This document shows positions 1-64,000 of a stretch of 64,000 bases of DNA, piece by piece (within the stretch, counting starts at the first letter, position 1; each line of letters opens with the position of its first letter). The notes under the pieces were generated by a model. The model was given only the letters and a program-made list of their open reading frames with translations, made no database searches and was not told the origin of the DNA. The stretch is from Arenibacter hampyeongensis (GTDB taxonomy: Bacteria; Bacteroidota; Bacteroidia; Flavobacteriales; Flavobacteriaceae): NCBI RefSeq assembly GCF_002909255.1, contig NZ_PIOB01000001.1:558001-622000 (forward strand), read 5' to 3'. The translations under genes were made by a program, and so were the position numbers.

Positions 1-1
1 T

Positions 2-874
2 TGGGGAAAATCGGTTAAAAAGAACCATGTGCTTAAATATCCGGTATACCAATACGATAATGCGGCCACAGTTGCCTTTGCTTTGGGAATAAAAACACCT
101 TTGGCATGTATCGGCAAACCTGTAAAAAATGCCTTTGTAGGTTTTGACCTAAGTGACGATTATCCAACTTCGGAAAGGCTTAAGGAGCCTATTATACTTC
201 CCGCGGCCGAATTCAACAAAAAGGCCGGTGGCTTGTTTGATGAATCCGCAACCGTTATCATGGAGAATCCCAATAACGCAGGCGAGATAAGGTATACCTT
301 GGATGGTTCCATGCCCAATGCAAATTCCACCCTATATTCCGAGGCGGTAAAGACTTCGGAAAATGTAGTTGCCAAAAGTGCTATTTTTAACAATGGGAAA
401 ATTGCTAGTACCGTTTCTGAAGCTTTTTTTAGAATAAAAAAGGAGACGATGGTTCCACCCATAAAGTATGAAGTGTTTTATTTGGAAAACTTAACGAGTA
501 TTCCCAGTCTGGAAAATAAAAGACCGGATGCCAGAGGAACTTGTTTTGAAATAACCTCGGATGAGGTTAAGGAGGAGATCCGAAGCAACACCGTGGTAAA
601 ATTCGCCACACAAATTCACATTGAAAAGGAAGATACCTATACATTCTATACCAATTCCGATGATGGTAGTAAATTATGGGTAGATAATAAATTGATCGTG
701 GACAATGATGGGGACCACGGCGTAGTGGAAAAAAACGGCAGTATAGTTTTAATGCCAGGGACCTATCCTTTACAAGTGGTATGGTTTAACGGAGGAGGTA
801 GTGGTTGGTTAAATGTGGATTATCAAACTAAGTCCATTCCTAAACAAGTGCTACCTACATCAATATTAAAGTAA
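2..874 (+). CDS. Alkaline-phosphatase-superfamily phosphodiesterase/sulfatase-like enzyme, C-terminal part, with PA14 domain (partial)
   Basis: The reading frame is open from base 2, so the gene begins outside the window; a GTG at 29 lies inside the domain and is not a start. The first ~55 residues (motifs YDNAATVAFALGI and CIGKPV) match the end of type I phosphodiesterase/alkaline-phosphatase-fold catalytic domains. Residues ~65-145 resemble the chitobiase/hexosaminidase C-terminal module (RYTLDGSMP). Residues ~155-280 are a PA14-type domain (FYTNSDDGSKLWVDNK, then GTYPLQVVWFNGGG), which usually binds carbohydrate. The catalytic part is not visible, so phosphatase, phosphonoacetate hydrolase or sulfatase activity cannot be separated. 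It heads a run of five co-directional genes; the next TTG follows its stop directly. Confidence 0.8.
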   Translation, partial: WGKSVKKNHVLKYPVYQYDNAATVAFALGIKTPLACIGKPVKNAFVGFDLSDDYPTSERLKEPIILPAAEFNKKAGGLFDESATVIMENPNNAGEIRYTLDGSMPNANSTLYSEAVKTSENVVAKSAIFNNGKIASTVSEAFFRIKKETMVPPIKYEVFYLENLTSIPSLENKRPDARGTCFEITSDEVKEEIRSNTVVKFATQIHIEKEDTYTFYTNSDDGSKLWVDNKLIVDNDGDHGVVEKNGSIVLMPGTYPLQVVWFNGGGSGWLNVDYQTKSIPKQVLPTSILK

Positions 875-901
875 TTGGTAATAGAAATAAAAAGATTGTC
901 A

Positions 902-2158
902 ATGAAGCTGATATTCTTTCTTTTGTCCATTATGGTGGTAACGGCCCAAGACAAAGGAGGGCAATTGCCCCAATGGGAAGAGGGGATTCTGGATATTCAT
1001 CACATTAATACAGGCCGTGGGGATGCCGCTTTTTTTATTTTTCCGGATGCCACCACCCTCTTGGTGGACGCAGGCGACATGTCCGAAACCCATCCCAGAA
1101 CTTTGTCTGCAAGAAATGCGGTACAAAAACCAGATAACTCCAAATCTGCTCCCCAATGGATCGTGGATTATATACATCAATTTTTTCCAAAGAATCAACC
1201 CATCCAACTGGATTATGGATTAATCACCCATTTCCATGACGACCATTTTGGGGAAATGGATGTTAACAGGAAAAGGCATCCAAAAGGGAACTATGCCTTG
1301 ACGGGAATGATGGAGGTGGGAAGTTTGTTGCCCATCAAAACCCATTTAGACCGGGGAAGTAGTAACCCCATCGATCTAAAAAACCCTGTGGTACAGAAGG
1401 AAATAAAAGCGAACGATTCCTATAGCATTATAGAAACATTGCAGGAGTATTGGAGTTATATGGATTATCACGCCAAGAAGAATGGCTTGCTTTATGAAAC
1501 CCTAGAACCAGGGGCTATAAACCAAATCAATCTAAAAAAAAGCCCTAATAATTTCCCCAATTTTTCAGTGCGTAATATTGCAGTAAATGGAAATGTCTGG
1601 ACCGGTGAAAATGAGGATTATTATTCTTTATTTTCCAAAGGGGAGTATCTTGGCGAAAACCCTTTAAGCACATGCCTAAAAATCACCTATGGGGAGTTCG
1701 ATTATTTTACCGGAGGGGATATTAGCGGTATCGATGCCTTTGGACAAACAGATTTAAATTCCTTGGAATCGCATGTAGCGCCAGTAATAGGGCCAGTGGA
1801 TGTTGCCACACTGAACCATCACGGGAACAGGGATTCCCAAAACGTATTCTTTGTAAGAACACTTAGACCCAGGGTATGGATTCAACAAAATTGGTCATCG
1901 GACCACCCAGGTGAGGAAGTGCTAAGGAGAATCGCATCAAAAGAGCTCTATCCCGGGGAGCGGGATATGTTTTCTACGGTTATGTTGCAACCCCTTAAAG
2001 ATGTGATAGGCGATAGGCTGAATCAATATAAAAGTCAGAACGGACATATAGTAGTCCGCGTATATAACCAAGGCAGTAGATATGATATTTACATCCTAAA
2101 TGATGACTCAAAAAAACGAGAAATAATAGCAAAATATGGACCTTATGAAGCAAGATAA
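902..2158 (+). CDS. Secreted metallo-beta-lactamase-fold hydrolase (ComEC-C-like)
   Basis: A 418-residue protein with an N-terminal signal peptide (MKLIFFLLSIMVVTAQ), so exported. The ATG at 902 puts the signal peptide at the N-terminus; the in-frame TTG at 875 would add nine charged residues before it. The MBL metal motif HxHxDH is present as THFHDDH (H110, H112, D114, H115), preceded by GRGDA and LLVDAGD, and followed by TGGDISG and NHHGNRDS, as in the MBL domains related to the ComEC C-terminus. The substrate is unknown; the family includes phosphodiesterases and nucleases. Its end overlaps the following PLP-enzyme gene by 23 bp, which suggests translational coupling. The phosphoesterase neighbours make a phosphodiester substrate plausible, but this is inference. 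Confidence 0.8.
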   Translation: MKLIFFLLSIMVVTAQDKGGQLPQWEEGILDIHHINTGRGDAAFFIFPDATTLLVDAGDMSETHPRTLSARNAVQKPDNSKSAPQWIVDYIHQFFPKNQPIQLDYGLITHFHDDHFGEMDVNRKRHPKGNYALTGMMEVGSLLPIKTHLDRGSSNPIDLKNPVVQKEIKANDSYSIIETLQEYWSYMDYHAKKNGLLYETLEPGAINQINLKKSPNNFPNFSVRNIAVNGNVWTGENEDYYSLFSKGEYLGENPLSTCLKITYGEFDYFTGGDISGIDAFGQTDLNSLESHVAPVIGPVDVATLNHHGNRDSQNVFFVRTLRPRVWIQQNWSSDHPGEEVLRRIASKELYPGERDMFSTVMLQPLKDVIGDRLNQYKSQNGHIVVRVYNQGSRYDIYILNDDSKKREIIAKYGPYEAR

Positions 2159-3509
2159 TTCAGGTATTGGTGCCCAGAACAAAAAGACAGAAGGAGATAT
2201 TAATTTTACTCCGGCACGTGCTGCATGGATGGACTCTGAGATTAGCGAGGAAACCAAACAAATTTTGGATCGGGATGCCCGATATTTTCTTCACCAATCC
2301 ATGTCCACTCCATGTCTGGATGTTTTACAGAGTTGTGAGGGGCCCTATATTGAAAACATATCCGGGAAAAAGTACCTGGATTTCCATGGCAATAACGTGC
2401 ATCAAGTGGGGTATGCCAATCCACAACTTATTGAAAAAATTATTGAACAATTAAAAGTTTTGCCTTTTTCCCCAAGACGGTATACCAATGTCCCTGCCAT
2501 TGATTTTGCAGAAAAATTGGCCTCCTTGGCGCCTTCAGATTTAAATAGGGTTCTCTTGACCCCCAATGGAAGTTCTTCCATAGGTATTGCCCTAAAATTA
2601 GCGAGGGCGGTCACGGGCAGGTTTAAAGTGGTTTCTTTTTGGGATTCTTTCCATGGGGCCTCCTTGGATGCCATCAGCGTAGGCGGGGAAGCGGTCTTCA
2701 GGGAGTCTATGGGGCCGTTGATGCCCGGTGTGGAACGCATTCCTCCCCCAGTAACCTATCGTGGAATTTTTGAGGATAATGAGGAAAAATGTCTGGAATA
2801 TTTGGAGTACGTATTCGCAAAGGAGGGAGATATTGGCGCCTTTATTGCTGAAACTATCAGGAATACGGATGTGCAATTGCCTTCCAAAGCATTTTGGAAG
2901 AAGGCTAGGGAGCTTTGCACCAAATATGGGGTGTTACTTATTTTGGATGAAATCCCAATTGCGCTTGGCAGAACAGGCAAGATGTTCGTTTTTGAACATT
3001 ATGGAATTGAACCCGATATATTGTGTATTGGGAAAGGATTGGGCGGCGGGATATTTCCACAGGCCGCAATCATTACTAGGGATGAATACAACAAGTTTGG
3101 GGATATTTCCCTAGGACATTATACCCATGAAAAAAGCCCATTAGGTGCCGTAGCAGCGCTTGGTACCATTGCCTTTTTGGAAAATGAAAAAATATTGGAC
3201 AAGGTCAAGGCAGATGAAAGATACCTTAAAACGTCACTGGCCGCATTACAGTTAAAATATCCTATTATTGGGGATGTTAGGGGAATGGGACTATTGTGGG
3301 GTGTAGAATTGGTAAAGGATAAGAAAACCAAGGAAAAGGCCATAGATGAAGCTGAGGTGGTCATGTACGAATGTTTAAAACGAGGCCTTAGCTTTAAGGT
3401 TTCTGCGGGCAACGTGCTGCAATTGTCACCAGCACTTACCATAAGTAGAAGAGAACTGGATTCGGCCTTAAATATACTGGATGAAAGCTTGGCAATGGTG
3501 AATTCCTAA
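2136..3509 (+). CDS. Class III PLP-dependent enzyme, PbfA-like (1-hydroxy-2-aminoethylphosphonate ammonia-lyase-like)
   Basis: A 457-residue fold-type I PLP enzyme of the class III aminotransferase family. The PLP lysine is K300 in IGKGLGGGIFP, and the pyridine-nitrogen aspartate is D271 in LILDEIPIALGRTGKMF. The sequence GDINFTPARAAW, then RYFLHQSMSTPCLDV, DFHGNNVHQVG, RRYTN and LGHYTHEKSP resembles the PbfA group, which eliminates ammonia from (R)-1-hydroxy-2-aminoethylphosphonate to give phosphonoacetaldehyde. That assignment is from memory of motifs, so a generic aminotransferase remains possible. The ATG at 2136 overlaps the MBL gene; a second ATG at 2145 is an alternative. Alkaline-phosphatase-fold enzymes on both sides fit use of organic phosphorus compounds. 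PhnW, PhnX and transporter genes are not in the window. Confidence 0.75.
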   Translation: MDLMKQDNSGIGAQNKKTEGDINFTPARAAWMDSEISEETKQILDRDARYFLHQSMSTPCLDVLQSCEGPYIENISGKKYLDFHGNNVHQVGYANPQLIEKIIEQLKVLPFSPRRYTNVPAIDFAEKLASLAPSDLNRVLLTPNGSSSIGIALKLARAVTGRFKVVSFWDSFHGASLDAISVGGEAVFRESMGPLMPGVERIPPPVTYRGIFEDNEEKCLEYLEYVFAKEGDIGAFIAETIRNTDVQLPSKAFWKKARELCTKYGVLLILDEIPIALGRTGKMFVFEHYGIEPDILCIGKGLGGGIFPQAAIITRDEYNKFGDISLGHYTHEKSPLGAVAALGTIAFLENEKILDKVKADERYLKTSLAALQLKYPIIGDVRGMGLLWGVELVKDKKTKEKAIDEAEVVMYECLKRGLSFKVSAGNVLQLSPALTISRRELDSALNILDESLAMVNS

Positions 3510-3668
3510 TTAAAATAGCCACTGGACTGTGCTTGTCTGCCTACACAGATTCGAGGGGGGACATTTGTGGACCTTGTCTGGTCGGGAGGAGTCCAGACCT
3601 TTATGACCCCGAATGAATTAAATACTATCATTTTTGACAAAAGAGTCTATTAAATTTTAAACAAACAG

Positions 3669-5267
3669 ATGAACATTAAGAGTACAGCAGTGTTGTTTTT
3701 TGCCATGGCATTCCATTTATTTGGAGGTGCCCAAAATGCAAAGGAAGAAATTTTAATTCAGCCCTATCTTCAGGATGCAGAGCCCAATTCCATCAAAATT
3801 ATGTGGGAAACTTCAATGGGAGAGGAAAGCATTGTAGAATGGGGATCAACATCTAAGCTGGGAAAAAAGACCAAGGGTATTGCCTATGATATCAATTTTA
3901 GTGAATCCCGTATTCACGAGGTTAGATTGGAAGGATTAAAGCGTTTTACCGAATACTACTATCGTGTTAAAACTGGAAAGATAGTTTCGGACATTTTTCA
4001 ATTTAAAACCCCACCCTTTTCCAGTGACCATGAGTCCTTTAAAATTGTGGCTATGAGTGATATGCAGATAGACCATAATAATCCCAATAAATTCTCCGAG
4101 GTGGTCAATGATGGCATATTGCAATATTTAAAAAAGGAGTTTAAGGGGAATCTCCCCAACAATTTGGCCATGGTGATGATTCCTGGCGATCTGGTGGAGA
4201 ATGGCACAAAGTATTACCAATGGAAAGAACACTTTTTTAATCCCGCTGAAAAATTATTTGCCGAGGTGCCGGTCTACCCGGTTTTGGGGAATCATGAAAA
4301 AAATTCTGTATTCTACTTTAAGTACTTCAGTCTTCCTGAAAACGGTACACATGCCTATGCGGAACATTGGTGGTTTAAGGATTATGGCAATACCAGGATA
4401 ATAGGGCTTAACTCCAATGACGGATACAACAATAGTAGAGATCAGTATGAGTGGCTGCAAAAACTCTTGGACGAAACGGCCAAGAACGAGGAGGTGGATT
4501 TTGTTTTTGCTCAACTGCACCATCCCCATAAATCGGAACTTTGGATTCCAGGGGAAGAGGATTTTACAGGAAAAGTGGTAGCCCTATTGGAAGCATTTAC
4601 CACCAAGACCGGCAAACCCAGTATTCACTTTTTTGGGCATACCCACGGCTATTCAAGAGGACAGTCCAAAGACCATAAACACTTGTGGATCAATGTAGCT
4701 TCTGCAGGAGGGGCCATTGACAATTGGGGCGAATTTGAAGGCAGGGATTATGATGAATTTACGGTAACCCAGGACGAGTATGGTTTTGTGATGGTTGAGG
4801 TAGATGGTAGCCAGGAAGACCCTAAATTTACCATTAAGAGAATTAGTCAGGGCAATGAAGAGCTGGAGCGTAAAAATGAACTCCGGGACAGCATAGTCAT
4901 TTATAAGAAGGAAAGAAAGCCCATTGCTCCAACCGCCATCTCACCCAAGGATGAAACAGTAAGTTTTACAGGGACAACATTAAAAGCAGGGCAATTCAAT
5001 ACTACATTTAACAATGCATTTCACGCCGCCTCCCACTGGCAAATTGCCGAAAGCAATGATTTTGAAAAGCCAATTTTTGATAGCTGGAAGCAATTTGAAA
5101 ATTGGTACTACAAGGAAAACAGGCAAAAGGATGATGACCTTACCGATGAAAAAACGAATAGATTGAAACCAAATACCACTTATTTTTGGAGAGTTCGTTA
5201 CCGTGATCAAAATTTGAATTGGAGCGACTGGTCCAATACGGCTTCCTTTAACACCAATAATGAATAA
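3669..5267 (+). CDS. Exported purple-acid-phosphatase-like metallophosphoesterase
   Basis: A 532-residue protein with a signal peptide (residues 1-21, ending GGAQ). Residues ~25-115 form the fibronectin-III-like N-terminal domain of purple acid phosphatases. The calcineurin-type metal-binding blocks follow in order: D131 (SDMQID), GD at 173-174 (IPGDLVENG), GNHE at 207-210, HH at 284-285 and GHTHG at 323-327. The C-terminal ~110 residues end in a fibronectin-like NTTYFWRVRYRD segment. It should hydrolyse phosphate mono- or diesters in the periplasm or at the surface. It is 159 bp downstream of the PLP-enzyme gene and overlaps the next open frame by 8 bp. The exact substrate is unknown. Confidence 0.85.
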   Translation: MNIKSTAVLFFAMAFHLFGGAQNAKEEILIQPYLQDAEPNSIKIMWETSMGEESIVEWGSTSKLGKKTKGIAYDINFSESRIHEVRLEGLKRFTEYYYRVKTGKIVSDIFQFKTPPFSSDHESFKIVAMSDMQIDHNNPNKFSEVVNDGILQYLKKEFKGNLPNNLAMVMIPGDLVENGTKYYQWKEHFFNPAEKLFAEVPVYPVLGNHEKNSVFYFKYFSLPENGTHAYAEHWWFKDYGNTRIIGLNSNDGYNNSRDQYEWLQKLLDETAKNEEVDFVFAQLHHPHKSELWIPGEEDFTGKVVALLEAFTTKTGKPSIHFFGHTHGYSRGQSKDHKHLWINVASAGGAIDNWGEFEGRDYDEFTVTQDEYGFVMVEVDGSQEDPKFTIKRISQGNEELERKNELRDSIVIYKKERKPIAPTAISPKDETVSFTGTTLKAGQFNTTFNNAFHAASHWQIAESNDFEKPIFDSWKQFENWYYKENRQKDDDLTDEKTNRLKPNTTYFWRVRYRDQNLNWSDWSNTASFNTNNE

Positions 5268-5286
5268 TTTAATAAGACCAAAAGGC

Positions 5287-6417
5287 ATGAAGAATTCCAT
5301 TAACTCCGTACTTGTCCTAATTTTATTGGGACTTTTTGGCTCCCTTACTGCCCAGACCAATGATGCTCCCAATGTGGTTCTAATAACCTTGGACGGCTTT
5401 AGGTGGCAGGAACTATTTTCAGGTGCCGATTCCCTATTGGTAACCAACAAGGATTATGTACGGGATACTACTGCTTTAAAATCCCATTATTGGAAAGCAA
5501 CTCCAGAAGAAAGACGATCGCTGTTATTGCCTTTTTTTTGGAATGAAGTTGTTAAAATGGGTCAATTTCATGGTGATAGATCTAAAGGTAGCAAGGTAAA
5601 TTTAACGAATACCATGTGGTTCTCCTATCCCGGATACAACGAGATTTTAACCGGTGCGGCGGACGATAAGCGCCTTACCAGCAATGAGAAGATAAATAAT
5701 CCCAATAAGACCATTTTGGAACGAATCAATAATATACCAATGTATAAGGGAAAAGTAGCAGCTTTTGGCAGTTGGGACGTTTTTCCCTTTATCATAAATG
5801 AGGAGCGTTCCGGAGTTCCCGTCAATGCTGGTTTTGAGATTGCCAAGGGTGCTAATTTAACGGATCGCGAAATATTCCTGAATCAGCTTCAACCGCAAGT
5901 GCCGAGCCCCTGGGAGTCGGTGCGGTTGGATGCATTTACGCATTATTATGCGTTGGAATATATGAAAAAAGAGCATCCAAAATTCGTGTATATCTCCTAT
6001 GGGGAAACAGATGATTTTGCCCATGATGGGGATTATGAAGCTTATTTAAAATCCGCCAATAATACGGACGGTTTAATTAAGGAATTGTGGCAATTCGTGC
6101 AACAGGACAACTTTTATAAAAACAATACCACTTTTATCATTACCACGGACCACGGTCGAGGTACCCAACCCTTGGAAACATGGAAAAGTCACGGTGGGGA
6201 TATTAATGGAGCAGACCAAGTATGGATAGTTGCTTTTGGTAAAGGGGTGAGCCCCTTGGGGGAAATCACTTCTCAGAAACAATTATATTCAAATCAGATA
6301 GCCCCAACAGTATTAAGGTCCTTGGGGGTGGAATTAAATGACCATAGTTTTGAAGGGGAGCCTATTTTACTTTCGAGGAAAACAGTTACAAAAAGATTCA
6401 TTCCTTTTCATAAATAG
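5287..6417 (+). CDS. Exported alkaline-phosphatase-superfamily hydrolase
   Basis: A 376-residue protein whose signal peptide begins at the ATG at 5287 (MKNSINSVLVLILLGLFG). An upstream in-frame ATG at 5260 overlaps the previous stop and would add nine residues, so it is less likely. VVLITLDGFRWQELFSG, GETDDFAHDGD and TTDHGRG are the metal-binding segments of the phosphodiesterase/sulfatase branch of the alkaline phosphatase superfamily. No sulfatase C/S-x-P-x-R signature is visible, so a phosphatase or phosphodiesterase is more likely than a sulfatase. It is the last gene of the 0-6.4 kb run and is followed by a strong bidirectional terminator. Confidence 0.8.
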   Translation: MKNSINSVLVLILLGLFGSLTAQTNDAPNVVLITLDGFRWQELFSGADSLLVTNKDYVRDTTALKSHYWKATPEERRSLLLPFFWNEVVKMGQFHGDRSKGSKVNLTNTMWFSYPGYNEILTGAADDKRLTSNEKINNPNKTILERINNIPMYKGKVAAFGSWDVFPFIINEERSGVPVNAGFEIAKGANLTDREIFLNQLQPQVPSPWESVRLDAFTHYYALEYMKKEHPKFVYISYGETDDFAHDGDYEAYLKSANNTDGLIKELWQFVQQDNFYKNNTTFIITTDHGRGTQPLETWKSHGGDINGADQVWIVAFGKGVSPLGEITSQKQLYSNQIAPTVLRSLGVELNDHSFEGEPILLSRKTVTKRFIPFHK

Positions 6418-6420
6418 CCC

Positions 6421-6470
6421 ATTTTAATTATAACCTGGAATCATTAAATATTTCAGGTTATAATTAAAAT
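6421..6470. terminator. Bidirectional intrinsic terminator
   Basis: A perfect 17-bp inverted repeat (6421-6437 and 6454-6470) with a 16-nt AT-rich loop lies between two convergent genes. Each stem is flanked by T-rich sequence in the outgoing direction. It most simply ends transcription from both sides. Confidence 0.85.
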
Positions 6471-6478
6471 AAAGTTCC

Positions 6479-8287
6479 TTAAACCTCAGATAAAGAAAGT
6501 GCCTCAATTTCTAGTTTAAAGCCTTCCAATGTTTTTAGGCCATGGGTCAATTCCGCTAGAATAGAACCTTTTAATTGTTCAAATTGTCCTTTAAGACCTG
6601 CAAATAATTGTTGGTAATAGCCGATGCCATCATTTAAATTATGGGTAAATGTCAACAGGTATTTCTCTTGTTTCTTATTCATGGAATACCGCGATTCTTC
6701 AATTTTATTTTTAAGATAATCAAGGTAAATTCCAAGTTCCTTAATAAACATATGGGGTCTATCGGTTCTGGAAATCACATTTCCACGCCCGTAAATATGG
6801 TCTACCATTTCCTTTAAGGTCATTATTTTGGAATAATAGGCCATATTGGGTCCGGGGCATATAGATACGCCTGGTCCTTCGGTTTTGGTATCCAGGCCAT
6901 AGGCCAAAAGGGCAGAGGTACCGAGTCCAACACAGGTACATGATTTCTCTGTAATTTTATTCAATCTTCCCGCGTATTCCTTTTCTGTTAAATTTTGGTC
7001 ATCCAGCTCCTTAATTTTTAAATGTTGGTATTGCCTTGACGCTGTACAGAGCCCTTTTTCCGAGTAGTCCTTGTTCAAGGCCACAAATTTCTTTGGGCAG
7101 GAGCTTCCAGGTCTATCCTTATCTATATTTTTTAATTTTTCCAAATCCTTGGTGTTTCCACGAAGGTTATGGAAGGGTACTCCCAATGGGGAAATATCAC
7201 TTAAGTACAAATCTTCTTCTTTCGCCGCAACCAATTTCTCCAGTGTTGCCTTATCCACTGTAGTGGCCTCCGGGACCAATAGAAATGGCGTTCCCCAACC
7301 AACAGAGTCTACCTTGTAATGATCCAATAGAAATTCGTGTTCCTCAACGGTGCCTACACCGCCTTGGGCAGTTATTTTTAGGGATAGATTTTGTTTTGGT
7401 ACTGTCCGGTCCTTGTTGACCAGTGCAGGAATTAAAATTTCATGTATTTCCTCTATATAAGCTCGTTTGTTGTCCCTGAACTCGGCCATTATAGGCCCCA
7501 TTAAATACCCGTCGGTAGCAAAGGCATGTCCGCCACAATTAAGACCGGATTCTATTCTATACTCCGACACCCAAATTCCTTTTTTGGCCAAGAACTTACC
7601 TTGAATAAGTGCAGACCTATAATCGCTTACCTTTAAAACTATCTTCTTTTTAATATTTCCGTTTTCATCGGGAAAAAAATCATCGAAATTTTCCAGGTAA
7701 CTATAAAGTCGGGGGTTCATTCCCGCAGAAAGAATAACGGAGGAATTTAGTTCGCTATTGGCATATCCGCGCAGTGCGGCATGGGCATCATTAAATTCGG
7801 TAGGCAGCTTAACTTTTTTGATAAAATTCTCCTTGTCCACCTTGGTCATAATATTTACGTCTATACTGCCCATGGTCAAATTCTCCTTCAACCATTTTTT
7901 AATTTCCGCAGCACTGAAATCGCCGGTAGTCAGTTTTTCAAATTCTAGCTGGAGAGAAAAGGCGTTTGGTAAAAGGCCTAAATATTCCTTTATTTCATTT
8001 CCTGTTTCTTGCACACAATTTTTTAAGTCCTCAAATTTTTTGTGTGCCGCGTCATTTATCAGGTTGAGATAACTGGTAATTCTTTTCGCTCTAAAATCAT
8101 CCAGCTTGTCTGAAATCTCTTGATAAGGGAGCTCCAATTTTTCACAGTACATTTTCCTTAATTTTTCGATAAGGATGTCATCGACCAAAGAAATAACGGA
8201 ATCTATACCTAAGTGGGAAACTTTTAAGGGAGTATCTATGGTAAACCCAATTCCCATAACCGGGATATGAAAGCTATGTTTATTCAT
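6479..8287 (-). CDS. Nitronate-monooxygenase-like flavin TIM-barrel protein with Cys-containing C-terminal region, function unknown
   Basis: A 602-residue cytoplasmic protein starting at the ATG at 8287; a TTG at 8323 would add 12 residues. Three segments occur in the order seen in nitronate monooxygenase/2-nitropropane dioxygenase enzymes: CGGH (251-254, with the family's histidine), AQGGVGTVEEHEFLL (307-321, the FMN phosphate region) and GTPFLLVPEA (332-341). It is much longer than the usual ~320-350 residues. It has ~200 extra N-terminal residues and a C-terminal region with cysteines at 397, 414, 450, 452 and 477. I do not recognise a named function. Its promoter region carries a CRP/FNR-type palindrome in the same geometry as those of the 43-48 kb stress genes. 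Confidence 0.7.
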   Translation of the reverse strand: MNKHSFHIPVMGIGFTIDTPLKVSHLGIDSVISLVDDILIEKLRKMYCEKLELPYQEISDKLDDFRAKRITSYLNLINDAAHKKFEDLKNCVQETGNEIKEYLGLLPNAFSLQLEFEKLTTGDFSAAEIKKWLKENLTMGSIDVNIMTKVDKENFIKKVKLPTEFNDAHAALRGYANSELNSSVILSAGMNPRLYSYLENFDDFFPDENGNIKKKIVLKVSDYRSALIQGKFLAKKGIWVSEYRIESGLNCGGHAFATDGYLMGPIMAEFRDNKRAYIEEIHEILIPALVNKDRTVPKQNLSLKITAQGGVGTVEEHEFLLDHYKVDSVGWGTPFLLVPEATTVDKATLEKLVAAKEEDLYLSDISPLGVPFHNLRGNTKDLEKLKNIDKDRPGSSCPKKFVALNKDYSEKGLCTASRQYQHLKIKELDDQNLTEKEYAGRLNKITEKSCTCVGLGTSALLAYGLDTKTEGPGVSICPGPNMAYYSKIMTLKEMVDHIYGRGNVISRTDRPHMFIKELGIYLDYLKNKIEESRYSMNKKQEKYLLTFTHNLNDGIGYYQQLFAGLKGQFEQLKGSILAELTHGLKTLEGFKLEIEALSLSEV

Positions 8288-8395
8288 TTTAGCATTTTTT
8301 GTTGGGCTGTTCAAGTTTTTCAACTAAATGTTTACACTAGAGGTATCCAATCATAGGATAACTACCTGGCATTGTACAGTCCAAATATGAATCGA

Positions 8396-8438
8396 CAAAT
8401 TTTATACGAAATGAGTTCTTAGAATATGATAATTATCA
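8396..8438 (-). promoter_or_regulatory. CRP/FNR-type operator plus -7 box (minus strand)
   Basis: The palindrome TGAT-AATT-ATCA lies at 8427-8438. Read on the minus strand, AAAATTTG (one mismatch to TAnnTTTG) begins 35 bp after the palindrome start, at 8403-8396. No TTG sits at the -33 position. This is the geometry seen at the 43-48 kb sites. It would drive the nitronate-monooxygenase-like gene with a 5' leader of about 105 nt. Confidence 0.6.
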
Positions 8439-8620
8439 GGAAATGCATAAAATATCTGGCTGAGAATTAAGGTGTTGGAATTATACTGATCCTTAAGGGG
8501 TAGAGGCAATACTTTTGGTAATGTAAGCTTGAAGTTTACTTAACTTTTAGTCGGTTTTTTAAAGCGATTTTTGTTTCGAAAAGTTTGAGTTAGTATTAGT
8601 TTGAGTTAGTCTGGTTGAAG

Positions 8621-8646
8621 AGCTGGTGCATTGCACCAGCTTTTTT
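8621..8646 (+). terminator. Intrinsic terminator without an upstream plus-strand gene
   Basis: The stem agctggtgc/gcaccagct (8621-8629 and 8633-8641) with a 3-nt loop is followed by a T run on the plus strand (8641-8646). On the minus strand the T run is missing, so it is poorly suited to end that strand. The minus-strand TauE-like gene stops at 8656, close by, so a role there cannot be excluded. Confidence 0.6.
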
Positions 8647-8655
8647 AATTGCTTA

Positions 8656-9420
8656 TTACCTGAAAAGAATTAGAAAGGCCCCAATAGCGGTAAGGATCAA
8701 AATCATCTTCCGGTAGAATTGTTCTTTTATGATTCTCACCAATCTTACGCCGACAATGATCCCCAAAATAATTCCTGGAACCAATTTTAGATTAATTAAC
8801 AGGGTTTCTGGTGTTATGGTCTTCCAAATAAATATATGAAAGGGCAGTTTAAAGATGTTCACAATAAAAAAAAGCCAGGCCGCTGTTCCAATAAACTCAT
8901 TTTTAGGCAGTCTCATAGCCAAAAAATAAATGTTTGAAAAAGCCCCGGCCAAATTGCCTATCATGGTAGTAATACCTGCCATGGTGCCAATAAAACCAGC
9001 AAAGGCCCAATGAGTAGGAACGTTTTTGGATTTTTTTCTATCCCACCAGTACATCATTATGACCGTACCCAATATAATGACGGCCATGCTGATCTTAAAA
9101 GTGGTTTCCGGTAAATCTTTTCCAATAGCAGTGCCAATAAATATGCCTAGAATCATCCAAGGTAAAAAGGCAACTATATACTTCCACTGTGCGTGTCTGT
9201 TGTAGTATATAACGGCAAAGGCATCTCCTACTAAAAGTAAGGGGACTATCAGTCCTGTTGATTCTTTTGCTCCAAAGGCCAATGCCATTAGAGTCACATT
9301 TATGATGGCGATCCCCTTAATACCGGCTTTTGAAATTCCAATTACAAATGCGGCAGTTAAGGCAAGCGCCCAAGCCGTTGTGGTGATATCTAGTGCTGTT
9401 GAGAGAATCATATGTGACAT
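8656..9420 (-). CDS. Sulfite exporter TauE/SafE family membrane protein
   Basis: A 254-residue, strongly hydrophobic protein with about eight membrane segments in two similar halves, as in the TauE/SafE (DUF81) family. Conserved-looking glycine-rich stretches include AFVIGISKAGIKG near residue 25 and GFIGTMAGITTMIGNLAG near 145, each at the start of a half. Family members are thought to export sulfite, sulfoacetate or other organosulfur anions through the inner membrane, but the substrate here is unknown. The start is at 9420 (MSHMILS); the methionine three codons later is an alternative. It is divergent from the symporter gene to its right, 73 bp apart. Confidence 0.85.
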   Translation of the reverse strand: MSHMILSTALDITTTAWALALTAAFVIGISKAGIKGIAIINVTLMALAFGAKESTGLIVPLLLVGDAFAVIYYNRHAQWKYIVAFLPWMILGIFIGTAIGKDLPETTFKISMAVIILGTVIMMYWWDRKKSKNVPTHWAFAGFIGTMAGITTMIGNLAGAFSNIYFLAMRLPKNEFIGTAAWLFFIVNIFKLPFHIFIWKTITPETLLINLKLVPGIILGIIVGVRLVRIIKEQFYRKMILILTAIGAFLILFR

Positions 9421-9493
9421 TTAGCGAACAAAGGGCAAAAGTATCCCAAAAAAATTTATCTTTAGTTCTTATTCTCAAACCAAAACCAAACTG

Positions 9494-11305
9494 ATGGAAT
9501 TAAGTACTCTTGACTACAGTTTTATAGTTGTTTTTTTCTCGATTGTTTTATTTATCGGAATCTATGTCTCCAAAAAATCTGGAGCAAGTTCTTCGGAATA
9601 TTTTCTTTCCGGCAGAACCATGCCATGGTGGCTGTTAGGTCTTTCCATGGTGGCCACGACCTTTTCTACCGATACGCCCAATTTGGTTACCGATATTGTT
9701 CGTACCAATGGAGTTTCTGGAAACTGGGTTTGGTGGGCCTTTCTATTGACAGGTTTATTGACTGTCTTTGTCTATGCAAAACTTTGGAGGAAATCCAATG
9801 TTAATACGGATTTGGAATTCTATGAACTGCGTTACGGCGGTAAACCGGCAAGCTTTTTAAGAAAATTCAGGGCTGTTTATTTGGGAGTAATATTTAATGT
9901 GATAACCATGTCTGCCGTTACTTTGGCGGCAATCAAAATTGGGGGTATTATGTTGGGACTGGAACCATGGGTAACCGTGGTGAGCGCCGGATTAATTACT
10001 GTGACCTTTAGCGCCTTGGGAGGATTTAAAGGAGTAGTATATACCGATTTCCTACTGTTCTTTGTTGCGATGGGTGGTGCCATAGGAGCAGCGTATTATT
10101 TGGTCAATATTCCAGAAGTGGGAGGAATTGAAGCCCTAATGGCCAACGAACATGTGGCGGACAAACTCTCCATACTACCTGATTTTAGTAATAAAAAAGC
10201 ATTAATTACCCTATTTATAATTCCCTTGGCAGTACAGTGGTGGAGTTCATGGTACCCTGGAGCAGAACCAGGTGGTGGAGGGTATATAGCCCAACGTATG
10301 TTGGCGGCCAAAAATGAAAACCATGCCATTGGAGCCACTTTCTTCTTCAACATTATGCACTACGCCTTACGCCCTTGGCCATGGATTTTGGTGGCATTGG
10401 CATCATTGGTAGTATACCCGGACATAGCAAGTATTCATGAGGCCTTCCCTAATGTTGCTGTTGATAAATTGGGTCATGATTTGGCCTATTCTGCTATGTT
10501 GACCAAATTGCCCAGCGGATTATTGGGCTTGGTATTGGCCTCTTTGATCGCTGCTTATATGAGTACCATATCCACGCAATTAAATTGGGGCTCCTCTTAT
10601 ATTGTTTATGACTTCTATAAACAACAGATAAATCCAAACGCCTCTGAGAAAAGATTGGTTGCCGTTGGTAGAATATCTACGGTTATATTAATGGTCTTCA
10701 GTGCTGCATTGGCCTTGCTTTTGCAAAATGCCTTACAGTTATTTGAAGTACTCTTGGTATTTGGCGCGGGTACCGGACTTATCTTTATTTTAAGATGGTT
10801 CTGGTGGAGAATCAATGCCTGGAGCGAGATTACGGCTATGTTTGCTTCAGGAATTATATCCATCATATTAAAATTAACGGCTGTAGGACCTTTGTTGTTT
10901 GCTGCGGAAACAGGTGTTTTCCCAGATTGGGCGGAGTATCCGTTCGTGGTATTGGTTACCACCATTATTTGGTTGGGAGCGACCTTTATGACCCAACCGG
11001 AATCCAAGCAGGTATTGCAGGATTTTTACAAAAAAATACAACCGGGAGGACCTGGTTGGTCCAAGGTGATCAAGGAGGCTAAAGATGAAAATGTAGAGAT
11101 TGTAAACACCAAGGAAAAATGGAGTGTTCCTGCTGGTATTACAGCCATGTTATTGGGTTGTATATTAATATATTCCTGTATGTTCGCTACCGGCTATTGG
11201 ATATATGGAAAAACCACCAATGCCATTATTTTGACCGTTGTGGCCATTGTATCCGGATTATTGTTGGCACGGGCTTGGAACAAAATGAAAGATCATATTC
11301 TATAG
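9494..11305 (+). CDS. Sodium:solute symporter (SSS family)
   Basis: A 603-residue inner-membrane protein with about 13-14 hydrophobic segments. SSEYFLSGRTMPWWLLGLSM at residues ~33-52 is the N-terminal signature of the sodium/solute symporter family, followed by the STDTPNL helix-break region. Length and topology fit the family's sugar, sialic acid and nucleoside transporters. The substrate cannot be read from sequence. The next gene on the same strand, 45 bp on, is an HGSNAT/NagX-like acyltransferase that acts on amino sugars in characterised members. This makes an amino-sugar or sugar substrate a reasonable guess. Confidence 0.9.
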   Translation: MELSTLDYSFIVVFFSIVLFIGIYVSKKSGASSSEYFLSGRTMPWWLLGLSMVATTFSTDTPNLVTDIVRTNGVSGNWVWWAFLLTGLLTVFVYAKLWRKSNVNTDLEFYELRYGGKPASFLRKFRAVYLGVIFNVITMSAVTLAAIKIGGIMLGLEPWVTVVSAGLITVTFSALGGFKGVVYTDFLLFFVAMGGAIGAAYYLVNIPEVGGIEALMANEHVADKLSILPDFSNKKALITLFIIPLAVQWWSSWYPGAEPGGGGYIAQRMLAAKNENHAIGATFFFNIMHYALRPWPWILVALASLVVYPDIASIHEAFPNVAVDKLGHDLAYSAMLTKLPSGLLGLVLASLIAAYMSTISTQLNWGSSYIVYDFYKQQINPNASEKRLVAVGRISTVILMVFSAALALLLQNALQLFEVLLVFGAGTGLIFILRWFWWRINAWSEITAMFASGIISIILKLTAVGPLLFAAETGVFPDWAEYPFVVLVTTIIWLGATFMTQPESKQVLQDFYKKIQPGGPGWSKVIKEAKDENVEIVNTKEKWSVPAGITAMLLGCILIYSCMFATGYWIYGKTTNAIILTVVAIVSGLLLARAWNKMKDHIL

Positions 11306-11350
11306 TACTTAATGATTTATAATATATAGCTGGTCAGCCACCAAGCAGGA

Positions 11351-12445
11351 ATGAATATACAGAATAGAATAATTTCCGTAGATATCTTTAGGGGACTTAC
11401 CATTGTTCTTATGATTTTGGTAAATACTCCAGGGACATGGTCACATGTGTACGCTCCATTTTTACATGCCCCTTGGCACGGATATACTCCTACAGATCTG
11501 GTTTTTCCATTCTTTCTGTTTATTGTCGGCTGTTCCATTGTATTCTCTTATCAAAATAAGGCTGTAGATTCAAGTACTTATAAGAAAATTACGATTAGGG
11601 CACTGAAACTTGTAGGGCTGGGCTTGTTCTTGGGAGCTTTTACCATTCACTTTCCTTTCTTCAAGAATTTCGAAAGCATTCGTTTTCCCGGGGTTCTTCA
11701 ACGCATTGGCGTAGTATTTTTCTTTGCTTCAATTTTGTTCATCAATTTTAATTGGAAATCCCTAGTTGGTATTTGTTCATTTCTGTTGATAGGATATTGG
11801 TTAGTGATGGGCTTTCTGCCGGTCAACGGAATGGAATCTACCTTTGAACGTGCCCCGAACAATTTGGCCAATTATTTGGATGTACTTGTTTTTGGAACCC
11901 ATAGCTATAAGACGGATTATGATCCAGAAGGCTTATTAAGTACTTTACCATCAATAGCTACCGCGTTAATGGGGATCTTTTCGGGCCTTATTTTGCGTTC
12001 CAAAAGAGCTAAAAAGGAAGTGGTTCTGTTCGGTCTTGGAATTGTAATGTTGCTTGTAGGTTATGTGTGGGATTTATTTTTTCCCATAAACAAGGCGCTG
12101 TGGAGCAGTAGTTTTGTAATGGTAACATCTGGTTGGGCCAATATAGTTTTGGCCCTAATATATTATATCTCCGATGTAAAGGGAATTAAGTTTGGAAGTA
12201 TTTTTAAATATGCCGGGGCCAATGCCATTGTCCTGTATTTTCTTTCCAGTTTTATCGGCAAAATTATGGGTATGATAAAGGTAGATGGGGATACATCCCT
12301 GCATGGCTGGCTTTTTAATACCGTTTATGTTCAGGATTTTTTGGCAATGGAAACTTCTTCATTGCTATATGGGCTCTCGGTAGTCACTTTTTATGTGTTA
12401 CTGGGATATATACTCTATAGAAAAAAGATATTTATAAAGGTATAA
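11351..12445 (+). CDS. HGSNAT/NagX-like (DUF5009) membrane acyltransferase
   Basis: A 364-residue membrane protein with about ten hydrophobic segments. RIISVDIFRGLTIVLMILVN at residues ~6-25 and the loop HGYTPTDLVFPFFLFIVG are the hallmarks of the heparan-alpha-glucosaminide N-acetyltransferase-like family. Bacterial relatives (NagX) sit with amino-sugar uptake genes and are thought to acetylate glucosamine or similar sugars across the membrane. It follows the SSS symporter by 45 bp on the same strand, so the two are probably co-transcribed. It ends one base before the convergent esterase gene, with no room for a separate terminator. Confidence 0.8.
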   Translation: MNIQNRIISVDIFRGLTIVLMILVNTPGTWSHVYAPFLHAPWHGYTPTDLVFPFFLFIVGCSIVFSYQNKAVDSSTYKKITIRALKLVGLGLFLGAFTIHFPFFKNFESIRFPGVLQRIGVVFFFASILFINFNWKSLVGICSFLLIGYWLVMGFLPVNGMESTFERAPNNLANYLDVLVFGTHSYKTDYDPEGLLSTLPSIATALMGIFSGLILRSKRAKKEVVLFGLGIVMLLVGYVWDLFFPINKALWSSSFVMVTSGWANIVLALIYYISDVKGIKFGSIFKYAGANAIVLYFLSSFIGKIMGMIKVDGDTSLHGWLFNTVYVQDFLAMETSSLLYGLSVVTFYVLLGYILYRKKIFIKV

Positions 12446-12446
12446 T

Positions 12447-13259
12447 TCAATCCATTTGGAAGGACCATTTAAAGAATTGTGGCAAGACAGCGCTCCAAGT
12501 GCTGAGATCGTGCTTTCCTCCATCAATCTCTTTATAGTAAATATCCCCAGGATAGGAATATCCCTTTAACTGCAATTCGCTTATGACATCCATGGTATCG
12601 TCTATGACGTCTATAATACCATTGTTGTTGCGGTCTTCTGTCTCTTCCTCGGTGCCACATTGGAAAAAGTATTGTATGGGGGCCTTATGATCTGCGTTCT
12701 TGATCATCTCCAAGGTTATTCGGCTTCTATCCTTTTTATCGTTCTTCTGATACGGTTTCTTTCGCCACCAAAAGGAGCCGCTAAAAACACCAACTTTACC
12801 AAAAAACTGGGAATTGTTGAATACAATATCAAAAGCGGAAAGACCTCCTAGGGAAAAGCCGCAATAGACCCAATTCTGAGCTGGAGGGGAGACTTTAAAT
12901 TCTTGGCATAGGAAGGGAACAAATTCTTCTATAATAAATTTGGAGTATTGGAGTGCCTTGTTCCCCCTACCTTTAAAATCTGCAGAAATTGAAGTTCCAT
13001 ACTCGTAAAGTCTATTTTTGTCGGCTTCTATACCAACATAAACAAACGGATTGGTTGCCTTGTCCCTGTATGCTTCAGAAAGTATTTTTTCCAGATTTAA
13101 CCCCACGTAATCTTGGCCATCATTCATTAATAATACGGGAAACGGGCTTGGGGATTCCTTGTAGTTGGGAGGAGCTACCAATCTAAAGGCTACGTTTCTA
13201 TCCAAATGGATAGAAAAAACGTTTCCTTTTAAACTAATATAATCACTTTTAAACTGCAT
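12447..13259 (-). CDS. Enterochelin-esterase-like alpha/beta hydrolase
   Basis: A 270-residue alpha/beta hydrolase without a signal peptide. The nucleophile elbow is GFSLGG (serine ~136), an acidic residue lies in the DRNNNGIIDVIDD region, and the likely catalytic histidine is in GGKHDLSTW near residue 255. PFPVLLMNDGQDY and FVPFLCQEF match the Fes/IroE/esterase D-like (COG2382) family. Relatives cleave siderophore, carbohydrate or acyl esters; the substrate is unknown and no siderophore genes are nearby. The gene is convergent with the NagX-like gene, one base apart. Confidence 0.8.
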   Translation of the reverse strand: MQFKSDYISLKGNVFSIHLDRNVAFRLVAPPNYKESPSPFPVLLMNDGQDYVGLNLEKILSEAYRDKATNPFVYVGIEADKNRLYEYGTSISADFKGRGNKALQYSKFIIEEFVPFLCQEFKVSPPAQNWVYCGFSLGGLSAFDIVFNNSQFFGKVGVFSGSFWWRKKPYQKNDKKDRSRITLEMIKNADHKAPIQYFFQCGTEEETEDRNNNGIIDVIDDTMDVISELQLKGYSYPGDIYYKEIDGGKHDLSTWSAVLPQFFKWSFQMD

Positions 13260-13375
13260 ATTAAAACTTCAAATCTTGCAAGTATAACGATTCTTGAAAA
13301 TAATATTGTATTTAAAACAGGTATTTAACCTCTCCGATAGTGGCTGTCATCATTTGGACGGCAGGTAATCCTCTA

Positions 13376-14104
13376 CTATTCAATGTGCTTTGGGAAGGCA
13401 TTTTTTAATTCATTATAGATGTCAATGCTAGGTTTTTCCTTTGCACTGAAGTAAATCTTATCTCCCGTTGCTTTTGTAATAAGCAAGTACGCCTTGCTAT
13501 CGGAGTTCAGTATCAATTTTACTTTCTCTCCTGCACTGGTATTAAAATATCCTTTCCTGATATTTCCTATGGCAAATCCGTTGGATTTTGATGTAATTTT
13601 TGGAAGTTCATTTACTAGTGAGACAGATTTTATTTCTGACGGACCTAGGGATTCCCCATAGCTGCCCTGAAATTGGATAGAATTCGATGAAATGATTATA
13701 TGATTTTCCTTAAATCCCATGGCAAAAAGTCCAACTACAAGGATCAAAGTTGACACAAGAACGTAAATGCCAATTTTATTCCATTTATTGCTGGAACCTT
13801 GCCAATATTTACTGCTTCCCCACATGAAGTACACATAGGCGAGAATAGGATAAACACCCATAAATATTCCGCTTGCGGTTTCGCCGATGACAAAATGTAG
13901 TAGCAGGCCAAGAAGAATAAAGGAACTTCCCAGAAACAGGTGAAATTTTTTAAAATACGGGATGTAGGATCTTAGGTCGACCTTTTCTCTTTCTACTTCA
14001 TTCATGCTGTTATATCCGGAAAGAAGATATTTTGCATTGTTTTTGGTAACTAGAAATGCCATGGCGATGAACAGAAGGCCTGTTCCAATTAGTACGTAAA
14101 GCAT
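13376..14104 (-). CDS. DUF3784-type membrane protein
   Basis: A 242-residue protein with hydrophobic segments at about residues 1-19, 55-72, 78-95 and 108-125, then a soluble C-terminal domain of ~110 residues rich in beta-strand patterns. AKYLLSGYNSMNEVEREKVD between the first two segments is typical of DUF3784 proteins, which have no established function. The soluble part (NSIQFQGSYGESLGPSEIKS) looks like a PH-type domain (DUF3784 plus bPH-like). No operon partner is evident: the next genes are 116 bp and 100 bp away. Confidence 0.65.
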   Translation of the reverse strand: MLYVLIGTGLLFIAMAFLVTKNNAKYLLSGYNSMNEVEREKVDLRSYIPYFKKFHLFLGSSFILLGLLLHFVIGETASGIFMGVYPILAYVYFMWGSSKYWQGSSNKWNKIGIYVLVSTLILVVGLFAMGFKENHIIISSNSIQFQGSYGESLGPSEIKSVSLVNELPKITSKSNGFAIGNIRKGYFNTSAGEKVKLILNSDSKAYLLITKATGDKIYFSAKEKPSIDIYNELKNAFPKHIE

Positions 14105-14204
14105 AAGAATTAATCCGTATAATATTGTAGATGATTAAATTACTATAATTTTTTAAAAACTCCCTTAAGTGATCTGAGAATTTTGAGATTGTGTTCTACG
14201 GTTT

Positions 14205-14795
14205 TTAACTTCTAAGCTCCAATAATCTGGAAACGTACTTCCCTATTACATCAAACTCGAGATTTATCCTTGTTCCTATCTTATAACTTCCAAATCGGGT
14301 ATGCTCATAGGTATAAGGAATTATGGCAACACTAAAGCTGTCTTTCCTAGACCCAACTACGGTCAAGCTAGTCCCATCTATGGTTATGGACCCCTTTTCT
14401 ATGGTAACATTGTTTTGTTTGGAATCATAGCTAAAGGTAAAGAACCAGCTGCCATCTTTTTCTTCAATCTTAATGCATTGCCCGGTTTGGTCTACATGTC
14501 CCTGCACTATATGACCGTCCAATCTGGCCCCTAGGACCATGGCACGTTCTAGATTTACAAGATCGCCCTCAACAAGATCGTTCAAGTTGGTTTTGTTCAA
14601 GGTCTCTTCAATAGCGGTTACGGTATATTGATCTGCTTCTATTTTTACGACAGTTAGGCATACTCCGTTATGGGCAACACTTTGGTCTATTTTTAGTTCT
14701 GGGGTAACCTTAGATCTTAAGGTAATATGAAGATTGCCTCCCTCTTTTTCCAATTTTTTTACTTCTCCCAAAGTTTCAATAATCCCAGTAAACAT
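14205..14795 (-). CDS. ribE: Riboflavin synthase, alpha subunit
   Basis: A 196-residue protein made of two lumazine-binding barrels. It begins MFTGIIETLGEV, the conserved N-terminus of riboflavin synthase, followed by VAHNGVCLTVV and, in the second half, the parallel IDGTSLTVVG. ARLDGHIVQGHVD is the conserved linker strand. It converts two 6,7-dimethyl-8-ribityllumazine molecules to riboflavin plus the pyrimidinedione in the cytoplasm. The length is close to the family norm of ~200-215. It is divergent from pdxA with 70 bp between starts, so two cofactor genes share a promoter region. No FMN riboswitch was seen ahead of it. Confidence 0.95.
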   Translation of the reverse strand: MFTGIIETLGEVKKLEKEGGNLHITLRSKVTPELKIDQSVAHNGVCLTVVKIEADQYTVTAIEETLNKTNLNDLVEGDLVNLERAMVLGARLDGHIVQGHVDQTGQCIKIEEKDGSWFFTFSYDSKQNNVTIEKGSITIDGTSLTVVGSRKDSFSVAIIPYTYEHTRFGSYKIGTRINLEFDVIGKYVSRLLELRS

Positions 14796-14812
14796 GTGTC
14801 GTTTAAATTAAG

Positions 14813-14820
14813 TAGTTTTG
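14813..14820 (+). promoter_or_regulatory. -7 box (TAnnTTTG) ahead of pdxA
   Basis: TAGTTTTG matches the Bacteroidota -7 consensus exactly. It lies 45 bp before the pdxA ATG at 14866; no clear -33 TTG is present. It overlaps the alternative pdxA start at 14818, which argues against that start. Confidence 0.5.
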
Positions 14821-14865
14821 TGTTGTAAATTTAGGGGTTTATTTCCTATTAAACGAAAACGCAAA

Positions 14866-15918
14866 ATGCAGGAAACTGGAAAGATAAAATTGGGGATATC
14901 CATTGGGGATTTAAATGGGATTGGGTGCGAAGTAGTGCTTAAGACGTTTGAAGATTCCCGTATGTTGGATTTCTGCACACCGGTTATTTTTGCATCCAAC
15001 AAAACCCTCTCACATCAAAAAACAGACCTGGGATTTGAGATCAATTACAATGGAATCAGCGATGCCTCCAAGGCTATAGATGGTAAGATTAATGTAGTAA
15101 ATGTTTGGAAAGAAACACCTGAAATAAAGTTTGGGGAGCCTAGCCCGGAGAGCGGAAAATATGCCATACAATCGCTTAAAGCGGCTGTAGCGGCCCTAAA
15201 AAATGATGAGATAGACGTTTTGGTCACCGCGCCAATAAACAAAAACAACATACAGGCAGATGATTTTAAATTTCCAGGGCATACGGATTATTTGGCCCAG
15301 GAATTGGACGGTGAAAGCCTAATGTTCATGATATCGGATGGTTTAAGGGTAGGTTTACTTACGGATCATGTTGCGGTAAAGGATGTTGCCGCCAGTATTA
15401 CACCACAATTGATTCGCTCTAAAATCACCACTATTTCCAATTCACTAAAGATGGATTTTGGGATAAGAAAACCTAAAATTGCCCTTTTGGGAATAAACCC
15501 CCACAGTGGCGATAATGGGGTAATAGGTAAAGAAGATGATGAGGTATTAAAGCCCGTGATCAAAGAAATGTCGGAAAAGGGGCATATGGTATTTGGGCCT
15601 TATTCAGCTGATAGTTTTTTTGGGTCTGACAATTATAAGAATTTTGATGCTATTTTGGCGGCTTATCATGACCAGGGACTTATACCTTTCAAAACCTTAT
15701 CTTTTGGCAAAGGGGTAAACTATACGGCAGGTCTGAATAAAATTCGTACTTCCCCCGACCATGGAACGGCTTATGAAATTGCCGGTAAAGGCAAGGCGGA
15801 CCATAGCTCTTTTAAGGAAGCGGTTTTTATGGCCATACTTATTTTTAAGAATAGGGAGGAATATAAGGGGTTAATAGCCAATCCCTTAAAAAAACATAAA
15901 TTAAAAAGGCAGGCTTAG
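14866..15918 (+). CDS. pdxA: 4-hydroxythreonine-4-phosphate dehydrogenase
   Basis: A 350-residue PdxA: the NAD-dependent oxidation of 4-phosphohydroxy-L-threonine in the DXP-dependent branch of pyridoxal phosphate synthesis. Metal-binding histidines are visible in FPGHTDYLA, AYHDQGLIPFK and SPDHGTAYEIAGKGKADHSS, and the N-terminal GISIGDLNGIGCEV is characteristic. The ATG at 14866 is chosen because the open frame upstream to 14818 adds 16 basic residues not found in the family and overlaps a -7 promoter box. It faces away from ribE. Confidence 0.95.
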   Translation: MQETGKIKLGISIGDLNGIGCEVVLKTFEDSRMLDFCTPVIFASNKTLSHQKTDLGFEINYNGISDASKAIDGKINVVNVWKETPEIKFGEPSPESGKYAIQSLKAAVAALKNDEIDVLVTAPINKNNIQADDFKFPGHTDYLAQELDGESLMFMISDGLRVGLLTDHVAVKDVAASITPQLIRSKITTISNSLKMDFGIRKPKIALLGINPHSGDNGVIGKEDDEVLKPVIKEMSEKGHMVFGPYSADSFFGSDNYKNFDAILAAYHDQGLIPFKTLSFGKGVNYTAGLNKIRTSPDHGTAYEIAGKGKADHSSFKEAVFMAILIFKNREEYKGLIANPLKKHKLKRQA

Positions 15919-16003
15919 TAATGCTTTAATATGGGTGCCTACGGGGCATTAGATCAATGATTTATGGAAATTTGATCGTGTAATATTTATTTCGCTCTAT
16001 TTG

Positions 16004-16033
16004 TTGGCTTTTTACAAAATAATAGTATCTTTG
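16004..16033 (+). promoter_or_regulatory. Consensus Bacteroidota promoter of the yceD-rpmF-fabH-accBC operon
   Basis: A TTG at 16004-16006, 19 bp, then TATCTTTG at 16026-16033: an exact TTG-N19-TAnnTTTG promoter. Transcription would begin near 16040, about 40 nt ahead of the yceD start. Confidence 0.8.
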
Positions 16034-16076
16034 CACCCGCCTTTATTACGGCGAGTACGTTAAAACCAGTGTGATC

Positions 16077-16610
16077 ATGATGCAGCATAAGGAGTTTATT
16101 ATTCCTTTTTCGGGACTGAAACAGGGAAAACACGAATTTGAGTACACTTTTGATAATACGTTCTTTGAGTCTTTTGAGTATAATGAGTTTAACGGTGCGG
16201 ATATTAAATTAAACGTAACCTTGAACAAAATGAGTACGATGATGGAGTTGGAAATGAAGGCACGGGGAACGGTAAACGTTAATTGTGACCTCACCAGCGA
16301 AGCTTATGATCAAAAAATTAAGGCCGATTTGGAATTGGTTGTTAAGTTTGGTGATGAGTACAACAATGACAATGATGAAATATTGATTATTCCCCACAGC
16401 GAATACCAAATCAATATTGCACAATATGTTTATGAAATGTTGGTGTTGTCGGTTCCACTTAAAAAAGTTCATCCAGGAGTTTTGGACGGCACCCTGCAAT
16501 CGGAAGTGTTGGACAAGCTGGAAGAACTCCAACCAAAAGAAACAAAGGAAAACAAAGAAGAAATTGATCCCCGTTGGGACGCACTAAAAAAATTATTAAC
16601 GGATAAATAA
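16077..16610 (+). CDS. yceD: YceD/DUF177 family protein
   Basis: A ~178-residue acidic protein of the DUF177/YceD family, which is found directly ahead of rpmF across bacteria. In other systems the family is linked to 23S rRNA or ribosome accumulation. The middle segment [15 protein letters not shown] is the family's conserved strand, here with only one of the usual cysteines, and the C-terminus has the acidic-basic tail [14 protein letters not shown]. Starts at 16077 and 16080 (adjacent ATGs) are both possible; a GTG at 16071 is less likely. It lies 8 bp before rpmF and about 40 bp after a consensus promoter. Confidence 0.85.
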
Positions 16611-16618
16611 GTTTCATA

Positions 16619-16816
16619 ATGGCACATCCTAAAAGAAAAATTTCCAAAACCAGAAGGGACAAGAGAAGAACGCATTATAAGGCGGTTGCTCCTACTGTAG
16701 CAAAAGACCCAACCACTGGAGAAATGCATTTGTTTCACAGAGCTCATTGGCATGAGGGCAAATTATACTACCGTGGAGAGGTTTTGATAGATAAAACTGA
16801 GGAAGCAGTAGCATAA
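16619..16816 (+). CDS. rpmF: 50S ribosomal protein L32
   Basis: A 65-residue, strongly basic protein starting [19 protein letters not shown], the diagnostic L32 N-terminus. The zinc-binding cysteine pairs found in many L32 proteins are absent, which is the C-minus form ([18 protein letters not shown] in their place). It sits between yceD and fabH as in many bacteria and is followed by an intrinsic terminator at 16842, so it can be expressed at a level independent of the fatty acid genes downstream. Confidence 0.97.
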
Positions 16817-16841
16817 TTTACGCTAGCACATTATAATTTGG

Positions 16842-16872
16842 ACTCCCACTTCTTAAGAGTGGGAGTTTTTTT
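16842..16872 (+). terminator. Intrinsic terminator after rpmF
   Basis: A 9-bp perfect stem actcccact/agtgggagt (16842-16850 and 16858-16866) with a 7-nt loop, followed by seven T. It may be partly read through into fabH-accB-accC. Confidence 0.85.
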
Positions 16873-16990
16873 ATGAGGGTGATGTAAAATTCAAAAACAA
16901 GGTATTTTTGGACTTAAAGTCACAGAAAATCACTAATTTTCACAAATTTTCAATTGTTTTTGAAGATTTATTGATAAAAATCAGATTTAG

Positions 16991-17986
16991 ATGAGCAAAA
17001 TAACAGCTGCTATTACTGCTGTAGGGTCTTATGTGCCAGACTTTGTAATGACTAATAAGATTTTGGAAACGCTGGTGGATACCAATGATGAATGGATTAC
17101 GACCAGGACTGGTATAAAGGAAAGAAGGATCTTAAAGGGAGAAGGTTTGGGAACATCCTATCTTGCCATAAAAGCTGCAGAGCAACTTCTGGAGAAAAGG
17201 AAATTGGATCCCAAGGAGATTGATCTTATTATTGTTGCCACTGCAACTCCGGATATGATGGTTGCGGCAACTGCGGCCTATGTAGCCTCGGAAATAGGAG
17301 CAACAAACGCCTTTGCCTATGATCTACAAGCTGCATGTTCCAGTTTTTTATATGGAATGTCCACGGCGGCAAGTTATATTGAAGCCGGACGATATAAAAA
17401 AGTATTGCTTATTGGGGCGGATAAGATGTCCTCTATAATAGATTACACTGATAGAACTACCTGCATAATTTTTGGTGATGGAGCCGGTGCGGCGCTTTTT
17501 GAACCTAACACAGAAGGTCTAGGTCTTCAGGACGAATATTTAAGATCTGATGGCGTGGGAAGAAATTTCCTTAAAATGGATGCCGGTGGCTCGTTACTTC
17601 CCGCTTCGGAGGAAACGGTTAAAAACCGTCAGCATTTCATTTATCAGGACGGAAAATCGGTTTTCAAATTTGCGGTGACCAATATGGCAGATTCCGCAGC
17701 TAAAATAATGGAGCGCAATAACTTGTCGCACGATGATGTTGATTGGTTGATTCCCCATCAGGCGAACAAAAGAATTATTGACGCTACATCCAATAGAATG
17801 GGATTGGAAGATTCCAAAGTAATGATGAATATACAGAGGTACGGCAATACCACATCCGCTACCCTTCCACTTTTATTGAGCGACTATGAAAGTCAGCTTA
17901 AAAAAGGTGATAATTTGGTTTTTGCAGCCTTCGGTGGTGGATTCACCTGGGGCTCCATATATTTGAAATGGGCATACAATTCATAA
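16991..17986 (+). CDS. fabH: 3-oxoacyl-ACP synthase III
   Basis: A 331-residue FabH, which condenses acetyl-CoA (or a branched starter) with malonyl-ACP to begin fatty acid synthesis. The catalytic triad is visible: C116 in LQAACSSFLYG, histidine in WLIPHQANKRI and asparagine in QRYGNTTSATLP. Length and motif spacing are normal. It lies between rpmF and accB in the conserved lipid-synthesis order, with a terminator and 118 bp between it and rpmF. In this phylum FabH often favours branched starters, but that cannot be seen from the sequence. Confidence 0.97.
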   Translation: MSKITAAITAVGSYVPDFVMTNKILETLVDTNDEWITTRTGIKERRILKGEGLGTSYLAIKAAEQLLEKRKLDPKEIDLIIVATATPDMMVAATAAYVASEIGATNAFAYDLQAACSSFLYGMSTAASYIEAGRYKKVLLIGADKMSSIIDYTDRTTCIIFGDGAGAALFEPNTEGLGLQDEYLRSDGVGRNFLKMDAGGSLLPASEETVKNRQHFIYQDGKSVFKFAVTNMADSAAKIMERNNLSHDDVDWLIPHQANKRIIDATSNRMGLEDSKVMMNIQRYGNTTSATLPLLLSDYESQLKKGDNLVFAAFGGGFTWGSIYLKWAYNS

Positions 17987-18019
17987 ATCTGACGCAACCT
18001 ATAAACTAAAACGAACTCT

Positions 18020-18505
18020 ATGGATATTAAAGAAATTCAAAGCTTAATTAAATTTGTGGCCAAATCTGGGGCTAGCGAAGTAAAATTGGAGATGAAGGAT
18101 TTAAAGATCACCATCCGGACCGGAGCTGCCGGTCATGCACATGAACCAACTTATGTTCAGCAATTTCCTATGGGAAACCCTATGGCACAACAGATGGCTG
18201 CGGCACCTACAGGCTCTCCTTCAGTTGAAGTTGAGGTAAAAAAGGAAGCTGATGAAAATTCCAAATATATTACCATAAAATCACCTATCATTGGAACCTT
18301 CTATAGAAAACCTTCACCGGACAAACCCACTTTTGTAGAAGTAGGAGATACTATAAATAAAGGTGACGTATTATGTGTTATTGAAGCAATGAAATTATTT
18401 AACGATATTGAATCGGAAATATCAGGTACAATTGTGAAGGTTCTTGTGGATGATAGTTCCCCTGTAGAATTTGATCAACCATTGTTTTTGGTAGATCCAT
18501 CATAA
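18020..18505 (+). CDS. accB: Biotin carboxyl carrier protein of acetyl-CoA carboxylase
   Basis: A 161-residue BCCP. The N-terminal ~35 residues (MDIKEIQSLIKFVAKSGASE) form the helical part that binds biotin carboxylase, a Pro/Ala/Gln-rich linker spans ~40-75, and the biotinyl domain (83-161) carries the biotinylated lysine K125 in EAMKLFND. Together with AccC it carries the carboxylated biotin to the carboxyltransferase. It lies 33 bp after fabH and 91 bp before accC, in one transcription unit. Confidence 0.97.
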   Translation: MDIKEIQSLIKFVAKSGASEVKLEMKDLKITIRTGAAGHAHEPTYVQQFPMGNPMAQQMAAAPTGSPSVEVEVKKEADENSKYITIKSPIIGTFYRKPSPDKPTFVEVGDTINKGDVLCVIEAMKLFNDIESEISGTIVKVLVDDSSPVEFDQPLFLVDPS

Positions 18506-18596
18506 GAAGTTTTAAATGTTAAATGTTGAATGACACCTATTTTTGGTCGTTCAGAATCATTTAAAATTTAGAATACAAAATTTAAAATTTCAAAAG

Positions 18597-19949
18597 ATGT
18601 TTAAAAAGATACTTATTGCAAATAGGGGAGAAATAGCGCTACGTATTATCAGGACCTGTAAGGAAATGGGTATTAAAACGGTAGCGGTATATTCTAAAGC
18701 TGATGAGGAAAGCCTGCACGTTCGTTTTGCGGACGAGGCGGTTTGTATTGGCCCCCCTCCAAGTAGTCAATCATATCTAAAGATTCCGAATATTATTGCT
18801 GCTGCCGAAATTACCAATGCCGATGCCATTCACCCAGGGTATGGTTTTCTTTCTGAAAACTCCAAATTTTCCAGAATTTGTGCTGAGCACGATATAAAAT
18901 TCATTGGTGCTACAGGCGATCATATAGACAAGATGGGGGATAAGGCAACGGCCAAGGAGACCATGAAAAAAGCTGGTGTACCTTGTGTGCCGGGTTCTGA
19001 AGGCTTGCTTAAAGATGTAGCCGATGCTAAAAAAGTGGCCAAAAAGATGGGTTATCCAGTTATGATCAAAGCCACTGCTGGTGGTGGAGGTAAGGGAATG
19101 CGTGCCGTAATGTCCGAGGAGAAAATGGAGAGTCTTTTTGAAAGTGCTGTTCAAGAGGCAACTGCAGCTTTTGGTAATGGGGGCATGTATATGGAAAAGT
19201 TGATAGAAGAACCGCGCCATATAGAAATCCAGATTGTTGGAGACCAATACGGCAAGGCATGTCACCTTTCGGAAAGGGACTGCTCCATTCAACGGCGCCA
19301 TCAAAAATTAACCGAAGAGACTCCTTCACCCTTTATGACGGATAAATTGAGGGAGGATATGGGGAAAGCAGCGGTAAAGGCTGCGGAATATATTAAATAC
19401 GAAGGCGCTGGTACAATAGAATTTCTAGTGGACAAACACCGGAACTTTTATTTTATGGAAATGAACACCCGGATTCAGGTAGAGCATCCCATAACAGAGC
19501 AGGTAATAGATTATGACCTTATAAGGGAGCAAATATTGGTTGCAGGTGGAGTACCTATTTCTGGGAAAAATTATCTTCCAAAGCTACACTCCATAGAATG
19601 CAGAATTAATGCCGAAGATCCTTACAACGGATTTAGGCCTTCACCTGGAAAAATAACTACCTTACATACTCCAGGGGGTCATGGGATTAGATTGGATACA
19701 CACGTCTATAGCGGTTATACCATTCCTCCACATTATGACTCTATGATCGCCAAGCTAATTACAACGGCTCAAACAAGGGAGGAAGCCATCAATAAAATGA
19801 AGCGTGCCTTGGATGAGTTTGTAATAGAAGGAATTAAGACAACCATTCCCTTTCATAGACAGCTTATGGATCACCCAGATTACTTGGCGGGCAATTACAC
19901 GACCAAGTTTATGGAAGACTTTGTTATGGCACCACAGCCAGTGGAATAA
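18597..19949 (+). CDS. accC: Biotin carboxylase subunit of acetyl-CoA carboxylase
   Basis: A 450-residue ATP-grasp enzyme that carboxylates BCCP-bound biotin. It begins [20 protein letters not shown], the standard AccC N-terminus, so the ATG at 18597 is the start rather than the frame opening at 18543. The glycine-rich ATP loop is [12 protein letters not shown], and the active-site segment [12 protein letters not shown] is intact. It is the last gene of the yceD-rpmF-fabH-accB-accC unit and is closed by a terminator at 19983. Confidence 0.97.
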
Positions 19950-19982
19950 GGGTTAGAAGTAAAAGAAAATTAATTTATTGTA

Positions 19983-20025
19983 AAGGCGAAGTAAACTGTA
20001 TCATACCTGCAGATTACTTCGCCTT
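19983..20025 (+). terminator. Terminator after accC
   Basis: A perfect 11-bp inverted repeat (19983-19993 and 20015-20025) with a 21-nt loop, followed by a T-rich stretch. It closes the lipid operon. Confidence 0.75.
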
Positions 20026-20138
20026 CTTTGTATAAAGGATTATGTCATTAAGCTTTTAATGTTGTCCCTTTATATCCCCAAAGAAATAATACCTTTATTC
20101 TACAATTGTTATATTGATCATAAAAGCACCTGCCATCT

Positions 20139-21254
20139 ATGAATCTAAGTTATTGGGAATATAAAACGTGGTTGTCCAACATAGACTTCACTATTGTAGG
20201 AAGTGGGATAGTAGGGCTTAATTGTGCGTTGTATTTAAAGAAACAATTTCCTAAGGCTAAGGTTTTAGTACTGGAAAGAGGCCTGCTGCCCCAAGGGGCA
20301 AGTACAAAAAATGCGGGATTTGCGTGCTTCGGCAGTATTTCGGAGATTTTGTCGGATTTGCGGAAGCATTCCGAGGATGAAGTCCTGCAATTGGTAAAAA
20401 AACGCTGGGAGGGAGTACAATTACTTCGGGAGAATATTGGGGATAAAGAAATGGATTTTCAGAGCTACGGAGGGCATGAGGTTTTTTTAAAAGAACAAGA
20501 GAATCTTTATGAGCATTGTCTGGATAGTTTGGAAAAGGTGAATGCCCTTTTGAAACCTGTATTTAAGGCCGACACTTTTCAAGTGCACCCAAACAGCTTT
20601 GGTTTTAGGGGTATACAGGAGAACTATATCTCCAGTCCGTTCGAAGGGCAGATCAATACCGGTAAAATGATGAAAACCCTGCTAGAAAAGGTACAAAATA
20701 GCGGTGTAACGATCCTAAATGCCATTGGTGTGGACAGTTATGTGGAAAACGAAGGCCATGTTACGATTAAAACCGATCATTTCGAATTTAGGACCAACAA
20801 ACTTTTCATTGCAACCAATGGTTTTGCATCCCAATTAATTACAGAAACAGTAAAACCAGCCCGAGCACAGGTACTGATTACCAAACCAATAGAAAACCTA
20901 ACCATCAAGGGAACTTTTCATTTGGATGAAGGGTATTATTATTTTAGGAATATTGATGACCGAATTCTATTTGGAGGGGGAAGGAATTTGGATTTTAGGG
21001 GTGAGGAAACTACATCTTTTGGGGAAACCACTTTGATTCAGGATAGGCTTGAGAAGATACTGCGAACCATTATTTTACCAAATACTCCCTTTGAAATAGA
21101 CCAAAGATGGAGCGGTATAATGGGAATGGGCAAACAAAAAAAACCCATTGTAAAACAACTCAGTAATCAGGTTTATTGCGGGGTAAGAATGGGGGGGATG
21201 GGTATTGCCATCGGCAGTTTGATAGGAAAGGAATTGGCCAATTTGGCCAAGTAG
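20139..21254 (+). CDS. FAD-dependent oxidoreductase (DAO family)
   Basis: A 371-residue D-amino-acid-oxidase-type flavoprotein. The dinucleotide fold is IVGSGIVGLNCALYL (residues ~19-33), followed by VLVLERGLLPQGASTKNAGFA, and the C-terminus has RMGGMGIAIGSLIGKELA for FAD closure. The family oxidises amines (glycine oxidase, sarcosine oxidase and MnmC-type domains). There is no methyltransferase domain, so MnmC is unlikely. Substrate and pathway are unknown. It is followed 53 bp later by a GreA-like gene. Confidence 0.85.
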   Translation: MNLSYWEYKTWLSNIDFTIVGSGIVGLNCALYLKKQFPKAKVLVLERGLLPQGASTKNAGFACFGSISEILSDLRKHSEDEVLQLVKKRWEGVQLLRENIGDKEMDFQSYGGHEVFLKEQENLYEHCLDSLEKVNALLKPVFKADTFQVHPNSFGFRGIQENYISSPFEGQINTGKMMKTLLEKVQNSGVTILNAIGVDSYVENEGHVTIKTDHFEFRTNKLFIATNGFASQLITETVKPARAQVLITKPIENLTIKGTFHLDEGYYYFRNIDDRILFGGGRNLDFRGEETTSFGETTLIQDRLEKILRTIILPNTPFEIDQRWSGIMGMGKQKKPIVKQLSNQVYCGVRMGGMGIAIGSLIGKELANLAK

Positions 21255-21307
21255 GCCAAAAGTTAAAAATGGCAAAAATTGTATAAATTTAAATTAATGT
21301 ATTCTGA

Positions 21308-21763
21308 ATGGACCAACCGCTTAAACAACAATTATATGGATTTTGTCAATTATTTGTTGAGAGTCGGTTAAAGCGGATTCAAAATAATATTGATTCCTTG
21401 CAGGAGGCCTTGGGTTCTGAGACGAAAAGTAGTGCTGGGGACAAGCATGAAACCGGTCGGGCAATGATTCAGTTGGAGCGTGAAAAATTGGGCAAACAGC
21501 TTGCCGAAGTAAATTTACTTCAAGAGTTGTTCAAGAAGATTCCCCTAAAAACCAATTTGTCCCATATTGGACTGGGAAGTGTTGTATATACCAACCATCA
21601 GAATTTCTATATAGGAATCAGCGCAGGTGAAATAAGGGTAGACGGAGTTTCCTTCTATGCCATTGCACCAAATACTCCGGTTGGGAAATTGTTAATGGGG
21701 AAAGTAGTAGGTGACATTGTTTTTTTTAATGCAAAGGAGATTCAACTACGGCAAATAGAATAA
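21308..21763 (+). CDS. GreA/GreB-like small protein (coiled coil plus C-terminal Gre-type domain)
   Basis: A 151-residue protein. Residues ~15-80 form a helical, probably coiled-coil region whose middle (SETKSSAGDKHETGRAM) looks like the acidic turn of Gre factors. Residues ~90-151 have the Gre/Rnk C-terminal pattern: GSVVYTNHQNFYIGIS, then SPLGK-like NTPVGKLLMGKVVGDIVF. I infer a protein that enters the RNA polymerase secondary channel or an Rnk-like relative. From memory, homologues are often labelled as a 3-oxoacyl-ACP synthase, but no thiolase-fold motif exists here. It lies between the FAD oxidoreductase and the cyclase genes. Confidence 0.65.
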   Translation: MDQPLKQQLYGFCQLFVESRLKRIQNNIDSLQEALGSETKSSAGDKHETGRAMIQLEREKLGKQLAEVNLLQELFKKIPLKTNLSHIGLGSVVYTNHQNFYIGISAGEIRVDGVSFYAIAPNTPVGKLLMGKVVGDIVFFNAKEIQLRQIE

Positions 21764-21822
21764 TCTTTACTTGCTTATAGAGACCGAAGTTTTAAATATT
21801 AATCCTGTTTTTTAATCTAATT

Positions 21823-22518
21823 ATGTCTGAAATCATTGACCTAAGCCAAGATATTTTTCCCGGGATGCCCGTTTATAAGAGCCTTCCGGAGATAAAGATG
21901 GAGATGTATGCCTCGCATGAACAATGGGACGGGATTGCCGATAGCAATATGGTTTCCCCCAGTGTATACAAATTGGAAATGAGTGAGCACACTGGAACCC
22001 ATGTGGATGCCCTGAACCATATGGCTAAAGAATTTAGGGGCCAATCCATAGACACTATGCCCCTCTCCATGTTCTACACGGAGGGGATTTGTTTGGATTT
22101 GTCGCACAAGGCGCCAAAAGAATTAATTGAGCCCATGGATTTGATGTCTGCTTGTTCCTCGGCCAATATGACGATAAAAAAGGGGGACACGGTCTTATTG
22201 TACACAGATCACTATAGAAGAACGTATGGCAGCTTGGATTGGTCCAGTGGACCAGGATTGAGTGCCTCGGCAGCCAGGTGGTTGGGAGAACAGGCGATTT
22301 CCGCATTTGGCGTAGAAATGATGTCGCCCGGAATTCCAGGCATTTCCAATAGGGAAGTACATCAAATTTGTGGCGAGTTGTGCTTTACCCACTATGAAAA
22401 TATGATCAATTTACACCTTTTAATTGGTCGTGGGCGATTTCGATTTATTGGATTGCCTTTAAAAATTCGGGGGGGTACCGGGTCGCCCGTCCGAGCTGTT
22501 GCGGTTTTTGAGGATTAG
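21823..22518 (+). CDS. Cyclase family protein (kynurenine-formamidase-like metal hydrolase)
   Basis: A 231-residue protein. The metal-binding signature HxGTHxDxxxH is present as HTGTHVDALNH (H56, H60, D62, H66), and a second conserved segment GVEMMSPGIPG follows near residue 165. The family (Pfam Cyclase) includes arylformamidase KynB and isatin hydrolase, which hydrolyse amide or lactam bonds. No tryptophan catabolism genes are nearby, so the substrate is open. It is 59 bp downstream of the GreA-like gene and convergent with arfB. Confidence 0.85.
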   Translation: MSEIIDLSQDIFPGMPVYKSLPEIKMEMYASHEQWDGIADSNMVSPSVYKLEMSEHTGTHVDALNHMAKEFRGQSIDTMPLSMFYTEGICLDLSHKAPKELIEPMDLMSACSSANMTIKKGDTVLLYTDHYRRTYGSLDWSSGPGLSASAARWLGEQAISAFGVEMMSPGIPGISNREVHQICGELCFTHYENMINLHLLIGRGRFRFIGLPLKIRGGTGSPVRAVAVFED

Positions 22519-22543
22519 AAGGAATGGCTGATTTTTAAAGGGA

Positions 22544-22948
22544 TTAATCCAATTTAGGCTTACTGCGGTTTACTTTTTTTAGGGCGGCCCGCTTTTTACT
22601 TTTTAGTCGCTTTTCAATAGCTGACCTAGTGGGTTTGGTCTTTTTTCTTCTTTTTGGGACAACCAAATTTACTTGGATCGTCTCAAGGAATTTTTGAATG
22701 ACCAGTTCCTTGTTTTTGTGTTGACTGCGGGTTTCCTCGCATTGCATTAAAAGAAGGTTTTCTTTACTCAGCTTGGAGGACAGTTTTTTGAGGAGTCTAT
22801 TTTTCTCCAATTCAGTCAGGGCATCGGAGTTTTCCAGATCGAAGGTCAGTTCCACTTTGGATGAAACTTTGTTTACATTCTGTCCCCCTGCACCACTGCT
22901 CCGCACGGCTTTAAATTTTAGCTCCTGAATAATGCCTTCCTTGTTCAA
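22544..22948 (-). CDS. arfB: Alternative ribosome-rescue peptidyl-tRNA hydrolase
   Basis: A 134-residue ArfB (YaeJ) protein. The catalytic GGQ tripeptide is at residues 21-23 in SSGAGGQNVNKVSSKVEL, and the long lysine/arginine-rich C-terminal tail (RRKKTKPTRSAIEKRLKSKK) enters the mRNA channel of stalled ribosomes. Its length fits ArfB rather than full release factors. It lies immediately downstream of the ABC ATPase gene (4 bp apart), so the two are probably co-transcribed without an obvious functional link. Confidence 0.93.
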   Translation of the reverse strand: MNKEGIIQELKFKAVRSSGAGGQNVNKVSSKVELTFDLENSDALTELEKNRLLKKLSSKLSKENLLLMQCEETRSQHKNKELVIQKFLETIQVNLVVPKRRKKTKPTRSAIEKRLKSKKRAALKKVNRSKPKLD

Positions 22949-22952
22949 TGGC

Positions 22953-23930
22953 CTATAAGGGTTTTAGACGTTGGTTAATGGTTTCAAGAGCAATGTTTAG
23001 AAAGACCTGCCTTCCTTCGGTTAGGGATTCATCGGAATTAAACCTAATTCTGTGCTCTCCAGATAGCCCTTCAATTAGAAAGTGACTTCCCATAAAATAA
23101 CATTTTTCTACTGTTGTTGGAATTCCGGATTTATGTGAGACCCTAAATTCATGGGCGTAAACAATAATATTTCGTTCTACATCGCCATAAGATTTTATGA
23201 TGTTTATAGGAATAAGGTTGGCCTCCCCGAACAAGGTGGCTGTATAAATATTTTTTGGGTTACTATATAGATCTTTGGTATTTGCATCTACCATTATTTC
23301 CTGATCTTTAAGAACAATGATCCTATTGGCATATGGAAGAATATCTAGGGAGTCATGGGTGGCCGTTATGCAACTGATCCCTTCCTTTTTTAAGTATGCA
23401 AAGAGATTTCTTCTCAGTTGATTTTTTCTGAAATTGTCTATATGGCCAAATGGCTCATCCAGTAGCAGTAATTCCGGTTTTTGTGCCAAAACCCTAGCCA
23501 GTGCTACTCTCTGTTGCTGGCCACCGCTAAGGTTTTTAACCTTTACCTTGGCAAAGGGAACCATGTCAATCATTTCCAACAATTCAGCTGTTCTTGTATT
23601 TAATTCCTCAGGATAGAAAACGGATAGAAATTGACTTACATTTTCTGCCACCGTTGTGAAAGGCATTAGATCAAAATCCTGCGAGAGGTATTTCATGTAG
23701 GATTCACCGGGAACAAGATTAAAATTAGGGCCCATCACCTCTTTCTCTCCCCAGAATATATCGCCCTGATTGGGTTGTAGTAGGCCGTAAATAATTTTGA
23801 GCAAGGTACTTTTTCCACAGCCACTTTCCCCTACTATGGAAATGTGTTCACCTTTGGCTACCTTAAAACCAATATCGGTCAATACCGGTATTTTAGCATA
23901 AGCGAACGAAAGGGAATTGACTTGTAACAT
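22953..23930 (-). CDS. ABC transporter ATP-binding protein with C-terminal regulatory region
   Basis: A 325-residue ATPase. The Walker A is GESGCGKST (34-42), the signature LSGGQQQR is near residue 139, and Walker B LLLLDEPFGH is near 157. The ~100 residues after residue 220 look like the TOBE-type extension of Fe(3+), sulfate and polyamine importers (FbpC, CysA, PotA). No permease or binding-protein gene is adjacent, so the partner is elsewhere or the protein has another role. The start is at 23930 (MLQVNSLSF). A terminator from the preceding peptidase gene lies just upstream. Confidence 0.8.
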   Translation of the reverse strand: MLQVNSLSFAYAKIPVLTDIGFKVAKGEHISIVGESGCGKSTLLKIIYGLLQPNQGDIFWGEKEVMGPNFNLVPGESYMKYLSQDFDLMPFTTVAENVSQFLSVFYPEELNTRTAELLEMIDMVPFAKVKVKNLSGGQQQRVALARVLAQKPELLLLDEPFGHIDNFRKNQLRRNLFAYLKKEGISCITATHDSLDILPYANRIIVLKDQEIMVDANTKDLYSNPKNIYTATLFGEANLIPINIIKSYGDVERNIIVYAHEFRVSHKSGIPTTVEKCYFMGSHFLIEGLSGEHRIRFNSDESLTEGRQVFLNIALETINQRLKPL

Positions 23931-23964
23931 GGGCTAAAACTATAAAAAATGTAACTTTAGGCGA

Positions 23965-23998
23965 TAAAAAAAGTCCATTTCTAAAAGAAACGGACTTT
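23965..23998 (-). terminator. Terminator of the prolyl oligopeptidase gene
   Basis: An imperfect stem with arms aaagtccatttct and agaaacggacttt (one mismatch). On the minus strand it is followed by seven or more T. It lies 10 bp past the stop codon of the upstream gene. Confidence 0.85.
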
Positions 23999-24007
23999 AG
24001 AACAAAA

Positions 24008-26188
24008 TTATTGATTTTTTTTATAATAATCTTTAAAATCTTTTAAAACTCCCTTGTTCGGGAGTTCCTTAAAGCCCATATTGAACAAGGTGAATCCAAA
24101 TATATCCACGTTTTGCTCAATGGTCTTGCTCACTGGCGTTCCTGCTCCATGGCCGGCATTGACTTCAATACGTATTATGGTTGGGTTGTTCCCTGTTTGC
24201 TTTTGCTGCAGTTCCGCCGCAAACTTAAAACTATGTGCGGGTACTACCCTGTCGTCATGATCGCCAGTGGTAATAAGGGTTGCAGGGTATTGTACACCTG
24301 TCCTAACATTATGAACGGGGGAATATCCTTTTAGGTAATTAAACATTTCCTCGTTGTCTTCAGAAGTCCCATAGTCATAGGCCCATCCCGCACCTGCAGT
24401 AAAGGTGTGGTATCTGAGCATATCCAAAACGCCTACGGCTGGTAAGGCTACCTTCATTAAATCTGGTCTTTGGGTCATGACAGTGCCCACCAACAGACCA
24501 CCATTGGATCCCCCTTTAATGGCCAAATAGTCTCTTGAGGTATATTTTTGGTCGATTAAATACTCAGCGGCAGCTATAAAATCGTCAAAGACGTTTTGTT
24601 TTTTGATTGTGATACCGGCATCGTGCCATTTTTTGCCATATTCGCCACCACCTCGTAGATTAGGTACGGCAAAGATTCCGCCTTGTTCCATCCAAACCGC
24701 ATTGGTAACGCTAAAGGTGGGGGTTAGGCTAATATTGAATCCTCCATAACCGTACAGTATGGTCGGATTTTTGCCGTTTAATTCCAAACCTTTTTTATGG
24801 GTAATGACCATTGGTATTTTGGTGCCGTCCTTGGAGGAATAGAAGACTTGTTTGGATTCGTATCCTTCCGGATTGAAATCCAATTCAGGTTTCCAGTAAA
24901 GCGAATATTCACCGGTATTGATATTGTATTTATAGGAGGACCCAGGGGTATTATAGTTGGTAAACGTAAAGTAGAGTTCGGTTTCCTTGTTTTTGCCACT
25001 AAAACCGCCGGCGCTTCCCAGTCCTGGAAGTATAAGTTCGCGTATCATGCGACCTTCGTGGTCATATTGGTACACTTTGGAAATGGCATCTACCATATAT
25101 TCCGTAAAGAAATAACCTCCGCCAGTACTAACGGAAAGCACATTTTGTGCTTCAGGAATTAAATCGATCCAATGTTCGGGTGTGGGCTTATCGGCTTCTA
25201 CAATTACAACTTTCTTATTGGGGGCATTTCTATTGGTCAAAATAAACAGCTTGGACCCCACATTGTGTATTACTTGGCTATCGGTGTCCGTTGAATCCAG
25301 AATTGTGGTTAGATTGCTTCCGGATTGCCTCAGGTCTTTAATATATAATCGGTTCCCCGAAGTAGAAACTGCGGCTGAAATAATCAAATAGCGATCATCT
25401 TCTGTAACATAGCCGGCAACATATCTGTGTTTTTCTGCTGGAATACCACCAAATACCACTTCATCCTCATTCTGGGAGGTGCCCAGTTTATGATAGTAAA
25501 GTTTGTGTTGGTCGGTTTTTGCCGATAGTTCACTGCCTTTGGGTTTGTCATAACTGGAGTAATAGAAACCCTCGTTTCCTTTCCATGAGACCCCACTAAA
25601 TTTTACGTCAACCAAAGTGTCTTCAACAATGGACTTATTTTCGGCATTTATTACGAGTACTTTTCGCCAATCACTTCCGCCTTCCGAAATGGAATAAGCC
25701 GCTATGGAGCCATCCTTGGAAAAATTTATCCCCGCTAAAGAGGTTGTGGCATCATCTGAAAAGGAATTGGGATCCAAGAAAATCTCTGCCTCCTCCTTCT
25801 CCCCCTTCTTACGGTATAGCACATTTTGATTTTGCAGGCCATCGTTCTTGAAGAAATAGGTATAATTGCCTTCTTTAAAAGGCGACCCCAGCTTCTCGTA
25901 ATTCCATAATTGTTCCAGGCGTTTTTTCAAATCTTTGCGAAACGGAATTTTGTTCAGATAGCCATAGGTAGTCCTATTTTGTTGCTTTACCCAATTTTCG
26001 GTTTCGGGGCTTCTATCATCCTCCAACCAACGGAAAGGGTCATTGACCTTGGTGCCAAAATAGGTGTCTACGGAATCAACTTTTTTAGAAATGGGATAAT
26101 TCAAAACGATTGCTTCTTTTTTTTTGGGAGTGGGCTCACAGGCAAAAACGAGTATTGCCGTTAACGGGATTAATATTGATTTGTTCAT
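24008..26188 (-). CDS. Prolyl oligopeptidase (S9A), probable lipoprotein
   Basis: A 726-residue serine peptidase. The first 17 residues end in LVFAC, a lipobox, so the protein is probably a lipoprotein facing the periplasm or surface. A seven-bladed propeller (~residues 60-430) precedes the alpha/beta hydrolase domain. The nucleophile is in [11 protein letters not shown], the acid in [10 protein letters not shown] and the histidine in NAGHGAGTP. The family cleaves short peptides after proline. The length is typical of S9A. A lone gene, flanked by its own terminator and by the asd terminator. Confidence 0.93.
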
Positions 26189-26219
26189 GTAATTAATACT
26201 ATTGAGCCAAAAATAGCAT

Positions 26220-26256
26220 AAAAAAAACCTTTGTAAATGGTTGTTACAAAGGTTTT
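26220..26256 (-). terminator. Terminator downstream of asd
   Basis: A perfect 13-bp stem (26224-26236 and 26244-26256) with a 7-nt loop, followed on the minus strand by a T run. It lies about 72 bp past the asd stop. Confidence 0.85.
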
Positions 26257-26328
26257 AACATCTTATCTTCTACTCTTGGCACCCTTAGGGAAGAGTTGTA
26301 TTTTCGACGATGATATTAGGTGAATAAA

Positions 26329-27318
26329 TTACACTAATTGGTTCTGAACCAAATATTCTGCAATTTGTACTGCGTTCGTAGCTGCTCCTTTTCTTAGGTT
26401 GTCCGCGACTATCCACATGTTCAAGGTATTGGGTTGTGTTTCATCCCTTCTAATCCTTCCTACAAAAACATCATCCTTACCATGTGCATAAATAGGCATT
26501 GGGTAAGTATTCGTATCTGTATTGTCCTGAACAACAATCCCTGGGGTCTCACTTAATAACCTCCTTACTTCAGATAGTTCAAAATCGTTCTCAAATTCTA
26601 CGTTGACCGACTCCGAATGACCCCCGGCAGTTGGGATGCGCACAGCTGTAGCAGTTACGGAAAATGATCTGTCATTGAATATTTTTTGTGGCTCCCTGGC
26701 CAACTTCATTTCTTCTTTGGTATAGCCATTGTCCAAGAACACGTCGCAATGAGGCAAAGCATTTTTTCCTATGGGATATGGATAGGCCATTTCTCCCTGT
26801 ATTCCGGCAATTTCATTTTCCAATTGCTGAACGGCTTTTACCCCTGTTCCGGAAACCGACTGGTAGGTAGAGACGACCACCCTCTTCATTTTGTAGGTTT
26901 TATGAAGGGAAGACAATGCCAATACCATCTGAATAGTGGAACAGTTTGGGTTTGCTATTATTTTATCATCCTTGGTGAGTTCGGTCGCGTTTATTTCGGG
27001 AACCACCAATTTTTTGGTGGAATCCATACGCCAGGCTGAAGAATTATCTATTACTGTGGTACCAACGGCTGCAAATTTTGGGGCCCACTCCAAAGAAGTG
27101 TCTCCTCCCGCAGAGAAAATGGCAATGTCCGGTTTGGCGGCTACCGCAGTTTCTAGGCCAATTAGAGTATGTTCCTTACCTTGGAAGGTTAATTTTTTGC
27201 CCACAGATCTTTCAGAGGCTACCACCAATAATTCAGTTATTGGAAAATTACGTTCTGCCAATACTTTTAGCATCACTTCCCCTACCATCCCTGTTGCACC
27301 AACTACAGCTACTTTCAT
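26329..27318 (-). CDS. asd: Aspartate-semialdehyde dehydrogenase
   Basis: A 329-residue Asd, which makes aspartate semialdehyde from beta-aspartyl phosphate for lysine, diaminopimelate, methionine and threonine synthesis. The NADP fold is VAVVGATGMVGEV at the N-terminus, the catalytic cysteine is C126 in IANPNCSTIQ, and the acid-base histidine is in RIPTAGGHSESVNVEF. The C-terminus KGAATNAVQIAEYL is normal. Single gene, with mscL upstream on the same strand but separated by a terminator. Confidence 0.97.
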   Translation of the reverse strand: MKVAVVGATGMVGEVMLKVLAERNFPITELLVVASERSVGKKLTFQGKEHTLIGLETAVAAKPDIAIFSAGGDTSLEWAPKFAAVGTTVIDNSSAWRMDSTKKLVVPEINATELTKDDKIIANPNCSTIQMVLALSSLHKTYKMKRVVVSTYQSVSGTGVKAVQQLENEIAGIQGEMAYPYPIGKNALPHCDVFLDNGYTKEEMKLAREPQKIFNDRSFSVTATAVRIPTAGGHSESVNVEFENDFELSEVRRLLSETPGIVVQDNTDTNTYPMPIYAHGKDDVFVGRIRRDETQPNTLNMWIVADNLRKGAATNAVQIAEYLVQNQLV

Positions 27319-27439
27319 TACGATTAAATTAATATTTCAGTTGGCAAATGTACAGATAATAGGGTATTAAACAATACATAAATCAGAATGTATTAAAAAT
27401 ATAACAAATTGTTACAAAAAACACATCCTTTCAAAAAAG

Positions 27440-27478
27440 AACCGTCAACTTGGATAGCGAATCTTAGTTGACGGTTTT
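27440..27478. terminator. Terminator between mscL and asd
   Basis: A perfect 11-bp stem (27440-27450 and 27466-27476) with a 15-nt loop. T runs leave it on both strands, so it can end mscL transcription coming from the right. Confidence 0.8.
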
Positions 27479-27548
27479 TGTTGGTTAGTTGGTAGTGAAG
27501 CGGTTAGACCATGAAAAGACTTCAAGGCCCAATACTTTTATAATGACA

Positions 27549-27959
27549 TTATTTTTTTAATAAATCCCTGATTTGAGTCAAAAGCTCTTCCTGACTTGGA
27601 CCTTTTGGCGCTTCTGGAGCAGGAGGTGCCGGTGGAGTTTTGGTTTTATTGTAGGCCTTTACAATAATGAATAAAACAAAACCAACAATAATCAAGTTAA
27701 TTATAGAATTTACCCAAGCCCCATAACGGATGGCGCTTGCCGGTTTTTCAACCGTACCGTCAGCTGCCAAGACGGCATCTGCAAGAACAATTTGCATATC
27801 GGAGAAATCTACACCTCCTGTAAAATACCCTACGATAGGCATCATTATATCGTTGACAAATCCGCTGACAACCAAGCCCGCAGCTCCCGCCAACAGTACT
27901 GCAACGGCCAAATCAATGACATTGCCGGTCATAATAAAATTCTTAAATTCTTTAAACAT
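27549..27959 (-). CDS. mscL: Large-conductance mechanosensitive channel
   Basis: A 136-residue channel subunit with two membrane segments (~residues 17-45 and 80-100) and a short cytoplasmic helix at the end. FKNFIMTGNVIDLAVAVLLA and the glycine-rich first helix are diagnostic of MscL, which opens under membrane tension to release solutes in hypo-osmotic shock. The Pro/Ala-rich stretch PPAPPAPEAPKGPSQEELL before the C-terminal helix is longer than in E. coli. Single gene with its own terminator. Confidence 0.95.
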   Translation of the reverse strand: MFKEFKNFIMTGNVIDLAVAVLLAGAAGLVVSGFVNDIMMPIVGYFTGGVDFSDMQIVLADAVLAADGTVEKPASAIRYGAWVNSIINLIIVGFVLFIIVKAYNKTKTPPAPPAPEAPKGPSQEELLTQIRDLLKK

Positions 27960-28112
27960 AATTACTGTTTTATTTGATTATTAGTATGTGCAATTTAGCT
28001 AAAAAAAGAATTCACAACAAAATGTTAAAATAAAAATGCTATGTCCAAATGATAAATCTGTTAATTGTCAATCCCTTTTATGGATATACAAGGAAGTAGA
28101 TTTTGAATAAAT

Positions 28113-29219
28113 CTAATCGATATAAATTCGTTTTACCCGTTGCGAAATTCCGGTAAGGAGCTCGTAAGTTATCGTTTTTGCAGAAGAGGCTAAAAACTCT
28201 GCAGTAGGTTTCTTGCCAAAAACAATGACCTCGTCACCTTCCTTACAATCAATTCCTGTGACATCTACCATAATCATATCCATACATACGTTCCCAATAA
28301 TGGGCGCCAACTTTCCCTTTACGGAAACCTGTCCAACGCGATTGCCGTATTGACGGCCAATTCCATCAGCGTGGCCCAAAGGAAGTGTTGCAGTTACTAT
28401 GGACTTATTGGAAACAAATGCCCTATTATAACCTACACTTTCATTTGGTGCAATTTTATGAATCTGTGATATGATCGTTTTAAGGGTGGCCACGGGAATT
28501 AATTTCTCATCTTCGGAGGCTTCGTTGCCAAAACCGTAGAGGCCAATTCCACTTCTTACCATATCATACTGTGCTTCAGGATAATTTATTATACCCGAAG
28601 TGTTCAGTATATGCCTCCAGGTTTTGCAATTCAAATTGGCAATAAGTTGAGAACTAATATTTTCGAAAAGTTGTATCTGTGCCAATGTAAACTCCTTTTC
28701 ACTCAAATCTTCGGAGGCCGCTAAATGTGAAAACATAGAGCTGATTTTAATCTGTTCTGATCCCTCAAGTGTTTTAACAATAAATTCCAAATCCTCTTCT
28801 CCAAAGCCCAACCGGTTTAAACCGGTGTTGAATTTGATATGGACGGGGTAATTCTTTTGGTCGAGTTGCTTTGCCAATTTTAAAAAAGAACTTAAAATAG
28901 CAGGGGAATATAGACTTGGTTCCAGACATTTTTCTATCATTGTGGCAAAACTCACCTGCTGGGGGTGAAGTACCAAAATAGGCAATTTTATACCTGCGTT
29001 CCTCAATGCCACTCCTTCAGAAGTATAGGCTACAGCTAGGTAATCTGCACCAAGGGACTCCAATTTTTGGGCAATGGCAATGGAATCACTGCCATAGGCA
29101 AATGCCTTCACCACTCCTAGAAATTTAGTTTTGGGATCAATTTTCGATCTTAAATAATGATAATTGTGTTCCAGTGCCCTCAGGTCGATTTCCAGAACGG
29201 TTTCTCCAACCTTAGTCAT
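28113..29219 (-). CDS. alr: Alanine racemase
   Basis: A 368-residue PLP enzyme making D-alanine for peptidoglycan. The PLP lysine is K38 in [10 protein letters not shown], and the second catalytic base, a tyrosine, is in ESVGYNRAF near 266. The ATG at 29219 is chosen because it overlaps the upstream tdk stop by 8 bp and gives the normal N-terminus ([20 protein letters not shown]). The longer frame from 29270 would add 17 residues inside tdk. This overlap indicates a coupled tdk-alr unit. Confidence 0.95.
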
Positions 29220-29856
29220 TCGATTTTTTTTGAGGAGGTAGTACTTGTTCGGAATTAACTTCAATGGCATTCACTTTTTCCTTTAACATGGCTTTGTAGT
29301 ATGCAGCCCGACTAAGGGGTTCATATTCATCGGTTTCTCCAAGAAATACCAATTTATTATTGTTGGCTTTTCTAAAACTATAGTTGGCCAGATTGCCGGT
29401 TCGCGTACAAACGGCATGTACTTTGGTAACATATTCCGCAGTTGCCATAAGGGCAGGCATGGGCCCAAAAGGATTGCCTTTGAAATCCATATCCAACCCG
29501 GCCACGACCACTCGGATACCCTTGTTGGCCAGATCGTTACATACGGTTACGATTTCATCATCGAAAAATTGGGCTTCATCAATCCCGACAACGTCACAAC
29601 CGTCTGCCAAGAGACGTATATTTGCAGCTGCGGGTACCGGAGTAGACCTTATTTCGTTGGCATCGTGGGAAACTACCATTTCCTCGTGATATCTTTTGTC
29701 TACCATGGGCTTAAAAATTTCCACTTTTTGCTTGGCAAATGTGGCTCTTTTCAGCCTCCGGATCAGTTCCTCGGTCTTGCCAGAGAACATAGAACCGCAG
29801 ATTACTTCGATCCAACCGAATTGTTCTTTAGGGTTAACAGTATTTTCGAGAAACAT
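29212..29856 (-). CDS. tdk: Thymidine kinase (type II)
   Basis: A 214-residue type II thymidine kinase. The P-loop is [18 protein letters not shown], the Walker B-like segment is [12 protein letters not shown], and the thymidine lasso region precedes [10 protein letters not shown]. Of the four zinc cysteines of the E. coli enzyme only one (in AVCTRTG) remains, so the zinc site appears lost or changed; this is common in some phyla. It salvages thymidine to dTMP. Translationally coupled to alr by an 8-bp overlap. Confidence 0.95.
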
Positions 29857-30012
29857 TTTGTAATTTTAGACTAAAGTAATTTGTTTTCCGTTTGATTTTT
29901 AGGAGGGATAAAATTATTAAAAAAATAATCCTTCCAGTATTAATATTGGTAAAAGTTGGTAATCTTGGTTACTTCATTTTATAACCCAGTGTTATTACCT
30001 TTAAGGAATTGT

Positions 30013-30020
30013 TATTTTTG
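30013..30020 (+). promoter_or_regulatory. -7 box ahead of the 228-residue hypothetical gene
   Basis: TATTTTTG matches TAnnTTTG exactly and lies 40 bp before the ATG at 30061. No good -33 TTG is present. Confidence 0.4.
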
Positions 30021-30060
30021 GCACTCAAATTGAGCTCCAACTAATTAAAAATATATTCAG

Positions 30061-30747
30061 ATGAAAAAGAGACTTAAAGAGGAATTGAGAAAATTATCCA
30101 CAGAAATAATAACCTCGAGAAACTTAAACGATTTCTCTGCCTTATATGAAACTGCAAGGGAGCTATATGAAAAGTTGGCAGTTCTAAAATATATTGAGGA
30201 GAAATTAAATGAAGTTGAGATAGATGTTTCCAAGAATGCTATTGCGGCCAAATTTGAAACAATGGCCAATTCGGTATTAAACGCGAATTCATCTGTACCT
30301 GAAAGTAACCCTCATAAAGAGGATATTATTATTCCAGGTATCGATACTATTAAGGATATGATATCGGAAATGCCCGGTGCCACGACCATAGATGAAGTTT
30401 TGTCCCAGTTCACCAACAAACCAGATCTGATAAAGAACGATAAGGACTTATTTATGCCCAAAGAAGTGAAAACCGTAAAAGTTGGTGGTACCGCCCAATC
30501 CGTGGAGCACGGTTCTAAAAAAACGCTGAAAGTGGATTTAAATGATCGTTTGGCATTTGTAAAGCATCTCTTTAACAATAATATGGAGGATTACAACAGG
30601 GTACTGTCCCAGTTGAGTACTATAGACAGTGAGGAACGTTCCATTTCATTTATTACCAATATGGTAAAACCGGACTATAACCATTGGGAGGGCAAAGAGG
30701 ATTACGAACAGCGGTTTATGAATGTAATTGCCCGTAAATTTGCGTAA
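30061..30747 (+). CDS. Conserved hypothetical protein, 228 residues
   Basis: A soluble, charged protein without signal peptide or membrane segment. Residues 1-75 are predicted to be helical and heptad-like (RLKEELRKLSTEI, ARELYEKLAVLKYIEEKLNE). The middle ~80 residues are low-complexity and probably flexible. The C-terminal ~65 residues (DLNDRLAFVKHLFNNNMEDYN, then KPDYNHWEGKEDYEQRFM) look like a compact, well-conserved domain that I associate with flavobacterial proteins of unknown function. It lies between tdk (divergent) and rsmI (same strand, 103 bp on). No function is proposed. Confidence 0.75.
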   Translation: MKKRLKEELRKLSTEIITSRNLNDFSALYETARELYEKLAVLKYIEEKLNEVEIDVSKNAIAAKFETMANSVLNANSSVPESNPHKEDIIIPGIDTIKDMISEMPGATTIDEVLSQFTNKPDLIKNDKDLFMPKEVKTVKVGGTAQSVEHGSKKTLKVDLNDRLAFVKHLFNNNMEDYNRVLSQLSTIDSEERSISFITNMVKPDYNHWEGKEDYEQRFMNVIARKFA

Positions 30748-30850
30748 ATCGGTATTATTGGCATTTAATGGAACTTATGCGTAATGATTTTCATTATTTT
30801 TGCCGTCTCTTGCCCGCAATTTCAAGCCATGTGGGTGTTTAATAGAATTA

Positions 30851-31522
30851 ATGGGGAAATTATATATAGTACCTACTCCTATAGGTAATTTGGAGGATAT
30901 TACATTCCGCGCTATCAGGGTGCTCAAGGAAGTAGACCTTATTTTGGCCGAGGATACCCGAACCAGCGGCAAATTATTGCACCATTACAGTATTGAAACC
31001 CCTATGCAAAGTCACCATATGCACAATGAGCATAGGACGGTAGATGGTATAGTTAAGAGATTGCAGTCTGGTGATAATATTGCATTGATATCGGATGCCG
31101 GGACCCCGGCCATATCCGACCCTGGTTTTTTACTTACACGTGCCTGTGTAGAAAATAACATTGAGGTAGATTGTCTGCCCGGGGCAACGGCTTTTGTGCC
31201 TGCTTTGGTAAATAGTGGCCTGCCCAACGATAAATTTGTTTTTGAAGGCTTCTTGCCCGTAAAAAAAGGAAGACAAACTAGGCTTACTTTATTGGCCGAG
31301 GAACCCAGGACGATCATATTTTACGAATCCCCACATAAGTTGGTTAAGACATTGTCCCATTTTGAGACCTTTTTTGGAAAGGACCGACAGGTTTCGGTTT
31401 CACGGGAGTTGTCAAAAATGTATGAAGAAACCATTAGGGGAACGGTAAAGGAGGTTTTGCAGCATTATACGGATAATCCGCCCAAAGGTGAGATCGTTAT
31501 TGTGGTGTCAGGAAAAAAGTAA
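30851..31522 (+). CDS. rsmI: 16S rRNA (cytidine-1402-2'-O)-methyltransferase
   Basis: A 223-residue SAM-dependent methyltransferase of the tetrapyrrole-methylase fold. GKLYIVPTPIGNLEDITFRA at the N-terminus, LISDAGTPAISDPGF, PGATAFVPAL and FEGFLP are diagnostic RsmI motifs. The ATG at 30851 gives the standard N-terminus; the frame open from 30800 adds 17 residues not found in the family. It modifies 16S rRNA C1402 at the decoding centre. Its TAA overlaps the ATG of the next gene (TAATG), so they are co-translated. Confidence 0.95.
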   Translation: MGKLYIVPTPIGNLEDITFRAIRVLKEVDLILAEDTRTSGKLLHHYSIETPMQSHHMHNEHRTVDGIVKRLQSGDNIALISDAGTPAISDPGFLLTRACVENNIEVDCLPGATAFVPALVNSGLPNDKFVFEGFLPVKKGRQTRLTLLAEEPRTIIFYESPHKLVKTLSHFETFFGKDRQVSVSRELSKMYEETIRGTVKEVLQHYTDNPPKGEIVIVVSGKK

Positions 31523-32100
31523 TGGAATTACTATTATCAGAAATAAGGAGTTGCCAAGTTTGTAAGTCTTATTTGCCCTTGGGTCCCAGACCCATAGTGG
31601 CGGCACACCCCACAGCCAGGATTATCATTATTGGCCAAGCTCCTGGAACCAAGGTCCACCAAACCGGAATTCCGTGGGATGATCCCAGCGGTAGGCAGCT
31701 GAGGAAATGGCTCAATATTTCGGATTCTGTTTTTTATGATGAAAGTAAAGTAGCTCTTATGCCCATGGGCTTTTGCTATCCGGGGAAGGGTAAAGGGGGA
31801 GACTTGCCTCCTAGACAGGAATGCGCCCCTTTATGGCACAGTGCATTGCTGGAAAATATGCCCCATTTGAAATTGATTATTCTTATTGGTACCCATGCCC
31901 AGAATTATTATTTGGAAAAGAGCGCAAAAGGAACCTTGACCGAAACGGTAAAGAACTATCGGGATTTTTTGCCTAAATACATTCCGCTGCCCCATCCATC
32001 TCCCAGAAATAGGTTTTGGCAGACAAAGAATCCCTGGTTTCAAACTGAGGTGGTACCTGTATTACAAGCAAAGGTTGCCCAGATTTTACATATTGGGTAA
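31522..32100 (+). CDS. Uracil-DNA glycosylase family protein
   Basis: A 192-residue protein of the uracil-DNA-glycosylase superfamily. The water-activating motif is GQAPGTKVHQTGIPWDDPSG, and the C-terminal motif is PHPSPRNRFW. The N-terminal SCQVCKSYLPLGPRP contains a Cys-x2-Cys pair, but the full four-cysteine iron-sulfur set of families 4 and 5 is not evident, so the exact family is uncertain. It should remove uracil or related bases from DNA, or be a diverged relative. It overlaps the rsmI stop by one base. A 10-bp hairpin 50 bp downstream probably ends the unit. Confidence 0.85.
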   Translation: MELLLSEIRSCQVCKSYLPLGPRPIVAAHPTARIIIIGQAPGTKVHQTGIPWDDPSGRQLRKWLNISDSVFYDESKVALMPMGFCYPGKGKGGDLPPRQECAPLWHSALLENMPHLKLIILIGTHAQNYYLEKSAKGTLTETVKNYRDFLPKYIPLPHPSPRNRFWQTKNPWFQTEVVPVLQAKVAQILHIG

Positions 32101-32149
32101 TATCTTCTTAATTTATTATTGCATACACTTCCTGGTAATATGTGCAGAA

Positions 32150-32184
32150 CCCAATTATAAAAAGTATTTCAACCTATAATTGGG
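32150..32184 (+). terminator. Hairpin ending the rsmI-glycosylase unit
   Basis: A perfect 10-bp stem (32150-32159 and 32175-32184), followed by a weak T tract. It lies 50 bp past the glycosylase stop. Confidence 0.6.
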
Positions 32185-32201
32185 AAGTTTGTCTAAAACC
32201 T

Positions 32202-32232
32202 TTTTTACGCAACTACCTTTAGGTTACTTTTG
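32202..32232 (+). promoter_or_regulatory. Promoter of small RNA copy 1
   Basis: TACTTTTG at 32225-32232 matches the -7 consensus exactly. The -33 position 19 bp upstream is TTTT rather than TTTG. The shared small RNA sequence begins 6 bp after the box, where transcription should start. Confidence 0.6.
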
Positions 32233-32237
32233 GAGGA

Positions 32238-32308
32238 CCATAGCATAAGTAGGTTAAGTTCATGGTAAGATTTGGGGAAAAAAGGCGGAGCTTAGCTTCG
32301 CCTTTTTT
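32238..32308 (+). ncRNA. Candidate small RNA, copy 1
   Basis: About 70 nt from the predicted start to the end of a U tract. The first 39 nt (32238-32276) match copy 2 at 38 positions; the key core is gcataagtaggttaag. They are followed by a 10-bp terminator stem with one G-U pair (32282-32291 and 32295-32304) and six T. CCAT at the 5' end can pair with AUGG 23 nt later; the fifth pair is an A-C mismatch here but A-U in copy 2. No known family was recognised. Confidence 0.6.
32282..32308 (+). terminator. Intrinsic terminator of small RNA copy 1
   Basis: Stem 32282-32291 / 32295-32304 (one G-U), loop TTA, then T at 32303-32308. Its sequence differs from the terminator of copy 2 although the module ahead is almost identical. 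Confidence 0.85.
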
Positions 32309-32407
32309 ATTACTGAATATCAGTATTTTAACCTTAATCGGACAACATTATTTTGTTAATAACCTCCATTGGCAAAAAAAATATATAGATAATATTTCGT
32401 AAATATT

Positions 32408-32438
32408 TTTGTTATTTCTCACAATACCAGTATTTTAG
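32408..32438 (+). promoter_or_regulatory. Promoter of small RNA copy 2
   Basis: TTTG at 32408-32411, 19 bp, then TATTTTAG at 32431-32438 (one mismatch to TAnnTTTG). The gap from the box to the shared module is 5 nt, the same as in copy 1. Confidence 0.65.
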
Positions 32439-32443
32439 TATCG

Positions 32444-32514
32444 CCATAGCATAAGTAGGTTAAGTTTATGGTAAGATTTGGGACGAAAAGGGTGGAGGCT
32501 TCTCCACCCTTTTC
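32444..32514 (+). ncRNA. Candidate small RNA, copy 2
   Basis: The second copy of the 39-nt module (32444-32482), 206 bp after the first and with a single C-to-T difference, followed by a 12-bp terminator stem (32486-32497 and 32502-32513). CCATA (32444-32448) pairs perfectly with TATGG (32467-32471), leaving the AAGUAGG region in an open loop. The conserved module starting at the predicted transcription start, with divergent promoter and terminator, indicates that the RNA itself is under selection or was recently duplicated. Confidence 0.6.
32486..32513 (+). terminator. Intrinsic terminator of small RNA copy 2
   Basis: A perfect 12-bp stem with a 4-nt loop; the T run is part of the descending arm and continues as TTTTCT. 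Confidence 0.85.
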
Positions 32515-32530
32515 TATTTATTGAAAACAA

Positions 32531-32568
32531 AAAAGTCCGCTCATTAAAATTTTAATGAGCGGACTTTT
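32531..32568. terminator. Bidirectional terminator ahead of the sodA 3' end
   Basis: A perfect 38-bp palindrome (19-bp arms, no spacer, so a 4-nt loop in practice), beginning with A4 and ending with T4. It probably ends sodA transcription from the right and any read-through of the small RNAs from the left. Confidence 0.8.
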
Positions 32569-32690
32569 AATTAAAGAGTGATTTGCCTTAATAAAGGAAC
32601 TAAAAATTATCCCTGGACAGCATTAAAAATGTTGTTTATTGCCCAAAATATTTTCCGGTTCCTTCATGCAATCACTTACTATTGTAACCA

Positions 32691-33299
32691 CTATTTCTTT
32701 GCCTTGTACGAAGCGGCTACTTTATCCCAATTAACCACATTAAAAAAAGCATTGATGTAGTCCGGTCTTCTATTCTGATAATTTAGATAATACGCGTGTT
32801 CCCATACATCCAAGCCTAAAATTGGAAAACCGCCACAGCCTGTATCCGGCATAAGTGGATTGTCCTGGTTTGGAGTGGAGCATATTTCCAGTTTCCCACC
32901 TTTATGAACACATAACCAAGCCCAGCCTGAGCCAAATCTTGTTGCCGCAGCCTTGGCGAAGGCATCCTTAAATGAATCGAAAGAACCAAATGCTGATTTT
33001 ATAGCATCTGCAAGCTCTCCGGAAGGTTGTCCGCCACCATTTGGCGACATGATTTCCCAAAACAAGGAGTGGTTAAAGAATCCTCCTCCATTGTTTCTTA
33101 CAGCAGCATTGGACATGTCCAAGTTGGCCAAAATATCCAAGATGGATTTTTTTGCCAGATCAGTTCCGTCTATAGCGTTGTTTAAATTGGTAGTATAACC
33201 GTTGTGATGCTTGGTATGGTGTATTTCCATGGTCCTGGCATCAATATGTGGTTCCAAAGCGTCGTACGCATAAGGTAATTTAGGTAATTCGAAAGCCAT
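32691..33299 (-). CDS. sodA: Superoxide dismutase (Fe/Mn type)
   Basis: A 202-residue Fe/Mn superoxide dismutase. Metal ligands are visible as the histidine in [12 protein letters not shown], the histidine in FFNHSLFW, and aspartate and histidine in [19 protein letters not shown]. The sequence does not let me settle Fe versus Mn preference, so the symbol is by convention. No signal peptide, hence cytoplasmic. It is divergent from the addA-like gene by 119 bp and convergent with the small RNA pair. Confidence 0.95.
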
Positions 33300-33373
33300 A
33301 ATGTTCTAGTTTTTATGTTAAAAAATGTTGTTTCCCAAAATTACGGTTTTATGATATAAATTCACCTAATAAT

Positions 33374-33405
33374 TTGTTAAGAACTGTTTATTATTGCTTA
33401 TTTTG
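33374..33405 (+). promoter_or_regulatory. Likely promoter of the addA-like gene
   Basis: TTG at 33374-33376, 21 bp, then TTATTTTG at 33398-33405 (one mismatch to TAnnTTTG). The predicted transcription start is within 10 nt of the GTG start codon, so the mRNA has almost no leader. Confidence 0.45.
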
Positions 33406-33418
33406 CGACTAAAATAAC

Positions 33419-36400
33419 GTGCAGGACGCTCCTTACAAAATATATAACGCCTCTGCTGGCTCTGGTAAGACCTACACCCTTGCAAAAGAGTATTTGAAAA
33501 TAATCCTCTCCTCGGATTTCAATAAGAACTATCGTAGTATTCTGGCCATTACGTTTACCAATAAGGCTGTAAACGAGATGAAACAGCGAATTTTGGGCAA
33601 TCTTTTTACTTTTGGCAAACAGTCGGATAATAATGAAATTCCTCCAATGCTGGTCGATATATCCCGGGAATTAGGGGTAGATATAGGCACACTACGCAAT
33701 AGATCCAAGAAGGTGCTTAAAGAGATCCTTCATAATTATGCCTTTTTTGATGTTTCCACCATTGATAAATTTACCCATAGGCTGATCAGAACATTTGCAA
33801 AGGATTTAAAACTACCCCAAAATTTTGAGGTGGTCCTGGATACCAAATTATTGTTGGATGAAGCTGTTGCCAAACTCATCAATAAGGCCGGTGCCAATGC
33901 TCAATTGACCAAGGTGTTGATTGATTTTGCATTGGAAAAAATTGATGGTGATAAAAGTTGGGATATTGCTTTTGACCTACAAAAAATAGGTACTTTATTG
34001 TTCAATGAGAATCAGGCTCCTCATTTAAAGAAACTGGAAGGTAAGAGTATAGAGGATTTTGTGGATTTAAAAAAGGAATTGGTACTGCAAATCCAGGTCC
34101 ATGAAACGAAAATAACGGACTGGGCCGCAGAAGGCCTAACAATAATTGAGGATAATAATCTGGAATTCAATAATTTTAAAGCGGGCTACTTTCCAAAGTT
34201 TATGGCAAAAATAGCCGCGGGGGACTTAAATATAGATTTCAATTCAGGGTGGAAACAAAATTTTGAAACAGACCCTTTATACTCCAAGGCCTGCCGCCAG
34301 GACATCAAAGATATATTGGACGGTCTTCATCCGAGGTTTATAAGTCTGTTTAATGAAATAAAGGAAAACTCCATTGTTTTGTCCCTGCTCAGGAACGGCT
34401 ATAACAACATTGTTCCACTTACCGTTCTGAGCGCTATTCAACATGAAATTAAGAACCTGGAACGGGAGCGTGATCTTTTGCCCATATCTTCGTTCAATAG
34501 TATTATTTCCAAGGAAATTAAGGATCAGCCTGCCCCTTTTATTTATGAGCGTATTGGGGAAAAGTACCGTCATTATTTTGTGGATGAGTTTCAGGATACT
34601 TCCGAAATGCAATGGAATAATCTAATACCATTGATCGGCAATGCTTTGGAAAGTGTGGACGATCAAGGAAAAATAGGTTCATTGCTTTTGGTGGGAGATG
34701 CCAAACAGGCCATATACCGTTGGAGAGGTGGAAAGGCCGAACAGTTTTTAAATCTAATCAATCTAAAGGAAAATCCCTTTGTAATTCCACCAGCTACATC
34801 AAATCTCCCTTCCAATTACCGGAGTCATGAGGAGGTAATAAAATTTAATAACGATTTTTTCACACTTACCAGCCCCTTTCTGGAGAACGGTATTTATAAT
34901 AAATTGTTCTTGGAGGGCAATAGTCAAAACTACAATAGTAAAAAGGGAGGTTTGGTACAGCTTTCCTTTATTGATGTGGAGGATTCCAGTGACGAAGACG
35001 GGGAATACTGCAATTCAGTATTGAACACATTGGATGAAGTTTTAAAAAAGAACTACTCATTAAGGGATATATGCATCCTTACCCGCAAGAAAAAACACGG
35101 TATTTTGTTGGCAGATTTCCTAATGCAAAATAAGATCCCCATCATTTCGTCCGAAACACTGCTTTTGAACAGTAATCCCAGTGTAAGGTTCTTGGTTAAC
35201 TTATTACATTATAGTCTTCAGCCCAAAGAGCAGGAGAGGAGTTATGAAATCTTAAGTTTTCTTTCCAAGGACCAGGAAAACAGACATCAATTTATATATT
35301 CAAATATTACTGGTGTAGCCCAGTTGCTGAATGAGACCTATGGGTTTAATGTAAAAACTCTAGGGCAATCCTCCGTTTATGACGGTTTGGAATATGCTAT
35401 TAAAAGATTTGGATTGGCAGATACCTCTGATGCCTATATCACTTATTTTTTGGATGTTGCCTTGGAAGTGGAACAAAAGGAAGGTGCTAATACACAGGTT
35501 TTTTTGGCCCATTGGGAAAAGAAAAAGGAAAGCTTAAGTATAACCGCACCGGAAAATGTGGATGCCGTTCAGATAATGACCGTTCATAAATCCAAAGGTT
35601 TGGAATTTCCTATTGTAATCTTTCCTTTTGCCAATACCAATATATATGAAGAAAGGGATGCCAAATTGTGGTTGCCCGTTGATCCTATTGCCTTTAATGG
35701 TTTTGAAGAGCTTCTAATCAATAAAAAACAGGAAGTAATTACCTATGGTGCAAAAGCGGAGGCCCTTTTTAATGAGGAACAGCATAAATTGGAATTGGAT
35801 GCCTTTAATCTATTGTACGTAGCCTTGACCAGGGCGATTAAGGGGCTTTATGTGATTTCTAAAAAAGACCTTACGCCAAAAGGTGAGCACAAAACAAATG
35901 TCTACTCCGGATTATTCATACACTATATAAAGGAAAGGGGACTTTGGGATGAAACCAAGACTTGTTATCAATTTGGTAATCTTGAAATTCAGGATGAACC
36001 CTTTAACCAGGCAGAACATCAGGAAAAAATATCCCATTTATACACTTTTAAGGAGCGACCAGAGTTTAGGATTTTGACCAAGTCGGGCGCTCTATGGGAT
36101 ACCGAAAGGGGAATTGCCATAAGCAAGGGAAATTTACTGCATTTTGCAATGGGACTTATAGAGACCACTGCGGATATTGATGGTGTCATAGATGAACTTA
36201 TTGGAAATGGGGACCTTTCCCAAGAGGATAGTTTGGGAATGGGACAAAGGATAAAGGGCATTGCTGACCATCCAAAGCTGTTTAGCTACTTTGAAAAGGG
36301 ATACCTTATAAAGAACGAACAGGATATTTTGACCAAAAACGGGAAGGTTCTTCGCCCGGATAGGATAGTAATAAAGGATAACAGGGCGACAATAATTGAT

Positions 36401-36538
36401 TATAAGACCGGGAAAAGGAATCCCGCATATCACGAACAAATATATGCGTATGCAGATGCTTTGGAAGCAATGGGATATGAAATTGAGGGCAAAATCCTTA
36501 TATATATCAATGAGGATATTACCCTAGACTTTATTTAG
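33419..36538 (+). CDS. addA: AddA-like UvrD-family helicase-nuclease
   Basis: A 1039-residue recombination protein starting at a GTG; the P-loop NASAGSGKTYTLA is at residues 9-21, so no upstream start is needed. LAITFTNKAVNEM (motif Ia), HYFVDEFQDTSEMQW (Walker B), GDAKQAIYRWRGG, VHKSKGLEFPIVIFPF and LYVALTRAIKGLYV are the superfamily 1A helicase motifs in order. The C-terminus is a RecB-type PD-(D/E)xK nuclease (RPDRIVIKD, then IIDYKTGKRN, then QIYAYADAL). It should process double-strand breaks with the AddB-like protein at 38.7 kb. The two are separated by ompA and the kbl relic. Confidence 0.88.
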   Translation: MQDAPYKIYNASAGSGKTYTLAKEYLKIILSSDFNKNYRSILAITFTNKAVNEMKQRILGNLFTFGKQSDNNEIPPMLVDISRELGVDIGTLRNRSKKVLKEILHNYAFFDVSTIDKFTHRLIRTFAKDLKLPQNFEVVLDTKLLLDEAVAKLINKAGANAQLTKVLIDFALEKIDGDKSWDIAFDLQKIGTLLFNENQAPHLKKLEGKSIEDFVDLKKELVLQIQVHETKITDWAAEGLTIIEDNNLEFNNFKAGYFPKFMAKIAAGDLNIDFNSGWKQNFETDPLYSKACRQDIKDILDGLHPRFISLFNEIKENSIVLSLLRNGYNNIVPLTVLSAIQHEIKNLERERDLLPISSFNSIISKEIKDQPAPFIYERIGEKYRHYFVDEFQDTSEMQWNNLIPLIGNALESVDDQGKIGSLLLVGDAKQAIYRWRGGKAEQFLNLINLKENPFVIPPATSNLPSNYRSHEEVIKFNNDFFTLTSPFLENGIYNKLFLEGNSQNYNSKKGGLVQLSFIDVEDSSDEDGEYCNSVLNTLDEVLKKNYSLRDICILTRKKKHGILLADFLMQNKIPIISSETLLLNSNPSVRFLVNLLHYSLQPKEQERSYEILSFLSKDQENRHQFIYSNITGVAQLLNETYGFNVKTLGQSSVYDGLEYAIKRFGLADTSDAYITYFLDVALEVEQKEGANTQVFLAHWEKKKESLSITAPENVDAVQIMTVHKSKGLEFPIVIFPFANTNIYEERDAKLWLPVDPIAFNGFEELLINKKQEVITYGAKAEALFNEEQHKLELDAFNLLYVALTRAIKGLYVISKKDLTPKGEHKTNVYSGLFIHYIKERGLWDETKTCYQFGNLEIQDEPFNQAEHQEKISHLYTFKERPEFRILTKSGALWDTERGIAISKGNLLHFAMGLIETTADIDGVIDELIGNGDLSQEDSLGMGQRIKGIADHPKLFSYFEKGYLIKNEQDILTKNGKVLRPDRIVIKDNRATIIDYKTGKRNPAYHEQIYAYADALEAMGYEIEGKILIYINEDITLDFI

Positions 36539-36608
36539 GTGATCATTTCGGACATTACCTTAAGGATGTGCAAGAAAAAATATGGCACTTGAGTAGTTGA
36601 TCAGCAAT

Positions 36609-36844
36609 ATGATTGATTGGGACTATGCCATTGTTCCCATACTGTTGTATAATGAAGAGTTATCGTAGAAAATGGGCAATTTACTGCGGCAAAAAGGTAT
36701 TAATGTTATAGGATCTTCTATAATGTACCCTTTAAAATAAACTAAAGAATTGGGGTATAACTGTCAGCTGCCCACGGTATTGAACACATAAATAGCGCAA
36801 TAACCGCATTCGCCAGGGTAGGCAAAGTATTAAATCTCGTTTAA
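36609..36844 (+). pseudogene. kbl: 3' remnant of kbl (glycine C-acetyltransferase)
   Basis: Two frames together spell the C-terminal ~80 residues of 2-amino-3-ketobutyrate CoA ligase. From 36609 the frame gives DYAIVPILLYNEELS, a stop, then KMGNLLRQKGINVIG. A shift near 36716 continues with FYNVPFKIN, a stop, RIGV, a stop, then LSAAHGIEHINSAITAF and ARVGKVLNLV ending at 36842-36844. In intact Kbl these are VPVMLYD..., EEGIYVIGF and FYPVVPKGQARIRVQLSAAH, with the same number of residues in the last block. Three internal stops and one frameshift make it non-functional. The rest of the gene is missing, replaced by ~70 bp after the addA-like stop. Confidence 0.8.
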
Positions 36845-36893
36845 ATGCGACTTTTTTCGCATGAAATACGTTAAAAAAATTAAGAAAATGATT

Positions 36894-36923
36894 TTGTTAA
36901 TAATTTTTAACAACTTACATTTG
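36894..36923 (+). promoter_or_regulatory. Consensus promoter of ompA
   Basis: TTG at 36894-36896, 19 bp, then TACATTTG at 36916-36923: an exact match to the Bacteroidota consensus, in line with the high expression expected for an OmpA protein. Confidence 0.8.
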
Positions 36924-36957
36924 CAGCTAATAAACACTTAAACTTAAAAAATTGAAC

Positions 36958-38298
36958 ATGAAACATCTTAGCAAATTATTGGTTGTTGCCTTACTTATTG
37001 TAGGTTTTAACAACGTACAAGCGCAAGACGAGAATAACCCTTGGCAAGTAAGTTTCGGAGCTAACGCAATTGACGTTTACCCTACCGGAGACATGAGCAC
37101 TTTTGGGAATGAATTCTTTAATGCAACAGACCATTGGAACATCCTTCCATCCATTTCTTATGTAGGAGTATCTAAATACGTAGGTAGTGGTTTCTCAATT
37201 GGAGCAAGAGGTTCTTTGAACCGTATTGACAAATTAGGGGATGTAAGCGTAGACGATTTGTCTCACTATGCTCTTGATGGTACAATAAAATATAATTTCT
37301 TAAAAAGTACAGTAATTGATCCATTCATCGAAATTGGTGGTGGTTATACTTGGATAGACGAAGTTGGTGCTGGTACCGTAAATGGTGGTATTGGACTTAA
37401 CCTTTGGTTTACTGAGAACATTGGTTTAACTCTACAGTCTTCTTACAAGCATGCTTTTGAAGATTATTTAGCTAAGCATTTCCAACATATGGCAGGTATT
37501 GCTATCAAATTTGGTGGTACTGACACAGATGGTGATGGTATCTACGACAAAGATGATGCTTGTCCAGAAGTTGCTGGTTTGGAGATTTTCAACGGATGTC
37601 CAGATGCTGACGGTGATGGTATCGAGGATAGCAAAGATGCTTGTCCTAACGAAGCTGGTTCTAAAGAAATGAACGGATGTCCAGATGCTGATGGTGACGG
37701 TGTTGCCGATAAGGATGATGCTTGTCCTAACGAAGCTGGTCTTGCTGCTTTAGCTGGTTGTCCAGATGCTGACGGTGACGGTGTTGCCGATAAAGATGAT
37801 GCTTGTCCTAACGAAGCTGGTCCTGCCGCTAACAAAGGATGTCCTTACCAAGATAAAGATGGTGACGGTGTATTGGATAAAGATGATAAATGTCCAGATG
37901 TTGCCGGAACTGTAGCTAACCAAGGTTGTCCTGAAGTTACTGAAGAAGTTCAGAAGCAATTGAACGACTACGCTAGAACAATCTTGTTCGATACTGGTAA
38001 ATCTTCTATTAAAGCAGAATCTACTTCTGTAATGGTTGATATTATTACTATCCTTAAAGAGTATCCTACTGCTAAATTTACTGTAGAAGGTCATACTGAT
38101 AGTGTAGGTAGTGCTTCTTTGAACCAGAAATTATCTGAGTCAAGAGCGCTTTCTGTAAAGGATTTCTTAGTAGAAAAAGGTATTGAGCAATTTAGATTAT
38201 CTGCTGTAGGTTACGGTGAGGATAAGCCAATCGCTACTAACAATAATTCTAAAGGTAGAGCACAAAACAGAAGAGTTGAGATTAACTTGGTAAAGTAA
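36958..38298 (+). CDS. OmpA-family outer membrane protein with TSP3 repeats
   Basis: A 446-residue protein with signal peptide (residues 1-22, ending VQAQ). The ATG at 36958 is chosen over a TTG two codons upstream. Residues ~25-180 form an eight-stranded beta-barrel. Then come about five calcium-binding thrombospondin type 3 repeats ([19 protein letters not shown] pattern, ~183-318). The C-terminal OmpA peptidoglycan-binding domain (~330-446) contains [20 protein letters not shown] and [11 protein letters not shown] with the conserved aspartate and arginine. It anchors the outer membrane to the wall. Codon use and promoter suggest strong expression. Confidence 0.93.
37600..37842 (+). repeat. 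Three tandem 81-bp units inside ompA
   Basis: Units at 37600-37680, 37681-37761 and 37762-37842 each encode one 27-residue TSP3 repeat. The last two differ at few positions over their first 60 bp, so the array could gain or lose units by slippage without shifting the frame. Confidence 0.85.
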
Positions 38299-38328
38299 TT
38301 TCCAAGTAGTTTTAAAACTATAAATAAG

Positions 38329-38357
38329 AGCCCCGCTAAATAGCGGGGCTTTTTTTG
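38329..38357 (+). terminator. Intrinsic terminator of ompA
   Basis: A perfect 10-bp GC-rich stem (38329-38338 and 38341-38350) with a 2-nt spacer and eight T, 30 bp past the ompA stop. Confidence 0.93.
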
Positions 38358-38501
38358 TTTTTAAAAGAACAAGGATAAATGTCTAAAATATATTCCCTAA
38401 CCATAAATTATTATATTTTCCTTGATAGAACAGAGTGCATGCCCAAGTTCTATTTTTTATAATTAAATTACCCCATATTTACAGAAATATAAATTTCTAA
38501 A

Positions 38502-38663
38502 ATGAATCCAGGTATTGAAGTTAAATTGGATATTTTGAAGAAATTCTTAGGAAAGAATCCAGTTGGTTTGGCGGAGGTAGATTCAGCTGATTATTGGGAC
38601 CAAAACTTGATTGGCGACTTGCACATAGCTCTTAACTTGCAGGTTCCAACTTTAAAAATATGA
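38502..38663 (+). CDS. Small open frame of 53 residues, uncertain
   Basis: An ATG-started frame (MNPGIEVKLDILKKFLGKNP, ending IALNLQVPTLKI) lies between the ompA terminator and the AddB-like gene, on the same strand and 11 bp before the latter. Its amino-acid composition is protein-like and acidic-amphipathic. It has no signal peptide, no membrane segment and no family I recognise. The spacing would suit an upstream partner of the AddB-like gene. It could also be a fragment of a lost gene, given the relic nearby. Confidence 0.4.
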   Translation: MNPGIEVKLDILKKFLGKNPVGLAEVDSADYWDQNLIGDLHIALNLQVPTLKI

Positions 38664-38674
38664 TGATTTAACCA

Positions 38675-41425
38675 ATGAAAAGCTTTCTCCAACAGGTAGT
38701 TGACGATTTATTACAAACCTATGATTCCTTAGACAATCTAATAATAATATTGCCAAGTAAAAGGGCAGGGACAATTTTGAGGACAACCTTGGCAAATACG
38801 GCCAATAAAACTATTTTTTCTCCTAAAATTTATAGTATTGAAGGCTTTGTAGAACACATATCCAATTTGCAGGCGGCCTCAAATATGGAGCAACTTTTTA
38901 CACTGTATAAGGCATATTCAGCAATGGAATATGGTGAAAAGGATAATTTCTCCACCTTCGCCAAATGGGGGCAGACCTTATTACAGGATTTTAATGAGAT
39001 CGATAGATATTTAATAGATGCCAAAGATATATTTTCTTACTTGGCCAACATTCAGGAAATAAACCATTGGTCCTTACAGAAGGAAAAATCGGAAATAATA
39101 ACGAATTACATTAAATTCTGGAATAATCTTGAACCGCTATATAACACTTTTAATGATTTACTAATAGCGAAGAAATTGGGTCATCAGGGTCTCATTTATC
39201 GTACGGCCTGTGAACAGTTGAATGACTATTTGTCGAAAAATGAAAACAAGACGCACATATTCCTTGGTTTTAATGCCCTAAATACGGCAGAATCCTATAT
39301 TATTCAGGAAATATTGGCCAAATCCAAAGCGGACATTTTTTGGGATAGTGACACTTATTTTGTGGAAGATCCCATACATGATGCCGGCTATTTTATAAGA
39401 CAGCATCAAAATACTTGGCCCTATCTTAAAGGGAAAAAGCTAAAAGGAGTTGAAAGCAACTATTTGTCAAAAAAGAACATTAAAATAATAGGTGTGCCTA
39501 AAAACGTATCCCAAACCAAATATGTCGGGAACCTGTTGTTGAAACTTAAAGAAGAGGACGACAACATTCTAAAGAACACGGCAATAGTTTTGGGAGATGA
39601 AACTTTATTGAACCCCCTTTTGAACGCTATACCCTCTGAATTGGATACCGTAAATATTACTATGGGATATCCTTTGAAAAGTACTCCTTTGGCCAGTTTG
39701 TTCTCTCAGTATATTTCCCTACACTTAAAAAAGGATTCCCAAGGGTGGTATTTCCAACAGGTGTTGGATTTTTTGTCACATCCTTATATACAAATTCTAT
39801 GTACTGAAAAGGAGCAAAATATTGCTGCCATTATAAGTGAGGCCATTAGATTGAAGAATTGGGCATTTATAAACTCAAATAATTTACGTTCCGCAATTGA
39901 AGGAAATGACCACTTACTAAGTCTATTGTTTTTTCAGGAGGAGATTTCTGGAACCAATTTTATACATAAATGCGATCAAATTATCCAAATTCTTAGGGAG
40001 AAGTTTGTACTATCCAAAGATTCCCTTGGTTTGGAGTATTTGTATAAGTTTTACTCCTTGTTCAACCAACTTCAGGACATGGTGGCGCAATATGCCTTTG
40101 CCAACGACCTACAATCCTTGGAAAGCCTTTATTCGGAAATTGTACGGCACGAAACCCTGGATTTCCAGGGGGAACCCTTGGAAGGAATGCAAATAATGGG
40201 AATGTTGGAAAGTAGGGTGTTGGACTTTGAAACCGTTATTCTAACTTCGGTCAACGAAGGAATACTTCCTTCAGGCAAGTCCAATAATTCCTTTATCCCC
40301 TTTGATCTAAAAAAATATTACAAACTTCCTACATATAAAGAGAAGGATGCAGTGTACACTTATCACTTTTATCGCTTGTTACAGCGGGCCAAAAATATAT
40401 ATTTGGTGTACAATACGGAGCCCGATGTTCTGGAAGGGGGAGAAAAAAGTAGGTTAATTACCCAAATCCTTACAGATGAAAATAAATTGGCGGATATAAC
40501 TGAAATTATTGCTGCTCCTGAAATAAATCCAACAGTTAGGGTTTTACAGACCATAACCAAGGATGAGGACTTAATGGAATTGATCAAGGAGCATGCTTCC
40601 AAAGGTTTTTCACCCACCTCCTTGAGTAATTATATTAGAAATCCCATAGATTTTTATAAAAGAAATCTGTTGGGAATAGACGACGTTTTGGAAGTGGAGG
40701 AAACCGTTGCCAACAATACTTTTGGAACTATTGTACACGACACCTTGGAGGACCTATACAAACCTTATTTGAACACCTATTTGGAAGTGTCCATGCTCCA
40801 GGAAATGAAAAAGAAAATAAAGGCCACCGTAATTGGTCATTTTGCAAAAAGCTTTGCCGAAGGTGATATTTCCAGAGGAAAAAACCTGATTGCATTTAAT
40901 GTGGTAGTTAGGTATATAGAAAATTTTCTAAGGATGGAGTTGGCAGAAGTGAAACAACACAAAATAAGGATATTGGGGGTGGAGGAAAAACTCCGAATGA
41001 ATATTGAGGTTTCCGGACTGGATTTTCCCGTAGTCCTAAAAGGAAAATTGGACCGGATAGATGAAAAGGACGGGCGTATAAGAATAATCGACTACAAAAC
41101 CGGAAACGTGACAAGTTCCCAGGTTGAAATTGTGGAATGGGAAGATGCCATACAGGACTACAACTACAGCAAAGCCTTTCAATTGTTATGCTATGCCATT
41201 ATGTACAACAGCACTCATCCTATTGGCACAATAGAAGCAGGAATAATTTCGTTTAAAAATTTAGGTTCCGGTCTGCTTCAATTTGCGGTAAAGGAAAAAA
41301 AAGGCAGCAGAAACAAGGATAATTCCATTACCCAAGAAACTATAGCCCATTTTATGCAGTCTATTAAAACCTTAATTTCAGAAATTGGCAACCCTCTTGT
41401 ACCAATTACAGAAAAAGAAGTATAG
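38675..41425 (+). CDS. addB: AddB-like PD-(D/E)xK nuclease protein
   Basis: A 916-residue protein. The N-terminal LIIILPSKRAGTILRTTLAN and SPKIYSIEGFVEHISNLQ fit the inactivated helicase half of AddB. The C-terminus has the nuclease fold: GFSPTSLSNYIRNPIDFYKR, GTIVHDTLEDLY, LKGKLDRIDEKDGRIRIIDY (catalytic D and DYK region) and FQLLCYAIMYN. The four-cysteine iron-sulfur cluster of Bacillus AddB is not apparent. It should act with the AddA-like helicase at 33.4 kb in end resection and recombination repair. Confidence 0.8.
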   Translation: MKSFLQQVVDDLLQTYDSLDNLIIILPSKRAGTILRTTLANTANKTIFSPKIYSIEGFVEHISNLQAASNMEQLFTLYKAYSAMEYGEKDNFSTFAKWGQTLLQDFNEIDRYLIDAKDIFSYLANIQEINHWSLQKEKSEIITNYIKFWNNLEPLYNTFNDLLIAKKLGHQGLIYRTACEQLNDYLSKNENKTHIFLGFNALNTAESYIIQEILAKSKADIFWDSDTYFVEDPIHDAGYFIRQHQNTWPYLKGKKLKGVESNYLSKKNIKIIGVPKNVSQTKYVGNLLLKLKEEDDNILKNTAIVLGDETLLNPLLNAIPSELDTVNITMGYPLKSTPLASLFSQYISLHLKKDSQGWYFQQVLDFLSHPYIQILCTEKEQNIAAIISEAIRLKNWAFINSNNLRSAIEGNDHLLSLLFFQEEISGTNFIHKCDQIIQILREKFVLSKDSLGLEYLYKFYSLFNQLQDMVAQYAFANDLQSLESLYSEIVRHETLDFQGEPLEGMQIMGMLESRVLDFETVILTSVNEGILPSGKSNNSFIPFDLKKYYKLPTYKEKDAVYTYHFYRLLQRAKNIYLVYNTEPDVLEGGEKSRLITQILTDENKLADITEIIAAPEINPTVRVLQTITKDEDLMELIKEHASKGFSPTSLSNYIRNPIDFYKRNLLGIDDVLEVEETVANNTFGTIVHDTLEDLYKPYLNTYLEVSMLQEMKKKIKATVIGHFAKSFAEGDISRGKNLIAFNVVVRYIENFLRMELAEVKQHKIRILGVEEKLRMNIEVSGLDFPVVLKGKLDRIDEKDGRIRIIDYKTGNVTSSQVEIVEWEDAIQDYNYSKAFQLLCYAIMYNSTHPIGTIEAGIISFKNLGSGLLQFAVKEKKGSRNKDNSITQETIAHFMQSIKTLISEIGNPLVPITEKEV

Positions 41426-41427
41426 CA

Positions 41428-42141
41428 CTATTTTTTATCAGGTCGAGAAGGCCTTACCTCGATCTTACTGGGTAAGGTCCTTGGATTCATCTTCAAAAGA
41501 TCCAAAACCAACTCGCCAATATCTTCTGGCTGTATCTTCCAAGCATCCTCTTTGGACGGTTCATGACCATTAAAATTGGTGGCCACAGAACCGGGCATTA
41601 TGGTAGATACTTTAATATCATAGGGCCTTAAATCCAACATTGCAGCTTGGGTAAATCCAACCACTCCAAATTTGGTGGCATTGTATCCTGCCCCATTGGC
41701 AAAAAAATTGGTGCCAGCCAAACTGGCCAGAGTTATATAATACCCCTTGGATTGCTTTAGGGCCTCCACCGAAGCCTTCAGGGAGTGATAAACTCCATTT
41801 AGGTTAGTGTTTACCATCTCGTGCCAAAGGGTGTCTGAAATTTGATCTACGGGAGCAAAATGTCCAACTCCTGCATTGGCCACCACAACATCCAACTTCC
41901 CCCATTTATCCAAAATCTTTTTAACCGCCGACTTTTCATCCCCAATTTTTGAAACATCCGAGGCAATGGCAAGTACATTGTCTTCCGAGCCAAGGCTTTT
42001 TGCTGCTTTTTGGGCATTTTCCAATAGCCTGCTACTGATGGCTACTTTCATTCCCGCCTCCAATAATTTGGAGGCAACGCCAAATCCTATTCCCTTGGAA
42101 CCTCCTGTAATATAAACCACTTTATTTTTTAAATTATTCAT
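41428..42141 (-). CDS. Short-chain dehydrogenase/reductase
   Basis: A 237-residue classical SDR. The cofactor fold is TGGSKGIGFGVA (residues ~12-23), NAG is in VVANAGVGHF near 89-98, and the catalytic tyrosine and lysine are in GAGYNATKFG (Y-x3-K) near 150. Serine is in ITLASLAGTN. Substrate specificity cannot be read. The arginine in ISSRLLENA after the second strand suggests NADPH. Its stop is 2 bp from the end of the convergent AddB-like gene. Confidence 0.9.
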   Translation of the reverse strand: MNNLKNKVVYITGGSKGIGFGVASKLLEAGMKVAISSRLLENAQKAAKSLGSEDNVLAIASDVSKIGDEKSAVKKILDKWGKLDVVVANAGVGHFAPVDQISDTLWHEMVNTNLNGVYHSLKASVEALKQSKGYYITLASLAGTNFFANGAGYNATKFGVVGFTQAAMLDLRPYDIKVSTIMPGSVATNFNGHEPSKEDAWKIQPEDIGELVLDLLKMNPRTLPSKIEVRPSRPDKK

Positions 42142-42342
42142 GTTGTTTAGTTTTAAGTGAAATTATAATTATAAGGGCAGATAATGAAAAACTGAGCGTT
42201 ATTATTTTCTTAAACTCCGGCCAAATTAAGTTTCATAAAAACATAAATATTTTGATTAAAAAGGGGAGGTGACTGGGTATTACCAGAGTCCGGTATTATC
42301 CTTGGGTTACCTTAGTAATTGTATTGGTCCTAAAGGGGGTCA

Positions 42343-43185
42343 CTATAAATTAAGCTCGTTATAACTAAGCAGCGGGATAGCGATATGTTCTTCCATTTTA
42401 GCGACCAGGCTTTTATGGAAAATTTTTTGGAAAAAGCCCTTTTCTTCCCTTTCCAGTAGAACCAATAAGTCGGCCGCCATGGTATCTATGTGGACTTTAA
42501 GTTTTTCTTCAACCATATCCGAGAAAATCAATGTAAAGTCTATGGCCTCATAGTCCACTTCTTGCCGAAGCATGTCTTTAAACCACTCCATCTGTTCTTT
42601 TCCGGCATATTCTTTTTCTTTTGAAATATGTACAACATGTATTTTAGCTCCAAGCACCTTTGCTATTGGGCTCAATTTTTTAATGGCTAAAACATCTGCT
42701 TCCTCAAAATCGGTTGCATACAATATAGTTTTTATGGACTTGTCCTTAATCGCATTAGGGATAATAAGTAAGGGGCAGGGAACCTTTTCTTGAAGCCCTT
42801 TGCCAATATTGCCCACAATGAGACCGCGGTCTGTGTGCTTATCCTTTCTTCCTATAATAATGATATCAGTTGTAAAATCCTTGGTTTTCTCAAGAATGGC
42901 ATTGGAAACCGAGTCGTTGAGCAGTACTTCGACCTGTAATTTATTTCCATCTACGGATACGCCCAAATGTTTTTCACAGTAGGTTTCCAAAATTTCTGTC
43001 TGTTCCTTGATTACGTGGTATTCAATTTGGGCCGCTGGACGCGAAACAGAAACACGTAAAGAATCCATTTCATGAACATAAAGCACCAATAGTCTTGCGT
43101 TTAATTTGTTACTTAAATTATAAGCATATTTTAATGCCGGTATCGAGTTTTCGGTACGGTCGGTGGCGTAGAGTATCGTCATCAT
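42343..43185 (-). CDS. Universal stress protein (tandem UspA domains)
   Basis: A 280-residue cytoplasmic protein with two UspA-type domains of ~140 residues: the first begins MTILYATDRTENSIPALKYA, the second KTILYATDFEEADVLAIKKL. In the first, ATP-loop-like IVGNIGKGLQEKVPCPLLII is partly conserved; in the second it is degenerate. Tandem Usp proteins of this type are common in Bacteroidota and often respond to oxygen limitation. Upstream is a CRP/FNR-type promoter (43205-43247), so I infer control by a redox or oxygen regulator. Confidence 0.9.
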   Translation of the reverse strand: MMTILYATDRTENSIPALKYAYNLSNKLNARLLVLYVHEMDSLRVSVSRPAAQIEYHVIKEQTEILETYCEKHLGVSVDGNKLQVEVLLNDSVSNAILEKTKDFTTDIIIIGRKDKHTDRGLIVGNIGKGLQEKVPCPLLIIPNAIKDKSIKTILYATDFEEADVLAIKKLSPIAKVLGAKIHVVHISKEKEYAGKEQMEWFKDMLRQEVDYEAIDFTLIFSDMVEEKLKVHIDTMAADLLVLLEREEKGFFQKIFHKSLVAKMEEHIAIPLLSYNELNL

Positions 43186-43204
43186 GGTAGCTTTATTTGA
43201 ACGT

Positions 43205-43247
43205 TAAATCTATAAGCTATAGTTTGTAATAAATATGATATTGGTCA
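43205..43247 (-). promoter_or_regulatory. CRP/FNR-type operator plus -7 box of the universal stress protein gene
   Basis: TGAT-ATTG-GTCA at 43236-43247. On the minus strand TAGATTTA (one mismatch to TAnnTTTG) begins exactly 35 bp from the palindrome start. The -33 position reads ATT, not TTG. Transcription would begin near 43201, about 16 nt before the ATG. Confidence 0.65.
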
Positions 43248-43376
43248 TAACTTCCGGCTTGCTGCGCTTTTAGGAAACTATGTTTACCCCTAAAAACCAT
43301 GAATAAAATGTTTTTTAAACAATTCGGTTTAATGAGGAATCAACAAACTAACAACTAATCTTAAATTTAACTAAAC

Positions 43377-43419
43377 TGATCTGAATCATTCCAAAAGGCA
43401 ATTTGTTGGTGTATTTTAG
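43377..43419 (+). promoter_or_regulatory. CRP/FNR-type operator plus -7 box of the HMA-like gene
   Basis: TGAT-CTGA-ATCA at 43377-43388 and TATTTTAG (one mismatch) at 43412-43419, a 35-bp offset. The -33 position is TCC. It is 33 bp from the ATG at 43452. Confidence 0.65.
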
Positions 43420-43451
43420 TAACAATTGGAATCTTATAAATCCAATACTTC

Positions 43452-43721
43452 ATGAAAGCTATAGCTAAAATCGGGAACCTAATTTCCAATAAGGACAAAA
43501 TTGTAATCCTCCGTAACCTGAGTCGCATTATGGATATTAGAATAATAGACCTTGAGGTTGACACGGGTAGACTCATTTTTCTTTACTATAGCCCAATAGC
43601 CTTGGAACAGGTGAAGCAAGAACTTTGGAGAATTGGATATCCCATAAGGCATTTTAAATTCCTTTCCCCATTAAATCCAAATTTGCAGAACGATGGGAGG
43701 AATGAAACTGCCCTTGCCTAA
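43452..43721 (+). CDS. Small HMA-fold-like protein without metal-binding cysteines
   Basis: An 89-residue soluble protein. Its alternating pattern (KIVILRNLSRIMDIRIIDLE, then GRLIFLYYSPIALEQVKQEL and WRIGYPIR) fits the beta-alpha-beta-beta-alpha-beta fold of heavy-metal-associated domains, including the final RIGYPI. The CxxC metal site is absent, so if it is HMA-derived it does not bind metal in the usual way. It is expressed from a CRP/FNR-type promoter divergent from the universal stress protein. The assignment rests on the pattern alone. Confidence 0.6.
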   Translation: MKAIAKIGNLISNKDKIVILRNLSRIMDIRIIDLEVDTGRLIFLYYSPIALEQVKQELWRIGYPIRHFKFLSPLNPNLQNDGRNETALA

Positions 43722-43897
43722 TTATTCCTTAATAATTTATTTCGTTGAACGCTAATTTGCCAACTCTATCACAGGGGGAACCTAAATTGGCTGTTAATAA
43801 TTCTTGGGTTAATGTTGGCTGGGGGTAACCATTGTAAATTTCCACTATTCCAGTAGAATTGGCTATAATTGGAAGTCGCTTCTGATGATAATTATGA

Positions 43898-43940
43898 TGA
43901 TCTTTATCATAAAATAACAGATAAAAGAAGTTTACTTTTG
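43898..43940 (+). promoter_or_regulatory. CRP/FNR-type operator plus perfect -7 box of deoC-deoD
   Basis: TGAT-CTTT-ATCA at 43898-43909 and TACTTTTG at 43933-43940, an exact -7 consensus at a 35-bp offset. The -33 position is AAA. This is the clearest example of the arrangement in the window. Confidence 0.75.
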
Positions 43941-43995
43941 GTGAAATGGGCTTATTGGCCATAGGGAGCATTACCAACAAGATTTACGTTTACAA

Positions 43996-44640
43996 ATGCA
44001 ATTTGAAAATTTTATAGACCATACTTTATTAATACCTATAGCAACAGAGGAAGATATTAAGCGCCTTTGCTTGGAAGCCTTGGAGTATAAGTTTTATGCC
44101 GTATGTATCAACGGTTGCTACATATCCCTTGCAAAAGAATTGCTAAGAGGTTCTAAGATAAAGCTGGTCGCGGTAGTAGGATTTCCCTTAGGGGCAATGA
44201 CCACTTGGGCGAAAGTACAAGAAGCTAAGGATTACATTAAAAAAGGAGCCCATGAATTGGATATGGTCCTGAATATCGGATGGCTTAAATCCGGTAATTT
44301 TTTAGCCATTCAAAATGAAATAACACAAGTAAAAAAAGTTCTGGGGGGCGGTGTATTAAAAGTTATTTTGGAAACCTGTTATTTAACAGATGAGGAAAAA
44401 AGGATGGCCTGTACATTGGCGGTAAATGCCAAAGCAGATTATGTTAAGACTTCAACTGGTTTTGGTTCTGGCGGGGCAACTTTCGAAGATGTGGTTCTAA
44501 TGAAGTCTATGGTTGAAAACAAGATCAAAATAAAGGCATCTGGAGGAATTAAAGATGCCGCTACAGCTAAAAGATATATAGATTTAGGTGTTTCCCGAAT
44601 AGGGACTTCCTCTGGAGTTGCCATTGTGACCAACCTATAA
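43996..44640 (+). CDS. deoC: Deoxyribose-phosphate aldolase
   Basis: A 214-residue class I aldolase that splits 2-deoxyribose-5-phosphate into glyceraldehyde-3-phosphate and acetaldehyde. The Schiff-base lysine is in ADYVKTSTGFGSGGAT, the proton-relay aspartate is in ELDMVLNIG, and the second lysine is in KIKASGGIKDAA. The start is ATG 43996 (MQFENFIDHTLLIP). It lies 48 bp ahead of deoD, so nucleoside salvage genes form one unit. Expression appears to depend on a CRP/FNR-type activator. DeoC and DeoD together would feed deoxynucleosides into glycolysis. Confidence 0.95.
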   Translation: MQFENFIDHTLLIPIATEEDIKRLCLEALEYKFYAVCINGCYISLAKELLRGSKIKLVAVVGFPLGAMTTWAKVQEAKDYIKKGAHELDMVLNIGWLKSGNFLAIQNEITQVKKVLGGGVLKVILETCYLTDEEKRMACTLAVNAKADYVKTSTGFGSGGATFEDVVLMKSMVENKIKIKASGGIKDAATAKRYIDLGVSRIGTSSGVAIVTNL

Positions 44641-44688
44641 ATTGGGTTTCCCTAAGGCACACCCTTGTTTATAAAAATTGAAGTAAAA

Positions 44689-45387
44689 ATGAGCGTACAT
44701 ATTGATGCTAAAAAGGGTGAAATTGCAGAAACCGTATTATTGCCAGGGGATCCGTTAAGAGCCAAATGGATAGCGAATACCTTTCTTGAAAATCCTATTT
44801 GTTATAATCAGGTTCGCGGTATGTTGGGTTATACTGGAACCCATAAGGGAAAACGCGTGTCAGTTCAAGGAAGTGGGATGGGCATACCTTCCGCACTGAT
44901 CTACTATCAGGAGTTGATCAATGATTATGGGGTTAAGAATCTAATTCGTGTAGGTACTGCCGGTTCATATCAAAAAGAGGTTAAGATACGTGATATTGTC
45001 TTGGCCATGGCAGCTTCTACGACCTCGGGAATCAATAATTCAAGATTTATTAATGCTGACTATGCCCCAACCGCTGATTTTGATTTGCTTTTGAAAGCTG
45101 CACTTTACGCCAGTGAAAAAGGTATTGCCATTAAAGCGGGGAATGTACTTTCTTCGGATGAATTTTATGAGGATGACCCCAATTCCTATAAATTATGGGC
45201 AAAATTCGGAGTCCTTTGTGTGGAAATGGAGGCGGCCGGATTATATACCATAGCTGCCAAATTTAATATTAAGGCCCTTACCATATTGACTATTTCGGAT
45301 TCTTTGGTGACGGGTCAAAAATCAAATTCCATAGAAAGGGAAACCACCTTTAAGGAGATGATAGATATTGCACTTAATATTGCCTAA
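44689..45387 (+). CDS. deoD: Purine-nucleoside phosphorylase, DeoD type
   Basis: A 232-residue hexameric-type purine nucleoside phosphorylase. It begins [20 protein letters not shown] and continues DPLRAKWIA, which contains the phosphate-binding arginine. The ATG at 44689 is preferred to one eight codons upstream because it matches the family N-terminus. [15 protein letters not shown] supplies the ribose-binding glutamate, and [12 protein letters not shown] the catalytic aspartate. It splits purine (deoxy)nucleosides with phosphate. It is the second gene of the deoC-deoD unit. Confidence 0.95.
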
Positions 45388-45520
45388 GATAAAGATACGA
45401 CTATCCTTTTTTTAATTCTCCGTACCTTATTTATGCCATCTTTTTTAAAGCAAAAGGAGAATTTTTGACCACCTGGAAGAGCATTTCAAGGAAAAACGCA
45501 ATTAACTTAGGTTACCAATA

Positions 45521-45563
45521 TGACCCAGGTCATTTTACAAGCCAATAGATAAAGCCATTTTTG
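45521..45563 (+). promoter_or_regulatory. CRP/FNR-type operator plus -7 box of the DUF2267 gene
   Basis: TGAC-CCAG-GTCA at 45521-45532 and CATTTTTG (one mismatch) at 45556-45563, a 35-bp offset. The -33 position is TTT. The predicted start is about 20 nt before the ATG at 45588. Confidence 0.65.
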
Positions 45564-45587
45564 TATATATCCCAAAATTAAGCAATC

Positions 45588-46040
45588 ATGGCACTCAATT
45601 TTAATCAGTATGCTACAGAGGGACATACCTTCTTAAAAGATTACACAAAACAAATGGATATGGGCAAGGATACCGACAAAGCTGGTCGGATTCTTACTTC
45701 CATACTTCATGCCTTAAGGGAAATTATTCCGGTTGCGGAGTCGCTGCAATTTATTGCGCAGTTACCCATGTTTTTAAAAGGGGTCTATGTAACGGGATGG
45801 ACCCTAAAACAGCAAAAACCCAAAATTAAGAATATGAGCGAATTCTTGGACTTGGTTAGACAATTTGACGGGCCGGCCGCTGTAAACGATTTTGAATATA
45901 GTGATGAAGTGGCAGAAGAATATGTAAACACTACCTTTCTCTATTTACGAAAATATGTCTCCCAGGGAGAAATGGCCGACATCCGTGATAGCCTACCAAA
46001 AAATCTAAAAGGAATGATTTTTAATAATTTAATATTCTAA
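45588..46040 (+). CDS. DUF2267 family protein
   Basis: A 150-residue soluble, helical protein. The pattern DKAGRILTSILHALREIIPVAE, then AQLPMFLKGVYVTGW, EFLDLVRQF and VSQGEMADIRDSLPKNLKGM is that of DUF2267, a family without known function that often accompanies stress and CBS or universal-stress genes in bacteria. It is expressed from a CRP/FNR-type promoter, like its neighbours. A tiny membrane-peptide frame follows 11 bp later and a DinB-like gene 192 bp later. Confidence 0.8.
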   Translation: MALNFNQYATEGHTFLKDYTKQMDMGKDTDKAGRILTSILHALREIIPVAESLQFIAQLPMFLKGVYVTGWTLKQQKPKIKNMSEFLDLVRQFDGPAAVNDFEYSDEVAEEYVNTTFLYLRKYVSQGEMADIRDSLPKNLKGMIFNNLIF

Positions 46041-46051
46041 TAACCAATATT

Positions 46052-46132
46052 ATGACCTTATACTTAGCACTTTTTATTTATGCCAGTATTTATGTATTAT
46101 CCTTTAAGTTAAAAAGACATTCAATAGCTTAA
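46052..46132 (+). CDS. Possible 26-residue membrane peptide
   Basis: ATG-started, 11 bp after the DUF2267 stop: MTLYLALFIYASIYVLSFKL plus a short basic tail RHSIA. One hydrophobic segment followed by lysine and arginine fits a single-pass small membrane peptide, similar in style to oxidase-associated small subunits. The same composition could arise by chance in AT-rich DNA. Its place behind an oxygen-type promoter is the only support. Confidence 0.3.
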   Translation: MTLYLALFIYASIYVLSFKLKRHSIA

Positions 46133-46232
46133 AAAAACATGGGTATATAAGGTCCTAATTGGAGTATGACAATCTATATTATTTCCACGAACTACCTATA
46201 TTCATTAATATTTATATTTAATCTGATATTTC

Positions 46233-46688
46233 ATGAAATCAAAAACACAGTTGTTTATCGAGTTGTGGGAGGAAGCCAGAACCCGGTTTTCGAATCAATT
46301 ATCCAAATTAACGGAACACGATTTAAGCAAAAGGTTATTTCCCGCTCCCAATAGTATAGGCTTTCTTATCCGACATATAGGCGATGTTGAACTACTTTTT
46401 GCAAAAAATGTATTTGGCGCGCAGGATATAAAGGTTATTGCAAAAACGGTTATCGCACAAAAGGATACGGGGGAGTGGACCAATTTGGGGGAATTATTGG
46501 AATATGTACAATATTCATTTTTAATGATAAAGGCGATAATGGAAAAGCAGGAAGATAAGGACTGGGAAACTACCATTACCACCAAAGAATTTGGAACAAA
46601 GACCAAGGCGGAGGCATTTGGAAGAATTGTTTCCCACACCACCCATCATTCTGGTCAAATGGCAATCATTATGAAATATGGATCTTAG
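46233..46688 (+). CDS. DinB-like (DUF664-type) protein
   Basis: A 151-residue four-helix-bundle protein of the DinB/YfiT superfamily. The metal-binding histidines are in GFLIRHIGDVE (near residue 48) and HTTHHSGQMAIIM (near 135-139). Such proteins are often thiol-dependent transferases or hydrolases using Zn or Ni, but no substrate is known here. The start is ATG 46233. It is convergent with the DUF302 gene, whose stop is 3 bp away. Confidence 0.8.
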   Translation: MKSKTQLFIELWEEARTRFSNQLSKLTEHDLSKRLFPAPNSIGFLIRHIGDVELLFAKNVFGAQDIKVIAKTVIAQKDTGEWTNLGELLEYVQYSFLMIKAIMEKQEDKDWETTITTKEFGTKTKAEAFGRIVSHTTHHSGQMAIIMKYGS

Positions 46689-46691
46689 AAT

Positions 46692-47084
46692 TTAATGGAT
46701 CTTCTCTACCACCTTCTTTAATTTTTCGCCTACTTCATCCGCAATATTCATTAAATCCAAGTTAATTACGGCCTGCATGGACGCCATAGGGTTTACAGCT
46801 GCTATTTCTACTAGTCCAGCTTCCTTTTCCATAACAATTACATTACAGGGCAACATGGTGCCAATTTTATCTTCGGCCTGTAGAGCTTTATGTGCAAAGG
46901 GGGCGTTACAGGCACCCAAAACGGTATAATTATAGAAATCCACGTCCAGTTTTTTCTTCAGGGTAGCTTTCATGTCTATTTCCGTCAATACCCCAAAGCC
47001 CTCTTCCTGTAGGGCCAATTTGGTTTTTTCCACTGCTTTTTCAAAAGGGGTATTTCCAATTGTTTTGTTAAAATAGTATTCCAT
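46692..47084 (-). CDS. DUF302 domain protein
   Basis: A 130-residue protein covering one DUF302 domain: FEKAVEKTKLALQEEGFGVL, then YTVLGACNAPFAHKALQAED and MLPCNVIVMEK, with cysteines in GACNA and LPCNV at the conserved positions. DUF302 proteins have no settled function; many are found with stress and sulfur genes. No signal peptide. It has no CRP/FNR-type site of its own in the 120 bp upstream, unlike its neighbours. Confidence 0.88.
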   Translation of the reverse strand: MEYYFNKTIGNTPFEKAVEKTKLALQEEGFGVLTEIDMKATLKKKLDVDFYNYTVLGACNAPFAHKALQAEDKIGTMLPCNVIVMEKEAGLVEIAAVNPMASMQAVINLDLMNIADEVGEKLKKVVEKIH

Positions 47085-47204
47085 AATAAGATTATTAATG
47101 TGTTTTTAATATAGTAATTAATGTACTATTCTTTTAATCCATTTAAATTGGTCTTTACCGCATATAAGGTAAAGTGGACTTTTAAATAACAAGGGCTACA
47201 AATA

Positions 47205-47241
47205 ATAAAAAGGATTGGGATATCTAAATATCCCAATCCTT
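47205..47241 (-). terminator. Minus-strand intrinsic terminator
   Basis: A perfect 14-bp stem (47210-47223 and 47228-47241) with the 4-nt loop CTAA, followed on the minus strand by TTTTATTATT. No recognised minus-strand gene lies ahead of it; it is 120 bp upstream of the DUF302 start. Confidence 0.75.
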
Positions 47242-47430
47242 CAGGTCCGGGGCAAGTAGCCCATTTAACTAATCCAAGTCCTGGACGGCGCGTTGCAGTT
47301 GCAACATCCGTACAAGTTGATAGGGTGATTAGGCTCAAGAAGTTACTTGTGTACCGGTTTATGGTCCCTAAGGCATTACTGCTTAGAAACTTTATTGTTA
47401 TATCTATCAAAGAACGATTGCTTTTATGAT
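47205..47430 (-). ncRNA. Candidate minus-strand transcript, coding status unknown
   Basis: About 225 nt between a CRP/FNR-type site with a weak -7 box (47435-47477) and a strong terminator (47205-47241). The stretch is relatively GC-rich for an intergenic region and contains complementary GTCC/GGAC segments. Only very short frames are present. It may be a regulatory RNA, a leader or the remains of a gene. Confidence 0.35.
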
Positions 47431-47434
47431 GGAA

Positions 47435-47477
47435 TCAATTTACAATAATTCAATTGGACTTAAAATGATTTAAATCA
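47435..47477 (-). promoter_or_regulatory. CRP/FNR-type operator with weak -7 box
   Basis: TGAT-TTAA-ATCA at 47466-47477. On the minus strand TAAATTGA, with TA and TT conserved but the last two bases not, begins 35 bp away. On the plus strand nothing resembling a -7 box lies at this distance. The minus direction leads to a terminator rather than to a recognised gene. Confidence 0.4.
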
Positions 47478-47632
47478 TATAGTCAATCACATTCTTCATT
47501 TTTTCTAAAGTGAAAGGTGATTTTAATCAATTCATTTGGATATAACCGATTATTACAAAGCCCAAGGTATTTTGTTCTTTTAAATTATATCCTAGTCCAT
47601 TCACCTCCCTTGACGTCTAGGGCACCCATAAC

Positions 47633-47675
47633 TGACAAAGGTCATAGGGTGGCATAATGTTAAGGAATAGCTTTA
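47633..47675 (+). promoter_or_regulatory. CRP/FNR-type operator plus -7 box of the flavodoxin-like gene
   Basis: TGAC-AAAG-GTCA at 47633-47644 and TAGCTTTA (one mismatch) at 47668-47675, a 35-bp offset. The -33 position is AGG. Transcription would begin near 47680, about 120 nt ahead of the ATG at 47799. Confidence 0.65.
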
Positions 47676-47798
47676 TAATTTAAAGCTCTGGTAAAAGATT
47701 ATTGCCAATTCACAAAATATTTGTATGTGCATTGGATTGTAATACGATGTACGTATCGCATCAAATCTTCTGGATATAATATGTACGTAAGTAGAATT

Positions 47799-48320
47799 AT
47801 GAAAAAGGCTAAAAAGATATTGCTCACATTTTTATCCATTGTAGTGGTGTTCTCGGTGTTCATGCTATGGTATCAAAATGAATATTCCATGGACATTGCC
47901 GAGGAGTATGAGGTAAATTCTCCCATGGAGAATTCCAAATTACTTATCGCAACCCAGGGAAGTAAGTTTAAAAATACAATTACTACCGCTATTGTAGAGT
48001 ATTATAGATCGGAGTCCATTTATATTAAAATAATAGATGTTTCTTCATTGGCAGATGTGAACCCTACCAACTACAATGCACTGTTAATTATTCATACCTG
48101 GGAGATGTGGAAACCACCGGCATCTGTTAAATCTTTTATCGACAGAATCATGGAGGATAGGGACAAAATGGTTGTGCTGACCACTTCGGGAGAAGGGACT
48201 TACAAAATGGAAGGAATAGACGCAATTACAGGAGAATCCATTTTGGATGAAACTCCCATGTATGTGGGTAAAATCATCAATGACTTAAATCTGTTACTAA
48301 AATTGAACAAGTCGCAGTAG
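47799..48320 (+). CDS. Membrane-anchored flavodoxin-fold-like protein
   Basis: A 173-residue protein. The ATG at 47799 gives MKKAKKILLTFLSIVVVFSV followed by FMLWY, an N-terminal membrane anchor. Earlier in-frame ATGs at 47721 and 47781 would put 26 or 6 residues before it. The remainder has the alternating pattern of a flavodoxin-like fold (KLLIATQGSKFKNTITTAIV, then YNALLIIHTWEMWKPPASVK, DKMVVLTTSGEGTY). TQGSKFKN sits where flavodoxins bind FMN phosphate, but it lacks the usual T/S-x-T-G-x-T form, so FMN binding is uncertain. Induced from a CRP/FNR-type promoter. Confidence 0.65.
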   Translation: MKKAKKILLTFLSIVVVFSVFMLWYQNEYSMDIAEEYEVNSPMENSKLLIATQGSKFKNTITTAIVEYYRSESIYIKIIDVSSLADVNPTNYNALLIIHTWEMWKPPASVKSFIDRIMEDRDKMVVLTTSGEGTYKMEGIDAITGESILDETPMYVGKIINDLNLLLKLNKSQ

Positions 48321-48359
48321 TCTTTATACAATCGGATTCCATAATGCTAATTACCAAAT

Positions 48360-48956
48360 ATGTACAATTTTAAAAATTTCAATATTGCAGATTGGTTTTC
48401 CTTCTATCGCATTATGGCCGTTCCACTATTACTTGGTCTAATATGGGTTGGGGAACGTGAATGGTTTAGTTGGATGTTGCTTATAAGTTATAGTACGGAT
48501 GTCATTGATGGTTTTTTGGCCAGAAGGTTAAAAATTACAAGTGCCAGGGGCTCACAACTCGATTCACTTGGAGATCAAATAACCTTGATAATTGGGTTGA
48601 TCGGTCTAGTCTTTTTTGAAATCACCTTCATTAAGGAGAACCTTATTCTTATAATAATTGCATTTGTACCTTACCTGATTCAGATGTCCATTGCCTTTGC
48701 TAAATACGGTAAAGCGACTGCCTTTCATACCTATTTGGCCAAGTTATCTGCCATTGCCCAAGGGATATTTATATTATGGTTGATGTTCCTTGGACCTGTA
48801 TATTGGTTATTTTATACCATGATTGTTTTGGGCATTTTGGAAACTATTGAGGAAATTACACTTATCTTTATGTATGATCAGTGGGTAGAAGATGTAAAAG
48901 GCTATTTCTGGGCCCTGAGAGATAAAAGAAGGCCAAAGAATACGAATTCCCAATAG
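48360..48956 (+). CDS. CDP-alcohol phosphatidyltransferase family protein
   Basis: A 198-residue membrane enzyme with about five or six hydrophobic segments. The catalytic signature DGx2AR-x8-Gx3Dx3D is present as DGFLARRLKITSARGSQLDS plus LGD, around residues 57-79. It transfers a phosphoalcohol from a CDP-diacylglycerol donor or makes a related phospholipid. The alcohol is unknown; size and motif are close to PgsA-type enzymes. It lies 39 bp after the flavodoxin-like gene and 14 bp before the next gene, so all three are probably one unit. Confidence 0.88.
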   Translation: MYNFKNFNIADWFSFYRIMAVPLLLGLIWVGEREWFSWMLLISYSTDVIDGFLARRLKITSARGSQLDSLGDQITLIIGLIGLVFFEITFIKENLILIIIAFVPYLIQMSIAFAKYGKATAFHTYLAKLSAIAQGIFILWLMFLGPVYWLFYTMIVLGILETIEEITLIFMYDQWVEDVKGYFWALRDKRRPKNTNSQ

Positions 48957-48970
48957 TAAAACCCCTATCA

Positions 48971-50188
48971 ATGCGATCCTACACCTTTTTTGCAATAGTC
49001 CTATTATGTTTGGCCATTTTATTGATCGATGCCTTGGCCTTCTACTGGCTTAAATCTATCATGGAGCCTATTGAATCTTCCAACATTAAGAATACTATTT
49101 ATATTGTCTTTTGGTTTTTCACAATAGGACTTATTATTTCCATATTGGTGTTAAAAATTAGATTGGAGAGCATAGCTCCCAAAAGAAAGCAACTACTTAT
49201 TTCATCTTTATATGGATTGACTGTTTCTTCCTTTATTCCCAAATTATTATTTATTGTTGTTATCTCAATACTCTATTTCTCCAACTATTTGATTTCGGGG
49301 GAGAAATCCTTGCTCATCATTCCTTTGGTGGGCGTTTTTTTTGGTTTTTTGCCTTTTTTCGTCATCGTGTATGCCATTTTTAGGGCGGTATATAAATTTA
49401 AGGTTCATCACGTTAAGATAAAATCCGAATTGGTCCCGAAAAATTTTAGCGGCTTGCGAATAGTTCAAATATCCGATCTTCATTTGGGAAGTTTTAACTA
49501 TCGCTACCATATACTGGACCGTGCCATTAAAACGATAAACCAATTAAATCCTGATTTTATTTTTTTTACGGGCGATTTGGTGAACAATTATGCTTGGGAA
49601 TTGAATGGTTGGGAGAATGTTTTAAAGCAGCTTGTCGCCAAACAAGGTAAATATTCCGTGCTCGGGAATCATGATTACGGGGATTACAGCAAATGGGAAT
49701 CTGAGGAGGAGCGGAAAAGCAATTTTGAGGATATCAAAGATTTTCACAACAAAATAGGTTTTAAGCTTTTGCTGAATGAAGCGGAATGTATTGAAAATAA
49801 TGGGGAGGAAATTGCAATTGTGGGAGTAGAGAATTGGGGCAATCCACCTTTTAAACAATATGGGGACCTTAAGAAATCCCTGCTGGATGTAAACGAAATT
49901 GGGTTTAAGATTTTATTGTCCCACGATCCATCGCATTGGAGTGGGGAAGTGGTGGATCTGACCAATATAGCCCTTACACTTTCCGGTCATACGCATGGTA
50001 TGCAAGCCGGAATCAATATCAGAAATAAAAAATGGAGTCCCATAAAATACAAATACGAGCATTGGGCCGGATTATACCAGTTGGGACAGCAGTATCTTTA
50101 TGTGACACGAGGATTGGGATGGATGGGATTTCCTGGTCGTCTGGGCATGCGCCCTGAAATTACTTTAATAGAATTGGAGAAGGCATAG
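48971..50188 (+). CDS. Membrane metallophosphoesterase (YkuE/LpxG-like)
   Basis: A 405-residue protein with about four N-terminal membrane segments (residues ~5-25, 38-57, 78-98, 108-128) and a C-terminal calcineurin-like domain. The metal motifs appear in order: ISDLHLG, FTGDLVNN, VLGNHDYGDY, LLSHDPSHW and LSGHTHGMQ. The combination fits the YkuE-like family, some of which hydrolyse UDP-diacylglucosamine in lipid A synthesis or other phospho-lipids. Next to a CDP-alcohol phosphatidyltransferase, a lipid phosphate substrate is likely. Confidence 0.85.
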   Translation: MRSYTFFAIVLLCLAILLIDALAFYWLKSIMEPIESSNIKNTIYIVFWFFTIGLIISILVLKIRLESIAPKRKQLLISSLYGLTVSSFIPKLLFIVVISILYFSNYLISGEKSLLIIPLVGVFFGFLPFFVIVYAIFRAVYKFKVHHVKIKSELVPKNFSGLRIVQISDLHLGSFNYRYHILDRAIKTINQLNPDFIFFTGDLVNNYAWELNGWENVLKQLVAKQGKYSVLGNHDYGDYSKWESEEERKSNFEDIKDFHNKIGFKLLLNEAECIENNGEEIAIVGVENWGNPPFKQYGDLKKSLLDVNEIGFKILLSHDPSHWSGEVVDLTNIALTLSGHTHGMQAGINIRNKKWSPIKYKYEHWAGLYQLGQQYLYVTRGLGWMGFPGRLGMRPEITLIELEKA

Positions 50189-50241
50189 TAATGGCACTAA
50201 ATTTCATGTGGTAGAACTAATTAATAATTGGGTATAGGAGC

Positions 50242-51231
50242 TTATTCATTTATTTTCTCCTGCTCCTTTATTTGCTCTTTTTCTTTCTTTTTAAAATATC
50301 GCCGAGTTAAGAAATTATGTTTTAGAGCTTCCGTAATTTCATTGAAATTTTTAACCCCTTTCGTAACATTTTCCATGGTAGTTTCCAATTGCTGTACGAG
50401 TAGGGTGTCCGATGACAAATAGTTAATGGCCCCCTTCCCTTTTTTAATATCCCCGATAACAGAATTTAAATCCGTGGACATTTTTTCGATTTCGATGCTG
50501 GAATTTTCCAGATGCGAAATTACATTCCTCATTTTATTGCCGGAAATGGAATCCTTAAGGAGAACTCCTGCAGCGCTATTCTCAAAATCGAGCTGTTTTA
50601 CAATTTTGTTCATTTCCCCAATCATTTTGTTGGCTTCACTACTGCTAAGTTTCAAATTGGTAATGGTTTGGTGAAGCTCCGAGGCCATCAGGGAATCGTT
50701 GAGCAACATGCCAAAGGTACCTTTGCCCTGAGTCAAGGATCGAGTGACATTAAGAAGATCTTGTGTCAGCAAAGCAGCATTTTCATTGGTCTGGTTTAGG
50801 GTGTTAAGCATATCTTGGGTGGCAACCCTACTATAGGATTGCAATTCATCCTCAGGGGCAATATGGTTTGTTTTCCCTTCCCCAGGTACTATATTGATGA
50901 GCATACTACCCACAAGCCCATCGGAGCCAATGGTGGCTACAGCATCCTTTTTAATATGGTATTGCATTTTTTCCTCAATAATCATACGCACGCGAATGGT
51001 GGTGTCGTTTATCATTTCTATTTTATTGACCGTGCCCACATTTATCCCTGAAAAACGCACATTATTCCCATTTTGAAGTCCGTTTGCATTCTTGAAAATG
51101 GCACTTATAGGTATGGTTTTGCTAAACATATTCTGCCTGTTCCCAATTAAATAGGCCGCAGTAACCAGTAGTAATGTGCCGAGGACGACGAATATCCCAA
51201 GTTTCAAATTTTCCAATTTAGTCTTTGCCAT
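50242..51231 (-). CDS. mlaD: MlaD/MCE family lipid-transport protein
   Basis: A 329-residue protein anchored by one N-terminal membrane segment (GIFVVLGTLLLVTAAYLIG, residues ~13-31) with one MCE domain (~38-120; FKNANGLQNGNNVRFSGINV and GLVGSMLINIVPG). A long helical region rich in heptad patterns (~130-310) and a Lys/Glu-rich tail follow. MCE proteins bind and channel lipids between the membranes. It is the third gene of an mlaE-mlaF-mlaD unit (4 bp after mlaF). Confidence 0.9.
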   Translation of the reverse strand: MAKTKLENLKLGIFVVLGTLLLVTAAYLIGNRQNMFSKTIPISAIFKNANGLQNGNNVRFSGINVGTVNKIEMINDTTIRVRMIIEEKMQYHIKKDAVATIGSDGLVGSMLINIVPGEGKTNHIAPEDELQSYSRVATQDMLNTLNQTNENAALLTQDLLNVTRSLTQGKGTFGMLLNDSLMASELHQTITNLKLSSSEANKMIGEMNKIVKQLDFENSAAGVLLKDSISGNKMRNVISHLENSSIEIEKMSTDLNSVIGDIKKGKGAINYLSSDTLLVQQLETTMENVTKGVKNFNEITEALKHNFLTRRYFKKKEKEQIKEQEKINE

Positions 51232-51235
51232 ATGC

Positions 51236-52030
51236 TTATTTTTTAAAAAATGCTTCTACTTTTGAATCGGCAGATTGCGATAATTGTGAATAGGTGCCTT
51301 CTGCGTAATTAATGCCATCTACCAAGAGGATCATCCGTTCTGAAATTACTCTGGCGCAATCCACATCATGGGTTATTATTAAGGAGGAAGTGCCGTATTT
51401 CTTTTGTATGGAACGCATTAATTCTATAATCTCCTTGGAGGTAATGGGGTCTAAGCCGCTAGTAGGCTCATCATATAGGATAACCTTTGGTTTTAGGATC
51501 AATGTACGTGCCAAGGCTATCCTTCTTTTCATTCCTCCCGATAATTCTACGGGCATTAAATCCATAGTATGGGCCAAGCCAACATTTTCCATCGCTTCCC
51601 GAACCAAGGGTTCGGTATCCGTAACCACTCCCAATTTTTCTTTGTGCCTACGCATAGGAAATTCCAGATTTTCACGGACCGTCATAGAATCGTATAGCGC
51701 ACTTCCCTGAAAAAGAAATCCGATATCCGAACGCAATTCGTCCAAAGTTTGCTGGTCTAAAGTGTTTATTTCCTTGCCCAAGACTTTAACCGTTCCACTA
51801 TCGGGTTTTTCCAATCCTACAAGGCATTTGATCATTACTGATTTGCCAGAGCCCGACTTCCCCATGACCACAAGATTTTCGCCCTCCAATAGTGTCATAT
51901 TAAATCCGTTCAATACGTGATTGTCACCAAAGCTTTTATAAAGGTCTTTGATTTCTATAACCGCTTTTCCACTTTTTGAAGCTTGTTCTGAAGGTGCTAT
52001 TTGGTCTGGGTTTGTCATATTAAAGTTCAT
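51236..52030 (-). CDS. mlaF: Mla-type ABC transporter ATP-binding protein
   Basis: A 264-residue ATPase. The Walker A is GKSGSGKSV near residue 58, the signature is ELSGGMKRRIALARTL, and Walker B VILYDEPTSGLDP is followed by ITHDVD. The signature form LSGGMKRR is typical of MlaF/Ttg2A lipid-transport ATPases. The start at 52030 overlaps the mlaE stop by 11 bp; the ATG at 52018, directly after that stop, is an equally good choice. It powers phospholipid movement with MlaE and MlaD. Confidence 0.92.
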   Translation of the reverse strand: MNFNMTNPDQIAPSEQASKSGKAVIEIKDLYKSFGDNHVLNGFNMTLLEGENLVVMGKSGSGKSVMIKCLVGLEKPDSGTVKVLGKEINTLDQQTLDELRSDIGFLFQGSALYDSMTVRENLEFPMRRHKEKLGVVTDTEPLVREAMENVGLAHTMDLMPVELSGGMKRRIALARTLILKPKVILYDEPTSGLDPITSKEIIELMRSIQKKYGTSSLIITHDVDCARVISERMILLVDGINYAEGTYSQLSQSADSKVEAFFKK

Positions 52031-52808
52031 AAAAAATATCGGAAATAAATACCGCTATAAAGTCTACCACAAATAAAAGTAAGGATGCCATTACCACAGC
52101 CGTATTTGCTGCGACCCCAACACCTGCAGTTCCTTTTTTACAATAATACCCTTTATAACACCCAACCAAACCTATTGTAAACCCAAAAAAGACCGATTTT
52201 ATCGTGGCCGGTATCAAGTCGGCAAAGGACAAAGCATCAAAAACCGTATTAAAGTAGAGTTGAAAGGAAACATCTCCCTTTAAATTCTCTACTAGAGCAG
52301 ATCCATATAGCGCAACCAAATCTCCGTAAACAACTAAAATTGGCAGCATTAGAGTGGTGGCCATTATCCGTGTAATCACCAAATATTTAAAAGGGTTGGT
52401 ACCGGAGACTTCCATGGCATCAATTTGCTCGGTTACCCTCATAGAGCCTAATTCTGCCCCTATCCCCGACGCAATTCTGCCTGCACAGATAAGCGCTGTA
52501 ATAACGGGTCCTATTTCCCTTACTATGGAGATACCGACCATATTCGGCATCCAGGAAACGGCACCGAATTGAATCAGGGTGGGTCGGGATTGCAGGGTGA
52601 GTACCAATCCAATGATAAACCCCGTTACAGTTACCAAAACTAGGGACCTGTTCCCCATTTGATAGCATTGGCGTAGGAGCTCCTTAAATTCGAAAGGAGG
52701 TTTTAATACCTCCTTAAAAAATCGGGCAGTAAAATATGAGAGATCACCGATCTCTATAAAAAATTCTTTTATTCCTTTAAATATCGTAGTTGTATTGCCC
52801 ATACCCAA
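52020..52808 (-). CDS. mlaE: Mla-type ABC transporter permease
   Basis: A 262-residue permease with about five to six hydrophobic segments. GFIIGLVLTLQSRPTLIQFG, REIGPVITALICAGRIASGI with GAELGSMRVTEQIDAMEV, and KGTAGVGVAANTAVV are the diagnostic MlaE/YrbE blocks. With MlaF and MlaD it forms the inner-membrane complex that keeps outer-membrane lipid asymmetry. It is the first gene of the three-gene unit. Confidence 0.93.
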   Translation of the reverse strand: MGMGNTTTIFKGIKEFFIEIGDLSYFTARFFKEVLKPPFEFKELLRQCYQMGNRSLVLVTVTGFIIGLVLTLQSRPTLIQFGAVSWMPNMVGISIVREIGPVITALICAGRIASGIGAELGSMRVTEQIDAMEVSGTNPFKYLVITRIMATTLMLPILVVYGDLVALYGSALVENLKGDVSFQLYFNTVFDALSFADLIPATIKSVFFGFTIGLVGCYKGYYCKKGTAGVGVAANTAVVMASLLLFVVDFIAVFISDIFYEL

Positions 52809-53003
52809 ATCCCTTAGTAAGGACCTATAACATCAAAGATACCATGAAAGACAAGGGTTTAAAATGAGGAATGTCATGTGTTGCCGGGACTTATGTAATT
52901 TTAATTGATTTATAGGATTATACATTGATTAGTAATATTTATTCTAATTTATTGTTGTTTATCAATAAATATTTGTTCTTTTACAATATAAAAATTAAAT
53001 TAT

Positions 53004-53648
53004 ATGGCATTGCACAACAAACTTAACAGCCGAGATTTAATCAATTTCCTGCTCATTGTCTTTCAGATAGGCTTTTTGCTTATGGGAATTGGCCTTGGAT
53101 TATTTATTCTTTTGGCAATTGTTGCTTTTTTTACGGAATCCACTATTTTCCCAGCGGGTTTTACTGTCATGTTCTCCCTTAGTCAGGATGGGATTGTGAA
53201 CATCCCAAATGAAATAACAGGAACGACATTCAATATCGAGAACGCCATGGGGATTATTGGGGTGGATCAACTTCCCAAGGTTTTTCTGCTTGCTCATAGC
53301 AGTATTTCGGTACTTGCCAATTTTTGTATATTATACAGTTTAAGATGGACGATTAAGATTCTGGAAGCGGCAAAACAGGGAGACTTTCTAATTATCGAAA
53401 ACGCAATTCGTCTGCGATGGATAGCGCTTCTGGGAATTGGCTGTATTTTTTTCGATAGATTGGCTACTATCTTTGCTTCCTCTTATCTTTACGATAAATT
53501 GGAGTATCCGGGCCTGGAATTTACAAATATCAATTTTTTCTCATTTATGACCATACAGTCCGTATTCTCCTTTCTTTTTCTTTGGGTGATTGCCGAGGCG
53601 TTTCGTATTGGCTCGCAAATGAAACAAGAGAATGACTTGACTATTTAA
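53004..53648 (+). CDS. DUF2975 membrane protein
   Basis: A 214-residue protein with four hydrophobic segments (~residues 15-42, 92-115, 128-150, 170-192), the layout of DUF2975. The conserved-looking DFLIIENAIRLRWIALLGI after the third segment is typical. The family has no known enzyme function and is almost always followed by a small Cro/C1-type regulator, as here (9 bp downstream). I infer that the pair is one regulatory unit, with the membrane protein possibly affecting the regulator. Confidence 0.8.
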   Translation: MALHNKLNSRDLINFLLIVFQIGFLLMGIGLGLFILLAIVAFFTESTIFPAGFTVMFSLSQDGIVNIPNEITGTTFNIENAMGIIGVDQLPKVFLLAHSSISVLANFCILYSLRWTIKILEAAKQGDFLIIENAIRLRWIALLGIGCIFFDRLATIFASSYLYDKLEYPGLEFTNINFFSFMTIQSVFSFLFLWVIAEAFRIGSQMKQENDLTI

Positions 53649-53657
53649 ATATATCCA

Positions 53658-53867
53658 ATGCCGATAATTATTAATCTTGATGTAATGCTTGCAAAACGCA
53701 AAATGTCCCTTACCGATCTGTCGGATAAAGTGGGTATTACTATGTCCAATCTTTCCATTCTTAAAAATGGGAAGGCAAAAGCCATTCGGTTCAGTACGCT
53801 TACCTCCATTTGCGAGGTTTTGGATTGTCAGCCAGGCGATATTTTGGAATTTAGTCCTGAAGGATAA
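53658..53867 (+). CDS. Small Cro/C1-type helix-turn-helix regulator
   Basis: A 69-residue protein consisting of a single HTH_3/XRE (YozG-like) domain. LSDKVGITMSNLSILKNGKA is the helix-turn-helix, and ICEVLDCQPGDILEF the C-terminal helix and turn. It is the usual partner of DUF2975 proteins and is transcribed with it. Its targets are unknown; no clear operator repeat was seen in the 195 bp ahead of the pair. Confidence 0.88.
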   Translation: MPIIINLDVMLAKRKMSLTDLSDKVGITMSNLSILKNGKAKAIRFSTLTSICEVLDCQPGDILEFSPEG

Positions 53868-53925
53868 TTAATTGGAAATCAGAATCGATTTGTTTTGACT
53901 TTTAAACTATTGCCATCGTGAAGGC

Positions 53926-54381
53926 TTATTGTGGCGCTGCGGGCAACATATTTCTTATTGCAGAAATCTGCCACCTATTATCCTCGTAAACTACAATAAA
54001 AGTACTCCACATATTTCTAAGGGTACCATCGGGATTCTGTATTTGATATTTGGCATCTGTTATTGCGATCTCCGCATTAAGAAAACGTATTTTATCAATT
54101 TTGAGGGTTCGTGTCCCTGGGTTACCAGCCGAGCTTTGGAGCATCCCGTCCATGGATTCCTTTTTACCCGTTCTCCAAATCCCCGATGAAACCAGTTGAT
54201 CTACATCTGACGTTAAAATATTTTTGAGCAATAGGGTGTCTTTCTTTTCCCTTGCCTGGGCATAGGCTTCTATCAAGGTATAAATTCCTTGCCTTTGTTC
54301 AGAATTACCCGTATTGCCTTGGGGATATAACAATTGTATGGCCAGAAAAGTGCCAAGGATTAATAGGAAGCTCTTTTTCAT
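53926..54381 (-). CDS. Exported SnoaL/NTF2-like protein
   Basis: A 151-residue protein with signal peptide (MKKSFLLILGTFLAIQLLYP). The remainder is a cone-shaped NTF2/SnoaL fold: GIYTLIEAYAQAREKKDTLL, ILTSDVDQLVSSGIWRTGKK, then alternating strands to FIVVYEDNRWQISAIRNML. This corresponds to the DUF4440/SgcJ-like group. Members may bind small hydrophobic ligands; catalytic residues are not evident. Single gene. Confidence 0.75.
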   Translation of the reverse strand: MKKSFLLILGTFLAIQLLYPQGNTGNSEQRQGIYTLIEAYAQAREKKDTLLLKNILTSDVDQLVSSGIWRTGKKESMDGMLQSSAGNPGTRTLKIDKIRFLNAEIAITDAKYQIQNPDGTLRNMWSTFIVVYEDNRWQISAIRNMLPAAPQ

Positions 54382-54747
54382 TTTTTTCTAGTTTTAATGT
54401 TACTTGGGTTACCACCTGAAAAACACAAAAAGGATTATGTGCTTTATAAATTTAAGCTTTAATTTAATTGTTTTGCTTTAGTTCTCCAACCATTTTCCTT
54501 GCACATGTAGACTATTTGACCTGTGACCCACATCATAAGTACAAGATTGGGTTATTTATTACCACGGTACTCCAAATACCATTGTCCAAATACGAGTTGA
54601 TCTAATTATTTTGGATGATAATGGTGAAAAACAGGTACTACAGGATATCAATGGTTATAAGTAGCCTTCCCAATTTATTGGTAATTTTCTATTTCTGGTT
54701 GTTCGTAGATCTTACTTTTTGTTAGTTTGCAGGACAAATAATGTTTT
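54382..54747. other. Intergenic region with an orphan CRP/FNR-type palindrome and a coding relic
   Basis: 366 bp between divergent genes. TGAC-CCAC-ATCA (54524-54535) is present without a -7 box at 35 bp on either strand. A decayed coding segment follows (54551-54685). The 60 bp before the 54748 ATG show no further feature. Confidence 0.65.
54551..54685 (+). pseudogene. Coding relic A, related to relic B at 58.4 kb
   Basis: The frame reads YYHGTPNTIVQIRVDLIILD, then DNGEKQVLQDINGYK, a stop, and PSQFIGN. It aligns without gaps with a segment at 58380-58457 (ENGEKQELEDICDYRQPSQI) over about 25 residues and over most of ~80 nucleotides. No start codon, no intact length. The parent family was not recognised. 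Confidence 0.45.
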
Positions 54748-55323
54748 ATGGGTAATTTACAAGACTTTCAAAAGTTGGTTATAGCCAATGCCTCTCGGGC
54801 TGTAGGTCTGTCCAAAGGGGATATTGCTCCTGATTTTTCGTTACTTAATGCCTTTGGCAAAAAAGTATCACTAACTGAAGCCTTAAAATCAGGTATGGTA
54901 ATCATAAAATTCTATCGCGGTGAATGGTGTCCTATCTGCAATCTAGATCTTAGGGAAATACAGAAGTATTTGCCACAAATTAAGTCCTTTGGGGCCACTT
55001 TATTGGCCATTAGTCCCCAAAAACCGGATGATGCACTAACCGCCGCACAAAAAAACGAACTGGAATTTGAAGTGCTTAGTGACGCAGATCAGGATGTGAT
55101 AAAAGCGTATAATCTTCAGTTCGATCCAGGGGAGGATTATCACCAACGTCGCGATTTAACTCTTTTGAATGGCGGGGGTTTAAAAACCTTACCAGTTCCA
55201 GCTACTTTCATAGTCAATACCAACCAGATCATTGAAGCAGCACATGTTGAGGCAAATTATACCGAAAGGATGGGCCCATTGGAAATAATCAAGGTTCTTC
55301 AAAAGATGGTTGAAAAGGAGTAA
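54748..55323 (+). CDS. AhpC/TSA-family peroxiredoxin-like protein
   Basis: A 191-residue thioredoxin-fold protein without signal peptide. GDIAPDFSLLNAFGKKVSLT leads to KFYRGEWCPICNLDLREI, with cysteines C61 and C64. The Cys-Pro-Ile-Cys pair differs from the T-x-x-C of classic peroxiredoxins and resembles the Bacteroidota AhpC/TSA group, with a thioredoxin-like active site. LTLLNGGGLKTLPVPATFIV contains the cis-proline (VPATF). It probably reduces peroxides or acts as a thiol oxidoreductase. It stands alone. Confidence 0.85.
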   Translation: MGNLQDFQKLVIANASRAVGLSKGDIAPDFSLLNAFGKKVSLTEALKSGMVIIKFYRGEWCPICNLDLREIQKYLPQIKSFGATLLAISPQKPDDALTAAQKNELEFEVLSDADQDVIKAYNLQFDPGEDYHQRRDLTLLNGGGLKTLPVPATFIVNTNQIIEAAHVEANYTERMGPLEIIKVLQKMVEKE

Positions 55324-55522
55324 AAACTTAGGCATTGGGGTATTAGTGGCTTCCAAGTTAATTTTATTTAAATATACCTTGCATAGGGGATTTGCACTTC
55401 CATAATCCTAGTTAGTTCCATAGCTTTTCCCAGCAAGGTCCAGGAGAGGAGTTTACCAAGTGCGTTGGGAGGATAGTAGGTTTATCGAACATAAATTCTG
55501 GTGTTGGAATATTTCAAAATAT

Positions 55523-58237
55523 TTAGTAGTCTTCCTCTACAACAGAATATTTTTTTTCAAGGTAGCCAATACGCCCATCTGAGGAAATAGCTTCCACAAT
55601 GATTATATATTCCCCTGCAATATCCCCATTGTAAAAGCTAACCGATGTCTTTCCGTTTTGATCGGTCCGTATACTGGGCGCCCAATGGATCACAGATCTT
55701 AAATCCGGTTTTTGGCTGTCGGCCGGAAGCTTTCTATCGTATTTAGGGGCATAAAATTCCTTTTCCGGGCTAAAGACCTCTATTGTTGATTCGAGTGTGC
55801 CAGGTGCAGGTCGATGGGTACCATGAATGCCAACTCCTCCCTTGGTATAGACAGAAATAATATGGCCTAAAGTAGGAGCTTCCAAGGGATCTGTCTCGGG
55901 AAAAACGGTCAGGTACTGTTTTACGAAAAATTTGGCATATTTAATAAGTTCCACACTTTCGACGATACCTGGGGGCATATGGGGAACAAATTCATATTCC
56001 TCTTTAGTGAGTAATCTGCCATCCACCACCAACAAGGTCGGTTCACCCCGGCCTCCTCTAATATTGGCCAGCATAAAGCCATCGGAAAATTGCTCTATTT
56101 CTACCTGGTCCCCATATTCGAACATTAGGATGCTGTACAAGCCGTAGGACCATTTCCTTTCTTTGGAACGTATGATGTCCCCTTCTATGACCATGTCCGG
56201 CTCCCCGAATTGCTTATAGGCCTTTTGTCGTTCAGGTGTCAATCGATAACCCTCCACCACAACCTCGTCCAACTGTGTTACCCCATTCAGGGAGTCGAAT
56301 ATCGCCTCTGTTTTTTGTCTGTTTTGTTGGGCCAGTACCACGGACCGTGCTACAGGATGTACTTTTTGAACAGAAATAATCGGTTCAAATTCTACTTTTG
56401 GACTATTCAGGGTATCCATAAAAATGGTGTAGTTGGTTTTTTTGCCCTCTTGGTCCTTGCTATCGAGCAATATCTTCATCCGTTTGCCATAGGCGTCGTC
56501 CAATAAAAAATGGAACCTTCCCATACTATCCGTTTCCTGTGTATAAATAGAAGGTGACTTACCAAAAGTGACCAAGGAGATATCAGCATCGCTGACAAGC
56601 TGTCTTTTTGGAAAGCCCGAACGCACTGTACCCTTGACTACAAGTGCTGGTTGGGGCCAATAGAACTTAGGCCCCTGCCTTTTTACCGGATATTTGTAAC
56701 GTCGCCATCCTTGCGTAAGCATTAGGGCATCCAGATCGTAGGAACTGTTTGGTCGATCTTCCCTGAAGTAAAAATCGGGTTCTTCCACTTCTCCCTTTAG
56801 TTCGGAGGTCAATAAAAAATAGGAGCGAATGGTCTCTCCCTTCCCCTGATGCCAATGTTCCTTGTTTATGGCCAAAATGGATAGATCGGTGGTTGTTGGC
56901 GCCAAACCTTTTCCAGAAACCTCAATATCGAGTTTGGTCGATTCCTTCCGCCTATATTGTTTTTTGTTCGTAGACAAGGAAATATCCAACCGGTCCTGTT
57001 CGGATTCGTTAAAGTACAAGCGTTCGGCTATAGGAATCCGTTGTCCGTCAATGAGGGTAAATACTATGATTCCTTCTGGCAATTTGCTAGAAGGTAAATG
57101 GTAAACCAAGCGACCTTCCCGTAAGGCCCCCTCCATTAAATAATAATCCGTTCCCCTGCAACTAGCCTTGATAAATACACGGTCGTTCAAATAATTGGAT
57201 TCCACTTGGATACGGATCTTATCCTTGGCCCTGCCCACTGAAAGGATGCTTCCCTTGGATACTGCTTTGGGCAAGGGATAGGTTACCTCGGTTTCGAGCT
57301 TGTCCGAATTAACAATGTTTGCACTATAGGTGGAACTACTATCGGCCTCCAAAAAGAAAAAACCCATACCCAAATTGTTGCTCATAAAAGAGGCTACCTT
57401 TTGGCCTTTGGCATCCAATACCTTGCCTTGGACTGCTATTCCCTTTCCATCCAAACCTACTGCCTTAAAACCGATTTTGTTGCGGAACCCATGGATTATT
57501 TCACCACCTTCGGGAAAGAACTGTAAATCCAATGGGGGATTGTTCAGAACTATTGTTCTGGTATGGCGAAGACCTTGTCCAGCGTCCAAAGTGAGGTTAA
57601 TCCAATCTAATTTTTCTGGAATTTCGTAATCCAGTGTATATAGATTTTTGCCCTTTCTGTTGACCTTGATAGTATCTTTGCCCTTGCCCCAGTCCAGATA
57701 TACCAGAACCTGACGTTCATACACACTTCCCATTCTTTGTGGCCAGAGCTGGCCAGTTAAGGTCCAACGCCCATGCTCTTTTTCTACTACGGACATGGCC
57801 TCGATAGGGTCCTTATCATTATTTTGGATTGGGGCAAATAGATCAATATTGGCCTTGAACATAAAATCATCACCGAAATTACGGTTCCATTGGGTATAGG
57901 CGCGGATCAAATAACGCCCTTGTGTCATGTTCTTATTGAGTTCAAAGGCTCCCCTGCCAATACCCTGGGTAAGTTTCACTAGTCTATGTGATACAATTTG
58001 CTCATTGGGTCCTATCAGGTCTACATAGAGCAAACGACTTAGGTTGGATGGAATATGGTTTTCAGTTCCGGTGACAATAGCCTTGAACCAAATGTCCTGA
58101 TCTAGGGCATAGGCGTTGGAAGGGAGCTGCAGGTATATCTTTTCAGCTACTGATGTATTTATAGAGGTATTAAAATCTTGAGAAAAAATGGGGAAGGATA
58201 GCAAAATAAAATAAATCAATGTATACCCATTTCTCAT
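55523..58237 (-). CDS. MG2-domain surface protein with TonB-plug-like domain
   Basis: A ~904-residue exported protein (signal peptide MRNGYTLIYFILLSFPIFSQ from the ATG at 58237; a TTG three codons upstream is unlikely). Residues ~30-130 form an alpha-2-macroglobulin MG2-like domain (KIYLQLPSNAYALDQDIWFK). Middle regions have repeated beta-sandwich patterns. Near 650-760, QLDEVVVEGYR and LANIRGGRGEPTLLVVDGRL resemble the plug domain of TonB-dependent receptors. The beta-barrel that would follow is missing, so it is not itself a transporter. I infer a periplasmic or surface scaffold common in this phylum. Confidence 0.75.
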   Translation of the reverse strand: MRNGYTLIYFILLSFPIFSQDFNTSINTSVAEKIYLQLPSNAYALDQDIWFKAIVTGTENHIPSNLSRLLYVDLIGPNEQIVSHRLVKLTQGIGRGAFELNKNMTQGRYLIRAYTQWNRNFGDDFMFKANIDLFAPIQNNDKDPIEAMSVVEKEHGRWTLTGQLWPQRMGSVYERQVLVYLDWGKGKDTIKVNRKGKNLYTLDYEIPEKLDWINLTLDAGQGLRHTRTIVLNNPPLDLQFFPEGGEIIHGFRNKIGFKAVGLDGKGIAVQGKVLDAKGQKVASFMSNNLGMGFFFLEADSSSTYSANIVNSDKLETEVTYPLPKAVSKGSILSVGRAKDKIRIQVESNYLNDRVFIKASCRGTDYYLMEGALREGRLVYHLPSSKLPEGIIVFTLIDGQRIPIAERLYFNESEQDRLDISLSTNKKQYRRKESTKLDIEVSGKGLAPTTTDLSILAINKEHWHQGKGETIRSYFLLTSELKGEVEEPDFYFREDRPNSSYDLDALMLTQGWRRYKYPVKRQGPKFYWPQPALVVKGTVRSGFPKRQLVSDADISLVTFGKSPSIYTQETDSMGRFHFLLDDAYGKRMKILLDSKDQEGKKTNYTIFMDTLNSPKVEFEPIISVQKVHPVARSVVLAQQNRQKTEAIFDSLNGVTQLDEVVVEGYRLTPERQKAYKQFGEPDMVIEGDIIRSKERKWSYGLYSILMFEYGDQVEIEQFSDGFMLANIRGGRGEPTLLVVDGRLLTKEEYEFVPHMPPGIVESVELIKYAKFFVKQYLTVFPETDPLEAPTLGHIISVYTKGGVGIHGTHRPAPGTLESTIEVFSPEKEFYAPKYDRKLPADSQKPDLRSVIHWAPSIRTDQNGKTSVSFYNGDIAGEYIIIVEAISSDGRIGYLEKKYSVVEEDY

Positions 58238-58562
58238 TGTGAACAACTGTTTTGTTAAAAATGTCTTGCTGTTATTCAGGATTACAATTTAGTGATTTTT
58301 GGAACAATATGTTGTAAACGATATATTATCAAGCAGTTATACTGAAATAAATATATCAAAGAGGCGACCTTTTTTATCATTGGAAGAAAATGGCGAAAAG
58401 CAGGAACTTGAGGATATCTGCGATTATAGGCAGCCTTCCCAAATTATTGGCAAATAATTATTTAAAGCCTGTCATAGTTCCAATATCAATTTTCATTTCC
58501 TTGGGTGTGAGAAGTGTCCATTATTTTCAATGCTTTGCGCCATTTTTATTGTTCGGTTTCCA
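58238..58562. other. Intergenic region of 325 bp
   Basis: It contains coding relic B (58380-58457). No promoter of the standard form was found ahead of the surface-protein gene, and no hairpin terminator after the sulfatase gene. Confidence 0.55.
58380..58457 (+). pseudogene. Coding relic B, related to relic A at 54.6 kb
   Basis: A 25-codon open segment (ENGEKQELEDICDYRQPSQI plus IGK) ending in a natural-looking stop codon. It matches relic A in frame. Without an upstream coding part it is a 3' fragment. Confidence 0.45.
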
Positions 58563-60413
58563 TTAATTAATGTTAAGTCCCCATTTATTGACCAAGTTCA
58601 TGGCAGCCCTATAATTGTATTGATTGCGATCTAAAGTTTTCATTCGCTTTAGCGTATTCACTACCTCTTCTTTCAATAATTTGCTATTGTCATCGATTAA
58701 GTAAATAGAATTCATGGCCTGTGTTTGTGCAAATTCCCTGTCGGTTTTTAATGCCCTTATGAATCCTTTATAAGCTGCTTGTTTCTCACCAAGTTTGTAT
58801 AGCGATTCGGCAGCTACCACTGCCACGCTCACCGAAGGGTCGTTGATAGCCTTTTTTAAGGCAGAAATTTCAGATTTACCTTTTTCTCCGAGAAGGAGTA
58901 AACCCGTTGCCCCCCAATAACGAATTGCCGATTCTTTGGATTTAAGGAACTCTAACATCTTTCGTTTATTTTCAACTTTCCCAAATGAGGCAAGCTCTGC
59001 TGCTTCAATGATTTCCTCAATATTTACCTTACCACTTTGAAAGTAATCGAATATTGTCTGATCTTTTGCCCTTATTGTGCGCTCATCCTCGGGCATAAAC
59101 CCGGTATCTTTAATTTTTATTACCCATTCACGGTTGGCCGTCCGCATTTTCTTTAAAATAGTTGCGTAGTCGGGATTATCGGCCAGGTTGCTTGTTTCCC
59201 AGGGATCATTTTCTGTATCGTACAATTCCTCTACTGGCTTTGTATTCCAATAGACGCTTTGAATTTCGTTGCATTCACCATTTTCATAGGCTGTTTGCCA
59301 TGATTGCAAAGACTTGGCACGGAACAAATACTCTATTGGCAAGGCATAAATTCTGTGTGGCATGTAATTGTGGATGTAACGGTATTTTTTACTTCTAACG
59401 GCCCTGCTCATATCGTACCACTCGTCCATACGGTCACGGAACATATAGGCATATTTTGGATCTGGGCTTATATTTTCACCTAAAAACGCCTCACCTTGTA
59501 ATTGCTCAGGCACTTCAGCACCAACCAAACTTAGTAGGGTAGGATATAGATCAACAAAGCTGATCAAGCGGTCTACTTTTGAGTCGGGCTCCTTGGCAGG
59601 CCAGAATTTTTTATATTTTTCTGGGATGCGCACAATAAAGGGTACATGGGTTCCAGTTTCGTATACATATCGCTTGCTGCGTGCCAATACACCGCCATGG
59701 TCGGCGTAATAAATGACGATTGTATTATCGGCCATTCCCGATTCCTCCAATTCTTTTAATCGTTCGCCCACAAAAGCATCCATTTGTTGAATACGGTCAT
59801 AATACTGTGCCCAGTCGCGTTCCATATCTGGGGTACGGGGATGGTAAGGAGCTATAGGGACTTTTTTGGGATCGTGACCCAACTCATTTACGGGCAACTG
59901 CTCATGAATTTTACTTTCATGGGTTATGGTGGTATTAAAAATGGCAAACCAAGGCTTTCCCTGTGGTGCATTTTTATAGTGGGCATCCGAACTGCATTCA
60001 TCCCATACTTCCTTATCAACATTGGTGTTATAGTCGGTTTTGACAGCATTGGTGGAATAATAGCCCAATTCCCGCATGGCTTCTACATGGAATTTTACTT
60101 GTTTACCCCTAGGGTAATTACTTCTCATATTGGAGTGGCCTCCAGAATTGGCGTAGATTCCCGAAATAATGGTGTTACGTGCCGGAGCACAAACGGGGGC
60201 ATTGGCATAGGCATGTGTGTACAAAAAACCTTCGCTGGCCAGTTGGTCAAGATTTGGCGTATTGGCAAATTCATCGCCGTAACACCCTAGAAATGCGCTG
60301 TTGTCCTCGCTCGTAATCCAAAGTATATTAGGTAGGTCCTGGGAATGTAGTTGATTCGTACTGGCCAACGTACAAATACAGGCTACTAAAAGGTAAAGGG
60401 AATGTTTTTTCAT
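58563..60413 (-). CDS. S1-family sulfatase with C-terminal HEAT-like repeats
   Basis: A 616-residue exported sulfatase (signal peptide ending LHSQ near 25). The formylglycine site is C75 in NAPVCAPARNTIISG, a Cys-type sulfatase motif needing an anaerobic or aerobic maturase. Calcium ligands are in WITSEDNSAF near 33-42 and YADHGG near 240. The catalytic domain ends near ~460. The last ~130 residues (KSEISALKKAINDPSVSVAV, ESLYKLGEKQAAYKGFI) form HEAT-like repeats, an unusual extension. It probably removes sulfate from glycans. No maturase or glycoside hydrolase is in the window. Confidence 0.88.
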   Translation of the reverse strand: MKKHSLYLLVACICTLASTNQLHSQDLPNILWITSEDNSAFLGCYGDEFANTPNLDQLASEGFLYTHAYANAPVCAPARNTIISGIYANSGGHSNMRSNYPRGKQVKFHVEAMRELGYYSTNAVKTDYNTNVDKEVWDECSSDAHYKNAPQGKPWFAIFNTTITHESKIHEQLPVNELGHDPKKVPIAPYHPRTPDMERDWAQYYDRIQQMDAFVGERLKELEESGMADNTIVIYYADHGGVLARSKRYVYETGTHVPFIVRIPEKYKKFWPAKEPDSKVDRLISFVDLYPTLLSLVGAEVPEQLQGEAFLGENISPDPKYAYMFRDRMDEWYDMSRAVRSKKYRYIHNYMPHRIYALPIEYLFRAKSLQSWQTAYENGECNEIQSVYWNTKPVEELYDTENDPWETSNLADNPDYATILKKMRTANREWVIKIKDTGFMPEDERTIRAKDQTIFDYFQSGKVNIEEIIEAAELASFGKVENKRKMLEFLKSKESAIRYWGATGLLLLGEKGKSEISALKKAINDPSVSVAVVAAESLYKLGEKQAAYKGFIRALKTDREFAQTQAMNSIYLIDDNSKLLKEEVVNTLKRMKTLDRNQYNYRAAMNLVNKWGLNIN

Positions 60414-60798
60414 TGGTAATGGGATGATGGAGTTGGAAATTATGGCATTAAATTAAGAAATAAAGTTTAGAGTAGCTTGGGGCCAAGGTCTGTCCTAAAC
60501 GTGGTGGGACAAATTGCGTTCAAATAAAAAAGATTCAGAAGCTAAAAACTCTTGAAGCCTTGTGTTTACTTTGTGGAGAATAGCGGAGTAACCATGCTGT
60601 ACATCTTTTATGCAAATCTATAGTGAACAATTAATTATCATGCGATTTTTATTTTTGAAATGGGACATTTGAGAAATATGCATCATCTTTGTTTCCGTGA
60701 TGAGCACAGTGATTTTTTCCAATAATCCAATTCCGGATGCCTAAAGAAGCTTTTGTTCATAATTTGTAAGCCGGATATTCAACATTAATATTAAATAC
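60414..60798. other. Intergenic region of 385 bp
   Basis: A -7-like TATTTTTG at 60650-60657 points toward the zinc-peptidase gene but has no -33 TTG. Nothing else recognisable was found. Confidence 0.5.
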
Positions 60799-61842
60799 AT
60801 GAAAGTCTTCGAGTGTGGTCATTGTAATTATCCCTTGTTTTTTGAAAACGACCAATGCGAAAATTGTGGACATGCATGTGGTTATCGAGACAGCGACCGT
60901 AAAATGCTCACTTTTGATCCTTTGATTACTTCTTTGATTTCTGACCGCGAAAAAATCGAGTTCAAGTACTGTAAAAACAAGGAACATGAAGTTTGCAATT
61001 GGCTACTTGACAAGAACGATCAACATGATTATTGTCCAGCATGCCAGCTCAATCGAACGATACCCAATCTGTCGGATAAAGAGAACTTTCCGAAATGGAA
61101 AAATTTGGAAGTAGCCAAACATAGACTGGTTTATCAGCTTCAAAAAATGGGTCTGGAATTGCTAAGCAAAATGGTCAATAATGAAGGGTTTTGTTTTGAC
61201 TTTATCGTTAAAATGAACAATCCTAATATCATGACCGGTCATGCCAGCGGCGTAATAACCATCTTACTCCAAGAGGCAGATTCCGTTATGAGGGAGCAAA
61301 TAAGAAAACAACTGCAAGAGCCTTATCGTACACTAATTGGTCATTTGAGACATGAAGTTGGTCATTACTTCTGGGAACGTTTAATTTCAAACAATAAAGA
61401 GGTGCTGCCAGTTTTTAGGGCAATATTTGGAAATGAGGAGGTGGACTATAGCAATGCGCTTCAAATCTACTACAAGGTTGGCGCACCGGATAATTGGCAG
61501 GACTCATACATCAGCAAGTATGCAACGTCACACCCTTGGGAAGATTGGGCCGAGACCTGGGCTCATTATCTTCATATTATGGACATGGTTGAGACCGCTC
61601 ATTTTTTTGGTTTGAAGGTTAATTCCAATGAGATCTCAAAAAACATGCGGATAGAAGCAACATTCGACCCTTACCATGTAAAAGACTTTGAAACTATTAT
61701 CAATACCTGCATACCATTATCTTTTGCAGTCAATAGCATCAATCGGGCCATGGGAGTCCCGGATGTCTATCCATTTGTGATTACACCAGGAGTAGTAAAA
61801 AAAATGACGTTTATTCACGAGTTGTTATGGCCTAAAAGATAG
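60799..61842 (+). CDS. Zinc-ribbon plus zincin putative metallopeptidase
   Basis: A 347-residue protein. Two zinc-ribbon-like cysteine sets are at 6/9/20/23 (FECGHCNYPLF, DQCENCGH) and 58/66/79/82 (CPACQL). The peptidase motif HExxH is HEVGH at 185-189, followed by VDYSNALQIYY and ATSHPWEDWAETWAHYLHIM, whose glutamates or histidine may complete the zinc site. This is the layout of the putative zinc-binding metallopeptidase family (DUF2248-like). No signal peptide, so cytoplasmic. Its substrate is unknown and no operon partner is nearby. Confidence 0.85.
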   Translation: MKVFECGHCNYPLFFENDQCENCGHACGYRDSDRKMLTFDPLITSLISDREKIEFKYCKNKEHEVCNWLLDKNDQHDYCPACQLNRTIPNLSDKENFPKWKNLEVAKHRLVYQLQKMGLELLSKMVNNEGFCFDFIVKMNNPNIMTGHASGVITILLQEADSVMREQIRKQLQEPYRTLIGHLRHEVGHYFWERLISNNKEVLPVFRAIFGNEEVDYSNALQIYYKVGAPDNWQDSYISKYATSHPWEDWAETWAHYLHIMDMVETAHFFGLKVNSNEISKNMRIEATFDPYHVKDFETIINTCIPLSFAVNSINRAMGVPDVYPFVITPGVVKKMTFIHELLWPKR

Positions 61843-61953
61843 TTTAAGACCATTATGAATTTTTTTATCCTTTAGCGAAAAGAAAAATTATGATTACCAC
61901 CACTTTTTGATACCAACCGCAACATCTTAATTCCTAAAATAGTTTGAAAGGAA

Positions 61954-64000
61954 TTATGGAGATACCTCAATTTTATTAGGAGGATTCAATGCCTTTAGAT
62001 AAGCCACTAAATTTACGACCTCATCATCGGTCAGGTTGTTCAAGAGACCTTCTGGCATCATTGACTTGGTAGTTACTTCACGATTTTGAATCTTGGAGGT
62101 ACTTATGAAAATCGCCTCCTGACCTACAACTCTCAAAGTTACACTTCTATCATTTTCTGAAATGACATTGCCGCTATAGGTTCTTCCGTCATTGGTAGTA
62201 ACAACTACAGTTTTATAATCATCTTGAATGTCCCCGTTGGGGTCTAAAATATTACTTAAAAGATAAGTGGTATTCGTTCTGTTTGACCCGGTCAAATCTG
62301 GCCCTATGACTCCACCCTTACCGTGCATGGTATGGCAGGCAAAACAAGTGCGTTGATACACCAGTTCACCTTCATGACGATCTGCCTTTGAGATGGCCTC
62401 GTCTGTTAATAGTCTATGGTATTTACTAAACTGCCCTTGTTTATCGCCTGAAATCTCATCAATCGGCCCCCAAATTTCAACAAAACCATTACCCACTACT
62501 CGCTTTAACTGTAAGGCCACATATGCTGGAATATCTTTTTTGGGCATGGACCCATCCTTTATGGCAAGTGCCAAAGGCCAACCATAAACAGGTCTTGAGG
62601 CCAAGGTCTGAATGACTTCCTGTTTTTCTAAATTTGAATAGTTGGGATACTCCTTTAGCAAGTATTTGCCCAATCCTTCGTTGCTATATGCAGCGATTGC
62701 CCTTATCGCATCCAATCTCAATTTTGGATTTCGGAGCAATTGGGGCAAAATGGTTTCCAATTCTTTGCGCTGTTGCACTGCCAAATTTTTGATGGCATTT
62801 TGCTGTTGCTCTATTTTCGCGTTTGGGTCATTAACAATGTCCATCATTTTGATTGCTGCTTCAACACTGCCAAATCGCTGGGCGATTTCATCAGAAATTG
62901 CAGCCAAATTGGACTCTGTTCGCAACTCCTTATACACAGCCGACCAGTTGTTCGGCTCTTTCAAATCGGCTCTACTCTCCAAGCCCGACAACATCCCGTT
63001 TAAAAGATAAATTCTCTCACCCGATTTTTTAGCTATCCCGGCTACCAGTTGTTCCAATTTTTCAGCATCTACAAGTCTTCGTCCGATTTTTTCCACGATG
63101 GAGGGAATTTTACTTTGACCCGCCAATGCTAATGCCTTTTCAGGATTTTTAGCTACCAGAGGCTCAATTCCAAACCATAACATAAATGGAATATTGGGAT
63201 CATCAATATCATCTTGGTATTTTACCAACGAAGTTGCAATAGTCCATCGGTCGTCTTCACGGATACGTTGCAATGCTGAGGCCAAATACAATCTAACTAT
63301 AGGAGAGGGCTCGTTTTTGCCCAAAGCGGTCAAGGCTTCAATTCCTTTTTTGGAGGGATAACCGTCTTCGACCATAAATTGTATTGCCCATGCTCTAATA
63401 TACTCCTGCTGGTCATTTGTAAGTTGGATCAACTCGTCTGCGGATATGTTGTTGGTAACATGTAATGTCCACAATGCGCGAAGTCTGATGTCCTGATCCT
63501 TAATATCTTTTAAAATTGATCTTGCTTTTGACACTGCAGCGTCATCCAACGCCACCTTGTTGGCCCTGTTTTGTAAAATTACCCTTGCTCTTTGCGCATG
63601 CCAATTGCTTTTACTTAGCTGCAAATCAACGAGTTCCGTATCGCCTTTTTTGCCAAGGTCATCATATCGTCCAGGCCAATTTTCGGCCAATGACGTTTCG
63701 GGCATAATTCGAAAAACCCTGCCCGTATCTTTATTTACTACATCATTTCCGCAGATATCGGCATCGTGCCAGTCTAAGACATAAAGTCCGCCTTCAGGTC
63801 CAACCTCCATGCTAAAACCAATCCATTGGGCATTGTTGGCCAACATAAAATCTTCCCCATGACTTGCACTAAATCCAGAACCGTTCGCCTTTAAAACATC
63901 CGACAAAACGGCGTGTTCATGAATGTTCGCCATGAAAATCCTTCCTTGTTGATCCGCTGGAAAAGCGTCGGATTGATAAATACGGGCACCTCCATGGGCG
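61954..64000 (-). CDS. PVC-type heme-binding membrane-bound dehydrogenase-like protein, 3' part
   Basis: The frame runs off the right end of the window; AHGGARIYQSDAFP precedes the internal ATG at 63933, so that ATG is not the start. The visible ~681 residues hold the end of a beta-propeller (GPEGGLYVLDWHDADICG), a HEAT-rich middle (~100-500), and a C-terminal cytochrome c domain with the heme site CFACH and an axial-methionine candidate in KSMMPEGLLNNLTDDEV. This is the DUF7133/PVC-type CxxCH family, thought to oxidise sugars or other periplasmic substrates. It lies near the sulfatase, hinting at glycan use. Confidence 0.9.
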   Translation of the reverse strand, partial: AHGGARIYQSDAFPADQQGRIFMANIHEHAVLSDVLKANGSGFSASHGEDFMLANNAQWIGFSMEVGPEGGLYVLDWHDADICGNDVVNKDTGRVFRIMPETSLAENWPGRYDDLGKKGDTELVDLQLSKSNWHAQRARVILQNRANKVALDDAAVSKARSILKDIKDQDIRLRALWTLHVTNNISADELIQLTNDQQEYIRAWAIQFMVEDGYPSKKGIEALTALGKNEPSPIVRLYLASALQRIREDDRWTIATSLVKYQDDIDDPNIPFMLWFGIEPLVAKNPEKALALAGQSKIPSIVEKIGRRLVDAEKLEQLVAGIAKKSGERIYLLNGMLSGLESRADLKEPNNWSAVYKELRTESNLAAISDEIAQRFGSVEAAIKMMDIVNDPNAKIEQQQNAIKNLAVQQRKELETILPQLLRNPKLRLDAIRAIAAYSNEGLGKYLLKEYPNYSNLEKQEVIQTLASRPVYGWPLALAIKDGSMPKKDIPAYVALQLKRVVGNGFVEIWGPIDEISGDKQGQFSKYHRLLTDEAISKADRHEGELVYQRTCFACHTMHGKGGVIGPDLTGSNRTNTTYLLSNILDPNGDIQDDYKTVVVTTNDGRTYSGNVISENDRSVTLRVVGQEAIFISTSKIQNREVTTKSMMPEGLLNNLTDDEVVNLVAYLKALNPPNKIEVSP

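Follow-up and report, generated by a model that had tools for sequence, protein, structure and literature searches.

In a 64,000-nucleotide stretch of the Arenibacter hampyeongensis genome (GCF_002909255.1, contig NZ_PIOB01000001.1, 558,001 to 622,000, forward strand; hereafter "the window"), seven palindromes stand at one fixed distance from a TAnnTTTG −7 box, and we read them, with a probability of roughly 80%, as predicted operators of CRP/FNR-family activators at activator-dependent class II promoters. The spacing is fixed, the sites are intergenic and conserved in relatives, and their number follows regulator genes among genomes; from these features and from the content of the genes behind the sites we infer binding, activation and signal.

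Palindromes and promoter boxes

The window contains 12 copies of the palindrome TGAYNNNNRTCA, against a mean of 3.88 in 100 dinucleotide shuffles (sd 1.99, maximum 9). A sequence-only reading of the window had listed seven of these, at 43236, 43377, 43898, 45521, 47466, 47633 and 8427, each followed by a box starting exactly 35 bases from the palindrome start; all seven coordinates were correct, as were the spacing and the letters of all seven boxes (Table 1). Scored against TAnnTTTG, six of the seven boxes reached at least 5/6, and that of the palindrome at 47466 reached 4/6. Five further palindromes lie at 47518 (inside the interval described by that reading), 16972, 27569, 54524 and 55080; at offset 35, none of them (0/5) reaches a box score of 5/6. 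Overall, 6/24 oriented palindromes of the window have a box of this quality there, against a local rate of 1.0% (binomial p ~1e-7).

Two gene labels fared less well. The 89-aa protein had been called HMA-like and has no Pfam or NCBIfam match; its paralogue, elsewhere in the home genome, also sits behind an offset-35 site. "Flavodoxin-like", given to the product of 47721..48320, is kept here as a possibility, the one family match being far below cut-off. Relatives align from residues 4 to 27 of this protein, so its true start is probably further in.

Table 1. Coordinates of predicted operators, −7 boxes (score against TAnnTTTG) and neighboring genes in the window
Feature	Position	Strand	Remarks
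Palindrome TGATAATTATCA	8427..8438	-	before 614-aa protein gene
−7 box AAAATTTG	8396..8403	-	5/6
614-aa conserved protein	6479..8323	-	no family match
Palindrome TGACCAATATCA (read towards gene)	43236..43247	-	centre about −41.5; before universal stress protein gene
−7 box TAGATTTA	43205..43212	-	5/6; of universal stress protein gene
Universal stress protein, 280 aa	42343..43185	-	PF00582
Palindrome TGATCTGAATCA	43377..43388	+	before 89-aa protein gene
−7 box TATTTTAG	43412..43419	+	5/6
89-aa protein	43452..43721	+	no family match; paralogue L064:6093-6308
Palindrome TGATCTTTATCA	43898..43909	+	before deoC
−7 box TACTTTTG	43933..43940	+	6/6
deoC, deoxyribose-phosphate aldolase	43996..44640	+	TIGR00126 above cut-off
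deoD, purine-nucleoside phosphorylase	44665..45387	+	TIGR00107 above cut-off
Palindrome TGACCCAGGTCA	45521..45532	+	before DUF2267 gene
−7 box CATTTTTG	45556..45563	+	5/6
DUF2267 protein	45588..46040	+	PF10025
Palindrome TGATTTAAATCA	47466..47477	-	possibly for leftward DUF302 gene, start about 350 bases off
Weak −7 box TAAATTGA	47435..47442	-	4/6
DUF302 protein	46692..47084	-	PF03625
Extra palindrome TGATTTTAATCA	47518..47529	.	strand unassigned; no offset-35 box
Palindrome TGACAAAGGTCA	47633..47644	+	before possible flavodoxin-like gene
−7 box TAGCTTTA	47668..47675	+	5/6
Possible flavodoxin-like protein	47721..48320	+	TIGR01754 weak, 20.1 bits vs cut-off 163.8

A genome-wide scan of the spacing, which the sequence-only reading had named as its own refutation test, came out strongly in its favor. 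Across 53 of the 54 ATGAYN4RTCAT sites of the home genome, taken in both orientations (106 oriented), a box of at least 5/6 occurs at offset 35 in 25 (10 of them perfect). The remaining 85 offsets have on average 1.27 such boxes and 0.16 perfect ones; offset 36 comes next, with 5 and 3. The combined pattern TGAYN4RTCA-N23-TAnnTTTG with at most one mismatch gave 66 matches in the home genome vs 12 for a reversed control, and exact matches numbered 19 vs 0; across 60 home-family genomes, the exact pattern was found 479 times vs 9. Offset-35 sites lie almost entirely outside ORFs of at least 150 aa (52/53, vs 70/105 for palindromes of any kind in those stretches). As had been observed in the window, the base before TGAY is mostly A or C (31 A, 18 C, 3 G and 1 T among 53), and none of 48 exact sites, taken from the home genome plus 16 loci of its family, has TTG at −33. 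However, because TTG stands at −33 in only 2% of 920 boxes without a palindrome, its absence says little, and we dropped it as evidence.

In F. psychrophilum, the flavobacterial TAnnTTTG box spans −12 to −5 (PMC9723704). Taken with offset 35, this puts the palindrome centre at −41.5, in agreement with the earlier estimate of near −41. Such a position is that of a class II activator, as is well known from CRP and FNR of E. coli and as the sequence-only reading had proposed.

Conservation of the sites

Same-genus relatives carry all seven sites in front of the corresponding genes, with a weaker box at two of them. Upstream of the universal stress protein gene, the palindrome and its 5/6 box at offset 35 are found in 6/6 same-genus loci with the gene at this place; before the 89-aa protein gene the palindrome is likewise present in 6/6 loci with the gene here, the box scoring 5/6 in four and 4/6 in two. 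The palindrome before the DUF2267 gene is kept in all six same-genus loci with that gene here, each with the box CATTTTTG. At 8427, palindrome and 5/6 offset-35 box recur in 15/15 same-genus relatives with the gene, and at 47633 a palindrome with a 5/6 box lies upstream in 13/13 relatives with the gene, at a distance from the matched region of at most 160 bases in 10 relatives and 365-583 in 3. The palindrome at 47466 recurs with a 4/6 offset-35 box in the loci of the 10 closest relatives (L208-L217), where the box corresponding to 47435 is mostly TTTCTTTA. Before deoC, the palindrome and a perfect offset-35 box are found in 9/10 other same-genus loci, and the inner four palindrome bases drift while the site stays conserved; in the tenth locus (L079) the site is degenerate, and another palindrome lies about 30 bases upstream with a box of 4/6. 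Most deoC orthologues from beyond the genus have no such site: 1/14 loci has one directed at deoC with a box of at least 5/6.

Probable target genes and candidate regulators

Sites whose box scores 5/6 or better stand before genes such as ccoN, that of a FixI-type ATPase, fnr, hemN, nirK, pfkB, hsp20, usp and yceI, with many universal stress protein genes among them; pta (pta-ackA) and M50-CBS hub genes have a 4/6 box only. This content matches oxygen-limitation regulons, and we infer a low-oxygen regulon. Spacing, gene content and site number thus speak for the redox or oxygen regulon under CRP/FNR activators suggested by the sequence-only reading, of which activation and the response to oxygen are presumptive.

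Three candidate regulators are encoded in the home genome, and the site clusters on contigs C24 and C27 surround their genes. An FNR-like protein is encoded within the cbb3 oxidase locus (C24). Two response-regulator-CRP (REC-CRP) fusions, each a receiver joined to cNMP-binding and Crp helix-turn-helix domains, lie on C27; of the PAS histidine kinases beside them, one carries a FixL-like PAS and the other a LOV domain. Recognition-helix E and R are invariant in both families (31/31 FNR-like rows and 81/81 REC-CRP), as is the phospho-acceptor D52 in REC-CRP (81/81). A histidine kinase ORF lies directly upstream of REC-CRP in 77/80 loci. The FixL-like PAS of kinase 2 is a sequence match (E 1.3e-12) that keeps the proximal His position; among the 58 alignable REC-CRP-adjacent kinases 49 keep this position, and only 10 have Arg where FixL does. 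LOV input is the exception (4/80 REC-CRP loci).

The FNR-like protein has cysteines at 24, 27, 73 and 126, invariant in 31/31 rows (from 30 distinct genomes, with the home protein present twice). In alignment with solved FNR chains, Cys 24, 27 and 126 fall on cysteines and Cys 73 does not. Its best NCBIfam family is Fnr, at 105.6 bits, below the cut-off of 228. The class II regulon of E. coli FNR is alike in its centre at −41.5, its micro-oxic and anaerobic functions, its four-cysteine regulator and the E and R of the helix. It differs in having cysteines at 20, 23, 29 and 122, serine S212 in the recognition helix and a TTGAT half-site, whereas here the S212 position holds isoleucine, the half-site is ATGAY and the −7 box is the TAnnTTTG of the Bacteroidota sigma factor. 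We therefore call the protein FNR-like, since it departs from FNR as strictly defined in E. coli.

Site number was compared with regulator content in the 60 home-family genomes (E thresholds of 1e-30 for FNR and 1e-60 for REC-CRP). The median was 1 site in genomes with neither regulator (n=9), 5.5 with FNR only (n=26), 8.5 with REC-CRP only (n=10) and 16 with both (n=15); site density in the regulator-bearing groups differed from that of "neither" genomes (p ≤0.004), a co-occurrence confounded with genome size and kinship. Two genomes are exceptions: G372 (82% complete) has neither regulator yet holds 9 sites, and G345 has an FNR-like match and only 1 site. A single regulator for all sites was rejected, since genomes with REC-CRP alone also carry them; the sites are probably served by several proteins, the FNR-like one together with the two REC-CRP fusions.

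A dimer bound at −41.5 would adjoin the place of the −33 element and could let the primary sigma factor of Bacteroidota work from a TAnnTTTG −7 box alone. The most likely regulators would be the FNR-like protein, with a four-cysteine and presumably oxygen-labile cluster, and the two REC-CRP fusions, which would be driven by the neighboring PAS histidine kinases; sharing E-x-x-x-R in the recognition helix, all three would read the same ATGAY half-site. Targets in the window on falling oxygen would include the universal stress protein, deoC-deoD nucleoside salvage, DUF2267, perhaps DUF302, and others.

Alternative explanations

It is possible but unlikely that the FNR-like protein alone uses the sites, the REC-CRP targets lying elsewhere, which would make this a plain flavobacterial FNR regulon. 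Single FNR proteins suffice in other phyla, FNR-only genomes do hold sites, and an offset-35 site lies inside the FNR locus in 17/18 loci from genomes without REC-CRP (11/12 in those with it; 30 loci). Against this, the count of exact sites is 5 to 16 in all 10 genomes with REC-CRP and no FNR match, the palindrome is 7-fold commoner than the reversed pattern around 80 REC-CRP loci (791 vs 111, oriented), and the recognition helices of the two families agree. A CRP-family repressor covering the −33 region and blocking RNA polymerase would fit a palindrome that spans −47 to −36, adjoining the place of the −33 element, and the lack of TTG there in exact sites; we regard it as very improbable, because a repressor needs no single spacing and only offset 35 stands out, because −41.5 is an activator position, and because loci elsewhere carry an additional palindrome 22 bp further upstream. 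Still less credence goes to a dimeric regulator from outside the CRP/FNR family with a TGA-N6-TCA-like site, as site number follows two CRP/FNR gene families and the C27 and C24 clusters surround genes of that family. Palindrome and box are both AT-rich, but chance or the base composition of AT-rich intergenic DNA can be set aside almost entirely, since shuffles, the reversed pattern and neighboring offsets all fail to reproduce the spacing and the sites are conserved in relatives, at deoC despite the drifting inner bases.

Doubled palindromes outside Flavobacteriaceae

Beyond the sites first noticed, REC-CRP loci of other Bacteroidota often have the palindrome doubled, 22 bp apart, with centres at −63.5 and −41.5. 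Such tandem palindromes (93 cases) occur in 39/64 non-Flavobacteriaceae REC-CRP loci and are absent from 25/64, Runella and Dyadobacter among them; in Flavobacteriaceae REC-CRP loci there are none (0/16). We tentatively suggest, at somewhat less than even odds, a low-oxygen circuit widespread in Bacteroidota that would merge the steps of FixJ and FixK in one phosphorylation-controlled CRP, with an operator common to the FNR-like protein and an oxygen-type (in few lineages blue-light, LOV) input via the adjacent kinase. Outside Flavobacteriaceae this circuit would often use two dimers in a 22-bp register (−63.5 and −41.5), the distal site being the stricter palindrome; in Flavobacteriaceae it would be reduced to a single dimer at −41.5.

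Among the open-licence papers listed on tandem FNR sites, REC-CRP fusions, FNR in flavobacteria and clusters of universal stress genes, none describes such a circuit, a weak form of absence. Nothing on REC-CRP-type fusions in Bacteroidota was found in the sections of PMC9239204 that were covered, and flavobacterial CRP/FNR homologues of wastewater genomes have been placed near MalR, with a predicted carbon response (PMC8510549). Oxygen regulation of genes is little described in Bacteroidota, whose sigma factor uses another promoter code. With its fixed operator position, short list of possible regulators and set of named targets, the present proposal can be tested in one laboratory strain; single and tandem operators for one regulator family, at identical spacing across many lineages, amount to a natural experiment on activator dimers with an unusual RNA polymerase. 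If REC-CRP does share sites with the FNR-like protein, two routes of oxygen control would be merged on the same DNA.

Comparison with known systems

The mycobacterial DosR dormancy regulon resembles the present gene set in its usp, hsp20-type, pfkB and M50-CBS genes under two-component control, and is unlike the circuit here in its LuxR-type output and other sites. The rhizobial FixL-FixJ-FixK and hFixL-FxkR-FixK cascades (PMC4999443, PMC7888657) are similar in that a kinase adjoins the regulator, one of those here having a FixL-like PAS, in their CRP/FNR-type output with cbb3 and related targets, and in having two regulators, FnrN and FixK, with very similar sites (PMC4999443). Their FixK/FnrN consensus is TTGANCNNGATCAANG, with a half-site that differs from ATGAY (PMC4999443). 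In rhizobia a separate response regulator switches on fixK, whereas here receiver and CRP output form one protein. The low-oxygen-activated (lxa) locus of Burkholderia cenocepacia, of another phylum and linked to limited oxygen, likewise groups a phosphofructokinase and a heat-shock protein with universal stress proteins, of which it has six (PMC6127331); the covered sections of that paper mention neither an operator nor REC-CRP. A promoter map of F. psychrophilum, with no word beginning "Crp" or "FNR" in its main text, records cbb3 oxidase and heme genes as induced by oxygen limitation (PMC9723704).

Spacing and distribution of the sites

The sequence-only reading had proposed seven palindromes of the CRP/FNR-like type TGAYN4RTCA, each at a fixed offset of 35 bp (palindrome start to box start) from a −7 box close to TAnnTTTG, as operators of a class II activator-dependent regulon. 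All seven positions were exact in the window sequence, and the box lay at that distance in 7 of 7 sites. In the window, TGAYNNNNRTCA occurred 12 times (3.88 expected), and boxes scoring at least 5/6 stood at offset 35 in 6 of 24 oriented palindromes (∼0.24 expected). Across the 5.43-Mb genome, ATGAYNNNNRTCAT had 54 sites versus 24 for the reversed pattern. An offset profile was drawn from 53 of these 54 sites with flanks (106 oriented sites). At offset 35, 25 boxes scored 5/6 or better and 10 were perfect; the other 85 offsets summed to 108 and 14, respectively (highest: offset 36, with 5 and 3). The genome scan for TGAYN4RTCA-N23-TAnnTTTG suggested in the same reading returned 66 matches versus 12 for the control (one mismatch allowed), and the exact pattern was found 479 times versus 9 in 60 Flavobacteriaceae genomes, being present in 57 of them. 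At least one exact match occurred in 124 of 296 genomes sampled from the phylum. Offset-35 sites fell outside ORFs of at least 150 amino acids in 52 of 53 cases, against 70 of 105 for all palindromes in the same stretches.

In a Flavobacterium psychrophilum promoter study (PMC9723704), the TAnnTTTG box occupies −12 to −5. On this numbering the palindrome covers −47 to −36 and is centred at −41.5. This is the class II position for CRP and FNR of Escherichia coli. The observed spacing holds and so, judged from sequence, does the class II reading.

Conservation and genes behind the sites

A palindrome with a perfect box at offset 35 preceded deoC in 9 of 10 other orthologues from the genus, the tenth site being degenerate; among the nine the inner four palindrome bases drift. 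Outside the genus, such a site pointed at deoC in 1 of 14 loci. The universal stress, 89-amino-acid and DUF2267 genes were also present in 6 of 10 same-genus loci, and their three palindromes with offset 35 were kept in all six, the box before the 89-amino-acid gene scoring 4/6 in two. Individual sites and other features are located in the table.

Location of sites, genes and loci (positions without a contig or locus refer to the window)
Feature	Position	Strand	Observation
The window	C1:558001-622000		
Site 8427	8427		kept in 15/15 same-genus relatives holding the gene
Site 47466	47466		palindrome and 4/6 box in the 10 closest loci
Site 47633	47633		kept in 13/13 gene-holding relatives, three at 365 to 583 bases
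Short protein	43452-43721		no family match; behind an offset-35 site
Its paralogue (37% identity)	L064:6093-6308		behind an offset-35 site
ORF of 907 amino acids	55523-58246	minus	no Pfam match
Nine universal stress genes in one row	C27, L016:10973-19378	minus	all PF00582
Kinase 1	C27, L017:12302-15055		917 amino acids, directly upstream of REC-CRP
Kinase 2	L017:545-2059	minus	504 amino acids, adjoins second REC-CRP
Tandem sites in genome G025	C28:125065-135300		three matches

Outside the window, offset-35 sites scoring 5/6 or better stood immediately before genes that included ccoN of the cbb3 oxidase, a FixI-type ATPase with the divergent fnr-like gene, hemN, a copper nitrite reductase, a small cytochrome c (NorB-type match below cut-off), PfkB, Hsp20, patatin, a cation ATPase, YceI, NadA, a sulfate permease, DnaJ and several universal stress proteins. 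On contig C27 sites were spread across ∼50 kb; five of the nine universal stress genes in the row had their own site of this score pointing at the gene. The same contig carries pta-ackA and an M50-CBS protease, with boxes of only 4/6.

Candidate regulators and their kinases

The Crp helix-turn-helix family had seven matches in the genome, five above cut-off. Two of these, both on C27, combine receiver, cNMP-binding and Crp helix-turn-helix domains (REC-CRP). A third, encoded on C24 in the cbb3 locus, is FNR-like, and its four cysteines are invariant in every one of 31 aligned rows, which represent 30 genomes. All three share an E-x-x-x-R recognition helix and carry isoleucine at the position aligned with S212 of E. 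coli FNR; the remaining two above cut-off lack the E. For one regulator, the nearest named relative among the scanned matches, which may exclude the home genome, was from Arenibacter sp. F20364 (89% identity), and other close matches bore names of Flavobacteriaceae. Median exact sites rose from 1 with neither regulator (9 genomes) to 5.5 with FNR only (26), 8.5 with REC-CRP only (10) and 16 with both (15), an order also seen in density per Mb, with genome size and kinship as confounders. Exceptions were G372 (82% complete), which had neither regulator yet 9 sites, and G345, with an FNR-like match but 1 site. The activator is probably a pair of systems, the FNR-like protein and the REC-CRP two-component fusion, acting on one putative operator.

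Of 579 REC-CRP relatives, the best 80 named loci were taken (1.435 Mb in total); in 77 of these a histidine kinase ORF lay directly upstream of REC-CRP. The PAS domain of kinase 1 has the LOV signature GRNCRFLQ, rare among these loci (4 of 80), and blue-light photoreceptors were among its best solved relatives. The N-terminal PAS of kinase 2 gave a gapless alignment with the FixL heme PAS (E = 1.3 × 10−12), in which the proximal histidine position is kept. Flavin binding by kinase 1 and heme binding by kinase 2 are predicted, and blue-light input to a low-oxygen regulon via kinase 1 is possible.

Tandem palindromes outside Flavobacteriaceae

The same best 80 loci held 791 oriented palindromes versus 111 for the reversed pattern. 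Boxes scoring 5/6 or better numbered 173 at offset 35 and 97 in a second spike at offset 57, which equals 35 + 22. The layout is a palindrome, 22 bp, a second palindrome, 35 bp and the box, giving centres at −63.5 and −41.5. The 64 loci not named as Flavobacteriaceae had 93 tandem cases across 39 loci and 43 single sites; the 16 Flavobacteriaceae loci had 0 and 86. Start-to-start spacing in the 64 loci was 22 in 134 counts, followed by 23 (16 counts, a minor tandem class) and 35 (6). Tandem sites lay outside long ORFs in 90 of 93 cases, and in 90 of 93 an ORF started within 400 bp (median leader ∼48). The distal palindrome was stricter than the proximal one, whose right half began with C in 32 of the 93 cases. 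Beyond the original observation, two regulator systems probably share one putative operator, and operator architecture, tandem or single, differs between lineages.

A separate scan of 118 genomes (one mismatch) found 43 tandem matches in 14 genomes and 0 for the reversed control. One of 11 Flavobacteriaceae genomes had the pattern, G025 being the sole case from the family in that sample; its tandem sites may possibly derive from horizontal transfer. In the 30 FNR loci, 19 of 88 oriented palindromes had a box at offset 21, forming a second peak that may reflect shared intergenic sequence beside fnr.
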